Shown here in pieces: positions 1 through 47,173 of a stretch of DNA of 47,173 nt (position 1 is the stretch's first letter; the number at the start of each line of letters is the position of its first letter). The stretch is from Elusimicrobiota bacterium. Lineage in GTDB: Bacteria; Elusimicrobiota; Elusimicrobia; Elusimicrobiales; UBA9959. The position numbers and the translations under genes were made by a program. The stretch is from NCBI GenBank assembly GCA_026388125.1, contig JAPLKJ010000259.1, positions 1 through 47,173 on the forward strand. Reading direction: 5' to 3'. The notes under the pieces are model-generated. The model saw nothing but the letters and a program-made list of their open reading frames with translations. It made no database searches and had not been told where the DNA came from.

Positions 1-347
1 TGCCGCTGATGGGCGTGCCGGTGGACAAGATGATAGCCCTCACGTTCGCGCTGGGCTCGGGGCTGGGCGGGGCGGCCGGCGTGATGTACGGCATGGCCTA
101 CCCGGTGATCGACCCCTATATCGGCATCATCGTGGGGTGGAAAGCTTTCGTCTCGGCCGTCATCGGCGGCATCGGCAATATCCGCGGCGCGGTGCTGGGC
201 GCCTATATCCTGGGCACGGTGGAGATCATGACGGCGGCGTTCCTGCCGTCCACCTACCGCGACCTCGTAACGTTCTCGCTCTTGTTCGCGCTGCTGATTT
301 ACCGGCCCAGCGGCCTGCTGGGCCGCGTGGAGATACAGAAAGTATGA
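1..347 (+). CDS. livH: Branched-chain amino-acid ABC transporter permease, LivH type (3' part only)
   Basis: This is the C-terminal 115 or so residues of a hydrophobic permease. The gene begins before the window and its first whole codon is at base 3. It retains the late membrane helices and the LivH-like segment KAFVSAVIGGIGNIRGAVLGAY, and it ends in RPSGLLGR as LivH/LivM proteins usually do. In the family, LivH and LivM form the inner-membrane channel for leucine, isoleucine, valine or related substrates such as urea or amides. The stop codon overlaps the livM start (ATGA), and livG and livF follow, so the operon order supports the call. The exact substrate cannot be read from the permease. 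Confidence 0.93.
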   Translation, partial: PLMGVPVDKMIALTFALGSGLGGAAGVMYGMAYPVIDPYIGIIVGWKAFVSAVIGGIGNIRGAVLGAYILGTVEIMTAAFLPSTYRDLVTFSLLFALLIYRPSGLLGRVEIQKV

Positions 348-1306
348 GCACGCTGCGCAAATATCTCCCGCTCAAAGGCGCGGCCGCGGCCGTCTTTATT
401 TTAGCGCTGGCCGTCTCCCGGTACGGCCTGCTGGACAATTACATACAGCTGATCCTGATGCTCATCGGGATAAACCTGATCCTTACCCTCAGCCTGAACC
501 TGATAAACGGCTACATGGGAGAATTTTCCGTCGGGCATGCCGGTTTCATGGCGGCGGGCGCCTACGTTTCCTCCATTCTCAGCGTGAAGGTGCTGGCCGC
601 CTGTGCCCCTTTCTGGGCTTTCCCTTGCGCCGTGCTGGCCGGGGGCGCTGCGGCCGGCGCGGTGGGCCTGGTGGTGGCGGTGCCGTCGTTCAAGACCCGC
701 GGCGACTATCTGGCCATCGTTACGCTGGCTTTCAGCATGATAGTGAAATCCGTGATAGAGAACATAGACGCGGTGGGCGGGCCGCGCGGTTTCCTGGGGA
801 TGGAAAAGCTCACCACCCTGCCCTGGGTGTGCTTCTGGGTCATCGTCACCGTCTGGATCATCAGGAATTTCATTTATTCCCGGTTCGGCCGCGGCATCCT
901 CGCCGTGCGCGAGGACGAGATAGCGGCCGAGCTGACCGGGGTGAATACCCGCAACGTTAAAATGCTGGCTTTCGTGGTCTCGTCCTTCTTCGCCGGCGTG
1001 GCCGGCGGGCTGTACGCGCACCTGCTGCAGTACATCAGCCCCGGCACTTTCGACATCATCAAATCCACCGAGATGCTGGTCATGGTGTACCTCGGGGGGG
1101 TGGGCTCCATAGCGGGCTCCATAATGGGCGCCACGGCCTACACCGTGCTGCTCGAAGCGCTGCGCCCGCTGGGCGTCTGGCGCATGGCCGTAATGCCTTT
1201 GCTGCTCATCCTGCTGATGATCTTCCGGCCCAGGGGCATAATGGGTTTCCGGGAAGCGCGCTGGCTGGTGCCGGGTTCCGAGCGGGACGGCGGGGTGAAG
1301 CGATGA
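344..1306 (+). CDS. livM: Branched-chain amino-acid ABC transporter permease, LivM type
   Basis: A 320-residue integral membrane protein with about eight to ten hydrophobic helices, the second permease of a Liv-type importer. The start is set at the ATG of MSTLRKYLPLKG, which overlaps the livH stop by four bases; longer readings of this frame run back into livH coding sequence. Around residues 195-225 it has the LivM cytoplasmic-loop sequence GRGILAVREDEIAAELTG that contacts the ATPases, and it ends with the usual FRPRGIMG motif. The following livG starts inside its stop codon, so all four genes are probably translated from one mRNA. The periplasmic binding protein is not in the window and is probably upstream. 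Confidence 0.95.
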   Translation: MSTLRKYLPLKGAAAAVFILALAVSRYGLLDNYIQLILMLIGINLILTLSLNLINGYMGEFSVGHAGFMAAGAYVSSILSVKVLAACAPFWAFPCAVLAGGAAAGAVGLVVAVPSFKTRGDYLAIVTLAFSMIVKSVIENIDAVGGPRGFLGMEKLTTLPWVCFWVIVTVWIIRNFIYSRFGRGILAVREDEIAAELTGVNTRNVKMLAFVVSSFFAGVAGGLYAHLLQYISPGTFDIIKSTEMLVMVYLGGVGSIAGSIMGATAYTVLLEALRPLGVWRMAVMPLLLILLMIFRPRGIMGFREARWLVPGSERDGGVKR

Positions 1307-2106
1307 GCGCCGCCGTGAACGGCGCGGTGCGGGCCGCCACTGCGCCGGCGCTGGAACTGCGCGGCGTGACGCATCATTTCGGCGGGCTGCGCGCGCTGTG
1401 CGGCGTTGATCTTACCGTGGCGCCCGGCGAGCTGGCCGGGATAATCGGCCCCAACGGCGCCGGCAAGACCACGGTGTTCAATCTTATAACCGGGGTATAT
1501 AAGCCTTCGAAAGGGAACATCCTTTTTAACGGCGCCGACATTACGGGGCTGCGCTCCTCCGCCATTACTTCCATGGGCATAGCCAGGACGTTCCAGAACA
1601 TCCGCCTGTTCAAGGAACTTACCGTGCTGGATAATGTGCGGGCCGCGCATTACGCCCGCATGAAGGTGAATCCCCTGGAGGCGCTGTTCCACGCCGGGCG
1701 GCACCGCGCCGAAGAAAAACGGGTGACGGAGCAAAGCCGGGCGCTGCTCGATAAGTTCGGCCTGGGCGCTCTCGCCGGCGAGTATTCCAGGAACCTTCCG
1801 TACGGGCTGCAGCGCCGCCTCGAGATACTGCGCGCCGCGGCCACGGGCCCGTCCTTCATGCTGCTCGACGAACCCGCCGCCGGCATGCACCCGGGCGAAG
1901 TGGAGCAGCTTATGGCCTTTATCCTGGAGCTGAAGCGGGAACTTGCGCTGACCGTGCTGCTGATAGAGCACCAGATGCGGCTGGTGATGGGCATGTGCAC
2001 GCATATAGTGGTACTGGATTTCGGCATGGTCATAGCCGACGGGCCGCCGGAGCAGGTGCGCTCCGACCCCAAGGTGAGGGAAGCGTACATGGGGAGCGCG
2101 CGATGA
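1303..2106 (+). CDS. livG: Branched-chain amino-acid ABC transporter ATP-binding protein LivG
   Basis: A 267-residue ABC ATPase that would energise the LivHM permease from the cytoplasmic face. Walker A is GPNGAGKTT near residue 50. The degenerate signature NLPYGLQRRLEILRA is typical of LivG rather than LivF. Walker B with catalytic Glu is MLLDEPAAGMHP, followed by the switch His in LLIEHQM. The start overlaps the livM stop and the end overlaps the livF start, both by four bases. The first 15 or so residues are Ala-rich and not part of the ABC fold. Nothing looks damaged. Confidence 0.95.
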   Translation: MSAAVNGAVRAATAPALELRGVTHHFGGLRALCGVDLTVAPGELAGIIGPNGAGKTTVFNLITGVYKPSKGNILFNGADITGLRSSAITSMGIARTFQNIRLFKELTVLDNVRAAHYARMKVNPLEALFHAGRHRAEEKRVTEQSRALLDKFGLGALAGEYSRNLPYGLQRRLEILRAAATGPSFMLLDEPAAGMHPGEVEQLMAFILELKRELALTVLLIEHQMRLVMGMCTHIVVLDFGMVIADGPPEQVRSDPKVREAYMGSAR

Positions 2107-2813
2107 CGCCCCTGCTCGAGGTCGGCGCGATGACGGTCAATTACGGCGCTATTGCGGCCGTGCGGTCCGTATCATTCGAAGTGCACAGCGGTGAGATGGT
2201 GGTGCTGCTGGGCGCCAATGGCGCCGGGAAGACCTCCATCCTTAAAGCCCTTTCCGGGCTTATCCCCAGCGGGGGGACTGCGCGTTTCGACGGCGCCGGC
2301 CTTGCCGGCGTGCCGGCGCACGAAAGGGTGGCCAGGGGCATAGCCCAGGTGCCCGAAGGCCGGCGGATATTTTACAATCTCAGCGTAAAAGAGAACCTGC
2401 TGCTGGGCGGCTGGGTGCAGACCTCGAAGGCCGCGTTAAAACAGGACCTGGCCCGCGTGCTCGCGCTTTTTCCGCGCCTGGAAGAAAGGCTGGGGCAGGC
2501 CGGCGGCACGCTGTCCGGCGGCGAGCAGCAGATGCTGGCGGTGGGGCGCGCGCTGATGAGCCGCCCGAAGCTGGTGGTGCTCGACGAGCCGTCGATGGGG
2601 CTTTCCCCGAAGCTGGTGGACGCCATCTTCGCCATGCTGGCGGAGTTCCACAAAGAAGGCATGACCCTGCTGGTGGTGGAGCAGAACGCGGCGATGGCGC
2701 AGACGCTGGCCACGCGCGCGTACGTGCTGGAGGCGGGGGCGATAGCGCTCAGCGGGCCCGCGGCCGAACTGCGCGACAATCCGCTGGTGCGCCGGGCCTA
2801 CCTGGGGGCCTGA
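2103..2813 (+). CDS. livF: Branched-chain amino-acid ABC transporter ATP-binding protein LivF
   Basis: A 236-residue ABC ATPase, the second nucleotide-binding subunit of the Liv importer. The chosen ATG (MTPLLEVGAMTVNYG) overlaps the livG stop. Walker A is GANGAGKTS, the signature is LSGGEQQMLAVGRAL, Walker B is LVVLDEPSMGLSP, and the switch region is VVEQNA, all LivF-like. It is the last gene of the operon. No clear rho-independent terminator is visible in the 80 bases before ettA; a GATAAT hexamer at 2856-2861 could serve as a -10 box for the next gene, but no -35 match was found. Confidence 0.95.
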   Translation: MTPLLEVGAMTVNYGAIAAVRSVSFEVHSGEMVVLLGANGAGKTSILKALSGLIPSGGTARFDGAGLAGVPAHERVARGIAQVPEGRRIFYNLSVKENLLLGGWVQTSKAALKQDLARVLALFPRLEERLGQAGGTLSGGEQQMLAVGRALMSRPKLVVLDEPSMGLSPKLVDAIFAMLAEFHKEGMTLLVVEQNAAMAQTLATRAYVLEAGAIALSGPAAELRDNPLVRRAYLGA

Positions 2814-2895
2814 GCCGGACCTGCCGGGGTTATATACTGGCGCTTTGGATTTTGGGATAATAGAGGGGCGGATACCGATCTACAAGGACAATACT

Positions 2896-4587
2896 ATGGC
2901 TGAAAAAAAAGACGACAAAAAAGTAATCTACTCGATGGTCAACGTGAGCAAGATCTACGACAAGAAAGCCGTCCTTAAAGACATCTACCTTTCGTATTTT
3001 TACGGCGCCAAGATAGGCGTGCTGGGCCTCAACGGCTCCGGCAAAAGCTCGCTGCTGCGCATCCTGGCCGGCCTCGATACCGATTTCCGCGGCGAGACCG
3101 TGCTTTCGCCGGGCTACACGGTGGGCCTGTTGGAGCAGGAGCCGAAGCTCGACGAAGAAAAGACCGTGCGCCAGGTGGCAGAGGAAGGCCTGCCCGAGGC
3201 CATGGCCGCGATGAAGGAATACAACGCCATCAACGACAAGCTGGCCGAGCCCATGTCGGACGATAAGATGAACGCGCTGATAGAGAAGCAGTCCAAGGTG
3301 CAGGAGAAAATAGACGCCCTGGACGCCTGGGACATAGACTCCCGCCTGGAGCTGGCCATGGACGCGCTGGGCTGCCCGCCGCCCGACACTTTGATCAAGA
3401 ACATCTCCGGCGGCGAAAAGCGCCGCGTGGCGCTGTGCCGCCTGCTGCTGCAGAAGCCGGACATCCTGCTGCTGGACGAGCCCACCAACCACCTGGACGC
3501 CGAGGCCGTGGCCTGGCTGGAGCATCACTTGAAGGAATACGAAGGCACCATCATAGCCGTAACGCATGACCGCTATTTCCTCGACAACGTGGCCGGCTGG
3601 ATCCTGGAGCTGGACCGCGGGGCGGGCATACCCTGGAAGGGGAATTACTCGTCGTGGCTGGAGCAGAAGGGCGAGCGGCTGCGCCAGGAGGAGAAATCCG
3701 AGACGGACCGCCAGAAAACGCTGAAGCGCGAACTCGAATGGATACGCATGGGCGCCAAAGCCCGCCAGGCAAAAGGCAAGGCCCGCATCAACGCTTACGA
3801 AAGCCTGCTCAGCCAGGAGAACGAGAAGCTGTCGCGCGAGCTGGAAATTTATATCCCGCCGGGCCCGCGCCTGGGCAACCTGGTCATAGAGGCCAAGAAC
3901 GTCACCAAGGCCTTCGGCGACAAAGTGCTGCTCGACGGCGTCAGCTTCTCGCTGCCTCCCGGCGGCATAGTGGGCATCATCGGGCCCAACGGCGCCGGCA
4001 AGACCACGCTGTTCAAAATGATCACCGGCGAGGAAAAGCCGGACACGGGCGAGTTCAAGGTGGGCGACACCGTGCAGCTGTCCTATTCGGACCAGAGCCG
4101 CTCAACACTGACGCCCGGCAAGAACGTGTGGGAAGTTATTTCCGGCGGGCTTGACCTGGTGAAGCTGGGCAAGATGGAAGTGAACTCGCGCGCTTATGTG
4201 GCCCGCTTCAACTTCAGCGGCTCGGACCAGCAGAAAAAGGTGGAGAACCTCTCCGGCGGCGAACGCAACCGCGTGCACCTGGCCGTGATGCTCAAGGAAG
4301 GCGGCAACGTGCTGCTCTTGGACGAGCCCACCAACGACCTGGACGTGAACACCATGCGCGCGCTGGAAGAGGCGCTGGAAAGTTTCGCCGGCTGCGCCGT
4401 GATCATCAGCCACGACCGCTGGTTCCTGGACCGCGTGGCCACGCATATCATGGCTTTCGAGGGCGACAGCAAGATCTTCTGGTTCGAGGGGAACTTTTCC
4501 GAGTACGAAGCCGACCGCCACGCCCGCCTGGGCACCGCCGCCGACACCCCGCACCGGATAAGGTACAAGAAGCTGACCAGGCCGTAA
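2896..4587 (+). CDS. ettA: ABC-F protein, EttA-like energy-dependent translational throttle
   Basis: A 563-residue soluble protein with two tandem ABC ATPase domains and no membrane segments, the ABC-F layout; EttA of E. coli is 555 residues. Domain 1 has Walker A GLNGSGKSS, signature ISGGEKRRVALCRLLL and Walker B LLLDEPTNHLD. Domain 2 has GPNGAGKTT, LSGGERNRVHLA and LLLDEPTNDLD. The linker between them, rich in charged residues (WLEQKGERLRQEEKSE), is the P-site-tRNA interaction motif, and an EttA-type arm lies in domain 1. Known EttA binds the ribosomal E site and gates entry into elongation according to the ATP/ADP ratio. The start is MAEKKDDKK, six bases after an AAGGAC ribosome-binding site; the in-frame ATG at 2845 lacks one. 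The gene is probably monocistronic, with a terminator 20 bases downstream. Confidence 0.93.
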   Translation: MAEKKDDKKVIYSMVNVSKIYDKKAVLKDIYLSYFYGAKIGVLGLNGSGKSSLLRILAGLDTDFRGETVLSPGYTVGLLEQEPKLDEEKTVRQVAEEGLPEAMAAMKEYNAINDKLAEPMSDDKMNALIEKQSKVQEKIDALDAWDIDSRLELAMDALGCPPPDTLIKNISGGEKRRVALCRLLLQKPDILLLDEPTNHLDAEAVAWLEHHLKEYEGTIIAVTHDRYFLDNVAGWILELDRGAGIPWKGNYSSWLEQKGERLRQEEKSETDRQKTLKRELEWIRMGAKARQAKGKARINAYESLLSQENEKLSRELEIYIPPGPRLGNLVIEAKNVTKAFGDKVLLDGVSFSLPPGGIVGIIGPNGAGKTTLFKMITGEEKPDTGEFKVGDTVQLSYSDQSRSTLTPGKNVWEVISGGLDLVKLGKMEVNSRAYVARFNFSGSDQQKKVENLSGGERNRVHLAVMLKEGGNVLLLDEPTNDLDVNTMRALEEALESFAGCAVIISHDRWFLDRVATHIMAFEGDSKIFWFEGNFSEYEADRHARLGTAADTPHRIRYKKLTRP

Positions 4588-4606
4588 GGTTCAGCGGCAA
4601 AAAGAG

Positions 4607-4642
4607 AAAACCGCCCTCAAGCCAAAGGGGGCGGTTTTTTTT
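4607..4642 (+). terminator. Rho-independent terminator after ettA
   Basis: Stem AAAACCGCCC (4607-4616) pairs with GGGCGGTTTT (4629-4638) around a 12-base loop, and the run of T continues to 4642. It lies 20 bases past the ettA stop and would end that transcript before the polysaccharide cluster. Confidence 0.9.
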
Positions 4643-4714
4643 GTTCACAACCCTGACCTGATGCTCTCGGACTATGCCCCCGCTATTTCATTTGTTATTA
4701 TAACGGTAAGGAAA

Positions 4715-4731
4715 GGGGGAGACTCTCCCCC
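4715..4731. other. Perfect 7-bp hairpin in the leader of the sulfotransferase gene
   Basis: GGGGGAG (4715-4721) and CTCCCCC (4725-4731) form a perfect stem with a 3-base loop. On the plus strand no T-run follows, so it is not a classical terminator. It sits 25 bases before the sulfotransferase ATG. A TATTATAAC stretch at about 4696-4704 just upstream could be a -10 region, which would put the hairpin inside the 5' leader. No Shine-Dalgarno sequence is seen before the ATG. Confidence 0.5.
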
Positions 4732-4755
4732 AAAAATCAGCCGATAACCGGTTTT

Positions 4756-5814
4756 ATGGTCACTACAGGTAAAAGATTAATTGTTGTGCTTGGCATGCAT
4801 CGCGGCGGAACCAGCGCCCTGACCCGCGGCCTCAAGGTACTTGGAGTGGAACTGGGCGACAACCTCATGCCCCCTTTTGCCGGCGAGAACGAGACCGGCT
4901 ACTGGGAGGATCTCGATATTTATGCGCTGAACGTCGAGATGCTCGGCGTTATAGGAAGCGATTGGCACTCTCTTTCCCCTATCCAGCGCGACTGCATCGA
5001 AGTTCTGCGTAAAAAAGGCTACCTCCTCCGCGCGGTAGAATTATTGCGCCGAAAGACCGCGGACGCGCCGGTTTTTGGCTTCAAGGATCCGCGCGTGCCG
5101 AAACTTCTGCCGTTCTGGCGCGAGGTGTTTCGCCAATGTCAGTTCGAAGTTAGCTATGTCATAGCCCTGCGTCATCCCGTAAGCGTTGCCAGGTCTCTTA
5201 AGACGCGTGACAAGTTTGACACAGGAAAAAGCCATCTTTTATGGCTGCAGCATACCCTAGCCAGTTTAGCAGGAACCGCCGGCGAGAAGCGCATTTTTAT
5301 TGATTACGACCGCCTGCTGCTATCACCGGCTTTCGAACTGGAGCGGCTCGCGAAACAGCTTGAGCTACAGATCGATCATGCTGAAGCTGAAATCTATACG
5401 AACAAATTCCTTAGCGGCAGTCTGCGTAACTCCCGCTGCGATCTTAACGACTTGCTTTTAGATGACACCTGCCCGCCTATTGTAAGGGAGATATATATCA
5501 AACAGCTGGAGGCGGCGGCGGATAAAATATCGGCTGGTGACCTGTCGCTGCAGAAGAATGTCGATGTCTGGCTGCGGGAATTTGAACGCTTCAACTCACT
5601 TCTGCAACTGGCGGACAGGCTTTTGGCGCAAAATACCAGCGCCGCGCAAGCCGTAGCTGAAAGCAACCTGGGACTTAGCGAGGCCCGCGAGGAATTGCGG
5701 CGCATTTATGCTTCAAGAAAGTGGAAGCTGCTCGTAAGGATCTCAGCGCTCATTTCCAGGGCTAAAACAGGATTGGCCGCTCTCGGGATCCGGGGAAATG
5801 AGCCTCATGTTTAA
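4756..5814 (+). CDS. Sulfotransferase-family protein
   Basis: A 352-residue protein, probably cytoplasmic, of the PAPS-dependent sulfotransferase fold. Near the N-terminus, residues 8-25 read VVLGMHRGGTSALTRGL, the 5'-phosphosulfate loop (GxxRxGTS). Near residue 137 is IALRHPVSVARSL, the 3'-phosphate-binding Arg/Ser motif. Bacterial members next to glycan genes transfer sulfate to sugars of surface polysaccharides, so a sulfated O-chain or capsule is a reasonable inference. The C-terminal 90 residues are charged and may form a coiled coil; they continue past the catalytic fold. Its codon use looks less GC-rich than ettA. It is the first gene of the polysaccharide cluster and runs towards a minus-strand gene 15 bases away. 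Other nucleotide-binding members of this superfamily cannot be excluded. Confidence 0.8.
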   Translation: MVTTGKRLIVVLGMHRGGTSALTRGLKVLGVELGDNLMPPFAGENETGYWEDLDIYALNVEMLGVIGSDWHSLSPIQRDCIEVLRKKGYLLRAVELLRRKTADAPVFGFKDPRVPKLLPFWREVFRQCQFEVSYVIALRHPVSVARSLKTRDKFDTGKSHLLWLQHTLASLAGTAGEKRIFIDYDRLLLSPAFELERLAKQLELQIDHAEAEIYTNKFLSGSLRNSRCDLNDLLLDDTCPPIVREIYIKQLEAAADKISAGDLSLQKNVDVWLREFERFNSLLQLADRLLAQNTSAAQAVAESNLGLSEAREELRRIYASRKWKLLVRISALISRAKTGLAALGIRGNEPHV

Positions 5815-5829
5815 GACTTATTATAGCGC

Positions 5830-6477
5830 TCATGTTTTTCGCTGCGCATCCGCGTATTTCCATTCCGGGAGCAGGTGATCGTACCCGGCGGCTTCGCTTG
5901 CAGCCGCCGATACAAAACGGCCTTTCTTGCTGCAGATCCAGCGCTCGGCATCAAATCTGTTCGAAGATGTGGGCGCAGCAAGCGTCTTTACGTATTCCGC
6001 CTTTGCCCACCACATGTTCCCTGAAAAATGCCAGCCCCATGAGTTATCCGCCACAAAATTGGTTCCGCAGGCGTCAAATTGCGCCAATAACTTTATGCAT
6101 TCCAAATGGTTGTCTATAACGCTGTGTTCCATAAAACGTCTCCAGTCCGTGCAGGGAACGTCATTATTGGTGGCGAATTTGGAAACGCCTTTTGTATGCA
6201 GATACAAAATATAACCGGCACCCTGCTGAACGGAAAAATCATGCAACGCCCGTAAAGTAGGGAACTCAAAATTATCCAGGGGCCCGCCATACTTCAGGAT
6301 AATATTTTCTTTTGAGGTCAACCGTTTACATTCCTCGAACAGCGGTTCCGGCCCGACCGCATAAGCGGATATCGGCGCGTTCCGGGGACCGCGGGCAGCT
6401 AAGCGCATAAGCTGCTCTTCGGCCACTTCTTGCCACCTGCCCACCATGGCTATGTGATAGAAAATATGTATGTTCAT
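5830..6477 (-). CDS. Putative glycan-modifying protein, glycosyltransferase-like
   Basis: A 215-residue protein with no signal peptide. It starts MNIHIFYHIAMVGRWQEV, and about residues 85-100 read YILYLHTKGVS, a segment shared with bacterial proteins near rhamnan and O-antigen genes. WGWHFSGNMWWA around residue 150 looks like an acceptor-site loop. I do not recognise a defined family from motifs alone; a small GT-A-like transferase or a DUF found in polysaccharide loci is the best guess. It is the only minus-strand gene in the cluster and faces the sulfotransferase gene. Its coding sequence has a lower GC content than the housekeeping genes of the window, which fits horizontal gain. Confidence 0.6.
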   Translation of the reverse strand: MNIHIFYHIAMVGRWQEVAEEQLMRLAARGPRNAPISAYAVGPEPLFEECKRLTSKENIILKYGGPLDNFEFPTLRALHDFSVQQGAGYILYLHTKGVSKFATNNDVPCTDWRRFMEHSVIDNHLECIKLLAQFDACGTNFVADNSWGWHFSGNMWWAKAEYVKTLAAPTSSNRFDAERWICSKKGRFVSAAASEAAGYDHLLPEWKYADAQRKT

Positions 6478-6573
6478 TTGTCCGTGATCCCGGCTTGTGT
6501 TTTCTTGTTGCGTGTTTCGGACGACGCAGCGGAGCTTTTTAAAATTGCAGGAAACTGCCCCGGCTTTTGGTAT

Positions 6574-6579
6574 TATAAT
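6574..6579 (+). promoter_or_regulatory. TATAAT hexamer in the spacer before wzm (weak promoter candidate)
   Basis: A TATAAT hexamer at 6574-6579 lies in the 240-base spacer between the divergent genes at 6477 and 6718. A TTGCAG at 6545-6550 is too far (23 bases) to be a normal -35 partner. The leader to wzm would be about 130 bases. No other gene or structure is seen in this spacer. Confidence 0.3.
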
Positions 6580-6717
6580 AAATTGATGGAAGGGAACGCT
6601 TTTTTACGTTTTCAGGCAGAGAAAAGAGCGGAGCAAGGAAAAAGATTCTGATACAGGTCTTATGTTCACCACTGCTAATATACCAGGCGGCGCCGCGCAA
6701 ATAGGCGCAACGAACTT

Positions 6718-7491
6718 ATGAGCTACGAACGAAGGCTGAGCCACTATCTGGACCTGCTGACCGTACTGTTCTTAAAAGAAATGAAGGTGCGTTATAAAAG
6801 CACCACGCTGGGGTACCTCTGGTCCGTGCTCCATCCTTTGGCGTTCGCTTTCGTGTTCTTTATAGCCTTCAAGGTAGTGATGCGGGTGCAGATGGAGGAT
6901 TACGGCCTTTTCCTGATAACCGGGCTTTTCCCCTGGCAGTGGTTCGCCAACTCCGTGGGCTTGTCCCCGCTGATATTCCTGAGCAACGCCTCTATCATAA
7001 AAAAAATACGTTTTCCCACTAACATACTGCCGCTGACCACCGTGCTGCAGGATATGGTGCATTTCGTGCTCTCCCTGCCCGTGATAGTCGGCTTCATGCT
7101 TTTCTACGGGAAGTCCCCCGGTATCGCCTGGCTGTACGGGATTCCCATCCTGCTGGCGGCACAGGTGCTGCTCACCTACGGGATAGCCCTGATCATTTCC
7201 TCGCTCAATCTGTTCTTCAGGGACCTTGAGCGGCTGACCGGCATAGCGCTCACCCTCCTGTTCTACTTCACTCCGGTAGTCTATTCTGAAACGATGATCC
7301 CGGAAAAATACCGGTATCTTGTTTACCTGAATCCTGTCGCGCCATTGATGATCAGCTGGCGGAACCTGCTGCTCAACGGCGGGCTGGACCCGCGCCTGGC
7401 GGCCGCCTGCGTCGTCCACGGCCTGTTGTTCTTTGCCGCGGGCACCGCGGTCTATAATAAACTCTCGTGGAAATTCGGAGAGGCGGTATGA
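6718..7491 (+). CDS. wzm: Polysaccharide ABC transporter permease, Wzm/TagG type
   Basis: A 257-residue membrane protein of the ABC-2 family with six predicted helices. The N-terminal cytoplasmic stretch FLKEMKVRYKSTTLGYLWSVLHP is the characteristic amphipathic entry of Wzm/TagG/KpsM-like permeases. Later it has FFRDLERLTGIAL and LLFYFTPVVYSETMIPEKYR, also typical. In known systems it exports undecaprenyl-diphosphate-linked O-antigen or other glycans to the outer face of the inner membrane together with Wzt. The wzt start overlaps its stop (ATGA), which confirms the pairing. The start ATG has no strong Shine-Dalgarno sequence. Confidence 0.92.
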   Translation: MSYERRLSHYLDLLTVLFLKEMKVRYKSTTLGYLWSVLHPLAFAFVFFIAFKVVMRVQMEDYGLFLITGLFPWQWFANSVGLSPLIFLSNASIIKKIRFPTNILPLTTVLQDMVHFVLSLPVIVGFMLFYGKSPGIAWLYGIPILLAAQVLLTYGIALIISSLNLFFRDLERLTGIALTLLFYFTPVVYSETMIPEKYRYLVYLNPVAPLMISWRNLLLNGGLDPRLAAACVVHGLLFFAAGTAVYNKLSWKFGEAV

Positions 7492-8237
7492 GCGCGCCCG
7501 TAATAACTTTCAGGAGCGTGACCAAGAATTACACGCTTTACCACGAACTGCGCGGCGGTATAAAGAATTTCCTGTTCCGGCTGCCCAAGGCGATAAAACA
7601 GATCAGAGACTCCAGCTATTGCGTACTGAAAGATATTTCGTTCGAAGTCGGTTCCGGCGAAACACTGGGGATCATAGGCCGCAACGGAGCGGGGAAGAGC
7701 ACGCTGCTCGGGCTGATGGCCGGCATCCTGCGCCCTTCGGCGGGGGAGGTAGAAGTTAACGGCAGGATTACGCCGCTTCTGGAGCTGGGCGGCGGCTTCC
7801 ATCCCGATCTGACCGGCATAGATAACATTATGCTCAACGGGGTGCTGCTGGGCTTAAGCAGGAAGGCTGTAACCCGGAAGCTGAGCGAGATAATAAAGTT
7901 CGCGGATATCGGCGATTACATCGGGCAGCCCATCAGGACCTATTCCAGCGGGATGGTGGCCAGGCTCGGCTTTTCAGTGGCCGCGCATCTTGACCCGGAG
8001 ATAATCCTGGCGGACGAACTGCTTGCGGTAGGAGATGCGGACTTTAATAAGAAATGCCTGGATAAAATGTCGGACTTCAAACGCAGCGGGGTTACGATAG
8101 TCTTTATTTCGCACTCGATGGAAAGTATCCGGAAAATATGCGACCGGGTGATCTGGATCGAGGGGCATAAGATCAAAATGGCCGGAGACGCCGGGGCCGT
8201 AACAGGCGCCTATAAGAACAGCAGACCGGCTATATGA
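7488..8237 (+). CDS. wzt: Polysaccharide ABC transporter ATP-binding protein, Wzt/TagH type
   Basis: A 249-residue ABC ATPase, partner of the preceding Wzm. Walker A is GRNGAGKSTLL, the Q-loop region ITPLLELGGGFHPDLTG is diagnostic of Wzt/TagH/KpsT proteins, the signature is TYSSGMVARLGFSVA, and Walker B is ILADELLAVGD. The start MSAPVITFRSV overlaps the wzm stop; a longer in-frame reading would lie inside wzm. It ends directly after the ATPase fold, so the C-terminal carbohydrate-binding domain of the long Wzt form is absent. By analogy this indicates export without recognition of a terminal cap residue. Confidence 0.92.
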   Translation: MSAPVITFRSVTKNYTLYHELRGGIKNFLFRLPKAIKQIRDSSYCVLKDISFEVGSGETLGIIGRNGAGKSTLLGLMAGILRPSAGEVEVNGRITPLLELGGGFHPDLTGIDNIMLNGVLLGLSRKAVTRKLSEIIKFADIGDYIGQPIRTYSSGMVARLGFSVAAHLDPEIILADELLAVGDADFNKKCLDKMSDFKRSGVTIVFISHSMESIRKICDRVIWIEGHKIKMAGDAGAVTGAYKNSRPAI

Positions 8238-9505
8238 AAACAGCCGTGCCCCATGACCGGCCCGCACCCGGGCCGAGCCCGGAAGCCCCGTATGAAAAAA
8301 CCGGGGCCGGCCTGGCGCAAACCGCCGGGCTGGCTGTATTTGCCGCGGCCCTGCCGTTATCCGTGACGCTCATACAGGGCGGCATGCTGCTTTTTATTGC
8401 TGCCGGTCTGTGGCGGAAGCGGCGCGACTCGGCATTTATAACGCTTCCCGGGGATATCCGCCGCAACCCGCTGTTCATTCCGTGGGCCGTTTACCTGGCG
8501 GCCGGCCTGGCGGCCTCCCTGTCCGGCGTCAGCCCCCTTAATAGCATCGCGGCCTTGAATTCCGACCTGCTGACTTTTTTAGCGTTTGCCGCGCTTTGCC
8601 TGTTCCTTGAACCGCAACGACGCGGCCTGGTCCTTAAATTTTATCTGGCCGGGCTTTGCGCGGCCGCCGCGCTGGGCGTAGGGCAGGCGCTGTACGGGCT
8701 CCTTAACGCGCAGGACGTGCGCGCCCACGCCACCTCACATCCCGTGCGGTTCGGGGAAATAATGGTTATCGGCCTTGCCCTGGTCTTAAGCAGGCTGGCA
8801 ATGCCGGGGGCGGACACCCCGCGGGTAAAAAAGTTCCTTTGCGCGGCCGCGCTGCTGCTGTTTTCGGCCATAATACTAAGCCAGACGCGGAGCGCTTACC
8901 TGGGGGCGGTTATGGTTTTTGCCGCTCTTTTTATCTTACGCCGCCCTCCTCTGCGTGCGGTTGCCGTTTCAGCCGCCCTGGTAATAGCGCTGACAGCGGG
9001 GCTTTCAACGCTCGACCCGGCCGTGAAATATAAATTAGCGTCCATCGTGCGCGGAGAGAACAACGCGCTGAGCGCCGGCCTGAAAGTCCCGGATTTCAGC
9101 GTAAGCACCCGGCTTGAACTATGGAGAACAGGGTTTGAAATGATAAAGGACAGGCCTGTATTCGGCGCCGGGCCTTCGAATGTAAAGCGTCTTTTTCCCG
9201 GTTACTTTAAAAAGCCGTACCCGGAGGGAAAGATCTGGGGCAGTCTGCATAACCTCTACATCCACCAGGCCGCGGAACGCGGGCTGGCCGGCCTGGGGGC
9301 GCTGCTGCTCCTGTTCGCCGCGATGTTCGCGCAAGCTTTGCGGAATTTCCGCGCCCGGCCTTCGGGCCTCACCCTGTGGGTGCTGGTATTGCTGCCGGCC
9401 TGGTACGTAATGAACCTGACCGAAGTGTCTTTTCAGCACGTGCACACCTCTTACGCCGTGCTGCTGGCCATGGCGGTTTCGATAACGGCCTCCGGAGCGG
9501 AGTAA
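8234..9505 (+). CDS. O-antigen ligase family membrane protein (WaaL/Wzy_C type)
   Basis: A 423-residue protein with about ten to twelve hydrophobic segments after a 25-residue Pro-rich cytoplasmic N-terminus. The start overlaps the wzt stop. The Wzy_C signature is visible: ILSQTRSAYLGA around residues 215-230, then a large periplasmic loop ending in PEGKIWGSLHNLYIHQAAERG, with the Arg and the His-Asn used by WaaL and Wzy enzymes. In an ABC-transporter-dependent pathway it most likely ligates the exported polymer to lipid A-core; a polymerase role is possible but less expected beside Wzm/Wzt. It is followed by a 58-base gap carrying a new promoter candidate. Confidence 0.85.
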   Translation: MKTAVPHDRPAPGPSPEAPYEKTGAGLAQTAGLAVFAAALPLSVTLIQGGMLLFIAAGLWRKRRDSAFITLPGDIRRNPLFIPWAVYLAAGLAASLSGVSPLNSIAALNSDLLTFLAFAALCLFLEPQRRGLVLKFYLAGLCAAAALGVGQALYGLLNAQDVRAHATSHPVRFGEIMVIGLALVLSRLAMPGADTPRVKKFLCAAALLLFSAIILSQTRSAYLGAVMVFAALFILRRPPLRAVAVSAALVIALTAGLSTLDPAVKYKLASIVRGENNALSAGLKVPDFSVSTRLELWRTGFEMIKDRPVFGAGPSNVKRLFPGYFKKPYPEGKIWGSLHNLYIHQAAERGLAGLGALLLLFAAMFAQALRNFRARPSGLTLWVLVLLPAWYVMNLTEVSFQHVHTSYAVLLAMAVSITASGAE

Positions 9506-9547
9506 ATAGTTAAACCGGCCTGCGCAATAAGACAGCGGAGGCCGTAT

Positions 9548-9555
9548 GTTATAAT
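9548..9555 (+). promoter_or_regulatory. -10 box of the sugar-phosphate transferase gene, leaderless layout
   Basis: TATAAT lies at 9550-9555 with TG at 9547-9548 (extended -10 form). Only eight bases separate it from the ATG at 9564, so transcription would begin at about 9562. No Shine-Dalgarno sequence fits between. No convincing -35 hexamer is visible. Confidence 0.5.
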
Positions 9556-9563
9556 TATTAGCC

Positions 9564-10202
9564 ATGGAAAACAGCCTCGCGAACCCGCTTATTTACCTGG
9601 TTAAGCGCGTGCTGGATTATGCTGCCGCCGCCCTGATCTTTCTGGCGCTGCTGCCGCTTATGCTGGGCATAGCCATATTAATAATGCTGGGCAGCGCCGG
9701 GCCGGCCATGTACAGACAATCCCGCGTGGGGAAGAACGGCAGGCTGTTCTACTGCTATAAATTCCGGACCATGTATGTCGACTCCGAGGCCAGGCTCCGG
9801 GAACTGCTGCGGCGCGACCCGCAGGCCCGGCAGGAATGGGCGCAGTCCTATAAGCTTCCCGACGATCCCCGCGTCACCCCCATCGGCCGGTTCCTCCGCA
9901 GGTCTTCGCTGGACGAACTGCCGCAGCTGCTGAATATCCTGCGCGGCGAGATGAGCCTTGTGGGCCCCAGGCCTGTAGTCCGGGAAGAGCTGGAAAAATA
10001 CTACGGCGAGGATGTGGCCTTTTATCTCCGGGTCCCGCCCGGCCTGACGGGGCTTTGGCAGGTTTCCGGCCGCAGCGACACCACTTACGAGCACAGGGTT
10101 TCACTGGACAGCTGGTATGTGAAGAACTGGAGCCTCTGGCTGGATATGCTCATCCTGTTTAAAACCGTGGGCGTAGTATTGAACCGGGAGGGCGCCAGGT
10201 AA
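9564..10202 (+). CDS. Undecaprenyl-phosphate sugar-phosphate transferase (WbaP/WcaJ/PglC core)
   Basis: A 212-residue monotopic/polytopic phosphoglycosyl transferase of the bacterial sugar transferase family. It has one N-terminal hydrophobic segment (about residues 14-40) followed by the catalytic domain: [37 protein letters not shown], and [15 protein letters not shown]. It transfers a sugar-1-phosphate from a nucleotide sugar to undecaprenyl phosphate, the first committed step of O-chain assembly. It is the short form and lacks the multi-helix N-terminal part of full WbaP/WcaJ. It probably initiates the polymer exported by Wzm/Wzt. The sugar (galactose, glucose or an N-acetylated derivative) cannot be told by eye. 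Confidence 0.92.
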
Positions 10203-10224
10203 TGCGGTTCGGCGCGCTGCCTGT

Positions 10225-10365
10225 ATGAAGATCGCGATCAACACTACGCCGCTGCTGCTGCCGCTGACCGGTGTCGGTACTTATACCTCCCAGGTTTCCC
10301 AGGCGCTGGCGCGGCTCGCCCCGGAGAATGACTATCGCTATTACTCCCTTTCTGCGGGAAAATAG
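10225..10365 (+). pseudogene. N-terminal piece of a frameshifted GT4 glycosyltransferase
   Basis: This 46-codon reading frame begins MKIAINTTPLLLPLTGVGTYT, the unmistakable first beta-strand and Gly-rich loop of a GT4 glycosyltransferase, and then stops at TAG 10363-10365. The rest of the same enzyme continues in the -1 frame from about 10362 (next gene). The join occurs at GGGAAAA. Compared with family members I know, the stretch between the ENDYRYY segment and the EPNFIP segment also seems about 25-40 residues short. A deletion mutation, an undercounted homopolymer in the assembly, or true -1 frameshifting would all give this picture. Confidence 0.75.
10356..10362 (+). other. In-phase -1 slippery heptamer G GGA AAA at the GT4 frame break
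   Basis: In the upstream frame the codons read GCG GGA AAA TAG, so the heptamer has the X XXY YYZ form with correct phasing. A -1 slip would continue with ATA GCG AGG TAC ATG, exactly the frame of the downstream enzyme. I see no strong stem-loop within the following 40 bases, only a short GGAA/TTCC stem. Chance or a homopolymer error is more likely than programmed shifting. Confidence 0.4.
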
Positions 10366-10373
10366 CGAGGTAC

Positions 10374-11273
10374 ATGAACAGGAAACTTCCCGCCTTCAAT
10401 CTCAGGTCTTTCGAACTTTATTTCGAGCCTAACTTCATCCCGCTGGAGATACGGGCTAAACGCCGGGTAGTAACAGTGCACGATTTTTCTTTTGAACTGC
10501 ATCCGCAGTGGCACCCGAAAGAAAGGGTGGAGCATTTTGCCGGGAATTTCTGGAAAAACATCGGCCGCGCCGACAGAATAATTGTGCCGTCGGACTTTAT
10601 CAGGGATGAAGCGGTGAACAGGTTCGGCCTGCCCGCGGAGAAGGTCCGGCGCATACACAACGGTTTCAGCCGGGAACAGTTCCATCCCTGCGCCCCGGCC
10701 GAAACCGCCGCGGTCAGGCAAAAATATTCCTTGCCTGAAAACTTTATCCTTTTCGTGGGCTCCATGGAGCCGCGCAAGAACATTTTAAACCTGCTGAAGG
10801 CGTATGCCGGCCTGGGCGCCGCGCTGCGCAAGGATCTTAAATTGGTCCTGGCCGGTTTCAAGGGCTGGGAGAACCGGGAAATAATGGACCTGATAGGAAA
10901 AGTTAAGGAAGATGTCTTATATCTCGGGTACCTGCAGGACGCCGAGCTGGGGGCGCTGTATAATCTTGCCGTGCTGTTCGCCTACCCGTCCCGCTACGAA
11001 GGCTTCGGGCTTCCGCCGCTCGAGGCCATGGCCTGCGGGTGCCCGGTAGTGGTTTCGCGCGCCGCCAGCCTGCCCGAGGTTTGCGGCGGCGCCGCTGTTT
11101 ATGTGGACCCGCTCGATACCGAAAGCATAGCGGAAGGGCTCCGGAAAGTGGCGCAGGATGAGCCGCTCAGGAAAACCATGCGGGCGGCCGGGCTTGAAAG
11201 AGCCCGGCTTTTCAGCTGGGAAAGCTCCGCCCGGGAACATCTGAAACTTTTCAAGGAAGTCTGTAACCGATGA
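10374..11273 (+). CDS. GT4-family glycosyltransferase, main part of a frameshifted gene
   Basis: A 299-residue reading frame carrying the second half of the N-terminal Rossmann domain (ELYFEPNFIPL, VTVHDFSFELHPQWHP) and the full C-terminal nucleotide-sugar-binding domain. Key motifs are FVGSMEPRKNILNLLKAY, the glycine/acid motif YEGFGLPPLEAMACGCPVVVS, and SLPEVCGGAA. These are the marks of GT4 retaining transferases acting on lipid-linked glycans, often mannosyl or rhamnosyl transfer. The ATG at 10374 is only the first start in this frame; homology continues upstream through GKIARY to the frame break at 10356-10362, so the true product should begin at 10225. Without the first 46 residues the acceptor-side domain lacks its first strand, and activity is doubtful. 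The stop overlaps the next gene's start. Confidence 0.8.
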   Translation: MNRKLPAFNLRSFELYFEPNFIPLEIRAKRRVVTVHDFSFELHPQWHPKERVEHFAGNFWKNIGRADRIIVPSDFIRDEAVNRFGLPAEKVRRIHNGFSREQFHPCAPAETAAVRQKYSLPENFILFVGSMEPRKNILNLLKAYAGLGAALRKDLKLVLAGFKGWENREIMDLIGKVKEDVLYLGYLQDAELGALYNLAVLFAYPSRYEGFGLPPLEAMACGCPVVVSRAASLPEVCGGAAVYVDPLDTESIAEGLRKVAQDEPLRKTMRAAGLERARLFSWESSAREHLKLFKEVCNR

Positions 11274-12403
11274 AGATAGCCGTAGTCCATGATTGGCTTA
11301 TCAGCCGCGGCGGCGCCGAAAATACCCTGGCGCAGATATTGAGGCTTTTCCCCTCGGCCGATCTTTTCAGCCTTCTGGATTTTATACCGGAAGGGGAAAG
11401 AGGGTTCCTTCTTGATAAAAAAACCACGACCTCGTTTTTGCAGAAGCTGCCTTTCGCGCAGCGAAAATACAGGAATTACCTGCCTTTGCTGCCTTTCGCG
11501 GCGAGGCGGTTCGACCTTTCGTCCTACGACCTGGTTATTTCCAGCTCCCATGCGGCGGCGAAAGGCGTGGTTACCCGGCCCGGCCAGCTGCATATCTGCT
11601 ATTGCTATACGCCTTTCCGCTACGCCTGGGACCTGCGGGAGCAATATCTCGGTGAGACGGGCCTGGGCCGCGGGGTAAAGGGTTTTGCGGTAAGAGCAGG
11701 GCTTTCACTGCTGCGCGACTGGGATGTTGCGAATTCACGGGACGTGGACCACTTCGTAACGCTGTCGGAATATGTCCGTGACAGGATAAAAAGAGCGTAT
11801 AACAGGGAGGCCGAGGTTATTTACCCGCCGGTGGACACGGAGTTATTCACCCTGAATGAAAAAAAAGAAAATTTCTATGTTACCGTCTCGCGCCTGGTGC
11901 CGTATAAAAAAACGGGCCTGCTCGTAAAAGCGTTCTCCGGCATGCCCGGCCGCCGGCTCGTGGTCGTAGGCCAGGGGCCCGATCTTGAAAAAATAAAAAA
12001 GGCCGCCGGGCCCAATGTGGAGTTCAGGACGCAGCTGGATAAGAAGGCTCTGGCCCTGTGCCTGCAAAAAGCCCGGGCCTTCGTTTTCGCGGCGGAAGAG
12101 GATTTCGGCATAGCGCCGCTCGAAGCGCAGGCCTGCGGCACACCGGTAATAGCTTACGGAAAAGGAGGGCTGCTGGAAACCGTGCGGGGGAAGTTCGCCG
12201 ATGAGCGAATAACGGGCGCGGAGCCGATGACGGGAATTTTCTTCCGGGACCAGGCCGAGGCGTGTATAATCGACGCTGTCCGCAAATTTGAGACGCTTAA
12301 GTTTGATCCCGCGGCGTGCCGGGCCAACAGTCTTAGATTTTCGGAAGAGAACTTCAGAAGCAGATTCAAAGCGTTCGTCGAGGAAAAACTGGCCTTGCTA
12401 TGA
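11270..12403 (+). CDS. GT4-family glycosyltransferase, WbaZ-like
   Basis: A 377-residue intact GT4 glycosyltransferase starting in the stop codon of the preceding gene. The N-terminal MKIAVVHDWLISRGGAE is the classic acceptor-domain start with the GG loop. HICYCYTPFRYAWD and VSRLVPYKKTGLLVKAF follow. The donor-binding motif is AEEDFGIAPLEAQACGTPVIAYGKGG with the E-x7-E pair. Relatives (WbaZ and similar mannosyltransferases) add sugars to undecaprenyl-diphosphate-linked O-units at the cytoplasmic face. The donor and linkage are not readable. It overlaps the following glycosyltransferase by four bases, so the row of transferases is a single transcription unit. Confidence 0.87.
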   Translation: MKIAVVHDWLISRGGAENTLAQILRLFPSADLFSLLDFIPEGERGFLLDKKTTTSFLQKLPFAQRKYRNYLPLLPFAARRFDLSSYDLVISSSHAAAKGVVTRPGQLHICYCYTPFRYAWDLREQYLGETGLGRGVKGFAVRAGLSLLRDWDVANSRDVDHFVTLSEYVRDRIKRAYNREAEVIYPPVDTELFTLNEKKENFYVTVSRLVPYKKTGLLVKAFSGMPGRRLVVVGQGPDLEKIKKAAGPNVEFRTQLDKKALALCLQKARAFVFAAEEDFGIAPLEAQACGTPVIAYGKGGLLETVRGKFADERITGAEPMTGIFFRDQAEACIIDAVRKFETLKFDPAACRANSLRFSEENFRSRFKAFVEEKLALL

Positions 12404-13599
12404 ATATCTGTTACTTGATCCGCGCCTTCAGCAATCAGGCGGGAACAGAAAGTTATGTTTATAATATGGCGCGGACCCTGGCCGCACTTGGCCACCGGGT
12501 GCATATTGTCAGTTTGACCGGACAGGGACGGAAGGACTTTACCGGTTTTGAGGATAAAATATTTCTTCACCAGTTGGCTCTTGAGGAAGTCCCCTTTAAA
12601 GGTTCCCGTTTCTTGGAACAGGTTTTCCCGTTATATGCATGGCGTTATGGAAAACTTATCGGCAAGATCCTGCCTGGCCTGGTAGAGAAACATTCCATTG
12701 ATATGATTGAGGCCACGGACTGGGGGACGGACGCCTGGGCTTATTCCGGCGAACGGAAAGTGCCGGTTTGCGTAAGGCTTCACGGCTACCCCGGCTTTAA
12801 AGATGAATTCGACCGGGGGATAATGAAGAAATGGCCTAAAAACCGGTTTCTCTGGTCTTTGTTCAGAAAACACCTTTCAAGCGCGGATCTTGTTACGGGG
12901 GTATCTGAAGCTTACACCGGCTTCGTGCGCAAGGCCTGGGAATTAAAAGAGTTGGATGTTAAGCTTATCCCGATCAGCGTTGACCTGAGCGTTTTCCATC
13001 CCGCGGAGGTTCCCGGCGAGGAGCAGGCAATTATTTTTGCCGGCAGACTGGAGAAGTCTAAGGGCATAGAGGTGCTAGCTGAGGCCATTCCTTTGATCTT
13101 AAAAAAATTGCCGAACACCAAATTCTATCTGGCTGGCCAGGATCGTGAACGCGGAGACACCCCGCAGACCTGGTCGCAATATCTGATCGAACGGTTCGGT
13201 ACGGAAAGAATTATATATCTGGGGTCGTTGCCCACGCGGGAATTGGTCCATTATTACCAAACAGCGGCCGTCTGCGTTGTGCCTTCGCTCTATGAGCCTG
13301 GCGGAACCGCGGTCTTTGAGAGTATGGCTTGCGGCTGTCCCGTTATTGCCAGCCGCGTGGGCGGCCTTGTTGAGATAGTAAAAGACAGGCGGACAGGCCT
13401 GTTGGTCCCGCCCGCCGAGGCCCAGGTTCTTGCTGATGCCGCGGTGGAATTGCTTCAGGACCCTCGAATGAGGCGTGAACTTTCGCAAAACGCCCTTGAA
13501 GCGATACGAAAGAACTTCGACATAAAGAGCAGCGCGCGGCAGGCGCTGGCCGCGTACGCGCGGACGATCGGGTCTTTTAAAGAACGCAAAACCGCATAG
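12400..13599 (+). CDS. GT4-family glycosyltransferase
   Basis: A 399-residue GT4 enzyme. The N-terminal [39 protein letters not shown] has the G-(T)-E acceptor loop. The donor domain contains [19 protein letters not shown] and then [28 protein letters not shown] with the E-x7-E pair (here EPGGTAVFE). The C-terminus has the usual [17 protein letters not shown] tail. It is full length. Its start overlaps the previous stop. Base composition is visibly less GC-rich than in the housekeeping genes, like the rest of this end of the cluster. The transferred sugar is unknown. Confidence 0.87.
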
Positions 13600-13600
13600 T

Positions 13601-14611
13601 ATGAAAAAAGACCAGGTATTTTTATTCCTAACTCATATATATTCGGAAGAAATATACGGGGAATTTGAAAAAATACGGCGCGCCACCAGAACGCTGGGGG
13701 ATTGTTTTCTGCTTTATCAGCAGAAACCCGGCACTACTGTCGACAGCAGGTTGTTAACTCTGCCGCATTACATTCAGACCGACCAGGACCTGAGAACATT
13801 GTCGGATGCGCCGTATTTTTCCGATTCTCCTGAATGTTTCAAGCCCGACCGGTCCCTGATAAAATTTTCCAGGGAACACAAATATGAATATTACTGGCTG
13901 ATAGAATACGATGTCCGGTTCTCCGGCGAGTGGGAATACTTCTTCCGCTATTTTTCCGAAAGCGCCGAAGACCTTCTGACCTCCCATATCCGCAGGTATT
14001 CGCAGGAGCCCGACTGGTTCTTCTGGCGGCTGGATGGCTTTGATAAAAAGATCGATCTGGCGAAAGCCCTCCGGTCATTTAATCCTGTATTCAGGATCTC
14101 CGCTCCGGCCCTGGAATATGTTTACCGGATGTATTTAAAAGGCTGGACAGGAATTTACGAGGCGCTCATTCCCACCTTGTTGTTCCATGGAAACTTCACT
14201 TTGCGGGATTTCGGCGGAACGGGGGATTTCGTTCTGCCGCAGGACATTGACCGGTTCTATCTGGATTCGTCCGACTGCGCGCTTGCGGACGGAAAAACAA
14301 TGCGTTTTCGTCCGCCCCATGGCTCTTTGGCAGGTTATCCGGAAAACAAACTCATTCATCCGGTAAAACCGCGGCAGAGAGGCGAAAACTTTATGCAGGA
14401 GGCTGCTGAAGCTGTGAAACCGGTCAGCGTTATTATCCCGACTTATAATTGCGGGGCGTACATAAAAGAGGCGCTGGACAGCGTCTTCGCGCAAACCTTC
14501 AGGGACCTTGAAGTGATAGTGGTAGACGACGGCTCCACGGATAACACCCGGGAAGTTGTCGGCCGCTTCGGCATGGCAGGGTATTTTACAACCTTATTGA
14601 CAATGCGGTAA
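13601..14611 (+). CDS. Two-domain protein: unknown N-terminal domain plus truncated GT2 glycosyltransferase
   Basis: A 336-residue reading frame. Residues 1-265 form a domain I cannot name with certainty. It contains [19 protein letters not shown] with an acidic EYD motif and [19 protein letters not shown], suggesting a GT-A-like transferase. From residue 272 a GT2 domain begins ([34 protein letters not shown]), then breaks off after GRFG, where the DNA changes into histidine-kinase sequence in another frame and the protein ends with a few out-of-frame residues. The remainder of the GT2 fold reappears in the next gene. It starts two bases after the preceding stop. The GT2 centre, including the DxD metal site, is missing, so this half cannot be active; the N-terminal domain may still fold. 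Confidence 0.65.
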
Positions 14612-14703
14612 AACATGGGGGGAACGTTACCCGGATTTCCTTTACCTGCCACGAAACCCCAGATGGTCTGATTGTATTCTGTGAGGATGACGGCAAGGAC
14701 CGC
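14575..14703 (+). pseudogene. Histidine-kinase ATPase-domain fragment inside the GT2 gene
   Basis: Read in the frame of the downstream gene, these roughly 43 codons give [16 protein letters not shown], then an ISF-type beta-strand, then GLIVFCEDDG. This is the N-box and the start of the G1 box of a HATPase domain from a multi-PAS-type histidine kinase. It has no relation to glycosyltransferases. On its left the GT2 coding sequence ends after GRFG; on its right GT2 resumes with ELCCDPGIFFGAGSAILV. There is no inverted repeat or transposase beside it. It appears to replace rather than simply interrupt about 100 residues of GT2. Recombination or an assembly chimera are the options. Confidence 0.75.
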
Positions 14704-15984
14704 TTGATCCGGGAGCTGTGCTGTGACCCCGGTATTTTTTTCGGCGCGGGCTCGGCCATCCTCGTGCGCAAAGAATGTTTTCTGAAGCTCGGGCCGTTCG
14801 ACGAACAGCTTCGCGGCGCCGAAGATTGGGAGATGTGCCTGCGGATAGCAAAAAGCTATGAGGTGCGGTCAGTCCAATTGCCGCTGCTTGAATACCGGGC
14901 GCGCAACGGCAGCGCGGTTTCGGGCCGGAACGCTGAGCAGTTTTTAACACAGGAACTCCGGTTCGTCCGTAAAGTCTTCCAAAGCGGCGATCTTAAATGG
15001 CGGTTGTTGCTGAAGGCCAGAGCCTACAGCCAGCGTTACCTGCGTGCCGTAGGAGCCTGCGACGCGGCAGGCCGGCCGGAGGAGGCGAAAAAGCATCTGC
15101 TCAGGGCTGTTTGTATTTATCCGCCTGTTTTGCTCAGGAAACCGATACGCGACCGCTATTTATCTTTTATGCCGGGCAGAGCCCCATACCAAAGATTTAA
15201 AAACAGGGCGCGCCGTCTGGCGGCGCTTTTGAATTATAAAAAGCCCTTGAAAGAGCTCGTCGCTGATCTTCGTTCATTGATCATTCGTAAGATGAACAAA
15301 CGGAAAGAGCTCATCATTGTCGTTCCGTTCCGCGACCGTGAGGGAGATCTTGAACAATTTATCCCGCATATGCGCCATTTCCTGAAAGACGTCAAACACC
15401 GCATCGTGGTGGTAGAGCAGACCGGGGAGGGCTTGTTCAACAGGGCTAAGTTACTGAACGCGGGCTTTAGCCTGTATCGGGACGCGAACGCCTATTTCTG
15501 TTTTCATGATGTCGATATGCTGCCGGAATCCGCATTATGCGATTATTCTTATCCCGTCGCGCCTACCCATCTTTCCGCCTACTGTTCACAATTCGGGTAC
15601 CAGTATGACCCATATTGCTTCGGTGGCGTTCTTTTGGTAAATAAAAAAGACTTCCGGAGCGTTAACGGCTTCAGCAATCAATACTGGGGGTGGGGCGCGG
15701 AGGACGACGATCTGAGAAAGAGGTTCGACCTAACCCGGACCATCATCCGGACCCGGAGGATGGGACGGTATCGTTCCATTGAGCGGTTAGCTTTTGGTCA
15801 TCCCCGCGCCCATGAGAACGTTAAACGCAGCGGGAATCCGCATTATCAAAAAAATTGTCTGCGCCTGGGGTCGGGAGAAGGTCTTCCTTATGATCCGAAG
15901 ACCGACGGCCTTTCCGATCTGAAGTTCGAGCTTCTTAAAACGGTAACCGGCGACGGCTTCGTAAGACATCTTGTCCGGCTGTAA
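14704..15984 (+). CDS. GT2 C-terminal remnant fused to a GT7 (beta-1,4-galactosyltransferase-like) domain
   Basis: A 426-residue reading frame whose nominal TTG start lies just after the histidine-kinase fragment. Residues 1-75 are the end of a GT2 domain (GAGSAILVRKECFLKLGPFDEQL, EDWEMCLRI). A helical linker follows. From the ATG at 15292 (codon 197) there is a complete GT7-type domain: ELIIVVPFRDREGDLEQFI, the metal motif FCFHDVDMLPE, FGGVLLVNKKDFRSVNGFSN, and YWGWGAEDDDL. These match the motifs of animal beta-1,4-galactosyl- and N-acetylgalactosaminyltransferases, where DVD binds Mn2+ and WGWGxEDDD shapes the acceptor site. The GT7 part could be translated alone from 15292, or it could be the tail of the once larger GT2 protein. 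It is the last gene of the cluster. Confidence 0.75.
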   Translation: MIRELCCDPGIFFGAGSAILVRKECFLKLGPFDEQLRGAEDWEMCLRIAKSYEVRSVQLPLLEYRARNGSAVSGRNAEQFLTQELRFVRKVFQSGDLKWRLLLKARAYSQRYLRAVGACDAAGRPEEAKKHLLRAVCIYPPVLLRKPIRDRYLSFMPGRAPYQRFKNRARRLAALLNYKKPLKELVADLRSLIIRKMNKRKELIIVVPFRDREGDLEQFIPHMRHFLKDVKHRIVVVEQTGEGLFNRAKLLNAGFSLYRDANAYFCFHDVDMLPESALCDYSYPVAPTHLSAYCSQFGYQYDPYCFGGVLLVNKKDFRSVNGFSNQYWGWGAEDDDLRKRFDLTRTIIRTRRMGRYRSIERLAFGHPRAHENVKRSGNPHYQKNCLRLGSGEGLPYDPKTDGLSDLKFELLKTVTGDGFVRHLVRL

Positions 15985-15999
15985 GCGATGGGGGGCGGC

Positions 16000-16446
16000 T
16001 CAGCCGGCCACCAGTTTCTGCAGCAGCAGTTTCTGCAGCGCGGCCGTCCTGCGGACGCTGGCGGGGATTACCAGCACGGTATTATCCCCGGCCACGGTGC
16101 CCAGCACGTCCGGCAGGCGCTGGGAGTCCAGGAACTCTGCCACGGTGCCGGCCGCGCCGGGCATGGTGCGCACGACCACCAGGCTTTCGTTCGCCATTAT
16201 GTCCGTAACTCCGCTGCCCATCAGCGTGCGCAGAGCGGGGGCGACACCAGAGGTGGTCAGCGCGTAGCGGCCGCCGCCGGGCCCGGGCACCCACGACGCG
16301 CCGAGGTCCTTGAGGTCGCGTGACAGCGTGGCCTGCGTTACGCTGCAGCCCTGCCGCGCCAGAGCGCGCTTCAGCTCTTCCTGGCTGTTTACCGCGCCGG
16401 CGGCTATTATTTTCCTGATAGTGAAAAAGCGTTCTTTTTTATTCAT
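16000..16446 (-). CDS. argR: Arginine repressor ArgR
   Basis: A 148-residue transcription regulator with the ArgR layout. The N-terminal winged helix (residues 3-65) has the recognition segment SVTQATLSRDLKDLG. The C-terminal oligomerisation/arginine-binding domain contains GTVAEFLDSQRLPDVLGTVAGDNTVLVI with the family GDNT motif. It senses L-arginine and represses arginine biosynthesis genes. The start is MNKKERFF at 16446; a longer reading would run into the operator. It is divergent from argGH, which is the expected target, and its own start codon abuts the first ARG box, so it should be autoregulated. It is convergent with the last polysaccharide gene, 15 bases away. Confidence 0.93.
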   Translation of the reverse strand: MNKKERFFTIRKIIAAGAVNSQEELKRALARQGCSVTQATLSRDLKDLGASWVPGPGGGRYALTTSGVAPALRTLMGSGVTDIMANESLVVVRTMPGAAGTVAEFLDSQRLPDVLGTVAGDNTVLVIPASVRRTAALQKLLLQKLVAG

Positions 16447-16481
16447 TGTATAAATATACAAGATTTTGTATAGTTATGCAA
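16446..16481. promoter_or_regulatory. Divergent argR/argG promoters covered by two ArgR-type boxes
   Basis: Box 1 is a perfect palindrome TGTATAAATATACA at 16447-16460. Box 2, TGTATAGTTATGCA at 16467-16480, has the same form with one mismatch. Their centres are 20 bases apart, close to the 21 of paired E. coli ARG boxes. For argG (plus strand), -35 TTGTAT is at 16446-16451 and -10 TATAGT at 16469-16474, with a 17-base spacer. For argR (minus strand), -35 TTGCAT is at 16481-16476 and -10 TATATT at 16458-16453, spacer 17. Each box therefore covers one core element of both promoters. The argR start point would fall on the A of its ATG. Confidence 0.72.
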
Positions 16482-16521
16482 TAGGGCCGCGGGGCCCGGC
16501 TATATATTAAGGAGAGTGGAA

Positions 16522-17760
16522 ATGAAAGAGAGCAATAAAGTGGTGCTGGCGTACAGCGGCGGGCTGGATACTTCGGTGATCCTGAAATGGCTCCTCAACC
16601 AGGGGTACGAGGTGATAGCCTATATAGCCGACGTCGGCCAGGCCGGAAATTTTCAGAAAGCGAAGCGCAAGGCGCTGAAGGCAGGCGCCTCAAAGGTCTA
16701 TGTGGAGGACCTGAAGCGCGAACTGGTGACCGATTATATTTTCCCTATTTTCAAGGCTAACGCGCTGTACGAAGGCCGCTACCTGCTGGGCACTTCCGCC
16801 GCGCGGCCGCTGATAGCCAAGCGCCAGATAGAGATAGCCGCCAAAGAGAAGGCCGCCTGGGTGGCGCACGGCGCCACCGGCAAAGGCAACGACCAGGTGC
16901 GCTTCGAGCTGGCTTACTACGCGCTGAACCCGAAAATAAAAGTGATAGCGCCGTGGAAGACCGAAAGCTTCCTTAAGCAGTTCAAGGGCCGGACCGACCT
17001 GATAAACTACGCGCAGGCAAACGGCATCGAGATCAGCAACACCCACAAGAAGCCCTACAGCGAGGACGACAACCTGCTGCACATCAGCCACGAGGCGGGC
17101 ATCCTGGAGGACCCGGGGCACGAGTGCGCCGAGGACATCTACTCCAAGACGGTCTCGCCGGAGAAAGCCCCGAACAAGGCTACCAGGGTGAAGATACAGT
17201 TCAAGGACGGCGTGCCGGTGAAGGTGACCAACCTTAACACGGGCCGCAGCGAGACCGAACCGCTGAGGCTGTTCAATTTGCTCAACGACCTCGGCAGCCG
17301 CAACGGCGTGGGCCGCGTGGATATGGTAGAGAACCGCTTCATCGGCATAAAATCGCGCGGCGTTTATGAAACGCCGGGCGGCACCATCCTTTACGCCGCC
17401 CATAAGGATATAGAGGGCATAGCCATGGACCGCGAAGTGATGCGCCTGCGCGATATGTTCTCGCCCAAATTCGCCGAGCTGGTTTACAACGGCTTCTGGT
17501 TCAGCCCGGAGATGAACTTCCTGATGGCCGCCATTAATGAAAGCCAGAAGGCCATAGACGGCAGCGTGACGCTGAAGCTCTACAAAGGCAACGTGATGGC
17601 GCTCTCGCGTGAAAGCGCCAGTTCTCTCTACGACAAGAACCTCTCCAGCATGGACGTGGAAGGCGGCTTCAACCAGAAGGACTCCGAGGGCTTTATAAAG
17701 ATACACGCCACCCGGCTGATGGCGCACAGCGCCATAATGAACAGGCACGGCGGGAACTGA
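16522..17760 (+). CDS. argG: Argininosuccinate synthase ArgG
   Basis: A 412-residue enzyme that condenses citrulline and aspartate with ATP to argininosuccinate. The N-terminal PP-loop [18 protein letters not shown] binds [33 protein letters not shown] and the C-terminal [15 protein letters not shown] are family motifs. The start is the ATG at 16522, six bases after AAGGAGAG; an upstream in-frame GTG overlaps that ribosome-binding site and is unlikely. Length matches the family (about 400-450). The preceding region carries ArgR boxes, so expression should fall when arginine is plentiful. argH begins on the last base of its stop codon. Confidence 0.96.
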
Positions 17761-18962
17761 TGAAACTCTGGGCTAAAGGCTATAACCTGGACAGGGACAT
17801 AGAGGCGTTCACCGTCGGCGACGACTACCTGCTGGACCGCCGGCTCGTTAAGCACGACTGCGCGGCAACGCTGGCGCACGCGAAGGCGCTGCGCCGGGTC
17901 CGGCTGCTGACGGCAGGCGACCTGGCCGACATTACTGCCGGTCTGCGGCGGATCAAGGCGCTGGACGCCGAGGGCAAGTTCGAAATAAAACGGGAGGACG
18001 AGGACTGCCATACCGCCATAGAGAATTTCCTGACGGCGGAATACGGCAAGGCCGGCAAGAAGGTGCACACCGGGCGCTCCCGCAACGACCAGGTACTCAC
18101 CGCGCTGCGCCTTTACGAGCGGGAGGCGCTGACGGAGCTGAAGACGCGGCTGGCCGCTTTTGCCGCCGCCGCCGCCGCGCTGGCGCGCCGGCAGGGCCGC
18201 GTGGGGCTGCCGGGTTATACGCATATGCGGCGGGCCATGCCTACCACTGTCGGGACGTGGATAGGCTGTTTCGCCGCCGCCGCGCGCGACGACGCCCGCT
18301 TCGCGGATTTCCTGCTGGAGCTGACCGACCGATCGCCGCTGGGCTCGGCCGCGGGCTTCGGCGTGCCCGTGCTTAAGATAGATAAGAGCTACAGCGCGCG
18401 CCTGATGGGCTTTTCAAAAGCGATCGAGAATCCTATCTACGCGCAGTTCACGCGCAGCAAGTTCGAGCCGGCCATCATGCACCTGTGCGCGCAGGTAACG
18501 CTGACGCTCAATAAGCTGGCCTCCGACCTGGTGCTGTTCAGCATGCCGGAGTTCGGCTTCGTGACGCTGCCGGAGGCTTTCTGCACCGGCAGCTCCATCA
18601 TGCCGCAGAAGAAGAACCCCGACGTGCTGGAGCTGGTGCGCGGTAAATACCACGTAGTGCTGGGGGAGGAGTTCAAGGCTCTGAGCCTGGCGGGGAACCT
18701 GATCTCGGGCTATAACAGGGACGCGCAGCTGGCCAAGGGGCCGCTGTTCGCCTGCCTGGACGCGGCGCTGGCCGCGCTGGCCATCATGGCCACGGTCACC
18801 GCAGGCCTGCGTTTTAATAAAAAGAACTGCGTGCTGGCCCCGGAGCTGTTCGCCACCGAGGAGGCGTACAAGCTGGTGCGCCAGGGCGTGCCGTTCCGCG
18901 ACGCCTACCGGCGGGTGGCGGAGAAATTCCGCGCCCGCGCGGGTTCCGGGGAAGCCGGCTGA
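17760..18962 (+). CDS. argH: Argininosuccinate lyase ArgH (short variant)
   Basis: A 400-residue member of the fumarase/aspartase superfamily, splitting argininosuccinate to arginine and fumarate. The catalytic loop GSSIMPQKKNPD is intact, and the substrate motifs TGRSRNDQV and LGSAAGFG are present. It starts within the argG stop (TGATG), so translation is coupled. Two things are unusual: it is shorter than the common 450-470 residues, ending soon after EAYKLVRQGVPFRDAYRRV, and the usual GYTHLQRAQP motif reads GYTHMRRAMPTT. The catalytic His is kept. Similar MP-type motifs occur in ArgH of some other phyla. ArgH remains by far the best call given argG and argR. Confidence 0.93.
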   Translation: MKLWAKGYNLDRDIEAFTVGDDYLLDRRLVKHDCAATLAHAKALRRVRLLTAGDLADITAGLRRIKALDAEGKFEIKREDEDCHTAIENFLTAEYGKAGKKVHTGRSRNDQVLTALRLYEREALTELKTRLAAFAAAAAALARRQGRVGLPGYTHMRRAMPTTVGTWIGCFAAAARDDARFADFLLELTDRSPLGSAAGFGVPVLKIDKSYSARLMGFSKAIENPIYAQFTRSKFEPAIMHLCAQVTLTLNKLASDLVLFSMPEFGFVTLPEAFCTGSSIMPQKKNPDVLELVRGKYHVVLGEEFKALSLAGNLISGYNRDAQLAKGPLFACLDAALAALAIMATVTAGLRFNKKNCVLAPELFATEEAYKLVRQGVPFRDAYRRVAEKFRARAGSGEAG

Positions 18963-18980
18963 CCCGGCCGGCGCTCTGCG

Positions 18981-19538
18981 TTACTGCTGGCCCAGGTATT
19001 GCGTTACGTCCTGGAACAGGAAGGTCATCCCCGAATATTCGTCGTTCTCGTTTTTCATGGGAGCCGTCGAGTAGCTGAGCACCATTTCCGAACCGGCTAT
19101 TTTTACTTTTGTCTGTCCCCGCGGGATGGTTTTTGCCTCTTTGCAGATAGTGGTCAACAGGTCCACCAGGCCGGGAGCGTAAGCGGCCAGCTCGCTGGTG
19201 CTCCGTTTGGGGTCCTGCAGCTGGTTGGGTTTTGTTTTAAGGATCTGCGCCGCCCTGGGGTTGATGATGGGGATTACATTTTCCTTGTTCATCACGAGAA
19301 GCCCGGCGTTGAGAGTGTTCACGATGGATTTAAGATAGGTATGGCTTTCTTCTATGCTTTTTATCAGCTTCACGTTTTCGAAAGCTATCCCGAGCTCCCG
19401 GCCGACCATGGAAATAAGCTCGATGTCGGCCATGTTGAACGTGCTGCCTTTTTTGTTCAGGAACTCTATTATTCCTATGCTCTGGCCTTTTGAGACGATC
19501 GGGCTCGCTATTATGGACCTGGTCTTAAAGCCGGTCAC
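18981..19538 (-). pseudogene. Truncated GAF-PAS sensor protein
   Basis: The 185-residue frame starts inside a GAF domain: the first residues, GFKTRSIIASPIVSKGQSIGIIEFLNKK, are the second half of a GAF fold, followed by the helix DIELISMVGRELGIAFEN. A PAS domain occupies about residues 70-185 (NTLNAGLLVMNKENVIPIINPRAA, then GMTFLFQDVTQY). There is no kinase or output domain. The nominal start is a GTG with no ribosome-binding site. Just upstream on the same strand an ATG at 19588 with a GGGGGG ribosome-binding site opens an 18-codon frame that ends at 19535 in a different phase. That looks like the original gene start joined to the GAF by an internal deletion. I judge it a relic, although the PAS part is intact. 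Confidence 0.65.
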
Positions 19539-19999
19539 CGCTCCAGGATATCGCTCAATAACTGGTAATGAAAAAGCCCGAGTGACATATGTTCCCCCCT
19601 TAGTGCCCTCAATGTCGAGTCACGCGTAAATATGGCACAAAAATTTCAAGGGGGACGCTACACGATAACTGATTCCGCTGAAAAAAAACCTGTTTTTAAA
19701 ATGTGCTAAAAACGGGGTAAAGAATTTAGTTCAAGGATCACGCGCAAACGCTTTTTATTAATTGGGCAAGGTGTTTTGATGATATTTTTCGAAGTCGTTT
19801 TTTGCAAGAAGGGGGTTTTCAGCGGAATCGGATAAGTACCAGTTCCCGCTGCCTTTCGGCCGCATACAGACCGTTTACGGCTTCTGGCTGGATCCAATTA
19901 GCGGGGATCAACACTAAGGCGAACTGCAGGGTCTTTAGGGCGTTGCGGGCGAGATCGCGCCGGGCCCGTAAACAAGGCGGGGCCCGGCCGCCGGCAGGT
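19539..19999. other. Gene-free stretch between the GAF-PAS relic and the polyferredoxin pair
   Basis: No convincing coding sequence lies here. The middle (about 19680-19810) is clearly AT-richer than the surroundings. It holds a 14-bp inverted repeat described separately, a short plus-strand motif AAGGGGGACGCTACA at about 19648-19662 that resembles an insertion-element end, and a small minus-strand frame (19588-19535) that may be the remnant start of the GAF-PAS gene. Together this suggests decayed mobile DNA. I could not assign it to a named family. Confidence 0.45.
19671..19829. repeat. 14-bp perfect inverted repeats flanking 131 bp, possible miniature element
   Basis: GATTCCGCTGAAAA at 19671-19684 is the exact reverse complement of TTTTCAGCGGAATC at 19816-19829. 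The AT-rich interior has no open frame with coding character. Clear target-site duplications are not visible at either edge. The size (159 bp) would suit a MITE-like remnant; a long imperfect stem is the other reading. Confidence 0.5.
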
Positions 20000-20479
20000 T
20001 TATTCCGGCCGGTCCTCTCTTCTGCCGCCTTCCTCTTTCTTCAAACCTATGCGCACGGCCCAGCCGGAGCGGAAAGGCGTAGCCCTCGACTCGCCGGAGA
20101 CATACCGCGGCGCGTTCTCATAGCAGACCTTTCCGTCGATAGTGTTCAGGACCACCAGGAATTTTTCGCCTTTGCCGTAAATATCCAGCTCTTCGCGGAG
20201 CGTTCCCGGCAGCGGCATAACAGGTTCCCACTCCACCTGGATGAATCCCTCGTCCCTTTCCCCGGTCAGCCCGTCGAAGACCGGGCGGTGCATGCGGGTC
20301 AGGTAGCGGCCGTGGTCCGCTGTCCGCGTTATTTCTCCGCCGGAAAACCGCGGCGAGATCTTGACCCCCGTGGCGGCGGCGAGGCTCCGGCTTAAACTGT
20401 CGTTGTACAGCATAGCCAGCGCCACGGCGGGCGTTAAAAGCGCGGCCCAGAGATAGCCCGCGTTCTTTAGCCGGGACAT
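20000..20479 (-). CDS. Membrane-anchored protein of unknown function, partner of the polyferredoxin
   Basis: A 159-residue protein with one N-terminal hydrophobic segment (about residues 8-26, AGYLWAALLTPAVALAMLY) and a soluble remainder ending in a charged, Glu/Arg-rich tail. No cofactor motif is evident; the only cysteine lies near residue 118. I do not recognise the family. Its start codon overlaps the stop of the upstream polyferredoxin gene (ATGA), so the two are translated together and probably act together at the outer face of the inner membrane. The operon position is the only functional clue. Confidence 0.7.
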   Translation of the reverse strand: MSRLKNAGYLWAALLTPAVALAMLYNDSLSRSLAAATGVKISPRFSGGEITRTADHGRYLTRMHRPVFDGLTGERDEGFIQVEWEPVMPLPGTLREELDIYGKGEKFLVVLNTIDGKVCYENAPRYVSGESRATPFRSGWAVRIGLKKEEGGRREDRPE

Positions 20480-21615
20480 CAGAACATCCTCCCGGTGGAA
20501 GCGAGCAGGAGCAGCCTCGCCAGGGCGTCCACGCAGATAGTTCCGCCGAAAGCGGCCATGAACAGAAAGGCCGGGTACAGGAACAGCAGCCGGGCGGTAT
20601 CTTTACAAGCGCCGGGCCCGGTTGCCTTAACGTGAAAATGGGCCGCGCCGCCGGGGCAGTTATCCACGCATCTGCCGCATTTTACGCATCTCAGGCCCGA
20701 GCGCCCCTGCGCGAGCGTTTCTTCGGTTATGGACAGCATGGGGCAGTTGCGGACGCAGGTCCCGCACCCCGAGCAGGTTTTTGTGTCCACGCGCACCTCG
20801 AAAGGGGTCAGGTGGTTGGCGCCGCACTGCAGGGCGCCGAGCGGGCAGAAATAGGCGCACTGCGCGCGCCGTTTCAACAGCAGGGGCAGCGCTATCACCA
20901 GCGAAAAAAAAGTAAGAAGGTGGACCCAGAACAGCAGCGCGTCGTTCACGAAATGCCCGGCCGGGAGTTCCGTTACGCTCTTGACCGGGCAGGTCAGCGC
21001 GCAGTAGAGCGGGAACAGACTTGCCGCGGACAGCAGGGCGAACAGGATCAGGACGGCGAAAGGGAGATTTCTCAGCCAGGCCGGGGCCTTAAAAGCGGGC
21101 TTCGGCAGGACGCGCGAAAAAGCGTCGTCCCAGCCGCCGAAGAAACAGCCCCAGCTGCACCAGCCGCGCCCCAGCGCCAGGGAGCCCGTCAGCCAGATGA
21201 CGAAGATGGAGGCTATCGAGGCATACGAGCCGGTAAGCGTCCCCGGCCAGATGATGGTCCTGGTCAAAGCCGCCGGTATCAGGGTCATGGGGATGACGAT
21301 AGGGCATAGCGGCGTCCCCTCCCTGAACATAAAATCCACTACGGCCGGCTGGGCGGAAAACAGTTCCAGCATGTGCCCCATGAAAGAGACGGCGAAAAGA
21401 ACCGCGACAGGGATGTAAAGCGCGGCCCGCCAGCGGTCCGTTTTGCCGGTGTACAGCATCAGCATGAAGAAAAAGTTGAACGCCGCATACGTGACCGCCA
21501 GGGCCAGCCGGTGCGGAAGGTCCGGCGGGATCCTGCCGCCGGAAAGCAGCACGGCCGTCAGCGCCAGCATCGGCAGGGACAGCAGCGCCGCACGCAGGAG
21601 CCTATGCGTATTCAT
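20479..21615 (-). CDS. Membrane polyferredoxin, NapH/NosR-like 4Fe-4S protein
   Basis: A 378-residue inner-membrane protein with about six hydrophobic helices and a C-terminal domain with two ferredoxin-type clusters. Before the helices end it has GWCSWGCFFGGWDD, CALTCPVKS and CAYFCPLGALQCG, the membrane-face Cys motifs of the NapH/NosR/MauN group. The clusters follow: CSGCGTCVRNCP and CVKCGRCVDNCP. Such proteins move electrons between the quinol pool and a periplasmic or cytoplasmic partner. No nap, nos or mau catalytic genes are nearby, so the partner is unknown. The start is MNTHRLLR; the only longer reading needs a TTG codon. A TACAAT box ends eight bases before the ATG. Confidence 0.82.
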   Translation of the reverse strand: MNTHRLLRAALLSLPMLALTAVLLSGGRIPPDLPHRLALAVTYAAFNFFFMLMLYTGKTDRWRAALYIPVAVLFAVSFMGHMLELFSAQPAVVDFMFREGTPLCPIVIPMTLIPAALTRTIIWPGTLTGSYASIASIFVIWLTGSLALGRGWCSWGCFFGGWDDAFSRVLPKPAFKAPAWLRNLPFAVLILFALLSAASLFPLYCALTCPVKSVTELPAGHFVNDALLFWVHLLTFFSLVIALPLLLKRRAQCAYFCPLGALQCGANHLTPFEVRVDTKTCSGCGTCVRNCPMLSITEETLAQGRSGLRCVKCGRCVDNCPGGAAHFHVKATGPGACKDTARLLFLYPAFLFMAAFGGTICVDALARLLLLASTGRMF

Positions 21616-21622
21616 CCGGAAT

Positions 21623-21628
21623 ATTGTA
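21623..21628 (-). promoter_or_regulatory. -10 box (TACAAT) of the polyferredoxin gene
   Basis: On the minus strand TACAAT occupies 21628-21623 and the ATG begins at 21615, leaving seven bases. The predicted transcription start is 21616, so the mRNA would have essentially no leader. No ribosome-binding site and no good -35 hexamer are seen. Confidence 0.4.
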
Positions 21629-21712
21629 GCACTTCTCACCAAAAGCCGCAGGAAAAACGGGAAGGGAGGAGCTTCCTCTTTAGGCTGTAAAAACTACGGT
21701 AGGTTTTTTACA

Positions 21713-21808
21713 ATGAGAACAATTATGTCCGTGTTCGTTCTTGGGGCGCTGGCGGCTACGCTGTGCGCCCAGGCGCAGGATAAAAAGACCGGCGTCCCGG
21801 CTAGCGCG
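21713..21808 (+). pseudogene. Signal-peptide-like 5' remnant of a secreted protein gene
   Basis: ATG at 21713 (or 21725) opens a frame reading MRTIMSVFVLGALAATLCAQAQDKK, a typical signal peptide. After about 30 codons it runs into the 3' end of the convergent radical SAM gene and loses coding character. A TACAAT lies at 21709-21714. It could be a truncated gene or a chance signal-like frame. Confidence 0.35.
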
Positions 21809-23161
21809 TCAGCGCGCTGTTTTTTCCAGGAACTTCAGGTTCCTGACTATCTCCCGTTCCGTAAAGCACGCCGTGGAGTAGCCCATATCGTATTTTCCCC
21901 GCTGCGCCAGGAAATCCTTCAGTGTCCTGCGCCGGAGCGTCACCCCGTACTTTTCCGGGTCCTCGAAAAGCGGCGAGCCCGGTTCCAGCGAGAACACGTA
22001 CACGCCGGACCTGCCTATTTTAAATTCCCGCCGCATGCGCCGCACCAGCGCGGCCGTGGCCAGGAAATCGCGCCTGGTCTCGAAAGGCAGCCCGGTGGTG
22101 AAAGCGGTCCAGGCTTTGACGCCAAGCCGGGAGGCGAGGCGCAGGGCGGCCATAAGCCCGGCGTTGGTGTAGAAGCGCCCCCTGTTCAGGCGGCGTATTT
22201 TCTCGGAGCCGCTGCCGGCGAATATCGTTATCTTCGATTCCGGGCCCAGCGCGCGGCCGAGCCATTTCAGCAGTTTCCCTGAAGGCAGGCCGCACAGTTC
22301 TATCTTCAGCACCGGCCGCAGCTTTTTCTTCATCAGCAGCTTCAGCAGCGCGATATAATAGGCGTCCGAAGGAAGCGGGTTAAGCGGCAGCTGTATCTCT
22401 TTTATCCCCATCGCCGCCAGTTCGGCGAAATCCCGGACCACGGAAGCCGGGGATTTGAGGGCCACGCCCCGCCTGCCGCACATGCGCCGCTGCGCGTCCC
22501 TGCCGCCGCCGCAGGCGGAACAGTTGTCGGCGCAGCCGCGCGCCTGCACGTAGGTGAACATGCCGTCCTCGAAGCAGATGCCGCGGCGCGGCGTGAGCCG
22601 GCGGTTGAGCACGAAGCGGAGCCCCGCCAGGCCGAGCCCGGTGAGCGTGGCCGAACCGGCGGCATAGGACGTCCGGTTCAGCGTTACTCCCTCTTTTCCC
22701 CGCCAGGCCAGGTTGGGGACACGCCCGAGGCTCCGCCCGCCCGTTCCCAGGCTGCCGAGCAGCTTCAGCAGCGGCAGTTCGCCGTCGCCGCGCACCACGA
22801 AATCCACCGCGGGGTGTTCTTTTAGTATTTCCGCCGCGAAACGGGAGGCGGTGTAGCCGCCCAGCGCTATTCTTACGCCGGGGACGGCGCGTTTCAGCTG
22901 CTCCGCCAGCCGCAGCGCCCCGCCTGCCTGGCGGTGCCAGTGGGCGGGTATGCAGACCAGTTTTACGCGCCGTTCCCTTATTATTCCGGGAAGGTCGAAT
23001 TCACCGTCCAGGGCGGAGGGCAGGCTTATGATAGCCGCGCTTACGGAATTCCTTTCAAGGTAGGCGGCCATGGCCAGCAGGCCGGCCGGCATTATAGGCA
23101 GCAGGTTCTTTTTGCCGGCGGGCGCGCCGGGATATACGAACAAACAGTCCAGTTCTTTCAT
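21809..23161 (-). CDS. B12-binding-domain radical SAM protein
   Basis: A 450-residue cytoplasmic enzyme. Residues 1-140 form a Rossmann-like cobalamin-binding-type domain (LFVYPGAPAGKKNLLPIMPAGLLAMAAYLE, VKLVCIPAHWHRQAGGALRLAEQL, VDFVVRGDGELPLLKLL), although the DxHxxG cobalamin ligand motif is not seen. The radical SAM core starts near residue 205 with ARGCADNCSACGGG, a CX3CX2C cluster motif, and continues with IKEIQLPLNPLPSD and a late EPGSPLFEDPEKYG. This B12-dependent-like class includes methyltransferases and ring-forming enzymes; the substrate is unknown. It stands alone between unrelated genes. The missing His ligand leaves open whether cobalamin is bound. Confidence 0.8.
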   Translation of the reverse strand: MKELDCLFVYPGAPAGKKNLLPIMPAGLLAMAAYLERNSVSAAIISLPSALDGEFDLPGIIRERRVKLVCIPAHWHRQAGGALRLAEQLKRAVPGVRIALGGYTASRFAAEILKEHPAVDFVVRGDGELPLLKLLGSLGTGGRSLGRVPNLAWRGKEGVTLNRTSYAAGSATLTGLGLAGLRFVLNRRLTPRRGICFEDGMFTYVQARGCADNCSACGGGRDAQRRMCGRRGVALKSPASVVRDFAELAAMGIKEIQLPLNPLPSDAYYIALLKLLMKKKLRPVLKIELCGLPSGKLLKWLGRALGPESKITIFAGSGSEKIRRLNRGRFYTNAGLMAALRLASRLGVKAWTAFTTGLPFETRRDFLATAALVRRMRREFKIGRSGVYVFSLEPGSPLFEDPEKYGVTLRRRTLKDFLAQRGKYDMGYSTACFTEREIVRNLKFLEKTAR

Positions 23162-23314
23162 CAGATAAAAAACGCCGGGGAATCTCCGGCGGCCGCCGCC
23201 GGGGCGCGCCCGGCGCGCGGTCCGGGCGTATTCTATGATACCAAAAGTCGGGGGGGGATCTGCTGAAGCTCCCTGCCCCCGGTTCTGCCGGGGCCTCTTA
23301 TTCCGGCGGGCGGG

Positions 23315-23343
23315 TTTAGAACCTCCGGGATTTTTTGTATCAT
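23315..23343 (+). promoter_or_regulatory. Promoter candidate for the secreted protein gene at 23404
   Basis: TTTAGA (23315-23320) and TATCAT (23338-23343) are separated by 17 bases. The leader would be about 54 bases and ends with a GAAGGAAGG ribosome-binding site. The remaining spacer between 23162 and 23314 is very GC-rich and shows no gene. Confidence 0.35.
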
Positions 23344-23403
23344 GACAGGATAGCCGGCCGGGCCACCCGGCGGCGGCGACTATTCCGAAGGAAGGTATCT
23401 GAA

Positions 23404-23979
23404 ATGCATATTCTGCGCAGTGTTTTAGCGATATTCCTCGTTTGTTCCGCGCCCGCCTGCTTTGCGGCCCCGTCGCCTTTTAAACCGCTGGTGGGAGCCT
23501 GGAAAGGCAGTGTTAAATCAGAGGGTAATAACTGCGTGTGGATAGTGAACGCGGAGGTAACCGAAGGGAAAGCCGGGTTCACGGGCACTTTTTCCTACGG
23601 AGGCAAGTGCGGGAAAAAGAAAAGATACGCCACCTTTACCGAAAAACCCACCACCCCCGGCTGCTTTTCGGCCGCGGCCGTTATCAAAGGCGATCCGGCC
23701 ATACAAATGACCGGCTGTGCCGCTAAATCCGGGGTCATAAGGTTCAAAACGGAGGATTTTAAAGGAACCCTGGCTATTTCCAAGAATGGCAAAAGGGCCA
23801 AGCTTTCCGTCAAGGCCTTTATGGGCGGAGCCGAAGGCATACTGAAACAGGTCCCCTCTTTAAAAGGCAAGGCGGAACCGGAAAGCGGCAAGGAAGCGGC
23901 AGCTGGGGAGGATGAAGACGGAGCCGGGGGCGGGAAGGAAGAACAAGGCAAAACATCTGAAGTCTTTATCGGAAGATAA
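23404..23979 (+). CDS. Secreted protein of unknown function
   Basis: A 191-residue protein with a clear signal peptide (MHILRSVLAIFLVCSAPACFA, cleavage before APS). The mature part is rich in short beta-type segments (VGAWKGSVKSEGNNCVWIV, GFTGTFSYGGKCGKKKRYATF) with six cysteines in the mature part, suggesting a small lipocalin-like or beta-sandwich fold with disulfides. The last 45 residues are a low-complexity Glu/Gly/Ala/Lys tail. I do not recognise the family. The start is the ATG after a GAAGGAAGG ribosome-binding site; earlier in-frame starts lie in the spacer and would destroy the signal peptide. It is a single gene followed by a terminator. Confidence 0.75.
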   Translation: MHILRSVLAIFLVCSAPACFAAPSPFKPLVGAWKGSVKSEGNNCVWIVNAEVTEGKAGFTGTFSYGGKCGKKKRYATFTEKPTTPGCFSAAAVIKGDPAIQMTGCAAKSGVIRFKTEDFKGTLAISKNGKRAKLSVKAFMGGAEGILKQVPSLKGKAEPESGKEAAAGEDEDGAGGGKEEQGKTSEVFIGR

Positions 23980-24007
23980 GCGGCAGGGTTAACGGCAGCT
24001 GAACATT

Positions 24008-24044
24008 AAAAGCCAGGGAGGAGCGAACCTCCCCGGCTTTTTTT
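24008..24044 (+). terminator. Rho-independent terminator after the secreted protein gene
   Basis: AAAGCC-A-GGGAGG pairs with CCTCCC-C-GGCTTT around a six-base loop, with one internal mismatch, followed by seven T residues. It also faces the minus-strand ACT-domain gene that ends at 24062. Confidence 0.88.
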
Positions 24045-24061
24045 ATTGGCGGCCGGGGGGA

Positions 24062-24472
24062 CTACTTTGCTCCCATCTCGGTCTTCAGCACTTCCAGCGC
24101 CCTGTCCGTGTCCGAAACGTTGAGCAGCAGCCGCCCGCTGTCCCCGCCGAAGGAGGTGCCGTAAACTGTGGTTATGTTGATGTTGTTCTCGCCCAGCACC
24201 TTGGCCAGGCGCAGCAGCTGCCCGGGCTTGTCCGGCATCTCGATGGAAATAAGAAAGGTCTCGATGGTGGTGAAGCCCGCGCCGGTCAGCACGTGGCTTA
24301 CCTTGCGGTCGGCGTCCACGGCGATGCGCACCACGCCGGAGTCGTCGCGTATCTCGGACGCGATGCCAATGATGTTCACCCCCTCGTTGGCGAACAGCTC
24401 CACGAACTTGTGCAGCGCGCCGGGAACGTTGGGAATAAAAACGGTGTACTGCCTTATAAGTTTTACCGACAT
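24062..24472 (-). CDS. Tandem ACT-domain protein
   Basis: A 136-residue soluble protein made of two ACT domains: residues 5-70 (QYTVFIPNVPGALHKFVELFANEGVNIIGIASE) and 72-136 (FLISIEMPDKPGQLLRLAKVLGENNINITTVYG). Each has the beta-alpha-beta start with a Gly that binds amino-acid ligands. Stand-alone double ACT proteins usually act as amino-acid sensors or as small regulatory subunits. No enzyme partner is adjacent. The start MSVKLIRQY follows a GGAG ribosome-binding site on the minus strand. Confidence 0.85.
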   Translation of the reverse strand: MSVKLIRQYTVFIPNVPGALHKFVELFANEGVNIIGIASEIRDDSGVVRIAVDADRKVSHVLTGAGFTTIETFLISIEMPDKPGQLLRLAKVLGENNINITTVYGTSFGGDSGRLLLNVSDTDRALEVLKTEMGAK

Positions 24473-24594
24473 GGAGGCTCCGGGTTCAGGGTCAAGGTTA
24501 GAACGGCCGCCACAGGCGGCTGGCTATTATTTAATAACTTTTAGAGGCTGGGGTAAAGGGGCGGCCGGCGATTTTGCGCGGGGCCATAAAGTTA

Positions 24595-24600
24595 TATAAT
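24595..24600 (+). promoter_or_regulatory. -10 box upstream of the DUF2207/radical SAM operon
   Basis: TATAAT at 24595-24600 lies 11 bases before the ATG at 24612, so the leader would be about five bases or none if TTG 24606 is used. There is no Shine-Dalgarno sequence. A TTGCGC at 24574-24579 has a 15-base spacer, too short for a strong -35. Confidence 0.45.
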
Positions 24601-24611
24601 CAAACTTGCAA

Positions 24612-25154
24612 ATGAAAATATTCAGGGAGGGCAGATCCCGCGTTCTGACGGGTTCGGCGCTGGCGCTGGCGGGCCTGTGCGGCGTTATGGCCGCGCTGGC
24701 GGTTTCCGACCTGCTGACGCTGCTGCGGCTTAACTCCACCTCCACTTTTTACCTGTTCCTGGCGCGCGCCACGGTGCCCACGGAAATGCCGCCGCTGGCC
24801 GCGCTCGCCGCGCGCAGCCCGGGGCTGCTGTTCGCCGTGGCCGCCCTGCTGTGGCTGTCCGGCTGCGTGCTGGCGCTGGGGGTCTGGCGCCGCGCCGAGT
24901 GGGCCAGGCGGGGCGCCGTGGCCATGCTTTATCTGTGCAGCGCCACCGCGCTGCTGGCGCTGCTGTTCCCGTCGCTTATCGTGCCGGCGCCGCTCGTCTA
25001 TGACGGCGTATCCATAGCGCCGGAGTTCAACGCCGCGGTTAAGGCCATGGCTTTTTACCTGCGGCTGGTCAGCGTGCTCGGGGGCGGGCTGTGTTTCTGG
25101 TGGGCGCTGCTGCTTGACCGCGGCGCGCTCAAGGGCGAGTTCCAAAAACGGTGA
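24612..25154 (+). CDS. Small membrane protein, first gene of the putative modification operon
   Basis: A 180-residue integral membrane protein with four hydrophobic helices (about residues 15-40, 68-90, 103-125 and 148-170), separated by short loops. No enzymatic motif is visible and I do not recognise the family. Its stop overlaps a possible GTG start of the next gene, and the ATG preferred for that gene is 14 bases downstream. The same promoter probably serves the DUF2207-like protein, the radical SAM enzyme and the last membrane protein. A role as partner or anchor of the DUF2207-like protein is an inference from position only. Confidence 0.75.
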   Translation: MKIFREGRSRVLTGSALALAGLCGVMAALAVSDLLTLLRLNSTSTFYLFLARATVPTEMPPLAALAARSPGLLFAVAALLWLSGCVLALGVWRRAEWARRGAVAMLYLCSATALLALLFPSLIVPAPLVYDGVSIAPEFNAAVKAMAFYLRLVSVLGGGLCFWWALLLDRGALKGEFQKR

Positions 25155-25168
25155 AGACGGGGAACGCT

Positions 25169-26854
25169 ATGAAAAAACTTACGGGTTCAACGCTTTTAGC
25201 CGCCGCGCTTTTATTATGCGCCGGCCGGGCTTTCGCGGGCTACGAGCTGAAATGGGCGGAGACCGACGTGATACTGGATAAGGACGGCCGCGCGCGCGTT
25301 ACCTACCAACTGCGCTGGCACTGTTCGAACGCGGAGCTGCATGGTTTTTACTTCGAGGGCTTCATGGAGAACCCGGCTTTCGACCACGCCGGCTCCTACG
25401 CCGTGGACCAGAACGGCCAGCGGTATCCGCTGGAGATCAAAGCCGTCAATCCGCTCAAGTACGATATCGTGCTCGCCGGCGGCCAGACTTTCCGCGACGG
25501 GGAGCTTACCTACGTGTTCCGCTACGACGCCGACCTGCAGGGGCCCGGCAACGTGGTCTATACCAGGGCCGGGGATAAAAAACTGGCGGTCTTCAACTGG
25601 TCGCCGGTGCAGTGGGACGTGCCGCTGGAGCATTACACCCTTACCGTGCATTTTCCGGTGGAGCTGCCTTCCGCCGCGGTCACGCCCGAAGCGCTGGCGG
25701 CCATCCCGTTCCTTACCGAAAAATTCGTCAGCGAGAAATTCCTGGTAGATTACCCGACGGCGGTCACGGCCGCCGGAAAGAATATTTTTACGGTCAGGTT
25801 CCATAAGAACAGCGCCCCGGCAAAATTCAGCATGCAGACGCAGGTGTACCTGGGTGGCGGCTATTTCTCCCTGGAGCGCATGGCGCGGCCGCTCACGGGC
25901 GGCGCGGCGGCCGCCGTGGCCGCCGCGGACGCCGGGAAATACAAGCCGGCCGTAGAGCGCTATATGCTCAACCGGTTCTTCCCCGGCAGCCCGCTGGGCC
26001 GGACGCCCATGCGCAGGGGGGAGCTGTTCGCGGCGGCCCTGGCCGCGCTGGCTTTCCTGGCGCTGCTGCCGCTGTTCATAATGGCGCGCAAGCACCGCTC
26101 CATGCTGGCCGCGCGCGAGGGCATAGCCGCCGTGAACTGGGACGGCACGGAATGGGTGGCGCCCAAGGTGCAGGTAAGCACCTTCCGCAAGCCGGGCAAA
26201 GTGGCCAAGAACCTGTCGCCGCTGGAGGCCGGGCTGCTGCTCGACCAGCCGCTTAACACGCTGGTGGCGCTGATGCTTTCGAACATGGAGCGCAAGGGGC
26301 TGCTGAGCGTGACGGGCGAAAGCCCGCTGACCGTGGAGCTCATTGCCGGCGCGCACGCGAGCGCCGACCCCTACGAGAGCGCGCTGCTGGCCGCGGTGAA
26401 GCCGGACGGCACGCTGAACACGGCCGCCGTGGAGAGCGCCATGCGCGGTATCGCCGCGGGCATGGAGCAGAAGCTGTGGGACTGCGACCTGGAGGCCACG
26501 CGCGCCTGCTACCGCGGCCAGCTGGAGGGCTACGCCCCCGGCTCCGGCGACGTGGACCGGGATTATTACTGGACCTATTACTACGCGCGGCACCGGGGGC
26601 AGCACGGGCAGTATTACAGGCGCGCGGAAACCGCAGCCGCCGAGGTGGAGAATTCCATGCCCAATCTGAAGTCGACTTTCGGCGAGTTCCGCGCCTCCGC
26701 CGTGTGCTACGAGGGCGCGTTCGCCAACACCGCCTGCCACGACGCCTGCCACTCGGCCTGCCACGACGCGTGCCATTCGGCCTGCCACAGCGCCTGCCAT
26801 TCGGCGTGCCACGGCGCCTGCCATTCCGCCTGCGTGAGCGGCGGCGGGCATTAA
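25169..26854 (+). CDS. DUF2207-like membrane protein with a C-terminal (Cys-His-x-Ala)8 tail
   Basis: A 561-residue protein. It has a signal peptide (residues 1-23, MKKLTGSTLLAAALLLCAGRAFA) and an extracytoplasmic beta-rich domain to about residue 250, with DUF2207-type features (DVILDKDGRARVTYQL, LAVFNWSPVQWDVPLEHY). One transmembrane helix lies at about residues 285-307. A cytoplasmic region follows with the winged-helix-like segment LSPLEAGLLLDQPLNTLVALMLSNMERKGLLSV. After a Tyr/Arg-rich linker the last 39 residues are eight CHxA repeats (x = D,S,D,S,S,S,G,S), a ninth Cys, and VSGGGH. Topology puts this tail in the cytosol, where the adjacent radical SAM enzyme acts. I infer that the tail is the modified or metal-binding element. 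An alternative GTG start at 25151 adds six residues. Confidence 0.85.
   Translation: MKKLTGSTLLAAALLLCAGRAFAGYELKWAETDVILDKDGRARVTYQLRWHCSNAELHGFYFEGFMENPAFDHAGSYAVDQNGQRYPLEIKAVNPLKYDIVLAGGQTFRDGELTYVFRYDADLQGPGNVVYTRAGDKKLAVFNWSPVQWDVPLEHYTLTVHFPVELPSAAVTPEALAAIPFLTEKFVSEKFLVDYPTAVTAAGKNIFTVRFHKNSAPAKFSMQTQVYLGGGYFSLERMARPLTGGAAAAVAAADAGKYKPAVERYMLNRFFPGSPLGRTPMRRGELFAAALAALAFLALLPLFIMARKHRSMLAAREGIAAVNWDGTEWVAPKVQVSTFRKPGKVAKNLSPLEAGLLLDQPLNTLVALMLSNMERKGLLSVTGESPLTVELIAGAHASADPYESALLAAVKPDGTLNTAAVESAMRGIAAGMEQKLWDCDLEATRACYRGQLEGYAPGSGDVDRDYYWTYYYARHRGQHGQYYRRAETAAAEVENSMPNLKSTFGEFRASAVCYEGAFANTACHDACHSACHDACHSACHSACHSACHGACHSACVSGGGH
26732..26833 (+). repeat. 12-bp tandem repeat encoding the CHxA tail
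   Basis: Eight and a half units of GCNTGCCAYNNN, in frame with the DUF2207-like gene, each encoding Ala-Cys-His-x. Third positions vary freely (GCC/GCG, CAC/CAT), and serine is written TCG, AGC and TCC. The repeat is therefore conserved in protein but diverged in DNA. Confidence 0.95.
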
Positions 26855-26855
26855 A

Positions 26856-28199
26856 ATGAAAAAAAAGGACTGGGAGAAGCGGGTGGACTGGATAGACGCT
26901 TACGTGGAGCGCATAAGGCCCTACGTGCGCGTCCGCGTAAAGGACAGCCTGCTGATAAAGATCCCCAACCAGGCCTGGAAGCTGAACCCGCAGGGCGTGA
27001 AGCTGCTGGCTTTCCTGCTCGGCGGCGGCCGCGTTCTCGAGGTGATGGGGAAATACGCGGACAAGGAAAAGATCAGCCTGGACGTTTACGCTTTCTTCCG
27101 CGACCTCGGCGCGCTGCTCAAGGGCTGTTACGACGAGCGCGCGGAAAGGCTGGCCGTCGAGAAAACCCCTTTCGCGCTGCCGTACAACGAGCTGCCGGTC
27201 TTGAGCGAGATAGCGCTGACCTACAGGTGCAACCTGGCCTGCCGCTTCTGCTACGCCTCCTGCGGCTGCCGCAAGGACGAGTCGGCCAAAGAGCTGGGCA
27301 CGGCGGAGATAAAAAAGATCCTGGACATAATAGCAGGCGAGGCGGAGATCCCCTCGGTGAGCTTTACCGGCGGCGAACCGCTGCTGCGCCCGGACATTGC
27401 CGAACTGGTGGCCCACGCCAAGCGGCGCGGCCTGTGGGTAAATTTGATAACCAACGGCACGCTGGCCACCCCGGAGACCGCGGGGGCGCTTAAACTCGCC
27501 GGCCTTGATTCCGCGCAGGTGAGCATAGAGGCCGGCGAGGCCGGCCTGCACGACAGGATAGCCGCGGTGCCGGGCGCTTTCGCGCTGACCCTGGCCGGCC
27601 TGCGCAATATCCGGGCGGCCGGCATAAGGGTGCACACCAACACCACGGTGTCGGCGCTCAATAAAGCCGCGGTGGAAGAAATAGCCGGCCTGGTGAAAGA
27701 GCTGGGCCTGGACAAGTTCTCGATGAACATGCTGATGCCGGTGGGCTCGGCCGGGGCGAACCTGGAGGAAACTTTCATTTCCTATACGGAGATAGGCCCG
27801 GTAGTGGACCGCGCGCGCGAGCGCGCCGCGGAGCTGGGGCTCGAGTTCATGTGGTATTCGCCCACGCCTATCTGCATCTACAATCCCATAGCGAAAGGCC
27901 TGGGCAATAAAGGCTGCTCCGCCTGCGACGGCCTGCTGAGCGTGGCGCCCAACGGCGATATCCTGCCCTGTTCGAGCTACCCCAAGCCCATGGGCAACAT
28001 CCTGGCGCACAAAGGCGGCTTCGCCGCGCTGTGGAGCTCGGCGCCCTTCAAATATTTCCAGGAAAAACGCTTCGCGCACGCGCTGTGCAGGGCCTGCGAC
28101 GTGCTGGCGCACTGCAACGGCGCCTGCCCGCTTTACTGGGAGCGGGCAGGCTACGGGGAACTGGAGGCGGCCCGCGCCGCCGCCACAGGAACGGTATGA
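26856..28199 (+). CDS. Radical SAM/SPASM peptide maturase with N-terminal PqqD-like recognition domain
   Basis: A 447-residue enzyme. Residues about 24-100 resemble a PqqD/RRE domain (VKDSLLIKIPNQAWKLNPQG, then ISLDVYAFFRDLGALLKG), which in known systems binds the leader or carrier region of a ribosomal peptide. The radical SAM cluster is C125-x3-C129-x2-C132 (YRCNLACRFCYASCGC), with GGEP at 172-175 and a SAM-binding ITNGT. The C-terminal SPASM region supplies Cys at 340, 354, 357, 372, 411, 414, 420 and 424, enough for two auxiliary 4Fe-4S clusters. This layout is that of PqqE-like and thioether-forming maturases. It begins one base after the stop of the CHxA-tail protein, so that tail is the obvious candidate substrate. 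The reaction is not known. Confidence 0.9.
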   Translation: MKKKDWEKRVDWIDAYVERIRPYVRVRVKDSLLIKIPNQAWKLNPQGVKLLAFLLGGGRVLEVMGKYADKEKISLDVYAFFRDLGALLKGCYDERAERLAVEKTPFALPYNELPVLSEIALTYRCNLACRFCYASCGCRKDESAKELGTAEIKKILDIIAGEAEIPSVSFTGGEPLLRPDIAELVAHAKRRGLWVNLITNGTLATPETAGALKLAGLDSAQVSIEAGEAGLHDRIAAVPGAFALTLAGLRNIRAAGIRVHTNTTVSALNKAAVEEIAGLVKELGLDKFSMNMLMPVGSAGANLEETFISYTEIGPVVDRARERAAELGLEFMWYSPTPICIYNPIAKGLGNKGCSACDGLLSVAPNGDILPCSSYPKPMGNILAHKGGFAALWSSAPFKYFQEKRFAHALCRACDVLAHCNGACPLYWERAGYGELEAARAAATGTV

Positions 28200-28214
28200 G
28201 ATTTGGGAGGTCAT

Positions 28215-29261
28215 ATGTCTTTTTTTCCGCCGCCTGAAAAACAGGACGCGATAGCCTTTATCTTCTTCAAAGGCCTGCCGTACAGGGCGCGCATGGCGCT
28301 GGCCGCGCTGCTGCTGGCCCTGGGCGTGCTGGCGCAGCTGGCCGGGGTTTTCCTGCCGGGGCTTTTGCTGGTGGCGCTGGGCTCCGCCATGGGGATGGTA
28401 AAGGGCTATAACGCGGCGCCCGAGCTGGCCGCCGGCGAGGGCAAATGGGAGCGCGTCACGCCGGACGAATACCTGAAGATAAAGATAAAAGCGGAGGAGC
28501 TGGAAAAATGGGACCGGGACGCGTTCGACATAACCAGCGGCCCCGGCCTCGCGCTGCTGCTGGGCGTGGCCGGGGTGTGCGTCGCGGTCTACCTGTTCCT
28601 CGCTACCAGCGGCGCCCAGGAGAGCGCTTTTTATTTCGCGGCCGACGCGGCGGTGGTGTTCCTGTCGCAATGGCTTTCCGGCACCCGGCGCTACCTTAAG
28701 CAGGACCAGCTGGTCATAAAGATCGGGCTGCTGGAGGGCATCATGGGCATGCTGGCCGACCCCAGCGCCTACCAGGTGTTCCCGATGCTGCTGATAAAGA
28801 AAACGGAAGCCGGCAAAGACGTGCCCGCCGACGCGCGGCTTATGATCAAACTGCCGGCGGCGCCCGCGGATTTTTACGGCGTGCAGACGCAGGTGTCCAT
28901 TAATTCGGTAAAGGGCACGGATTTCCCGTACCTGTACTGCGTGCTGGTGGCTAAAAAAGGCGGGAACCTGCTGGGGCATTACGCGGATTTCACCAAGGGC
29001 GTCAACCCGGAGCCGGGCGCGCTGGACAAGCTGGCCGGTTTTTTCAGTTTCCCCGCAGCCGGGAGCTCGACGGTGGTTTTTGAGCCGGGCTCGGATAAGG
29101 ACGTGGACGTGCTGGTGGTGCGCCAGTTCACTACGCGCACCGGCGGCTACCATACCGACGAGGGGCAGGCCGCGCGCGTGGTGCAGGCCGCCCTCGGCCT
29201 GGCGGTAAAAATGACGGCGCGGCCGGTCCCCGCGAAGCCGGCCAAAGAACACTCTGTTTAA
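28215..29261 (+). CDS. Membrane protein of unknown function, last gene of the modification operon
   Basis: A 348-residue protein with two hydrophobic helices at about residues 28-60, a charged stretch, two more helices at about 113-155, and a soluble C-terminal domain of about 180 residues. That domain is rich in beta-type segments (YQVFPMLLIKKTEAG, YGVQTQVSINSVKGTDFPYLYCVLVAKK, DVDVLVVRQFTTRTGGYHTD). I do not recognise a family. The start is MSFFPPPEKQ after a GGGAGGT ribosome-binding site, 15 bases past the radical SAM stop. Its place in the operon suggests it works with the CHxA-tail protein, perhaps as a membrane partner; nothing in its sequence indicates catalysis. Confidence 0.75.
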   Translation: MSFFPPPEKQDAIAFIFFKGLPYRARMALAALLLALGVLAQLAGVFLPGLLLVALGSAMGMVKGYNAAPELAAGEGKWERVTPDEYLKIKIKAEELEKWDRDAFDITSGPGLALLLGVAGVCVAVYLFLATSGAQESAFYFAADAAVVFLSQWLSGTRRYLKQDQLVIKIGLLEGIMGMLADPSAYQVFPMLLIKKTEAGKDVPADARLMIKLPAAPADFYGVQTQVSINSVKGTDFPYLYCVLVAKKGGNLLGHYADFTKGVNPEPGALDKLAGFFSFPAAGSSTVVFEPGSDKDVDVLVVRQFTTRTGGYHTDEGQAARVVQAALGLAVKMTARPVPAKPAKEHSV

Positions 29262-29263
29262 AG

Positions 29264-30949
29264 TTATTTAGCGGTCGTCCCCCCGGTATCCGCGGCCGGA
29301 GGCGTAAAGCCGTAGGCGAGGCCAAGCGCGCGCGCTTCGGGGCCGATGTCCGAATTCCCGGCGGCCAGCGCCAGGAACTCCGCGGCCGCTTCCGTATTCC
29401 TGCCCAGCCCGGCCAGGACCTGGGCCCGCTCCAGCCTGAAGCGCCCGCTGCCGGGCTCCAGTTCCAGGGCCCGTTGGCAGAGCTCCAGCGCGCCGCCGTA
29501 ATTCCTGGCGCGGCGTTCAGTCTCGGCCAGGTGCGCCAGCAGCAGCGGGAACCGGGTGCGGAACTGGTCCCGCATGCCGGCCGTCCAGAAATTGCTGATC
29601 AGCAGTTTGCCGAGCTTTTCAGGCGAGACAGCCGCCTCCCTGAGCAGGCCGGGCTCCTCCTCCCTGACGCGGGAAAGTTCTGCCAGCACCGCCTCGTTGA
29701 GGCCCTGCCTGTCCATGCCGAAAAAAGCGTAGTTGAGCCGCCGCAGCGCCTCTTCGCGCGCGGGCGCGGGTACCGGCCCGAATTTAGCCGGCGAGAACTT
29801 CCCGAAGCCTTTTACCGCGCAGGCCGCCGCCGCCCGGAAAACCTCGTTCCAGACCGCCTTGTTGTATTCCGGCCGCCAGTGCATGCCGTCGGAGAATTCG
29901 CCGAAGCCGGGCAGCCCGTCCGGGGAAAGGTCCCGGAACAGCTTTTCAAGGTCGGCCACGCAGACGCCTTCCGCGGCCGCAGTTTCCTTTATCATGTCGT
30001 TGCGCGCCCGGTCGGCCCTGTTCATTTCCGGGTCAAAGGCCAGGGCGCTGAAATAATACGGCCCGGCCTGCGCCGGTTCGCCCAGCTTATCCAGCGTTCT
30101 CGCCGTGTAAAAGTTCTCGAAATGGCCGCGCGGCCGGCCTTTCAGCGCCAGCCTGAACTTCTCCAGGGCCTGCGCGTATTTCCCGTCGTAAAACAGCCTG
30201 TAGCCCGCGGCGAACGGCTCGCCGGCCAGGGACAGGGGCATGCGCGACGGCAGGCCGCGCACGTTCACCGGCAGCGTGCAGAAGAGCAGCGGGACTTTCT
30301 TCTTTTTTGCCGCCCGCGCCATTTTCTCGAGCATCTCTCGGTGCATTTTCAGGGAAGCTTTCTTCCTGGCCTGCTGCTGGTCGTCGCCGTCCTTCACTGA
30401 ATAGTAGTGCTCCAGCAGCCGTGACTGCCGCCGCCTGAGGTCGAACTCCAGGCCCGGACACATTTCGGTCACGCCTTCGTGGTTGCCGCTGAAAAGCACC
30501 AGCAGGTCGGGGGAGTAGTTCAGTATCTCAGCCAGGACCATCTCGATGCGGTAGCTGTCGTAGCCGCCCATGCCGAAATTGAGCATTTCAACCCTTGCGC
30601 CGCCGCCGCCGATCAGGGCGCCGTTCCTCGCCATGCCGCCGTGCGTCCAGCCGCCCGGGACGTCGATGTCTATGATCTCGGCCCCGTCGCGCAGTATCAC
30701 CGCGGCGGATTCTCCGAGCAGGAAGACCCGGCGCACGCCCGCTGCCTTGCGCGCCGAAAAACGCTCCGGCAGCATTTTATTCCTTACCGGGGACAAGGCG
30801 TCCCCGCCGCCGGTCCGGCTGTAAAAAGGCTGTTTTATGCTTTCGCAGAAATAGCCGCTGCGGTCGGCGTCCTGCGCCGCGGCGCGGCCGCTCCACGGGA
30901 GCGCGGCGCAGCTCAGGAGACAGATACCGCGGAGAAGGATTTTTTTCAT
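29264..30949 (-). CDS. Secreted SGNH-hydrolase-like protein with TPR-type repeats
   Basis: A 561-residue protein with a signal peptide (MKKILLRGICLLSCAALPWSGRAAA). Residues about 70-400 have SGNH/GDSL blocks: VFLLGESAA (block I, with GES), LNFGMGGYDS (block II), LVLFSGNHEG (block III), and DGMHWRPEY (block V, D-x2-H). A TPR-like insertion (YDGKYAQALEKFRLAL, PYYFSALAFDP) lies in the middle, and more TPR-like helices follow near the C-terminus (GGALELCQRALELEPGS). Such proteins include sugar O-acetyl esterases or related hydrolases of the cell envelope. It is convergent with the modification operon, two bases away. A TAGAAT box lies 15 bases before its ATG. Confidence 0.78.
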   Translation of the reverse strand: MKKILLRGICLLSCAALPWSGRAAAQDADRSGYFCESIKQPFYSRTGGGDALSPVRNKMLPERFSARKAAGVRRVFLLGESAAVILRDGAEIIDIDVPGGWTHGGMARNGALIGGGGARVEMLNFGMGGYDSYRIEMVLAEILNYSPDLLVLFSGNHEGVTEMCPGLEFDLRRRQSRLLEHYYSVKDGDDQQQARKKASLKMHREMLEKMARAAKKKKVPLLFCTLPVNVRGLPSRMPLSLAGEPFAAGYRLFYDGKYAQALEKFRLALKGRPRGHFENFYTARTLDKLGEPAQAGPYYFSALAFDPEMNRADRARNDMIKETAAAEGVCVADLEKLFRDLSPDGLPGFGEFSDGMHWRPEYNKAVWNEVFRAAAACAVKGFGKFSPAKFGPVPAPAREEALRRLNYAFFGMDRQGLNEAVLAELSRVREEEPGLLREAAVSPEKLGKLLISNFWTAGMRDQFRTRFPLLLAHLAETERRARNYGGALELCQRALELEPGSGRFRLERAQVLAGLGRNTEAAAEFLALAAGNSDIGPEARALGLAYGFTPPAADTGGTTAK

Positions 30950-31028
30950 AGGCGCGCCGCTGAAATTCTAGCAGTTTTAAATAAAAGAATACGCGGAGCC
31001 GCGGGCCGCCGCCGCCGCACATATTTAA

Positions 31029-31060
31029 TATAATAGAAATATCGGACCGCCGGAGGAGAA
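31029..31060 (+). promoter_or_regulatory. -10 box and strong ribosome-binding site of nifU
   Basis: TATAAT at 31029-31034 is followed by GGAGGAGAA at 31052-31060, five bases before the nifU ATG. The leader would be about 25 bases. No matching -35 is seen, since the upstream sequence is GC-only. Unlike several other genes of the window this one has a normal leader. Confidence 0.5.
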
Positions 31061-31065
31061 TTACC

Positions 31066-31899
31066 ATGTGGAACTATACCGATAAAGTTTTTGAACACTT
31101 TAAAAACCCGAAGAACGTGGGCGAGATAGAGAACCCGGACGCCGTGGGCGAGGTGGGCAGCATAGTCTGCGGCGACGCCCTTAAGCTGACGCTGCGGATA
31201 GACCGCGCCGCGGATAAAATAGCCGACGCCAAATTCAAGACCTTCGGCTGCGCCAGCGCCATAGCTTCCTCCTCCGCCCTTACCGAGATGATAAAAGGGC
31301 TTACGCTCGCGGAGGCCGCCAAGATAACCAACCAGCAGATAGCCGACTTCCTGGGCGGCCTGCCCGGCGAGAAGATGCATTGCTCCGTGATGGGCATGGA
31401 GGCCCTGGAGGCCGCCATAAAGAACTACCGCGGCGGCAAGGCCGAGAAGGTCATCATGGGCTCCGGCGAGAAGATAGTCTGCAAGTGCTTCAGCGTGACG
31501 GAATCCGTCATCCTGAAAGCCATAAAGCTCAACAACCTGCGTACCGTGGCGGAAGTGACCAATTTCACCAAGGCCGGCGGCGGCTGCGGCCAGTGCAAGG
31601 GCGAGATAGAGAAGATACTCAAGGACCACTGGGCCGAGGCCGAGCACAAGCGCTTCGCCGGCATGACCGTGGTGGAAAAGATCAAGATGATAGAGAAGGT
31701 GCTGGCCGAGGAGATAAACCCGAAGCTCAAGGCCGACGGCGGCTGGATGGAGCTGGTGGACATACAGGGGCAGAAGGTGAAGCTCCGCTTCCTCGGCATG
31801 TGCCACGGCTGCCCGTCCTCCGGCGCCACGCTCAAGAACGTGGTGGAGAAGGAATTGCGCGAGCGCATCGATCCGGCTATAGAGATAGAGGCTGAATAA
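31066..31899 (+). CDS. nifU: Iron-sulfur cluster scaffold NifU (full three-domain form)
   Basis: A 277-residue scaffold. The IscU-like N-terminal domain has the three ligand cysteines C35 (VCGD), C62 (FGCAS) and C106 (MHCSV), with Asp37 conserved. A central BFD-like ferredoxin domain has C139-x-C141 and C174-x2-C177. The C-terminal Nfu domain has CHGCPSS near residue 245. It accepts sulfur from NifS and assembles clusters for transfer to apoproteins. No nitrogenase genes are visible, and this NifU/NifS pair is used as the general Fe-S system in many anaerobes, which suits the several Fe-S enzymes here. nifS follows after an unusual 164-base spacer. Confidence 0.96.
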   Translation: MWNYTDKVFEHFKNPKNVGEIENPDAVGEVGSIVCGDALKLTLRIDRAADKIADAKFKTFGCASAIASSSALTEMIKGLTLAEAAKITNQQIADFLGGLPGEKMHCSVMGMEALEAAIKNYRGGKAEKVIMGSGEKIVCKCFSVTESVILKAIKLNNLRTVAEVTNFTKAGGGCGQCKGEIEKILKDHWAEAEHKRFAGMTVVEKIKMIEKVLAEEINPKLKADGGWMELVDIQGQKVKLRFLGMCHGCPSSGATLKNVVEKELRERIDPAIEIEAE

Positions 31900-31906
31900 C
31901 CCGGGG

Positions 31907-32038
31907 AGGGGCCAGCCCCTGGTCGGGCCCGGCGGGCGCGGGGTCGGCCACACCGTGGCCGACCCTCATCACTCGGGCGGCGCGCTTATGCAAGCGCCGC
32001 CCTCCGCGAAGGCCTGCCGAACCCGATCAGGGGTTGGC
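31907..32038. promoter_or_regulatory. Four successive hairpins in the nifU-nifS spacer
   Basis: H1: AGGGGC/GCCCCT at 31907-31920. H2: GGGTCGGCCAC/GTGGCCGACCC at 31941-31965, a perfect 11-bp stem with a 3-base loop. H3: 31975-32002, a GGGCGGCGC..GCGCCGCCC type stem with an AAGC/GCTT core. H4: GCCGAACCC/GGGGTTGGC at 32016-32038 with one mismatch. None has a T-run, so they are not terminators. They may stabilise or process the mRNA, or set the nifU:nifS ratio. A structured RNA or a REP-like cluster is possible. Confidence 0.6.
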
Positions 32039-32063
32039 CCGGCCGAAGGGCGAAGAGGACAAT

Positions 32064-33266
32064 ATGGAAAAAGTATATTATTTCGACAATAACGCCACCA
32101 GCCGCGTGGCGCCCGAAGTGGCCAAAGAGATGGAGCCGTTCTTCAACGAGCTCTACGGCAACCCCTCCAGCATGCACTTCTTCGGCGGCGGCAACCAGAA
32201 ATACATGGACCTGGCCCGTCAGCGCGTGGCGAACCTGCTGGGCGCTACCCCCGAGGAAATAGTTTTCACCAGCTGCGGCACCGAATCCGACTCCACCGCC
32301 ATCTGGTCGACCATCCAGTCCTACCCCGAGAAAAACCATTTCATCACCACCAAGGTCGAGCATCCCGCCGTGCTCAACCTGGCCAAACACCTGGAGGCGA
32401 AGGGCTACCGCGTTACCTACCTGCCGGTGGACACCACCGGGCAGATCAACCTCGACGACCTCAAGACCGCGCTGACCCCCGACACCGCGCTGGTCTCCAT
32501 CATGTGGGCCAATAACGAGACCGGCGTTATCTTCCCCGTGGAAGAAGCCGCCCGCATAGCGCACGCCAAAGGCGCGCTGTTCCACACCGACGCCGTGCAG
32601 GCCGTAGGCAAAGTTCCCATCAACCTCAAAGAAACCAGGATCGACCTGCTCTCCCTGTCCGGCCACAAGCTGCACGCCCCAAAAGGCATAGGCGCCCTGT
32701 ACATCCGCAAGGGCGTCCGCTTCTCGCCGTTCATGCTGGGCGGCCACCAGGAACACGGCCGCCGCGCCGGCACCGAGAACGTGCCGTACATCGCCGGGCT
32801 GGGCAAAGCGGCGGAGCTGGCCGCCGCCAACCTGGAAAAAGAGAACACCTATGTGCGTGAGTTGCGCGACCGCCTCGAGACCGGGCTGCTCGCCATAAAG
32901 AATTCACGCGTCAACGGCGGCGGCGCCGCGCGCCTGCCCAACACCACCAATATCAGCTTCGAGTACATAGAGGGCGAATCCATACTGCTGATGATCAGCG
33001 AAAAAGGCATCTGCGCCTCTTCCGGCTCGGCCTGCACGTCGGGCTCGCTGGAGCCGTCGCACGTGCTGATGTCCATGGCCGTGCCGCAGACCTACGCGCA
33101 CGGCTCGGTGCGCTTCTCGCTGAGCGTCTACAACACGCGGGAAGAGGTGGATTACCTGCTGAAAGAATTCCCGCCGGTAATAGAGCGCCTGCGCGCCATT
33201 TCGCCGTTCGCCGACGGCAAGCCGCTGTTCGGCATGGACGCCTGCGAACCGCACCACCAGCATTAG
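32064..33266 (+). CDS. nifS: Cysteine desulfurase NifS
   Basis: A 400-residue PLP enzyme that removes sulfur from cysteine for Fe-S assembly on NifU. The start MEKVYYFDNNATSRVAPEV is preceded by AGAGGA; a TTG further up would add ten residues and is less likely. The PLP lysine sits in SLSGHKLHAPKGIGALY, HTDAVQAVGK is intact, and the active-site cysteine is in SSGSACTSGSLEPSHVL (group I NifS/IscS long loop). GGHQEHGRRAGTENV is also conserved. With nifU it forms the Fe-S assembly operon. Confidence 0.96.
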   Translation: MEKVYYFDNNATSRVAPEVAKEMEPFFNELYGNPSSMHFFGGGNQKYMDLARQRVANLLGATPEEIVFTSCGTESDSTAIWSTIQSYPEKNHFITTKVEHPAVLNLAKHLEAKGYRVTYLPVDTTGQINLDDLKTALTPDTALVSIMWANNETGVIFPVEEAARIAHAKGALFHTDAVQAVGKVPINLKETRIDLLSLSGHKLHAPKGIGALYIRKGVRFSPFMLGGHQEHGRRAGTENVPYIAGLGKAAELAAANLEKENTYVRELRDRLETGLLAIKNSRVNGGGAARLPNTTNISFEYIEGESILLMISEKGICASSGSACTSGSLEPSHVLMSMAVPQTYAHGSVRFSLSVYNTREEVDYLLKEFPPVIERLRAISPFADGKPLFGMDACEPHHQH

Positions 33267-33273
33267 AGGGAAA

Positions 33274-34110
33274 ATGAGGATCCTGGCCGGCTTATTCCTG
33301 TTGCTCGCCGTTCGGCTGCCCGCGGCTTATGGCGCGGACGCGGAGGTCCGGACCTTTCCCGCCGCGGAGCTGGCGGGCCTCAGTTTCGCCTCCGGGCCCG
33401 GGGATATTGCCGTGGAGGGTTCGACCGGCGACGTCCGGGTGGAGATCACCGGGCACGACCCCGAAAAATGCTTTCTGACCATTAAGACCGAAGCCGGGCA
33501 GCTGGTGCTGCGGGCCGAGGACAGCGCCTCTGTGATAGCCGCGTCCGGGCAGCGGGCCGCGAAGCCCGCAGTGGCCGTATCCAGCGGCGCCTATGACGTC
33601 AGCGGCTGCCGCGCCGGCTTCAGGGCCTCCGCCCCGCCGGAACTGCCCCTGAAAACGCAGACTACTTCCGGCGGTATAAAAATATCCACGCGCGCCGGCG
33701 AGGTCGGCGCCGATTCCGAAAGCGGCGAGATAATGGTGGACAGAATTTCAGGCGCCTTTAACGCGCGTACCGGCACCGGAGGCATTTTCGGCTCGGTCTG
33801 CGCCCCCAGCGTGTACGTCCGCACGATGTCCGGCGAAGTGGCCCTTGCCGGCCTTTGCGGTTCCGCCGACGCCAAAGCCGGCAGCGGCGGTATAACCCTG
33901 CGCTGGGAGAAGGTCCCGGTTCCCGGCGAGGCTCGCGTTCAAAGCGTCTCCGGCGATATCGTGCTGGTCTTCCCTCCGTCCGCGAAAATAGCCGCCAGGC
34001 TCGACAGCGGCTCCGGGGAAATAATCAACGAGTTCGACGATACCGGCGACTTCCAGGTAGCCGCCGGCGCCGGTTCAGGTGATATTTCCGTGCTGAAAGC
34101 CGGGAAGTAA
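33274..34110 (+). CDS. Secreted DUF4097-like (putative adhesin) protein
   Basis: A 278-residue protein with a signal peptide (MRILAGLFLLLAVRLPAAYG, cleavage near residue 20). The rest is a repetitive beta-structure with the pattern of DUF4097/DUF2807 proteins: GDIAVEGSTGDVRVEI, SGGIKISTRAGEVGADSESGEIMVD, GSGGITLRWEKV, SGSGEIINEFDDTGDFQVAAG. This suggests a right-handed beta-helix-like fold. These proteins are mostly of unknown function and are often near envelope-stress or transporter genes. It starts seven bases after nifS behind an AGAGGG ribosome-binding site and may be cotranscribed with it, although no functional link is evident. Confidence 0.75.
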   Translation: MRILAGLFLLLAVRLPAAYGADAEVRTFPAAELAGLSFASGPGDIAVEGSTGDVRVEITGHDPEKCFLTIKTEAGQLVLRAEDSASVIAASGQRAAKPAVAVSSGAYDVSGCRAGFRASAPPELPLKTQTTSGGIKISTRAGEVGADSESGEIMVDRISGAFNARTGTGGIFGSVCAPSVYVRTMSGEVALAGLCGSADAKAGSGGITLRWEKVPVPGEARVQSVSGDIVLVFPPSAKIAARLDSGSGEIINEFDDTGDFQVAAGAGSGDISVLKAGK

Positions 34111-34178
34111 AGGCCGCCTCCGTCCCCGCCGCATCTTAGTCAGGAAACTTCCAGCGAATTAGTTTTATTTGGAACGGA

Positions 34179-34198
34179 ATGTTTTCAAATGAAAACAT
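34179..34198. promoter_or_regulatory. 20-bp palindrome upstream of the ABC exporter genes
   Basis: ATGTTTTC (34179-34186) and GAAAACAT (34191-34198) form a perfect inverted repeat around AAAT. A second small hairpin, GCCGCT/AGCGGC, is at 34213-34226. A TATAAT is at 34254-34259, 18 bases before the ATG. The palindrome looks like a dimeric repressor site; no adjacent regulator gene explains it. Confidence 0.5.
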
Positions 34199-34277
34199 AT
34201 CCGGCAATTCAAGCCGCTTCAGCGGCCGTTAAAAAACTTGTTTATCAATAATCTATAATTAATTTCAGGGAGAAAAA

Positions 34278-35042
34278 ATGACGACTGAAAATAACAACAT
34301 CGCCGCGCTGAATATAGGCGGGCTGACCAAGAACTTCGGCAACAAACGCGCCGTGGACGGGCTGGACCTGGTGATCCCGCCTGGCGAATTCCACGCCCTG
34401 CTGGGACCCAACGGCGCCGGCAAGACCACCACGCTGCGCATGGTGGCGGGCCTGCTGCGCCCCGACTCCGGCTCGGTCGCTATCTTCGGCCACGATATTT
34501 CCGGCAGCGCCGCCGCCGCGAAGACCGTGACCGCTTTCCTGCCCGACGATCCGATGCTTTACGGGAAACTGAATCCCCTTGAGTATCTCGAGTTCGTGGC
34601 GGGCCTGTGGGGCGTCCCCGCGGACGCCGCGGCCAACCGCGCCCGGGAACTGCTCGAATGGCTCGAGCTCTGGGCCAACCGCGCCGAATACACGGAGAGC
34701 TTTTCCCGCGGAATGCGCCAGAAGCTGGCGCTGGCCGGGGCGATGATACACGACCCTAAACTGCTTATCCTCGACGAGCCCCTGACGGGCCTGGACGCCC
34801 GCGCGGCGAAGTCGGTGAAAGACATGCTGGTGGCTTACGCCGGGCGCGGCAACACGGTGGTGCTCACCACGCATATCCTCGAGATAGCCGAGCGGCTGGC
34901 AGAGCGCATCAGCATCATCCTCAACGGCCGCATCGTGGCGCAGGGCACGCTGGACGAGCTGCGCTCCCGCGCCGGTTCGGCTTTGGGCGCGAACGGCGCA
35001 ACGCTCGAAGACGTCTTCCTCACCCTTACGGAGCCCGCATGA
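34278..35042 (+). CDS. ABC transporter ATP-binding protein (exporter type)
   Basis: A 254-residue ABC ATPase. Walker A is GPNGAGKTTTLRMV, the signature is ESFSRGMRQKLALAGAMIHDP, and Walker B is LLILDEPLTGLDARA. The SRGMRQK signature and C-terminal RLAERISIILNGRIVAQGTLDEL are typical of ABC-2 exporter ATPases of the multidrug/Na+/antibiotic type. The start follows a CAGGGAGA ribosome-binding site. The stop overlaps the permease start by four bases, so the two form a transporter. The substrate is unknown. The preceding palindrome may be its operator. Confidence 0.9.
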   Translation: MTTENNNIAALNIGGLTKNFGNKRAVDGLDLVIPPGEFHALLGPNGAGKTTTLRMVAGLLRPDSGSVAIFGHDISGSAAAAKTVTAFLPDDPMLYGKLNPLEYLEFVAGLWGVPADAAANRARELLEWLELWANRAEYTESFSRGMRQKLALAGAMIHDPKLLILDEPLTGLDARAAKSVKDMLVAYAGRGNTVVLTTHILEIAERLAERISIILNGRIVAQGTLDELRSRAGSALGANGATLEDVFLTLTEPA

Positions 35043-36568
35043 AAGCTGAACCGGGAAGCTGGCCGTGGCTGTTAAGGCATGAGCTGCGCGTGAGCTGGCG
35101 GGGCGTCGGCGGCAGCCATAACGGGCTTATCGCCGGCTGCGCCGCGCTGCTGTGGGCGTGCATGCACTGGGGCGCCTGGGTGGCGCTGCCGGTAAGCTAC
35201 GGATATCTTTTAAAGAGCCTGCAATTCCCCCTGATCCCCGGCGGCCTGTTCTGGGTGTTGATCTCGCTGACGGTCTCGCAGACCATGATGCACACCGTTA
35301 ACGCCCTGATAACGCGGGGGGATATGGACCTGCTCCTGTCGTCGCCGCTATCCCAGCGCTCCATCTTTATGGTGCGCGGTATCTCCATAGCCGTCAGCGC
35401 CTGCATTCTGCCGGCGTTCGCCCTGAGCCCGGTGGCGAATGTCGGGCTGCTCAGGGGCATGCCGGGGCTGGCCGCCATTTACCCGGTGCTGATCTCGGCG
35501 GCGCTGGGCTGTGCCGCGGCGGGCATGTTCCTTACCATGACGCTCTGGCGCCTGCTCGGCGCCCGGCGGGCCAGGACCGCGGCGCAGGTCTTCGCCGCGT
35601 TCATCGGCGCGGGGTTCTTCCTCGTCTGCCAGGCGCCCAATCTCCTGTCGCAGGAGACCAGGCTTGCCTTAGCGGTCTGGCTTAAGGCCGGCCTGCAGCC
35701 GGGCGGCTGGCTGGGCGCCGGCAGCCCGTTATGGTGGCCGGTACACGCCATGTTCGGCGAACCGCTGCCGCTGCTGGCGGTGATGGCGGCCGGCATAGGC
35801 GGTTTCTGGCTGGTCGTCAATCTTACCTATCGCCGCTTCATAACCGGCACGCAGGAAGCCGTGACCGGCGGGAGCGCGGCCGTGAAGACGGACGCCGTGA
35901 ACTCCGGGCCGGCCTTCCGTTCCGGGCTGACGCGGATACTTATATTCAAGGAGTGGAAGCTCATTGCGCGCGATATGCAGGTGATCTCGCAAACGCTGAT
36001 ACAGGTGCTTTACCTGGTTCCTCTGTTTTTCATCTGCATCCGCTCAGGGCCCGAAAACTGGCGGCTTCTCCCGCCCCTGGTGGCTTGCGCTGCCATGCTG
36101 GCCGGGAACGTGGCGTGGCTGACCATTAACGCCGAGGACGCCCCGGATCTGGTGGCGACCGCGCCGGTCTCCCTGCCCCGCGTGCTGTGGATCAAAGCCG
36201 CCGCCGCCGTTCTGCCGGTGCTGGCGGCGCTGCTGCCGCTGGCCGCCTGGTGGGCGGTGCGCGACCCCCTGAGGGCGGCTGAGCTGCTGCTGTGCGGCAC
36301 GGGGGCCATGCTGTCCGCCGCGGCCATCCAGGTGTGGAACCTCCGCCCCGCCAGCCGCGGCGACATGAAAAAGCGGATGAAAAAAGGCGACGTAGTCGGG
36401 TACATCGAACTGCTGAGCACTATGGGCTGGGCAGGCATAGTAGTGTGCGTCAACGGTTACCGGGGCTACCTGCCGGCGGCCGCGGCGGTGGTGGCCGTTT
36501 CCCTTCTGTCGGCCTGGCAGCTCGGGCGGGCGGCGCGAGAAGCCCTCTGTTACGGGCGAACGGCCTAG
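35039..36568 (+). CDS. ABC exporter permease
   Basis: A 509-residue integral membrane protein with about ten to twelve hydrophobic helices and a mid-protein cytoplasmic loop (ITGTQEAVTGGSAAVKTDAV) followed by LIFKEWKLIARDMQVISQTL, the coupling-helix-like entry of the second half. It resembles large ABC-2-type permeases made as one fused chain with two similar halves. Its start overlaps the ATPase gene's stop. Specificity cannot be inferred. The tRNA gene follows after 64 bases. Confidence 0.85.
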   Translation: MKAEPGSWPWLLRHELRVSWRGVGGSHNGLIAGCAALLWACMHWGAWVALPVSYGYLLKSLQFPLIPGGLFWVLISLTVSQTMMHTVNALITRGDMDLLLSSPLSQRSIFMVRGISIAVSACILPAFALSPVANVGLLRGMPGLAAIYPVLISAALGCAAAGMFLTMTLWRLLGARRARTAAQVFAAFIGAGFFLVCQAPNLLSQETRLALAVWLKAGLQPGGWLGAGSPLWWPVHAMFGEPLPLLAVMAAGIGGFWLVVNLTYRRFITGTQEAVTGGSAAVKTDAVNSGPAFRSGLTRILIFKEWKLIARDMQVISQTLIQVLYLVPLFFICIRSGPENWRLLPPLVACAAMLAGNVAWLTINAEDAPDLVATAPVSLPRVLWIKAAAAVLPVLAALLPLAAWWAVRDPLRAAELLLCGTGAMLSAAAIQVWNLRPASRGDMKKRMKKGDVVGYIELLSTMGWAGIVVCVNGYRGYLPAAAAVVAVSLLSAWQLGRAAREALCYGRTA

Positions 36569-36632
36569 CCGGAATATTTTGAATTGCGCCGTTTAATTGC
36601 TAAAATTAGTAGCCGGGTTGTAATCTGATTTC

Positions 36633-36706
36633 GGGCCCGTAGCTCAGTTGGTTAGAGCAAGCGACTCATAATCGCTGGGTCGTAGGTTCAAGTCCTACCG
36701 GGCCCA
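36633..36706 (+). tRNA. tRNA with CAT anticodon, probably tRNA-Ile2 (lysidine type) or elongator tRNA-Met
   Basis: A complete cloverleaf: acceptor stem GGGCCCG/CGGGCCC, D-arm GCTC..GAGC, anticodon stem AGCGA/TCGCT with loop CTCATAA (anticodon at 36667-36669), and T-arm GTAGG/CCTAC with loop TTCAAGT. The discriminator is A, and CCA is not encoded. The initiator features (unpaired first base, GGG/CCC anticodon stem) are absent. The anticodon stem and T-arm look more like tRNA-Ile2, which is modified by TilS to read AUA, than elongator Met. The frequent AUA codons of this window make that tRNA important. Confidence 0.93.
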
Positions 36707-36713
36707 GTAATTT

Positions 36714-36745
36714 AAAAAGACGTCCGCAGTACGCGGGCGTCTTTT
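36714..36745 (+). terminator. Rho-independent terminator after the tRNA
   Basis: AAAAAGACGTCCGC pairs with GCGGGCGTCTTTTT around a short AGTA-type loop, with one T-G pair, ending in a T-run. It also reads as a terminator for the minus-strand gene ending at 36763. Confidence 0.88.
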
Positions 36746-36762
36746 TATTTCCGGCGCCATCA

Positions 36763-37824
36763 TTACTGCCGGGCGAATTGCGTGGCCTTGCCTTCGTGAA
36801 AGGTGTACGTGGCTTTCAGCGCGCCGCCGTCGTCGTACTGGCGCAGCGCTTTTACTTCGTTCTGCTTGAAGAGCATTTCTTTCTGCAGCTTGCCGTCCCT
36901 GCCGTAAACTTTGGCCGTGCCGTCGGGAACGGTGCCGTCCTGGCCGATAACGTTGAACTCCGTGTCCAGGCGGACCTTGCCGATGTACTTGGCGTTGAGC
37001 TTGAAGGAGATTATTTCGCCGCGCGCCACTTTGGCCGTCCTGCCGGTTACCAGGGAGTCCTGCTCCTGCGCCCGGGCGGCGGGCGCCGCCTCGGGTTTGG
37101 GCGGGTCGGTTACCCGGTCGTCCTCGTAGTAAGTCTCGTTCTTCAGCGCGCCGTCCGGGCCGTACTCCCTCTTCCAGCCGTTGAGCCGGTCGTTCTTGTA
37201 GGCGGCTTCCATCAGCGGCTTGCCGTTCTCGCCGAAATATTTAAAATCCCCGTCCTTGGCCCCGTCGAAATAATAAGCCTCCAGCTGCGGCACGCCAGCC
37301 GGGTAATAAGCCTTCAGCGAACCGCTCATTTTTCCGCCCAGCACGGTCTTTACCGTTTTCAGGCTTCCGTCCGCGTAATATTCGGAGTAAGTGCCGTTCT
37401 TGATGGCGCCTTCAAGCGAAACCGGGGAGCCGGCCGCGTCGAAGGTTTCGGTGGCTATGGCCACGCCGCCCTCGAAGTATACCAGCCGGCGGGTTCCGCC
37501 TTCCGGCAGCATGGTGGAAAAAGTGAGCTGCGCCCTGGCTTCCGGCTGTTCGGGTGCGGCGGCGGGCGTTTCGGCCGCGGCGGTGGAGACCGGCGCCTCG
37601 AGGCCGGCCTCGGGCTGCGCGGGAACTGCCGGGGCGGCCTGCCGCTGCGCTATGTCGGCCTTGTCAATGGTGAGCGAGCCGTACCGGGTCTTGATGAGCA
37701 GGGCCTGGTCCATCTCGCCGGTCAATTCGCCGTCTATCTTTGTTCCGTCCTTGAGCAGGAACGTCTCGGCCCGGCAGACCGCGGCGGCAAGCAGCAGAAA
37801 GAAAAAGAAAATAGCTGGTTTCAT
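36763..37824 (-). CDS. Secreted MORN-like (YwqK-type) repeat protein
   Basis: A 353-residue protein with a signal peptide (MKPAIFFFFLLLAAAVCRA). The start follows GGGAGA on the minus strand, and a longer in-frame reading enters the divergent promoter. Residues 20-50 (TFLLKDGTKIDGELTGEMDQALLIKTRYGSLTIDKADI) look like an SH3-like cap found in such proteins. An Ala/Pro/Glu-rich linker follows. From about residue 130 there are six or more short repeats of the MORN_2 kind (GTYSEYYADGSLK, AYYPAGVPQLEAYYFDG, YGPDGALKNETYY). These form an extended beta-surface and are common in envelope proteins. The specific role is unknown. Confidence 0.8.
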   Translation of the reverse strand: MKPAIFFFFLLLAAAVCRAETFLLKDGTKIDGELTGEMDQALLIKTRYGSLTIDKADIAQRQAAPAVPAQPEAGLEAPVSTAAAETPAAAPEQPEARAQLTFSTMLPEGGTRRLVYFEGGVAIATETFDAAGSPVSLEGAIKNGTYSEYYADGSLKTVKTVLGGKMSGSLKAYYPAGVPQLEAYYFDGAKDGDFKYFGENGKPLMEAAYKNDRLNGWKREYGPDGALKNETYYEDDRVTDPPKPEAAPAARAQEQDSLVTGRTAKVARGEIISFKLNAKYIGKVRLDTEFNVIGQDGTVPDGTAKVYGRDGKLQKEMLFKQNEVKALRQYDDGGALKATYTFHEGKATQFARQ

Positions 37825-37909
37825 AAAGAGTCTCCCATTCGGAATGATTATTCTACAAAAAAGGCGGGGCCGGAAACAGCGGCCCGGCCCGGGGCCGCAT
37901 AAAACATCC

Positions 37910-37940
37910 TTGACATAATGATACTTATATGGTATCATTA
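37910..37940 (+). promoter_or_regulatory. Rrf2 gene promoter with embedded 9-bp palindromic operator
   Basis: -35 TTGACA at 37910-37915 and -10 TATCAT at 37933-37938 have a 17-base spacer. Within this, TAATGATAC (37916-37924) and GTATCATTA (37932-37940) form a perfect inverted repeat around TTATATG. A dimeric repressor bound there would cover the -10 box and block the promoter. The predicted transcription start is about 37945, three bases before the ATG. Confidence 0.75.
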
Positions 37941-37947
37941 AAGTATT

Positions 37948-38343
37948 ATGAAATTACTCAACAGGGAAGTTGATTATGCCGTCCGCGCCATGGTACTGAT
38001 GACGAGGGCCAACAAACCGACGGTTTCGGTGGCGCAGATGCAGGAAGGAGTGGGGGTGAACCGGCCTTTCCTGCGCAAAATACTGCAGAAACTGCATAAA
38101 GCCGGGCTGCTGCAGGCCTCCAAAGGCAAGGGCGGCGGGTTTTCGGCCGCGAAAGCGCCTGAGAACATACGCCTGTCCGACCTGATAGCCGCGCTGCAGG
38201 GGCCGGTGAAGCTTAACGACTGTTTCTTCCGGAAGAAACTGTGCCGCAACCACGGCACCTGCCTGCTGCGCCGCAGGATAGGCGAAGTTGAAGCCCGCCT
38301 GGCGGAGGAAATGGAAAGGATAACGCTGCGGGACCTGGTCTGA
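37948..38343 (+). CDS. Rrf2-family transcription regulator with three-cysteine Fe-S site
   Basis: A 131-residue Rrf2/IscR-type regulator. The N-terminal winged helix has MKLLNREVDYAVRAMVLM and the recognition part NRPFLRKILQKLHKAGLL, followed by the wing SKGKGGGFSAAKAPENIRL. Cysteines 92, 99 and 105 (C-x6-C-x5-C) match the cluster ligands of IscR and NsrR. It should sense Fe-S status, oxygen or NO through a cluster. The palindrome inside its own promoter is probably its binding site. The following ferredoxin-like gene, 21 bases downstream, is the likely co-regulated target. There is no Shine-Dalgarno sequence. Confidence 0.9.
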   Translation: MKLLNREVDYAVRAMVLMTRANKPTVSVAQMQEGVGVNRPFLRKILQKLHKAGLLQASKGKGGGFSAAKAPENIRLSDLIAALQGPVKLNDCFFRKKLCRNHGTCLLRRRIGEVEARLAEEMERITLRDLV

Positions 38344-38364
38344 CCCGGTCCATGTAAGGAACAT

Positions 38365-39207
38365 ATGAAGACAAAACGGCAGATAATAAAAATCGATCAG
38401 GAAAAATGCGACGGCTGCGGCAACTGCGTGACCGGCTGCCACGAGGGCGCGCTGCAGGTTATAGACGGTACGGCGCGCCTGATCAGCGACCTGCTGTGCG
38501 ACGGCCTGGGCGCCTGCATCGGCGAGTGCCCGCGCGGCGCGATAAAGATAGAGGAGCGGGAAGCCGTTCCCTACGACGAAATAAAAGTTATGGAAGGTAT
38601 GGTCGAACAGGGCCCCAACACCATAAAAGCCCACCTGCAGCACCTCAGGGACCACGCGCAGAAAGCGTTCCTGGAACAGGCCCTCGGCTATTTAAAAAAT
38701 AACGGCATCCCGAACCCGATGGAGGAAGAGATGAAAAAAGAACACGAACCCTGCGGCTGCCCCGGCGGCCGTATGATGGACCTGCGGGAAACCGCGGCAG
38801 AGGACGGCGATTCGCCCGCCGCCAGGTCGCGCCTGCGCCAGTGGCCGGTGCAGTTGCACCTGGCCTCGCCCCTGGCGCCGTATTTCCAGAAGGCGGACGT
38901 GGTGGTGGCGGCCGACTGCACCGCTTTCGCCTACGGGAACTTCCATGAAGAGTTCATAAAAGGCAAAGCCATCGTGATCGCCTGCCCGAAGCTCGACGAC
39001 GGTCAGGAACTGTACCTGGAAAAACTACAGGCCCTGATAGAGGACGCGAAGATCAACACGTTGACCGTGGTGACCATGGAAGTGCCCTGCTGCGGCGGCC
39101 TGCTGGCGCTGGTCAAGCGCGCGCTGGAAGCCTCTGAACGCAAAGTGCCGGTAAAGTACGTGGTGATAGGCATAGGCGGGGCGATAAAGAGCGAAGACTG
39201 GGTATGA
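38365..39207 (+). CDS. Ferredoxin-domain iron-sulfur protein in the Rrf2 operon
   Basis: A 280-residue cytoplasmic protein. Residues 9-60 form a ferredoxin-type domain: the first site CDGCGNCVTGC is complete, while the second, CDGLGACIGECP, has Leu where one Cys is expected and may hold no cluster or an altered one. The remaining 200 residues include a CGCPGG motif near 130, HLASPLAPYFQKADVVVAADCTAFAYGNFH, IVIACPKLDD and MEVPCCGGL. This C-terminal part recurs in anaerobes next to Rrf2 regulators and hybrid-cluster-protein genes. A role in redox or nitrosative-stress handling is plausible but not shown. Its ribosome-binding site is TAAGGA. Confidence 0.8.
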   Translation: MKTKRQIIKIDQEKCDGCGNCVTGCHEGALQVIDGTARLISDLLCDGLGACIGECPRGAIKIEEREAVPYDEIKVMEGMVEQGPNTIKAHLQHLRDHAQKAFLEQALGYLKNNGIPNPMEEEMKKEHEPCGCPGGRMMDLRETAAEDGDSPAARSRLRQWPVQLHLASPLAPYFQKADVVVAADCTAFAYGNFHEEFIKGKAIVIACPKLDDGQELYLEKLQALIEDAKINTLTVVTMEVPCCGGLLALVKRALEASERKVPVKYVVIGIGGAIKSEDWV

Positions 39208-39250
39208 GGAAATGACTTGAACGGCGGCCGGCATTTTTTCGCAAATATAC

Positions 39251-39256
39251 TATAAT
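39251..39256 (+). promoter_or_regulatory. -10 box of the ChaN-like gene, leaderless layout
   Basis: TATAAT at 39251-39256 is six bases from the ATG at 39263, so the predicted start point is the A of the ATG. No ribosome-binding site exists in the six bases. A -35 match at normal spacing is not seen. Confidence 0.5.
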
Positions 39257-39262
39257 GAGTTC

Positions 39263-40288
39263 ATGAAAATATGCGCGCTGCTGGCTCTTTTCCTGCTCCC
39301 TTCCGCCATGGCGGCCAAGCCCGCGGCCAGGCACGCCGCCGCCCCGGCTAAGCCGGTCGCGCCCGCGGTCAAAGCCGCCGCGCCCCCGTCCGGTTTCTGC
39401 ATTTTCGGCGCCCAGTCAGGCAAGCCTTTCGACAGCGAAGCGGCTTTTAACTCCGTTATCTGGAAAAGCGACGTGGTGTACGTGGGCGAAACGCACGACG
39501 AGGCGCTGGACCACCTGGCGCAGCTGGAGGCCCTGAAAGCCATGCGCATAGCGCGCGGCAGCAGAATAGTAGTGGCTTTCGAGATGCTCAACCAGACCCT
39601 TCAGCCGGTGCTGGACGATTACGCGGCCGGCAAGCTCACCGAGGCGGAGTTCCTCGATAAAATAGACTGGAAAAAAGAATGGGGCTTCGACTTCGCCCTG
39701 TACAAGCCGCTCTTCGATTTTATTGTCGCCAATAAGCTGCGCGCGCTGGCGCTGAACGTGCCCAAATCGGTGGTGATGAAGATAGCCCGCAGCGGCCTGG
39801 AAAGCCTGACGGCCGAAGAAAAACAGTTCCTGCCTGAACCCGTGACTATCTCGGCGCACAAGAAATACAACGAATTCCTCAAGGAGTCGTTCTCCGCCCA
39901 CGGCGACTCCCCGATGGCCAAGCTGTTCACTTTCGAGAATTACCTGGCGTCCATGGCCGCCTGGAACGAGGGCATGGGCCTGCGCCTGGCCGGCTTCATA
40001 ACCGCCAACCCGGGCTATTCGGCGCTGGTGATAGCCGGCAACGGCCACGTGGTTTACAACGCGGCCATCCCCGCCTCCGTTAAAGAGCGCGTAAAGGGCG
40101 TGCGGCAGGCCTCGTTCTATACCGAAACCGCGGCGAGCTGCCCGGGAAAATTCCCCAAAGAGCATAAGGATATGGCGAACTATATCTGGTATCTGAACCA
40201 CCCGCCCAAGCCGGCGCCCGCCGTACCGGCGGCCGGCAGCACGGCCGCGCCTGCCGCGCTGCCCGCGGAAGTTCCCGAGCAGAAGTAA
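39263..40288 (+). CDS. ChaN-like (DUF399) lipoprotein-type haem/iron-binding protein
   Basis: A 341-residue exported protein with a signal sequence (MKICALLALFLLPSAMA) and then an Ala/Pro-rich linker. The ChaN core begins near residue 48: SDVVYVGETHDEALDHLAQLEALKAM, VVAFEMLNQTLQPVLDDYAAGKLTE, DWKKEWGFDFALYKPLFDFIV, and VIAGNGHVVYNAAIPASVKERV. GETHD and the late GNGHV are family hallmarks; ChaN of Campylobacter binds haem and aids iron uptake. No Cys lipobox is evident, so it may be soluble periplasmic. A Pro/Ala-rich tail closes the protein. The metabolic role here is unproven. Confidence 0.82.
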   Translation: MKICALLALFLLPSAMAAKPAARHAAAPAKPVAPAVKAAAPPSGFCIFGAQSGKPFDSEAAFNSVIWKSDVVYVGETHDEALDHLAQLEALKAMRIARGSRIVVAFEMLNQTLQPVLDDYAAGKLTEAEFLDKIDWKKEWGFDFALYKPLFDFIVANKLRALALNVPKSVVMKIARSGLESLTAEEKQFLPEPVTISAHKKYNEFLKESFSAHGDSPMAKLFTFENYLASMAAWNEGMGLRLAGFITANPGYSALVIAGNGHVVYNAAIPASVKERVKGVRQASFYTETAASCPGKFPKEHKDMANYIWYLNHPPKPAPAVPAAGSTAAPAALPAEVPEQK

Positions 40289-40320
40289 TTTTCCGGCGGC
40301 GCGCCGCCCGGTCCGGGCCC

Positions 40321-41580
40321 ATGAAACTACCCACTGGAAAATACCTGGCCGCATTGCACGAGCTGTCTCCCAACGCGCGGCGCTTCCTCGCGCTGTCGTT
40401 CCTGCTGGCTTTCGCGCAAAGCATGTTCGGCCTGGTCTTCAATCTTTATATCCTGAAGCTGGGCTATACCCGCGACTTCCTCGGGCTGCTCGGGGCGATG
40501 CCCTCGCTGGCGGTGGCGGCGCTGTCCGTGCCGCTGGCGCTGGCGTGCTCGCGGTTCCCGGCCCGGAAGGCGCTGCTGGCTTCGCTGGTCCTGAGCGTGC
40601 TGGCCATGGGCGGGCTTTCCGCCTTCAGCGGCAGGCTGCCCCTGGTCTTTTTTTCGGTATTGTCCGGCGCGGCCGGGGCTTTTTTCGCGATAACCTCTTT
40701 CCCGCTGATGGCCCGCAGCGCCGAGGGCCACCGCCGCCAGTGGCTGTTCAGCGCCCAGTTCGGCGTTTCAATGGCAGCCTCGTTCGCGGGCAGCCTGGCG
40801 GCCGGCTGGCTCAGCGGGCTGGGGGCGGCCCTGGTCTTCGGCGGCGAGGAGGGCGCGGGCGCTTACCGCCTTACCATGATCGCCGCCGGCGTGCTGGCGT
40901 CCGCGGCCGCCTGGCCTGCGTTAAAAATACGGGAGGACGCGGCCGGAGCGGGAGCCGGCAACGCGCTGTCCGGGATAAAACCCGCCCACGCGCTGACGGT
41001 ATTCGCGCCGCAGCTCATGATAGCTTTCGGCGCCGGCATGATAATGCCCTACCTGAATATTTTTTTCAAGAACGGCTTCGACCTGCATATCGCCAGCCTC
41101 GGTTTTTACATGTCGCTGATGCCGCTGTCGATGGCGCTGGGCGCCATGCTGGGGCCCTGGCTGGTAAAGAAACAGGGCGCCGTCCGGGCCATAATAACCT
41201 TCCAGTCGCTGTCCATCCCGTTCCTGGCCACGATGGGCTTTTCGGGGCTGCTGCTGCCCACCGTGCTGGCGGCTTTCCTGCGCACCATGCTGATGAACGC
41301 GAGCTGGCCGGTCTACAGCGTGTTCATGCTGGGGAATTTCCCGGCCGCCCAGCATACCGGGGCCAGCGCCCTGTATTCCTCCGGCTGGAACCTGGCCAAC
41401 GCGCTGGGAGCGCGTCTGAGCGGACGGCTGCAGATGGATTTCGGCTTTACGCTGCCTTTTCTCATCACCATAGTCTGTTACTGCGCCGCTACGCTGCTGC
41501 TGTCGCGGAAATTCCTGCGCGCCGAAGAACGGAAAGCGGCGCAGGCCGGTCCGCTGCCGGCGCAGGCCCCCGAGATCTGA
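40321..41580 (+). CDS. Major facilitator superfamily transporter
   Basis: A 419-residue inner-membrane protein with twelve hydrophobic helices. FVLYILKLGYTRDFLGLLGAMPSLAVA-like spacing is seen in the first helices (here LVFNLYILKLGYTRDFLGLL), then a central loop (IREDAAGAGAGNALSGIKPAH) and a second six-helix half starting ALTVFAPQLMIAFGAGMIMPY. The loop 2-3 motif is weak (CSRFPARKALL). It resembles MFS proteins of unknown substrate. The start is 32 bases after the ChaN-like gene with no clear ribosome-binding site, and the TMTC-like gene follows after three bases, so an operon is likely. Confidence 0.87.
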   Translation: MKLPTGKYLAALHELSPNARRFLALSFLLAFAQSMFGLVFNLYILKLGYTRDFLGLLGAMPSLAVAALSVPLALACSRFPARKALLASLVLSVLAMGGLSAFSGRLPLVFFSVLSGAAGAFFAITSFPLMARSAEGHRRQWLFSAQFGVSMAASFAGSLAAGWLSGLGAALVFGGEEGAGAYRLTMIAAGVLASAAAWPALKIREDAAGAGAGNALSGIKPAHALTVFAPQLMIAFGAGMIMPYLNIFFKNGFDLHIASLGFYMSLMPLSMALGAMLGPWLVKKQGAVRAIITFQSLSIPFLATMGFSGLLLPTVLAAFLRTMLMNASWPVYSVFMLGNFPAAQHTGASALYSSGWNLANALGARLSGRLQMDFGFTLPFLITIVCYCAATLLLSRKFLRAEERKAAQAGPLPAQAPEI

Positions 41581-41583
41581 ACA

Positions 41584-43728
41584 ATGTCACGGTCCTTCAT
41601 CGATAAAAATCTTACGGCCCGGCTGATGCCGCTGCTGGTCCCGCTGTTCACGGCCGCTGTTTTTCTGCCGGCGCTGAAGAACGGTTTCGTGAACTGGGAC
41701 GACATTTACAACCTGGTAGAGAACACGAAATACCGGGGCCTCGGGCCCGAACAGCTGAAGTGGATGTTCACTTCGTTCAGGCTGGGGCCGTATACGCCGC
41801 TGACCACCATGAGTTTCGGGCTGGATTATCTGGTGTGGGGCGGGGTGGACGCTTTCGGCTACCACCTGACCAGCGTGCTGCTGCACAGCCTCAACGCGCT
41901 GCTCTTTTATTTCCTATGCGTGAAGCTGCTGTCCCTGGCCTTCAGGCCTCCGCCCGGCGGTGCGCAGCCCGGGACCGAGGTCCCGCTGGCGGCCGGTTTC
42001 GCGGCGCTTTTGTTCGCGGTGCATCCGCTGCGGGTGGAATCGGTTGTGTGGCTGTCGGGCCGGCATGACGTCCTTTGCTGTTCGTTCTGCCTGCTGGCGG
42101 TCCTTTTGTACATACAGCCGCGCTCGCCGGGCGGGGAGGGCGCGCCGTTCTGGCGCCGGCAGCTGCTGCCGCCCGCCGCTTTCCTTTTAGCGCTGCTGGC
42201 CAAAGGCATGGCCGTCAGCATCCCCGTGCTGCTGGTGGTGCTGGACATCTACCCGCTCAAGCGGCTGCCCGGCGACCCGCGGCGCTGGTTCTCGCCGGAG
42301 AACCGGCGGACCTGGCTGGAAAAGCTGCCTTTCTTCGCGCTGGCCGCGGCTTTCGGCGCGCTGGGCTATGTCTGCCAGGAGAAGGCCGGCGCCCTGACCT
42401 CTTACCAGGCTTTCGGCTTCGGCGCCCGCGCCGCACAGGTCCTGTTCTCGCTGTTCTTCTATATAAAGAAAACCCTGGTGCCGCTGGACCTGTCGCCGCT
42501 TTACAGGCTGCCCGACGGGTTCGGCCTGCTGAGCCCGCAGGCGGTGCTGGCCGGGCTTTTCGTAGGGGCCGTCACCGCAGCCGCCGTGGTCCTGCGCCGC
42601 CGCAGGCCGGCCGTGGCGGCGGTCTGGGCCTGTTACCTGGCCGTGCTGGCGCCGGTGATCGGCATAGTGAAGATAAATACGCAGTCCGCGGCGGACCGCT
42701 ACACCTATCTCGCCTGCCTCGGTTTCGCGGCGCTGGCCGGGGCCGGGCTGCTGGCCTGCCGGCGGGCCTCCGGGCCGCGGCTGCGGGCGCTCTGCCTGGT
42801 GCTGGCGTGTTCGGTAATAGCCGCGCTGGCCGCGCTGACCTGGCGGCAGGAAGGCGTCTGGCGCGATTCCGAAACCCTGTGGACGCACGCGCTGGCGCTG
42901 AACCCCGGGCTGGATTTCGCCCACAATAACCTCGGGCTGGTGCTGGCCGCGCAGGGCAAGCTGGAGGCCGCGGAACGGCATTACCGCGAAGCGCTGCGGC
43001 TGAACCCCGGCTTCGCCGAGGCGCACAATAACCTCACCGGCATACTGGTGGCGCGCGGCAGGCTCGACGAGGCCGCGCAGCACAACAGCGGCGGGGCGCG
43101 GCTCAACTCCGCTTATAATCTGGGCGTGATAGCGGCCGCGCAGGGCAGGCCGGACGCCGCGGCGGCGTACTACCGCGCGGCGCTGAAGATAAATCCCGGT
43201 TTCGCCGAGGCGCACGGCAATCTCGGCAGTATTCTCGCCAGCCAGGGGAAACCTGCCGAGGCCGAGGCGCATTACCGGGCGGCGCTGCGCGTCAACCCGG
43301 AATTCACGGTGGCGCATTACAACCTGGCCGGCCTGCTGGCCGCGCGTGGCGAGCCCGACGCCGCCGCGGCGGAGTACCGCGAGGCGCTGCGCATAAGCCC
43401 GAACCTGGCGGAGGCGCATAATAACCTGGCCGGCCTGCTGGCGGCGCAGGGCAGGCGCGATGAAGCCGCCGGGCATTACCGCGAGGCGCTGCGCGCCAAC
43501 CCCGCGTTCACGCTGGCGTATTACAACTTCGCCGGCCTGCTGGCCGCGCAGGGGAAGTTCGGGGAAGCCGAAACAAATTATCTTGAAGCGCTCAGGCTCA
43601 GCCCCGGCCTGGCCGAGGCGCATTACAATTTAAGCCGCGTGCTGGCGGCGCAGGGTAAGACCGGGCAGGCGGAAAAGCATTACCGCCGGGCTTTGGAACT
43701 GGAACCGGACCTGGGAAAGCGGAAATAG
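41584..43728 (+). CDS. TMTC-like multi-pass membrane protein with C-terminal TPR repeats
   Basis: A 714-residue protein. Residues 1-420 have about ten to twelve helices and GT-C-type features: FLPALKNGFVNWDDIYNL in the first periplasmic loop with its acidic pair, LFAVHPLRVESVVWLSGRHDVL, and INTQSAADRYTYLACLGFAAL. These match TMTC/DUF1736 O-mannosyltransferase-like proteins. From residue about 438, eight tetratricopeptide repeats follow, several nearly identical (AEAHNNLAGLLAAQGR, HYREALRLNPGFAEAH). In animals TMTC proteins O-mannosylate cadherins; bacterial relatives are common in several phyla without known substrates. It is the last gene of a unit with the MFS gene and has a strong terminator. 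Confidence 0.82.
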   Translation: MSRSFIDKNLTARLMPLLVPLFTAAVFLPALKNGFVNWDDIYNLVENTKYRGLGPEQLKWMFTSFRLGPYTPLTTMSFGLDYLVWGGVDAFGYHLTSVLLHSLNALLFYFLCVKLLSLAFRPPPGGAQPGTEVPLAAGFAALLFAVHPLRVESVVWLSGRHDVLCCSFCLLAVLLYIQPRSPGGEGAPFWRRQLLPPAAFLLALLAKGMAVSIPVLLVVLDIYPLKRLPGDPRRWFSPENRRTWLEKLPFFALAAAFGALGYVCQEKAGALTSYQAFGFGARAAQVLFSLFFYIKKTLVPLDLSPLYRLPDGFGLLSPQAVLAGLFVGAVTAAAVVLRRRRPAVAAVWACYLAVLAPVIGIVKINTQSAADRYTYLACLGFAALAGAGLLACRRASGPRLRALCLVLACSVIAALAALTWRQEGVWRDSETLWTHALALNPGLDFAHNNLGLVLAAQGKLEAAERHYREALRLNPGFAEAHNNLTGILVARGRLDEAAQHNSGGARLNSAYNLGVIAAAQGRPDAAAAYYRAALKINPGFAEAHGNLGSILASQGKPAEAEAHYRAALRVNPEFTVAHYNLAGLLAARGEPDAAAAEYREALRISPNLAEAHNNLAGLLAAQGRRDEAAGHYREALRANPAFTLAYYNFAGLLAAQGKFGEAETNYLEALRLSPGLAEAHYNLSRVLAAQGKTGQAEKHYRRALELEPDLGKRK
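42900..43720 (+). repeat. TPR-coding tandem repeat region (34-codon period)
   Basis: About eight 102-base units within the TMTC-like gene, each with a conserved Y/H-x-x-L-x-x-x-L-x-A-x-G pattern then Y-R-x-A-L-x-x-N/S-P. One unit near 43090 (HNSGGARLNSAYNLGV) is shortened. The units are similar enough in DNA to allow recombination. Confidence 0.8.
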
Positions 43729-43733
43729 CGGAC

Positions 43734-43776
43734 GGGGCAAACAAGATCACCGCGGCTTCGCGGTGATCTTTTTTGC
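43734..43776. terminator. Strong terminator between the TMTC-like gene and the amylase gene
   Basis: AAGATCACCGCG and CGCGGTGATCTT form a perfect 12-bp stem with loop GCTT, extended by GGGCAAA/TTTGCCC and flanked by T- and A-rich ends. It probably ends transcription from both sides, since the two genes converge here. Confidence 0.92.
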
Positions 43777-43795
43777 CCAGTCCGGAGGGCTGCCG

Positions 43796-45250
43796 TCAGG
43801 GCAGCGGCTGCGTCCACACGGCGTAGCGCTCGCCGCTGGCGGCCAGCGTCCAGCCGGCGCCGGGGTTCCAGCCCCAGTTGCGGCCCAGCTTCAGCACTAC
43901 TCTCTGGCGCTCTCCGTCTATCACGGCGGCGTAAAGTTCGTTGGTGGCGGCCATTATCGCCATACGGCTGGTGGAGGTTATGCCCGCCGCTCTCCTTATG
44001 TCCATCAGCGTCTGGATGCTGTTCCTGTAGGCCTGGCCCCAGTCGAAGAAATGCGGCCAGAACACGCACGGTATGCCGGGGTGCGTAAGTATGTAGGCGT
44101 AGCCTATCAGGCGCTGCGTTTTATATTCGGCGGAAGCGTTGGCTATGAAATTGGGGTCGCGCGGCGTGGTATCGTGGTTCTCCACGAAAGTCACGGCCTT
44201 GGCCGGCCACCAGCCGATGATGCCGGAAGGGCGGCCGTTGTCGTTGAGCGTTTCATAGCGCTCCGTCTCTATGGCCGAAATAAGATTGAACTTAGTGGGG
44301 AAATCGAAGGCGCTGGAGGCGTTAACCTTGTCGGAGCTGCTGTCGGTGCCGTCTATCCAGTTCGCTACCAGCTGCCGGTTGCCGTCGTACACCTCGCCCA
44401 CGGAGAACACCGGGCTGGAGGCGTCGTTGTAATCCTCTATGTGCTGCGGCGCGTAGCCTTTCACCATGTCGAAGCGCCAGCCGTCGAAGCCCATGGTATT
44501 CTTCAGCCAGCGCATGAAGATCTTTGATTCCTCCTGCACCAGCGGGTTCTTGTGGTCCAGGTCGCGGCAGCCGCTGTCGTTCTGGCCTTCGTCGTAATTC
44601 ATGCTCTTGCCGTTGTACGGCGCATCGGGTACGCCGGGCCATTCGTCGTTCCTCGTGATAGCCGTGGTCGGCCAGTCGGGGTTGGTGAAATCCGCCCAGT
44701 CTTTTGTGCCGTTGCGGTGGTTAAGCACCACGTCAGCCACCACCTTCACTCCCTGCGCGTGCATGGCGCTTATGGCCCTGGTCAGATTAGCCCTGTTCCC
44801 CCACTGCGAATCCAGGTTGTACCATTCTTTGGGATAGTAGCTGCCGTTGGAAACAGGCGGGAACCAGATCAGGTCGAAGCCGGCCTTGCCCACCTCGGGC
44901 GCCTTGTCGGCCAGCACGCCCCACCAGCCGTTGGGCGGATGTATCCAGTAATTGTCGGCGTACCAGTGGAAGCCCTGCAGCATTATCAGCCTGCTGTTGT
45001 TTGTGTCCACGCGGTGCTGGGGCTTGGGGGTGAAGACCTTGTCCGAGTATTTTTTTGAAGCGCTGAGCCATTCCGTCCGGGCCGGGTTCAGGGGGGAATT
45101 CTCCAGCCTGCCGCCGGAGGGCTCGGGCAGTACGAAGTAAAAAGCGGTGGTCTTGCTCTTAAGCGCGTCTAAAGCCGGAACCGCCTTTGCGGCGGGAATA
45201 AGCGGGAATAAAAATGCCAAAGCCAGCAACAAATGTTTAAAAGCGCGCAT
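43796..45250 (-). CDS. Secreted GH13 alpha-amylase
   Basis: A 484-residue glycoside hydrolase with a signal peptide (MRAFKHLLLALAFLFPLIPAAKA). All four GH13 regions are present: I DVVLNHR, II GWRFDMVKGYA with nucleophile Asp, III SVGEVYDG with acid/base Glu, and IV FVENHDTT. Upstream it has MLQGFHWYADNYWIHPPNGWWGVL, and the C-terminal part is a beta-sandwich (VVLKLGRNWGWNPGAGWTLAASG). It would hydrolyse internal alpha-1,4 links of starch or glycogen outside the cytoplasm. The first 40 mature residues are not part of the barrel. It is a single gene with its own promoter. Confidence 0.93.
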   Translation of the reverse strand: MRAFKHLLLALAFLFPLIPAAKAVPALDALKSKTTAFYFVLPEPSGGRLENSPLNPARTEWLSASKKYSDKVFTPKPQHRVDTNNSRLIMLQGFHWYADNYWIHPPNGWWGVLADKAPEVGKAGFDLIWFPPVSNGSYYPKEWYNLDSQWGNRANLTRAISAMHAQGVKVVADVVLNHRNGTKDWADFTNPDWPTTAITRNDEWPGVPDAPYNGKSMNYDEGQNDSGCRDLDHKNPLVQEESKIFMRWLKNTMGFDGWRFDMVKGYAPQHIEDYNDASSPVFSVGEVYDGNRQLVANWIDGTDSSSDKVNASSAFDFPTKFNLISAIETERYETLNDNGRPSGIIGWWPAKAVTFVENHDTTPRDPNFIANASAEYKTQRLIGYAYILTHPGIPCVFWPHFFDWGQAYRNSIQTLMDIRRAAGITSTSRMAIMAATNELYAAVIDGERQRVVLKLGRNWGWNPGAGWTLAASGERYAVWTQPLP

Positions 45251-45253
45251 GCG

Positions 45254-45291
45254 TTCTCTCCCGGAAACCGTTTCTAGTGTTCAATATTATA
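45254..45291 (-). promoter_or_regulatory. -10 box and ribosome-binding site of the amylase gene
   Basis: On the minus strand TATAAT is at 45291-45286 and GGGAGAGAA at 45262-45254, just before the ATG at 45250. The leader is about 30 bases. No -35 match is visible. Confidence 0.55.
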
Positions 45292-45422
45292 CCCTGTTTC
45301 GGCGGCGCGGCAAGTACCAAAAGACCAAAGCGCCATAGGCCTTTAGTCCTATAACGGCCTTTATATTAAAAGAGTGTGGAAAACAGGGCGCAAAATTGAG
45401 TAGGATAGACCGAGGGGGTTTA

Positions 45423-47173
45423 ATGGGTAAGACCATGAAGTCTTTTATTGAAAGGACCGCCGGGTTCTTCTCTTTTGCCGGGAAATTATCCCGCAAAGAG
45501 GCCGGCGCTTTGCTGCTTACGCTGGCGGCGGCGCTGGCGGTCTGGCTTTTTGCGGCGGAGAATTACCGCCGGGAAGCGGTTAAGGACATAAGCAGAAGCC
45601 TTGAAACCATAAACTCCTACAAGATCAAAGAGATCTCCTCCTGGCGCGGGGAACATCTCCGGGAAGCCTTGCGGCTCAGCCGCCATCCTTTCCTGGGCGA
45701 AATAGTTTCGGAGGAAATGGCAAAGCCCGGCTCAAGGCGCGCGCAGCTGACCGCCTGGGCAAAAGATCACGCGGAGCAGAAGCGGTACTGCTCCATGGCC
45801 TTTCTGTCGCCTAAGGGCGCCGTCATAGCGGGCACTCCCGGCTACCTCCCCGGAATCGAAAAACAATTTGCCGAGTCTTTCGCGCAGGCGCAAAAAGGGG
45901 GTGCGCTGCTTACCGACCTCTACCTGGCCGCGGACGGGCGACCGCGCATGACCATGTTCAGCCCTATTTCTCCCGGCGGGCGCGGCGGCAGAACGCTGTG
46001 CATGCTGGTGGTGAACATAGACCCGGAAAAAGAGTTCTATCCCCTGCTGAAAGCGGCGCCGCTGTTCTTCGCGAGGGCCGAGACGCAGCTGGTGCGCAAA
46101 GAAGGGGGGAAAGTCCTTTTCCTGAACGAACAGGATTACAGCAGGGATTCGGCCTTGAAACTGGCCCGCCCGCTGGCGGACGGGCAGCTGCCGTCCGCCG
46201 CCGCGCTCAGCGGGCGCACGGGATTTTTTGAGGGCGTGGATTACCGCGGCGTGAAGGTTTTCAGCGCCATAGGGCAGGTCGAGGGTTCAGGCTGGGCCGT
46301 CATAACCAAGATAGACCGGAAGATGGCGCTGGCTCCGGTCAGGGACAGGCAGCTGCTGGCGCTGACGCTGATACTGGCGGCGGCGCTGCTGCTCTATGGC
46401 GCGGCGCTCCTTGTTCTGCGCCGGCGGGTGCTGGCGGGGCTTAAGCAGGCGGAAGAGGCGCTGCGGGAGAGCGAGGAGCGCCTGCGGGTTACCCTGGAGG
46501 AAACGCAGATAGGGACCTGGGATTGGGACGTCGTCAACGATATCTGGCACGCTTCACCCACCTATTTCACTATGCTCGGCTACGCCCCGGAGCCTGGCAA
46601 CAGCGACCGGAAGGTATGGCTGAGCAGGGCCCACCCGGACGATGTCGCGATGGTGGCCGGGAAGATACGCGGCGTTCTGGCCGGCCTGGACGTAAAATAT
46701 CAATACGAAGCGAGGCTCAGGCATGCCGACGGGACTTACAGATGGAATGCCGTTCTCGGCAAGACGATCAAAAAGGACAGCAGCGGCAAACCTGCCCGCA
46801 TAATCGGAGTGCGGATGGACATAACGGCGCGCAAGCTGGCGGAGGAGAAGCTGGAGGAAGCCGCAAAGAACTGGCTGGATACTTTCGACGCTATCGACGA
46901 TATCGTGTGGATGATGGACGCCGAAAGCCGGATAATCCGCGTCAACAAGGCCACGGAAAAAACGTTCCACCTTACGGCCGGGGATTTGATCGGGCGCCAC
47001 TGCTGGGAGGTCGTGCACGGCTCCCGGCAGCCCATTGCGGAATGCCCCGCGCTGCCGGCTAAAAAGAAAATGCGCCGCGAAACCGCGGAATACGGGCTGA
47101 ACGGAAAAATTTACGAGATAATAGTGGACCCCATAGTCGGCGCGGACGGAAAATACGCGGGCGCCGTGCATAT
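45423..47173 (+). CDS. PAS-domain sensor protein, probably a histidine kinase (5' part only)
   Basis: The frame is open to the end of the window, 583 codons. There is one membrane segment at about residues 33-50 and a second at about 313-333, bounding a 260-residue extracytoplasmic sensor domain of the dCache type (MAFLSPKGAVIAGTPGYLPG, AADGRPRMTMFSPIS, GSGWAVITKIDRKMAL). A short coiled coil (QAEEALRESEERLRVTLEE) leads into PAS 1 with its PAC segment (TWDWDVVNDIWHASPTYFTMLGY, IIGVRMDITARK) and then PAS 2 from about residue 480 (NWLDTFDAIDDIVWMMDAESRIIRVNKA). A kinase domain is expected beyond the window. The start has a GAGGGGGT ribosome-binding site. Confidence 0.85.
   Translation, partial: MGKTMKSFIERTAGFFSFAGKLSRKEAGALLLTLAAALAVWLFAAENYRREAVKDISRSLETINSYKIKEISSWRGEHLREALRLSRHPFLGEIVSEEMAKPGSRRAQLTAWAKDHAEQKRYCSMAFLSPKGAVIAGTPGYLPGIEKQFAESFAQAQKGGALLTDLYLAADGRPRMTMFSPISPGGRGGRTLCMLVVNIDPEKEFYPLLKAAPLFFARAETQLVRKEGGKVLFLNEQDYSRDSALKLARPLADGQLPSAAALSGRTGFFEGVDYRGVKVFSAIGQVEGSGWAVITKIDRKMALAPVRDRQLLALTLILAAALLLYGAALLVLRRRVLAGLKQAEEALRESEERLRVTLEETQIGTWDWDVVNDIWHASPTYFTMLGYAPEPGNSDRKVWLSRAHPDDVAMVAGKIRGVLAGLDVKYQYEARLRHADGTYRWNAVLGKTIKKDSSGKPARIIGVRMDITARKLAEEKLEEAAKNWLDTFDAIDDIVWMMDAESRIIRVNKATEKTFHLTAGDLIGRHCWEVVHGSRQPIAECPALPAKKKMRRETAEYGLNGKIYEIIVDPIVGADGKYAGAVH

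Follow-up and report, generated by a model that had tools for sequence, protein, structure and literature searches.

What is the role of a perfect palindrome that lies between the -35 and -10 elements of a small regulator gene in an Elusimicrobiota bacterium? We investigated this question in the window, that is, the whole 47,173-nucleotide stretch of contig JAPLKJ010000259.1 (assembly GCA_026388125.1). A preliminary description had placed a 9-bp palindrome with an N7 centre in the promoter spacer and over the -10 element, and had offered it as a concrete predicted operator for the downstream Rrf2 gene, whose product carries three cysteines (C92, C99, and C105), might represent an uncharacterised Rrf2 subfamily, and has a ferredoxin-like partner. 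Absence of the palindrome upstream of orthologues was to refute this reading, and searches for the motif genome-wide and at homologous loci were proposed. The coordinates bear out the described arrangement (Table 1): TAATGATAC-N7-GTATCATTA (37916-37940, TAATGATAC TTATATG GTATCATTA) occupies the 17-nt spacer of TTGACA-17-TATCAT (37910-37938), and the -10 hexamer falls in the right arm. A simple promoter scan returned this promoter, with 11 of 12 matches, as the sole promoter-like site in 37700-39400. The rrf2 ATG (37948) follows 7 nt after the end of the palindrome and 9 nt after the -10 hexamer. Since transcription usually starts 6-8 nt past the -10, the rrf2 mRNA is probably leaderless or nearly so.

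Table 1. Features of the rrf2-frdX locus in the window.
Feature	Position	Strand	Basis
-35 hexamer TTGACA	37910-37915	+	promoter scan; TT kept in 27/27 orthologous promoters
Operator candidate, perfect 9+9 palindrome with 7-base centre	37916-37940	.	conservation and pattern searches
Left operator arm	37916-37924
Operator centre	37925-37931
Right operator arm	37932-37940
Conserved 23-bp core, AATGATAC-N7-GTATCATT	37917-37939
-10 hexamer TATCAT, within right arm	37933-37938	+	promoter scan, orthologue comparison
rrf2, NsrR-like Rrf2 regulator, 131 aa	37948-38343	+	Pfam/NCBIfam profiles, alignment
frdX-type gene, 280 aa, ferredoxin-like N-terminus and conserved C-terminal domain	38365-39207	+	profiles, conservation
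Divergent MORN-repeat gene	36763-37824	-
Cysteine desulfurase gene	32034-33266

Chance was considered as the origin of the palindrome and ruled out. With up to three mismatches allowed, its 18-base pattern occurs once in the window and in none of 100 dinucleotide shuffles, and the proposed genome-wide search found a single site in the organism's own 3.47-Mb genome; a reversed control across phyla and the orthologous promoters, both described below, also speak against chance. An Rrf2 search of 294 genomes of the phylum gave a match at 1e-8 in 117, all Rrf2 kinds counted; the sequences of the 30 best loci (L004-L033) were then read in a common orientation. Every one of the 27 genus and family promoters (L004-L030) contains the core AATGATAC-N7-GTATCATT, always in the same register relative to the -35 TT, so that the result that was to refute the operator reading did not arise. 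These 27 sites have no mismatch in 18 cases, one in seven, two in one (G110), and three in one (G208). In every one of them the site ends 5-10 nt from the rrf2 ATG, hence leaderless mRNAs are likely at these promoters too. Conservation per position is 1.5-2.0 bits for the left arm, 1.3-2.0 for the right, and 0.1 to 1.4 for the centre, where it peaks next to the right arm, just before the -10. The right arm doubles as the -10 element whereas the left arm has no promoter role, so promoter function does not account for how well the left arm is kept. At the more distant loci, L032 carries CTAATAC-N7-GTATTAG, L033 an imperfect form of it, and L031 neither.

Two profiles assign the gene product to the Rrf2 superfamily (PF02082, E 4.5e-30, 104.9 bits against a cut-off of 30; TIGR00738, 95.8 bits against 73.3). 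Its scores for the NCBIfam equivalogs listed for it all fell below the cut-offs: NsrR (NF008240), 59.5 against 182 bits; IscR (TIGR02010), 61.3 against 207.55; RirA, 52.9 against 193; SUF regulator, 73.1 against 110.65; HypR, 40.3 against 180; and CymR, 35.5 against 195. By fold, CymR, IscR (Z 15.4), and RsrR are the closest solved structures and stand above NsrR; structure comparison did not favor NsrR over any of these three. The three cysteines are spaced C-X6-C-X5-C and, together with D9, align with the cluster ligands reported for Streptomyces coelicolor NsrR (ScNsrR), Asp8, Cys93, Cys99, and Cys105 (PMC5411485). From this alignment, C92, C99, C105, and D9 are predicted to be the cluster ligands, with R13 as the partner of D9. 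In a tree of 74 Rrf2 rows, built on 130 columns, which are few for so many rows, 47 rows of the same type as the window protein (window-type) form a starred clade (98/85), joined by L182 and L237 at 93/72. Outside this branch lie E. coli NsrR, E. coli IscR, and a second three-Cys Rrf2 type (ISEAA start, C-X6-C-X4-C), which is found at frdX/hcp in Bacteroidota and many Elusimicrobia. Among the 49 window-type rows, D9, C99, and C105 are invariant, C92 is kept in 48 (His in L176_0), and R13 in 46 (absent from L168, L183, and L199). The cysteines of the preliminary description are thus a conserved trait, and the scores below every listed equivalog cut-off, together with the supported branch that leaves E. 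coli NsrR and IscR outside, agree with its suggestion of an uncharacterised subfamily. A search of titles and abstract openings in the open PMC literature found no description of the window-type Rrf2 or its motif.

Downstream of rrf2, and presumably in one operon with it, lies the partner gene, whose N-terminus carries 4Fe-4S ferredoxin motifs. We call it frdX-type, after the FrdX proteins named in Desulfovibrio and C. difficile, on the strength of its context and description. The ferredoxin-like partner proved real and conserved: 24 of the 30 best phylum loci have an frdX-type gene after rrf2 (missing from L011, L013, which meets a contig end, L029, L031, L032, and L033), and the window's own genome holds one full-length copy plus three short ferredoxin-level matches elsewhere. 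Its C-terminal domain, for which fold matches were middling (best Z 7.4), contains invariant C207, C242, and C243 in addition to the ferredoxin cysteines.

The same arrangement recurs outside the phylum. A scan of named genomes with the FrdX alignment yielded 495 loci, of which the best 80 were analyzed. Among these best 80 of 495, a window-type Rrf2 gene lies up to 700 nt upstream of frdX in 20 loci: 3 from Elusimicrobia, 11 from Omnitrophota (including L167, Ca. Aceula), 4 from Chlorobiota, and 1 each from Auribacterota and Aminicenantes. The site stands upstream of rrf2 with up to three mismatches in 18 of these 20 loci (all but L176 and L182), and in 15 of the 17 outside Elusimicrobia. The best 80 of 495 loci, 862,545 bases in all, contain 18 sites with up to two mismatches, versus 0 for the reversed control; 16 are directly upstream of rrf2-frdX, one is a second site in L183, between rrf2 and frdX, and one (L235) is elsewhere. 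Still within the best 80 of 495 loci, hcp comes next after rrf2-frdX in 14 of the 17 loci outside Elusimicrobia, so that the operon position next to hcp that marks frdX was found in these relatives; it was not found in the window's genome, where no hcp was detected. A short reading frame with Cys residues, MLRPxAHCxEGCS..., separates the operator from rrf2 in two Omnitrophota loci (L256, about 1525-1700, and L184, about 5460-5580). The reading of the palindrome as a concrete operator of the Rrf2 gene is therefore supported both by all 27 orthologous promoters and by 18 of 20 rrf2-frdX pairs from several phyla (≤3 mismatches, best 80 of 495 loci). The link to hcp and nitrosative stress and the spread over phyla go beyond the preliminary description.

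Further sites in the family enlarge the set of candidate targets. G030 has a perfect site between hcp and a DUF438-hemerythrin-PAS gene, and in G211 and G215 a site separates a ResB gene from an Rrf2-hcp operon, with a NapC/NirT-type cytochrome gene after the ResB gene in G211. The functions of hcp, DUF438-hemerythrin, and the ResB/NapC-type cytochromes fit nitrosative stress. No such site was present upstream of hcp in 28 of the 30 family hcp loci examined (the G030 hcp is outside those 30), and most family genomes that possess hcp have it beside another Rrf2 type. The second Rrf2 type was seen just upstream of hcp (L108-L137) or of frdX (for example in Bacteroidota L190, L217, and L221). Searches of the window's genome gave one flavodiiron-type match, no hcp, and no hemerythrin match, hence the link to NO in this genome comes through its relatives only. 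As hcp was not found there, this genome has seemingly reduced the regulon to rrf2-frdX. The only other site with up to two mismatches in this genome (G000:C214:2436-2458, L068) was rejected as an extra target because such matches are at chance level (81 versus 26 for the reversed control, see below). That 2-mismatch site lies between two divergent response-regulator genes and is shared with the near sister G269 (L069). Sites in coding regions (L074, L083, and L104) were also taken as chance.

Given its recurrence at this gene pair in other phyla, the palindrome very probably acts as the switch through which the Rrf2 regulator controls its own nitrosative-stress operon. In its full form, our preferred reading, which we consider probable, is that the palindrome would be the operator of an NsrR-like Fe-S autorepressor of the FrdX/Hcp operon and that NO would lift the repression. 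An Rrf2 homodimer would hold an Fe-S cluster through C92, C99, and C105, with D9 of the other subunit as the fourth ligand, and would sit on the 23-bp site with one subunit per AATGATAC arm. Since the site takes up the spacer and extends over the -10, the bound dimer would exclude RNA polymerase from the rrf2-frdX promoter (negative autoregulation). Autoregulation, as known for the family, is also a point of likeness with IscR. NO or a related reactive nitrogen species would damage the cluster, and the dimer would release the DNA. Release would allow production of rrf2-frdX plus, where present, hcp, the DUF438-hemerythrin protein, and the ResB/NapC-type cytochrome operon. FrdX would then probably serve as the electron carrier to Hcp or another NO-removing enzyme. 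A connection of FrdX, Hcp, and NO is described in other bacteria (PMC12915319, PMC1274295, and PMC5701242).

The protein resembles NsrR of S. coelicolor and E. coli in its Rrf2 fold, its Asp and three Cys ligands with an Arg four residues past the Asp, its predicted role at NO-defence genes including hcp, and its 23-bp operator of two 8-bp arms around 7 bp (8-7-8, as for ScNsrR). The centre of the ScNsrR operator was reported not to be a key determinant in EMSA probes (PMC9338935). By contrast, the window type has C-X6-C where NsrR has C-X5-C, its target is frdX(-hcp), E. coli NsrR is outside its branch, and its operator AATGATAC matches the consensus gATGyAT-N5-ATrCATc at only 1 of 14 positions. 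As both the equivalog cut-off and the operator consensus fail, we did not file the protein as NsrR. HcpR, a regulator of the CRP/FNR family, has the same targets, an frdX-type ferredoxin and hcp, but is unrelated in protein family and in operator, its sites being wTGTGAnnnnnnTCACAw and variants (PMC1274295). In C. difficile, frdX and hcp are reported as NO-induced, required for NO resistance, and under HcpR, which acts there as an activator (PMC12915319), whereas the position of the site here suggests repression. On the best reading of the alignments and sites, the window-type regulator would work like NsrR with an operator code of its own.

Three-Cys Rrf2 proteins sense several signals, and it is conceivable, if rather unlikely, that the operator and the autoregulation are as proposed while the protein responds to iron, redox, or Fe-S status, as in regulators like IscR, RirA, or RsrR, with FrdX carrying electrons in stress generally. 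The closer fold matches to CymR, IscR, and RsrR, the lack of hcp in the window's genome, and the cysteine desulfurase gene in the window would suit such a signal. However, D9 with R13 and the three cysteines is the ligand set of NsrR, and E. coli IscR, which shares the Rrf2 fold and the three Cys, is without an Asp at position 9. The frequent neighborhood of hcp outside Elusimicrobia also argues for nitrosative stress, as do the additional targets (hcp, hemerythrin, and the cytochrome operon), which are not those of Fe-S assembly or iron uptake. Fe-S assembly genes were not seen with the window-type sites, a further difference from IscR, and no listed site lies at the desulfurase of the window.

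Whether the site belongs to this regulator at all was judged from its distribution. The site search covered 59 family genomes; 13 without a protein search were excluded, leaving 46. A site with up to one mismatch is present in 30 of the 32 genomes with a window-type Rrf2 versus 1 of the 14 without, the line for window type (E below about 1e-18) having been drawn after the list was seen (Fisher p about 1e-8, with relatedness of the genomes ignored). The two exceptions, G110 and G208, have sites with two and three mismatches at rrf2, and the lone positive of the 14, G028, has its site in a transporter operon (L296), probably by chance. With up to two mismatches allowed, a single match is weak evidence: the 59 genomes gave 81 such matches versus 26 for the reversed control. 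G028 retains frdX and has no regulator, and of its operator only the left arm survives (6 mismatches). The regulator is also absent from G080, where frdX stands without an operator (7 mismatches). In G213 (L162) a remnant of rrf2 of ~13 codons lies between a kept operator (1 mismatch) and frdX, and another window-type rrf2 lies under its own 1-mismatch site (L029). G232 has an rrf2 site with 11-bp arms and no frdX match in the genome. These natural losses are consistent with the site following the regulator.

This distribution makes it very unlikely that the palindrome serves a different regulator, one acting on the neighboring rrf2. Such an arrangement could be entertained since binding of the palindrome by the Rrf2 protein is itself inferred, and since in G211 and G215 the site also precedes an operon of another Rrf2 type. 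Against it, the site tracks the window-type Rrf2, its geometry is that of an Rrf2 operator, the second Rrf2 type has the site in just 2 of its 20 tree rows (both from G211/G215), and only one Rrf2 in the window's genome exceeds the Pfam cut-off (the next match scores 21 bits). Finally, it is highly improbable that the symmetry arises from a bidirectional promoter that also serves the divergent MORN-repeat gene, an idea prompted by the TATCAT that the left arm contains on the minus strand: the promoter scan found no minus-strand promoter there, the left arm is conserved throughout the 27 family promoters, other phyla have the site too, and in G028 and G080 it was lost with the regulator even though frdX remains.

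Upon closer inspection of the window-type branch, 39 of the 49 rows have a site with up to three mismatches within about 220 bp. Ten do not: L031, L032, L033, L094, L107, L166, two L176 proteins, L182, and L237. Five of these (L032, L033, L107, L166, and L176_7) have CTAATAC-N7-GTRTTAG-like sites at the same place in the promoter, and two (L182 and L237) have TAGGAC-N7-GTCTTA. The remaining three (L031, L176_0, and L094) have no site at the adjacent promoter; L094 has a perfect one about 1.5 kb off, at hcp. We aligned residue 59 with wing Arg60 of ScNsrR, which is reported to make the most DNA contacts, at the operator ends (PMC9338935). Nine rows, all with C or T at arm position 2, have an acidic residue 59 (E or D); this residue is M in L182 and L237 and K or R in the other rows. 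The nine rows form one clade and hence one event, so a partial coupling of the outer operator bases to wing residue 59 is only suggestive.

A different placement of the site was noted in 8 of 32 genus genomes (30 loci fetched, 22 readable by pattern), where it lies, with 0-1 mismatch, 13-16 nt upstream of the -35 before a gene for a 111-aa protein that has no Pfam match and adjoins pyruvate kinase (L070, L071, L073, L075, L077, L079, L080, and L081). Owing to this distance upstream of the -35, the place would suit activation rather than repression. A broader reading, possible but doubtful, would join these observations: a distinct cross-phylum Rrf2 nitrosative-stress regulator may replace HcpR/NsrR in Elusimicrobiota, Omnitrophota, Auribacterota, and Chlorobiota, may have its own operator code (an AC-N7-GT core, with outer bases set partly by wing residue 59), and may in one Elusimicrobia subclade have a second, activating mode at the promoter adjoining pyruvate kinase. 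If this were so, one protein would repress a stress operon and activate a glycolytic one. The paired variation of operator arms and wing/recognition-helix residues across phyla would make an Rrf2 DNA code directly testable. Under the preferred reading, frdX/hcp would come under a kind of regulator additional to HcpR and NsrR, and phyla in which cultured members are few or lacking would have a regulator, operator, operon, and signal for nitrosative stress that can be put to the test.
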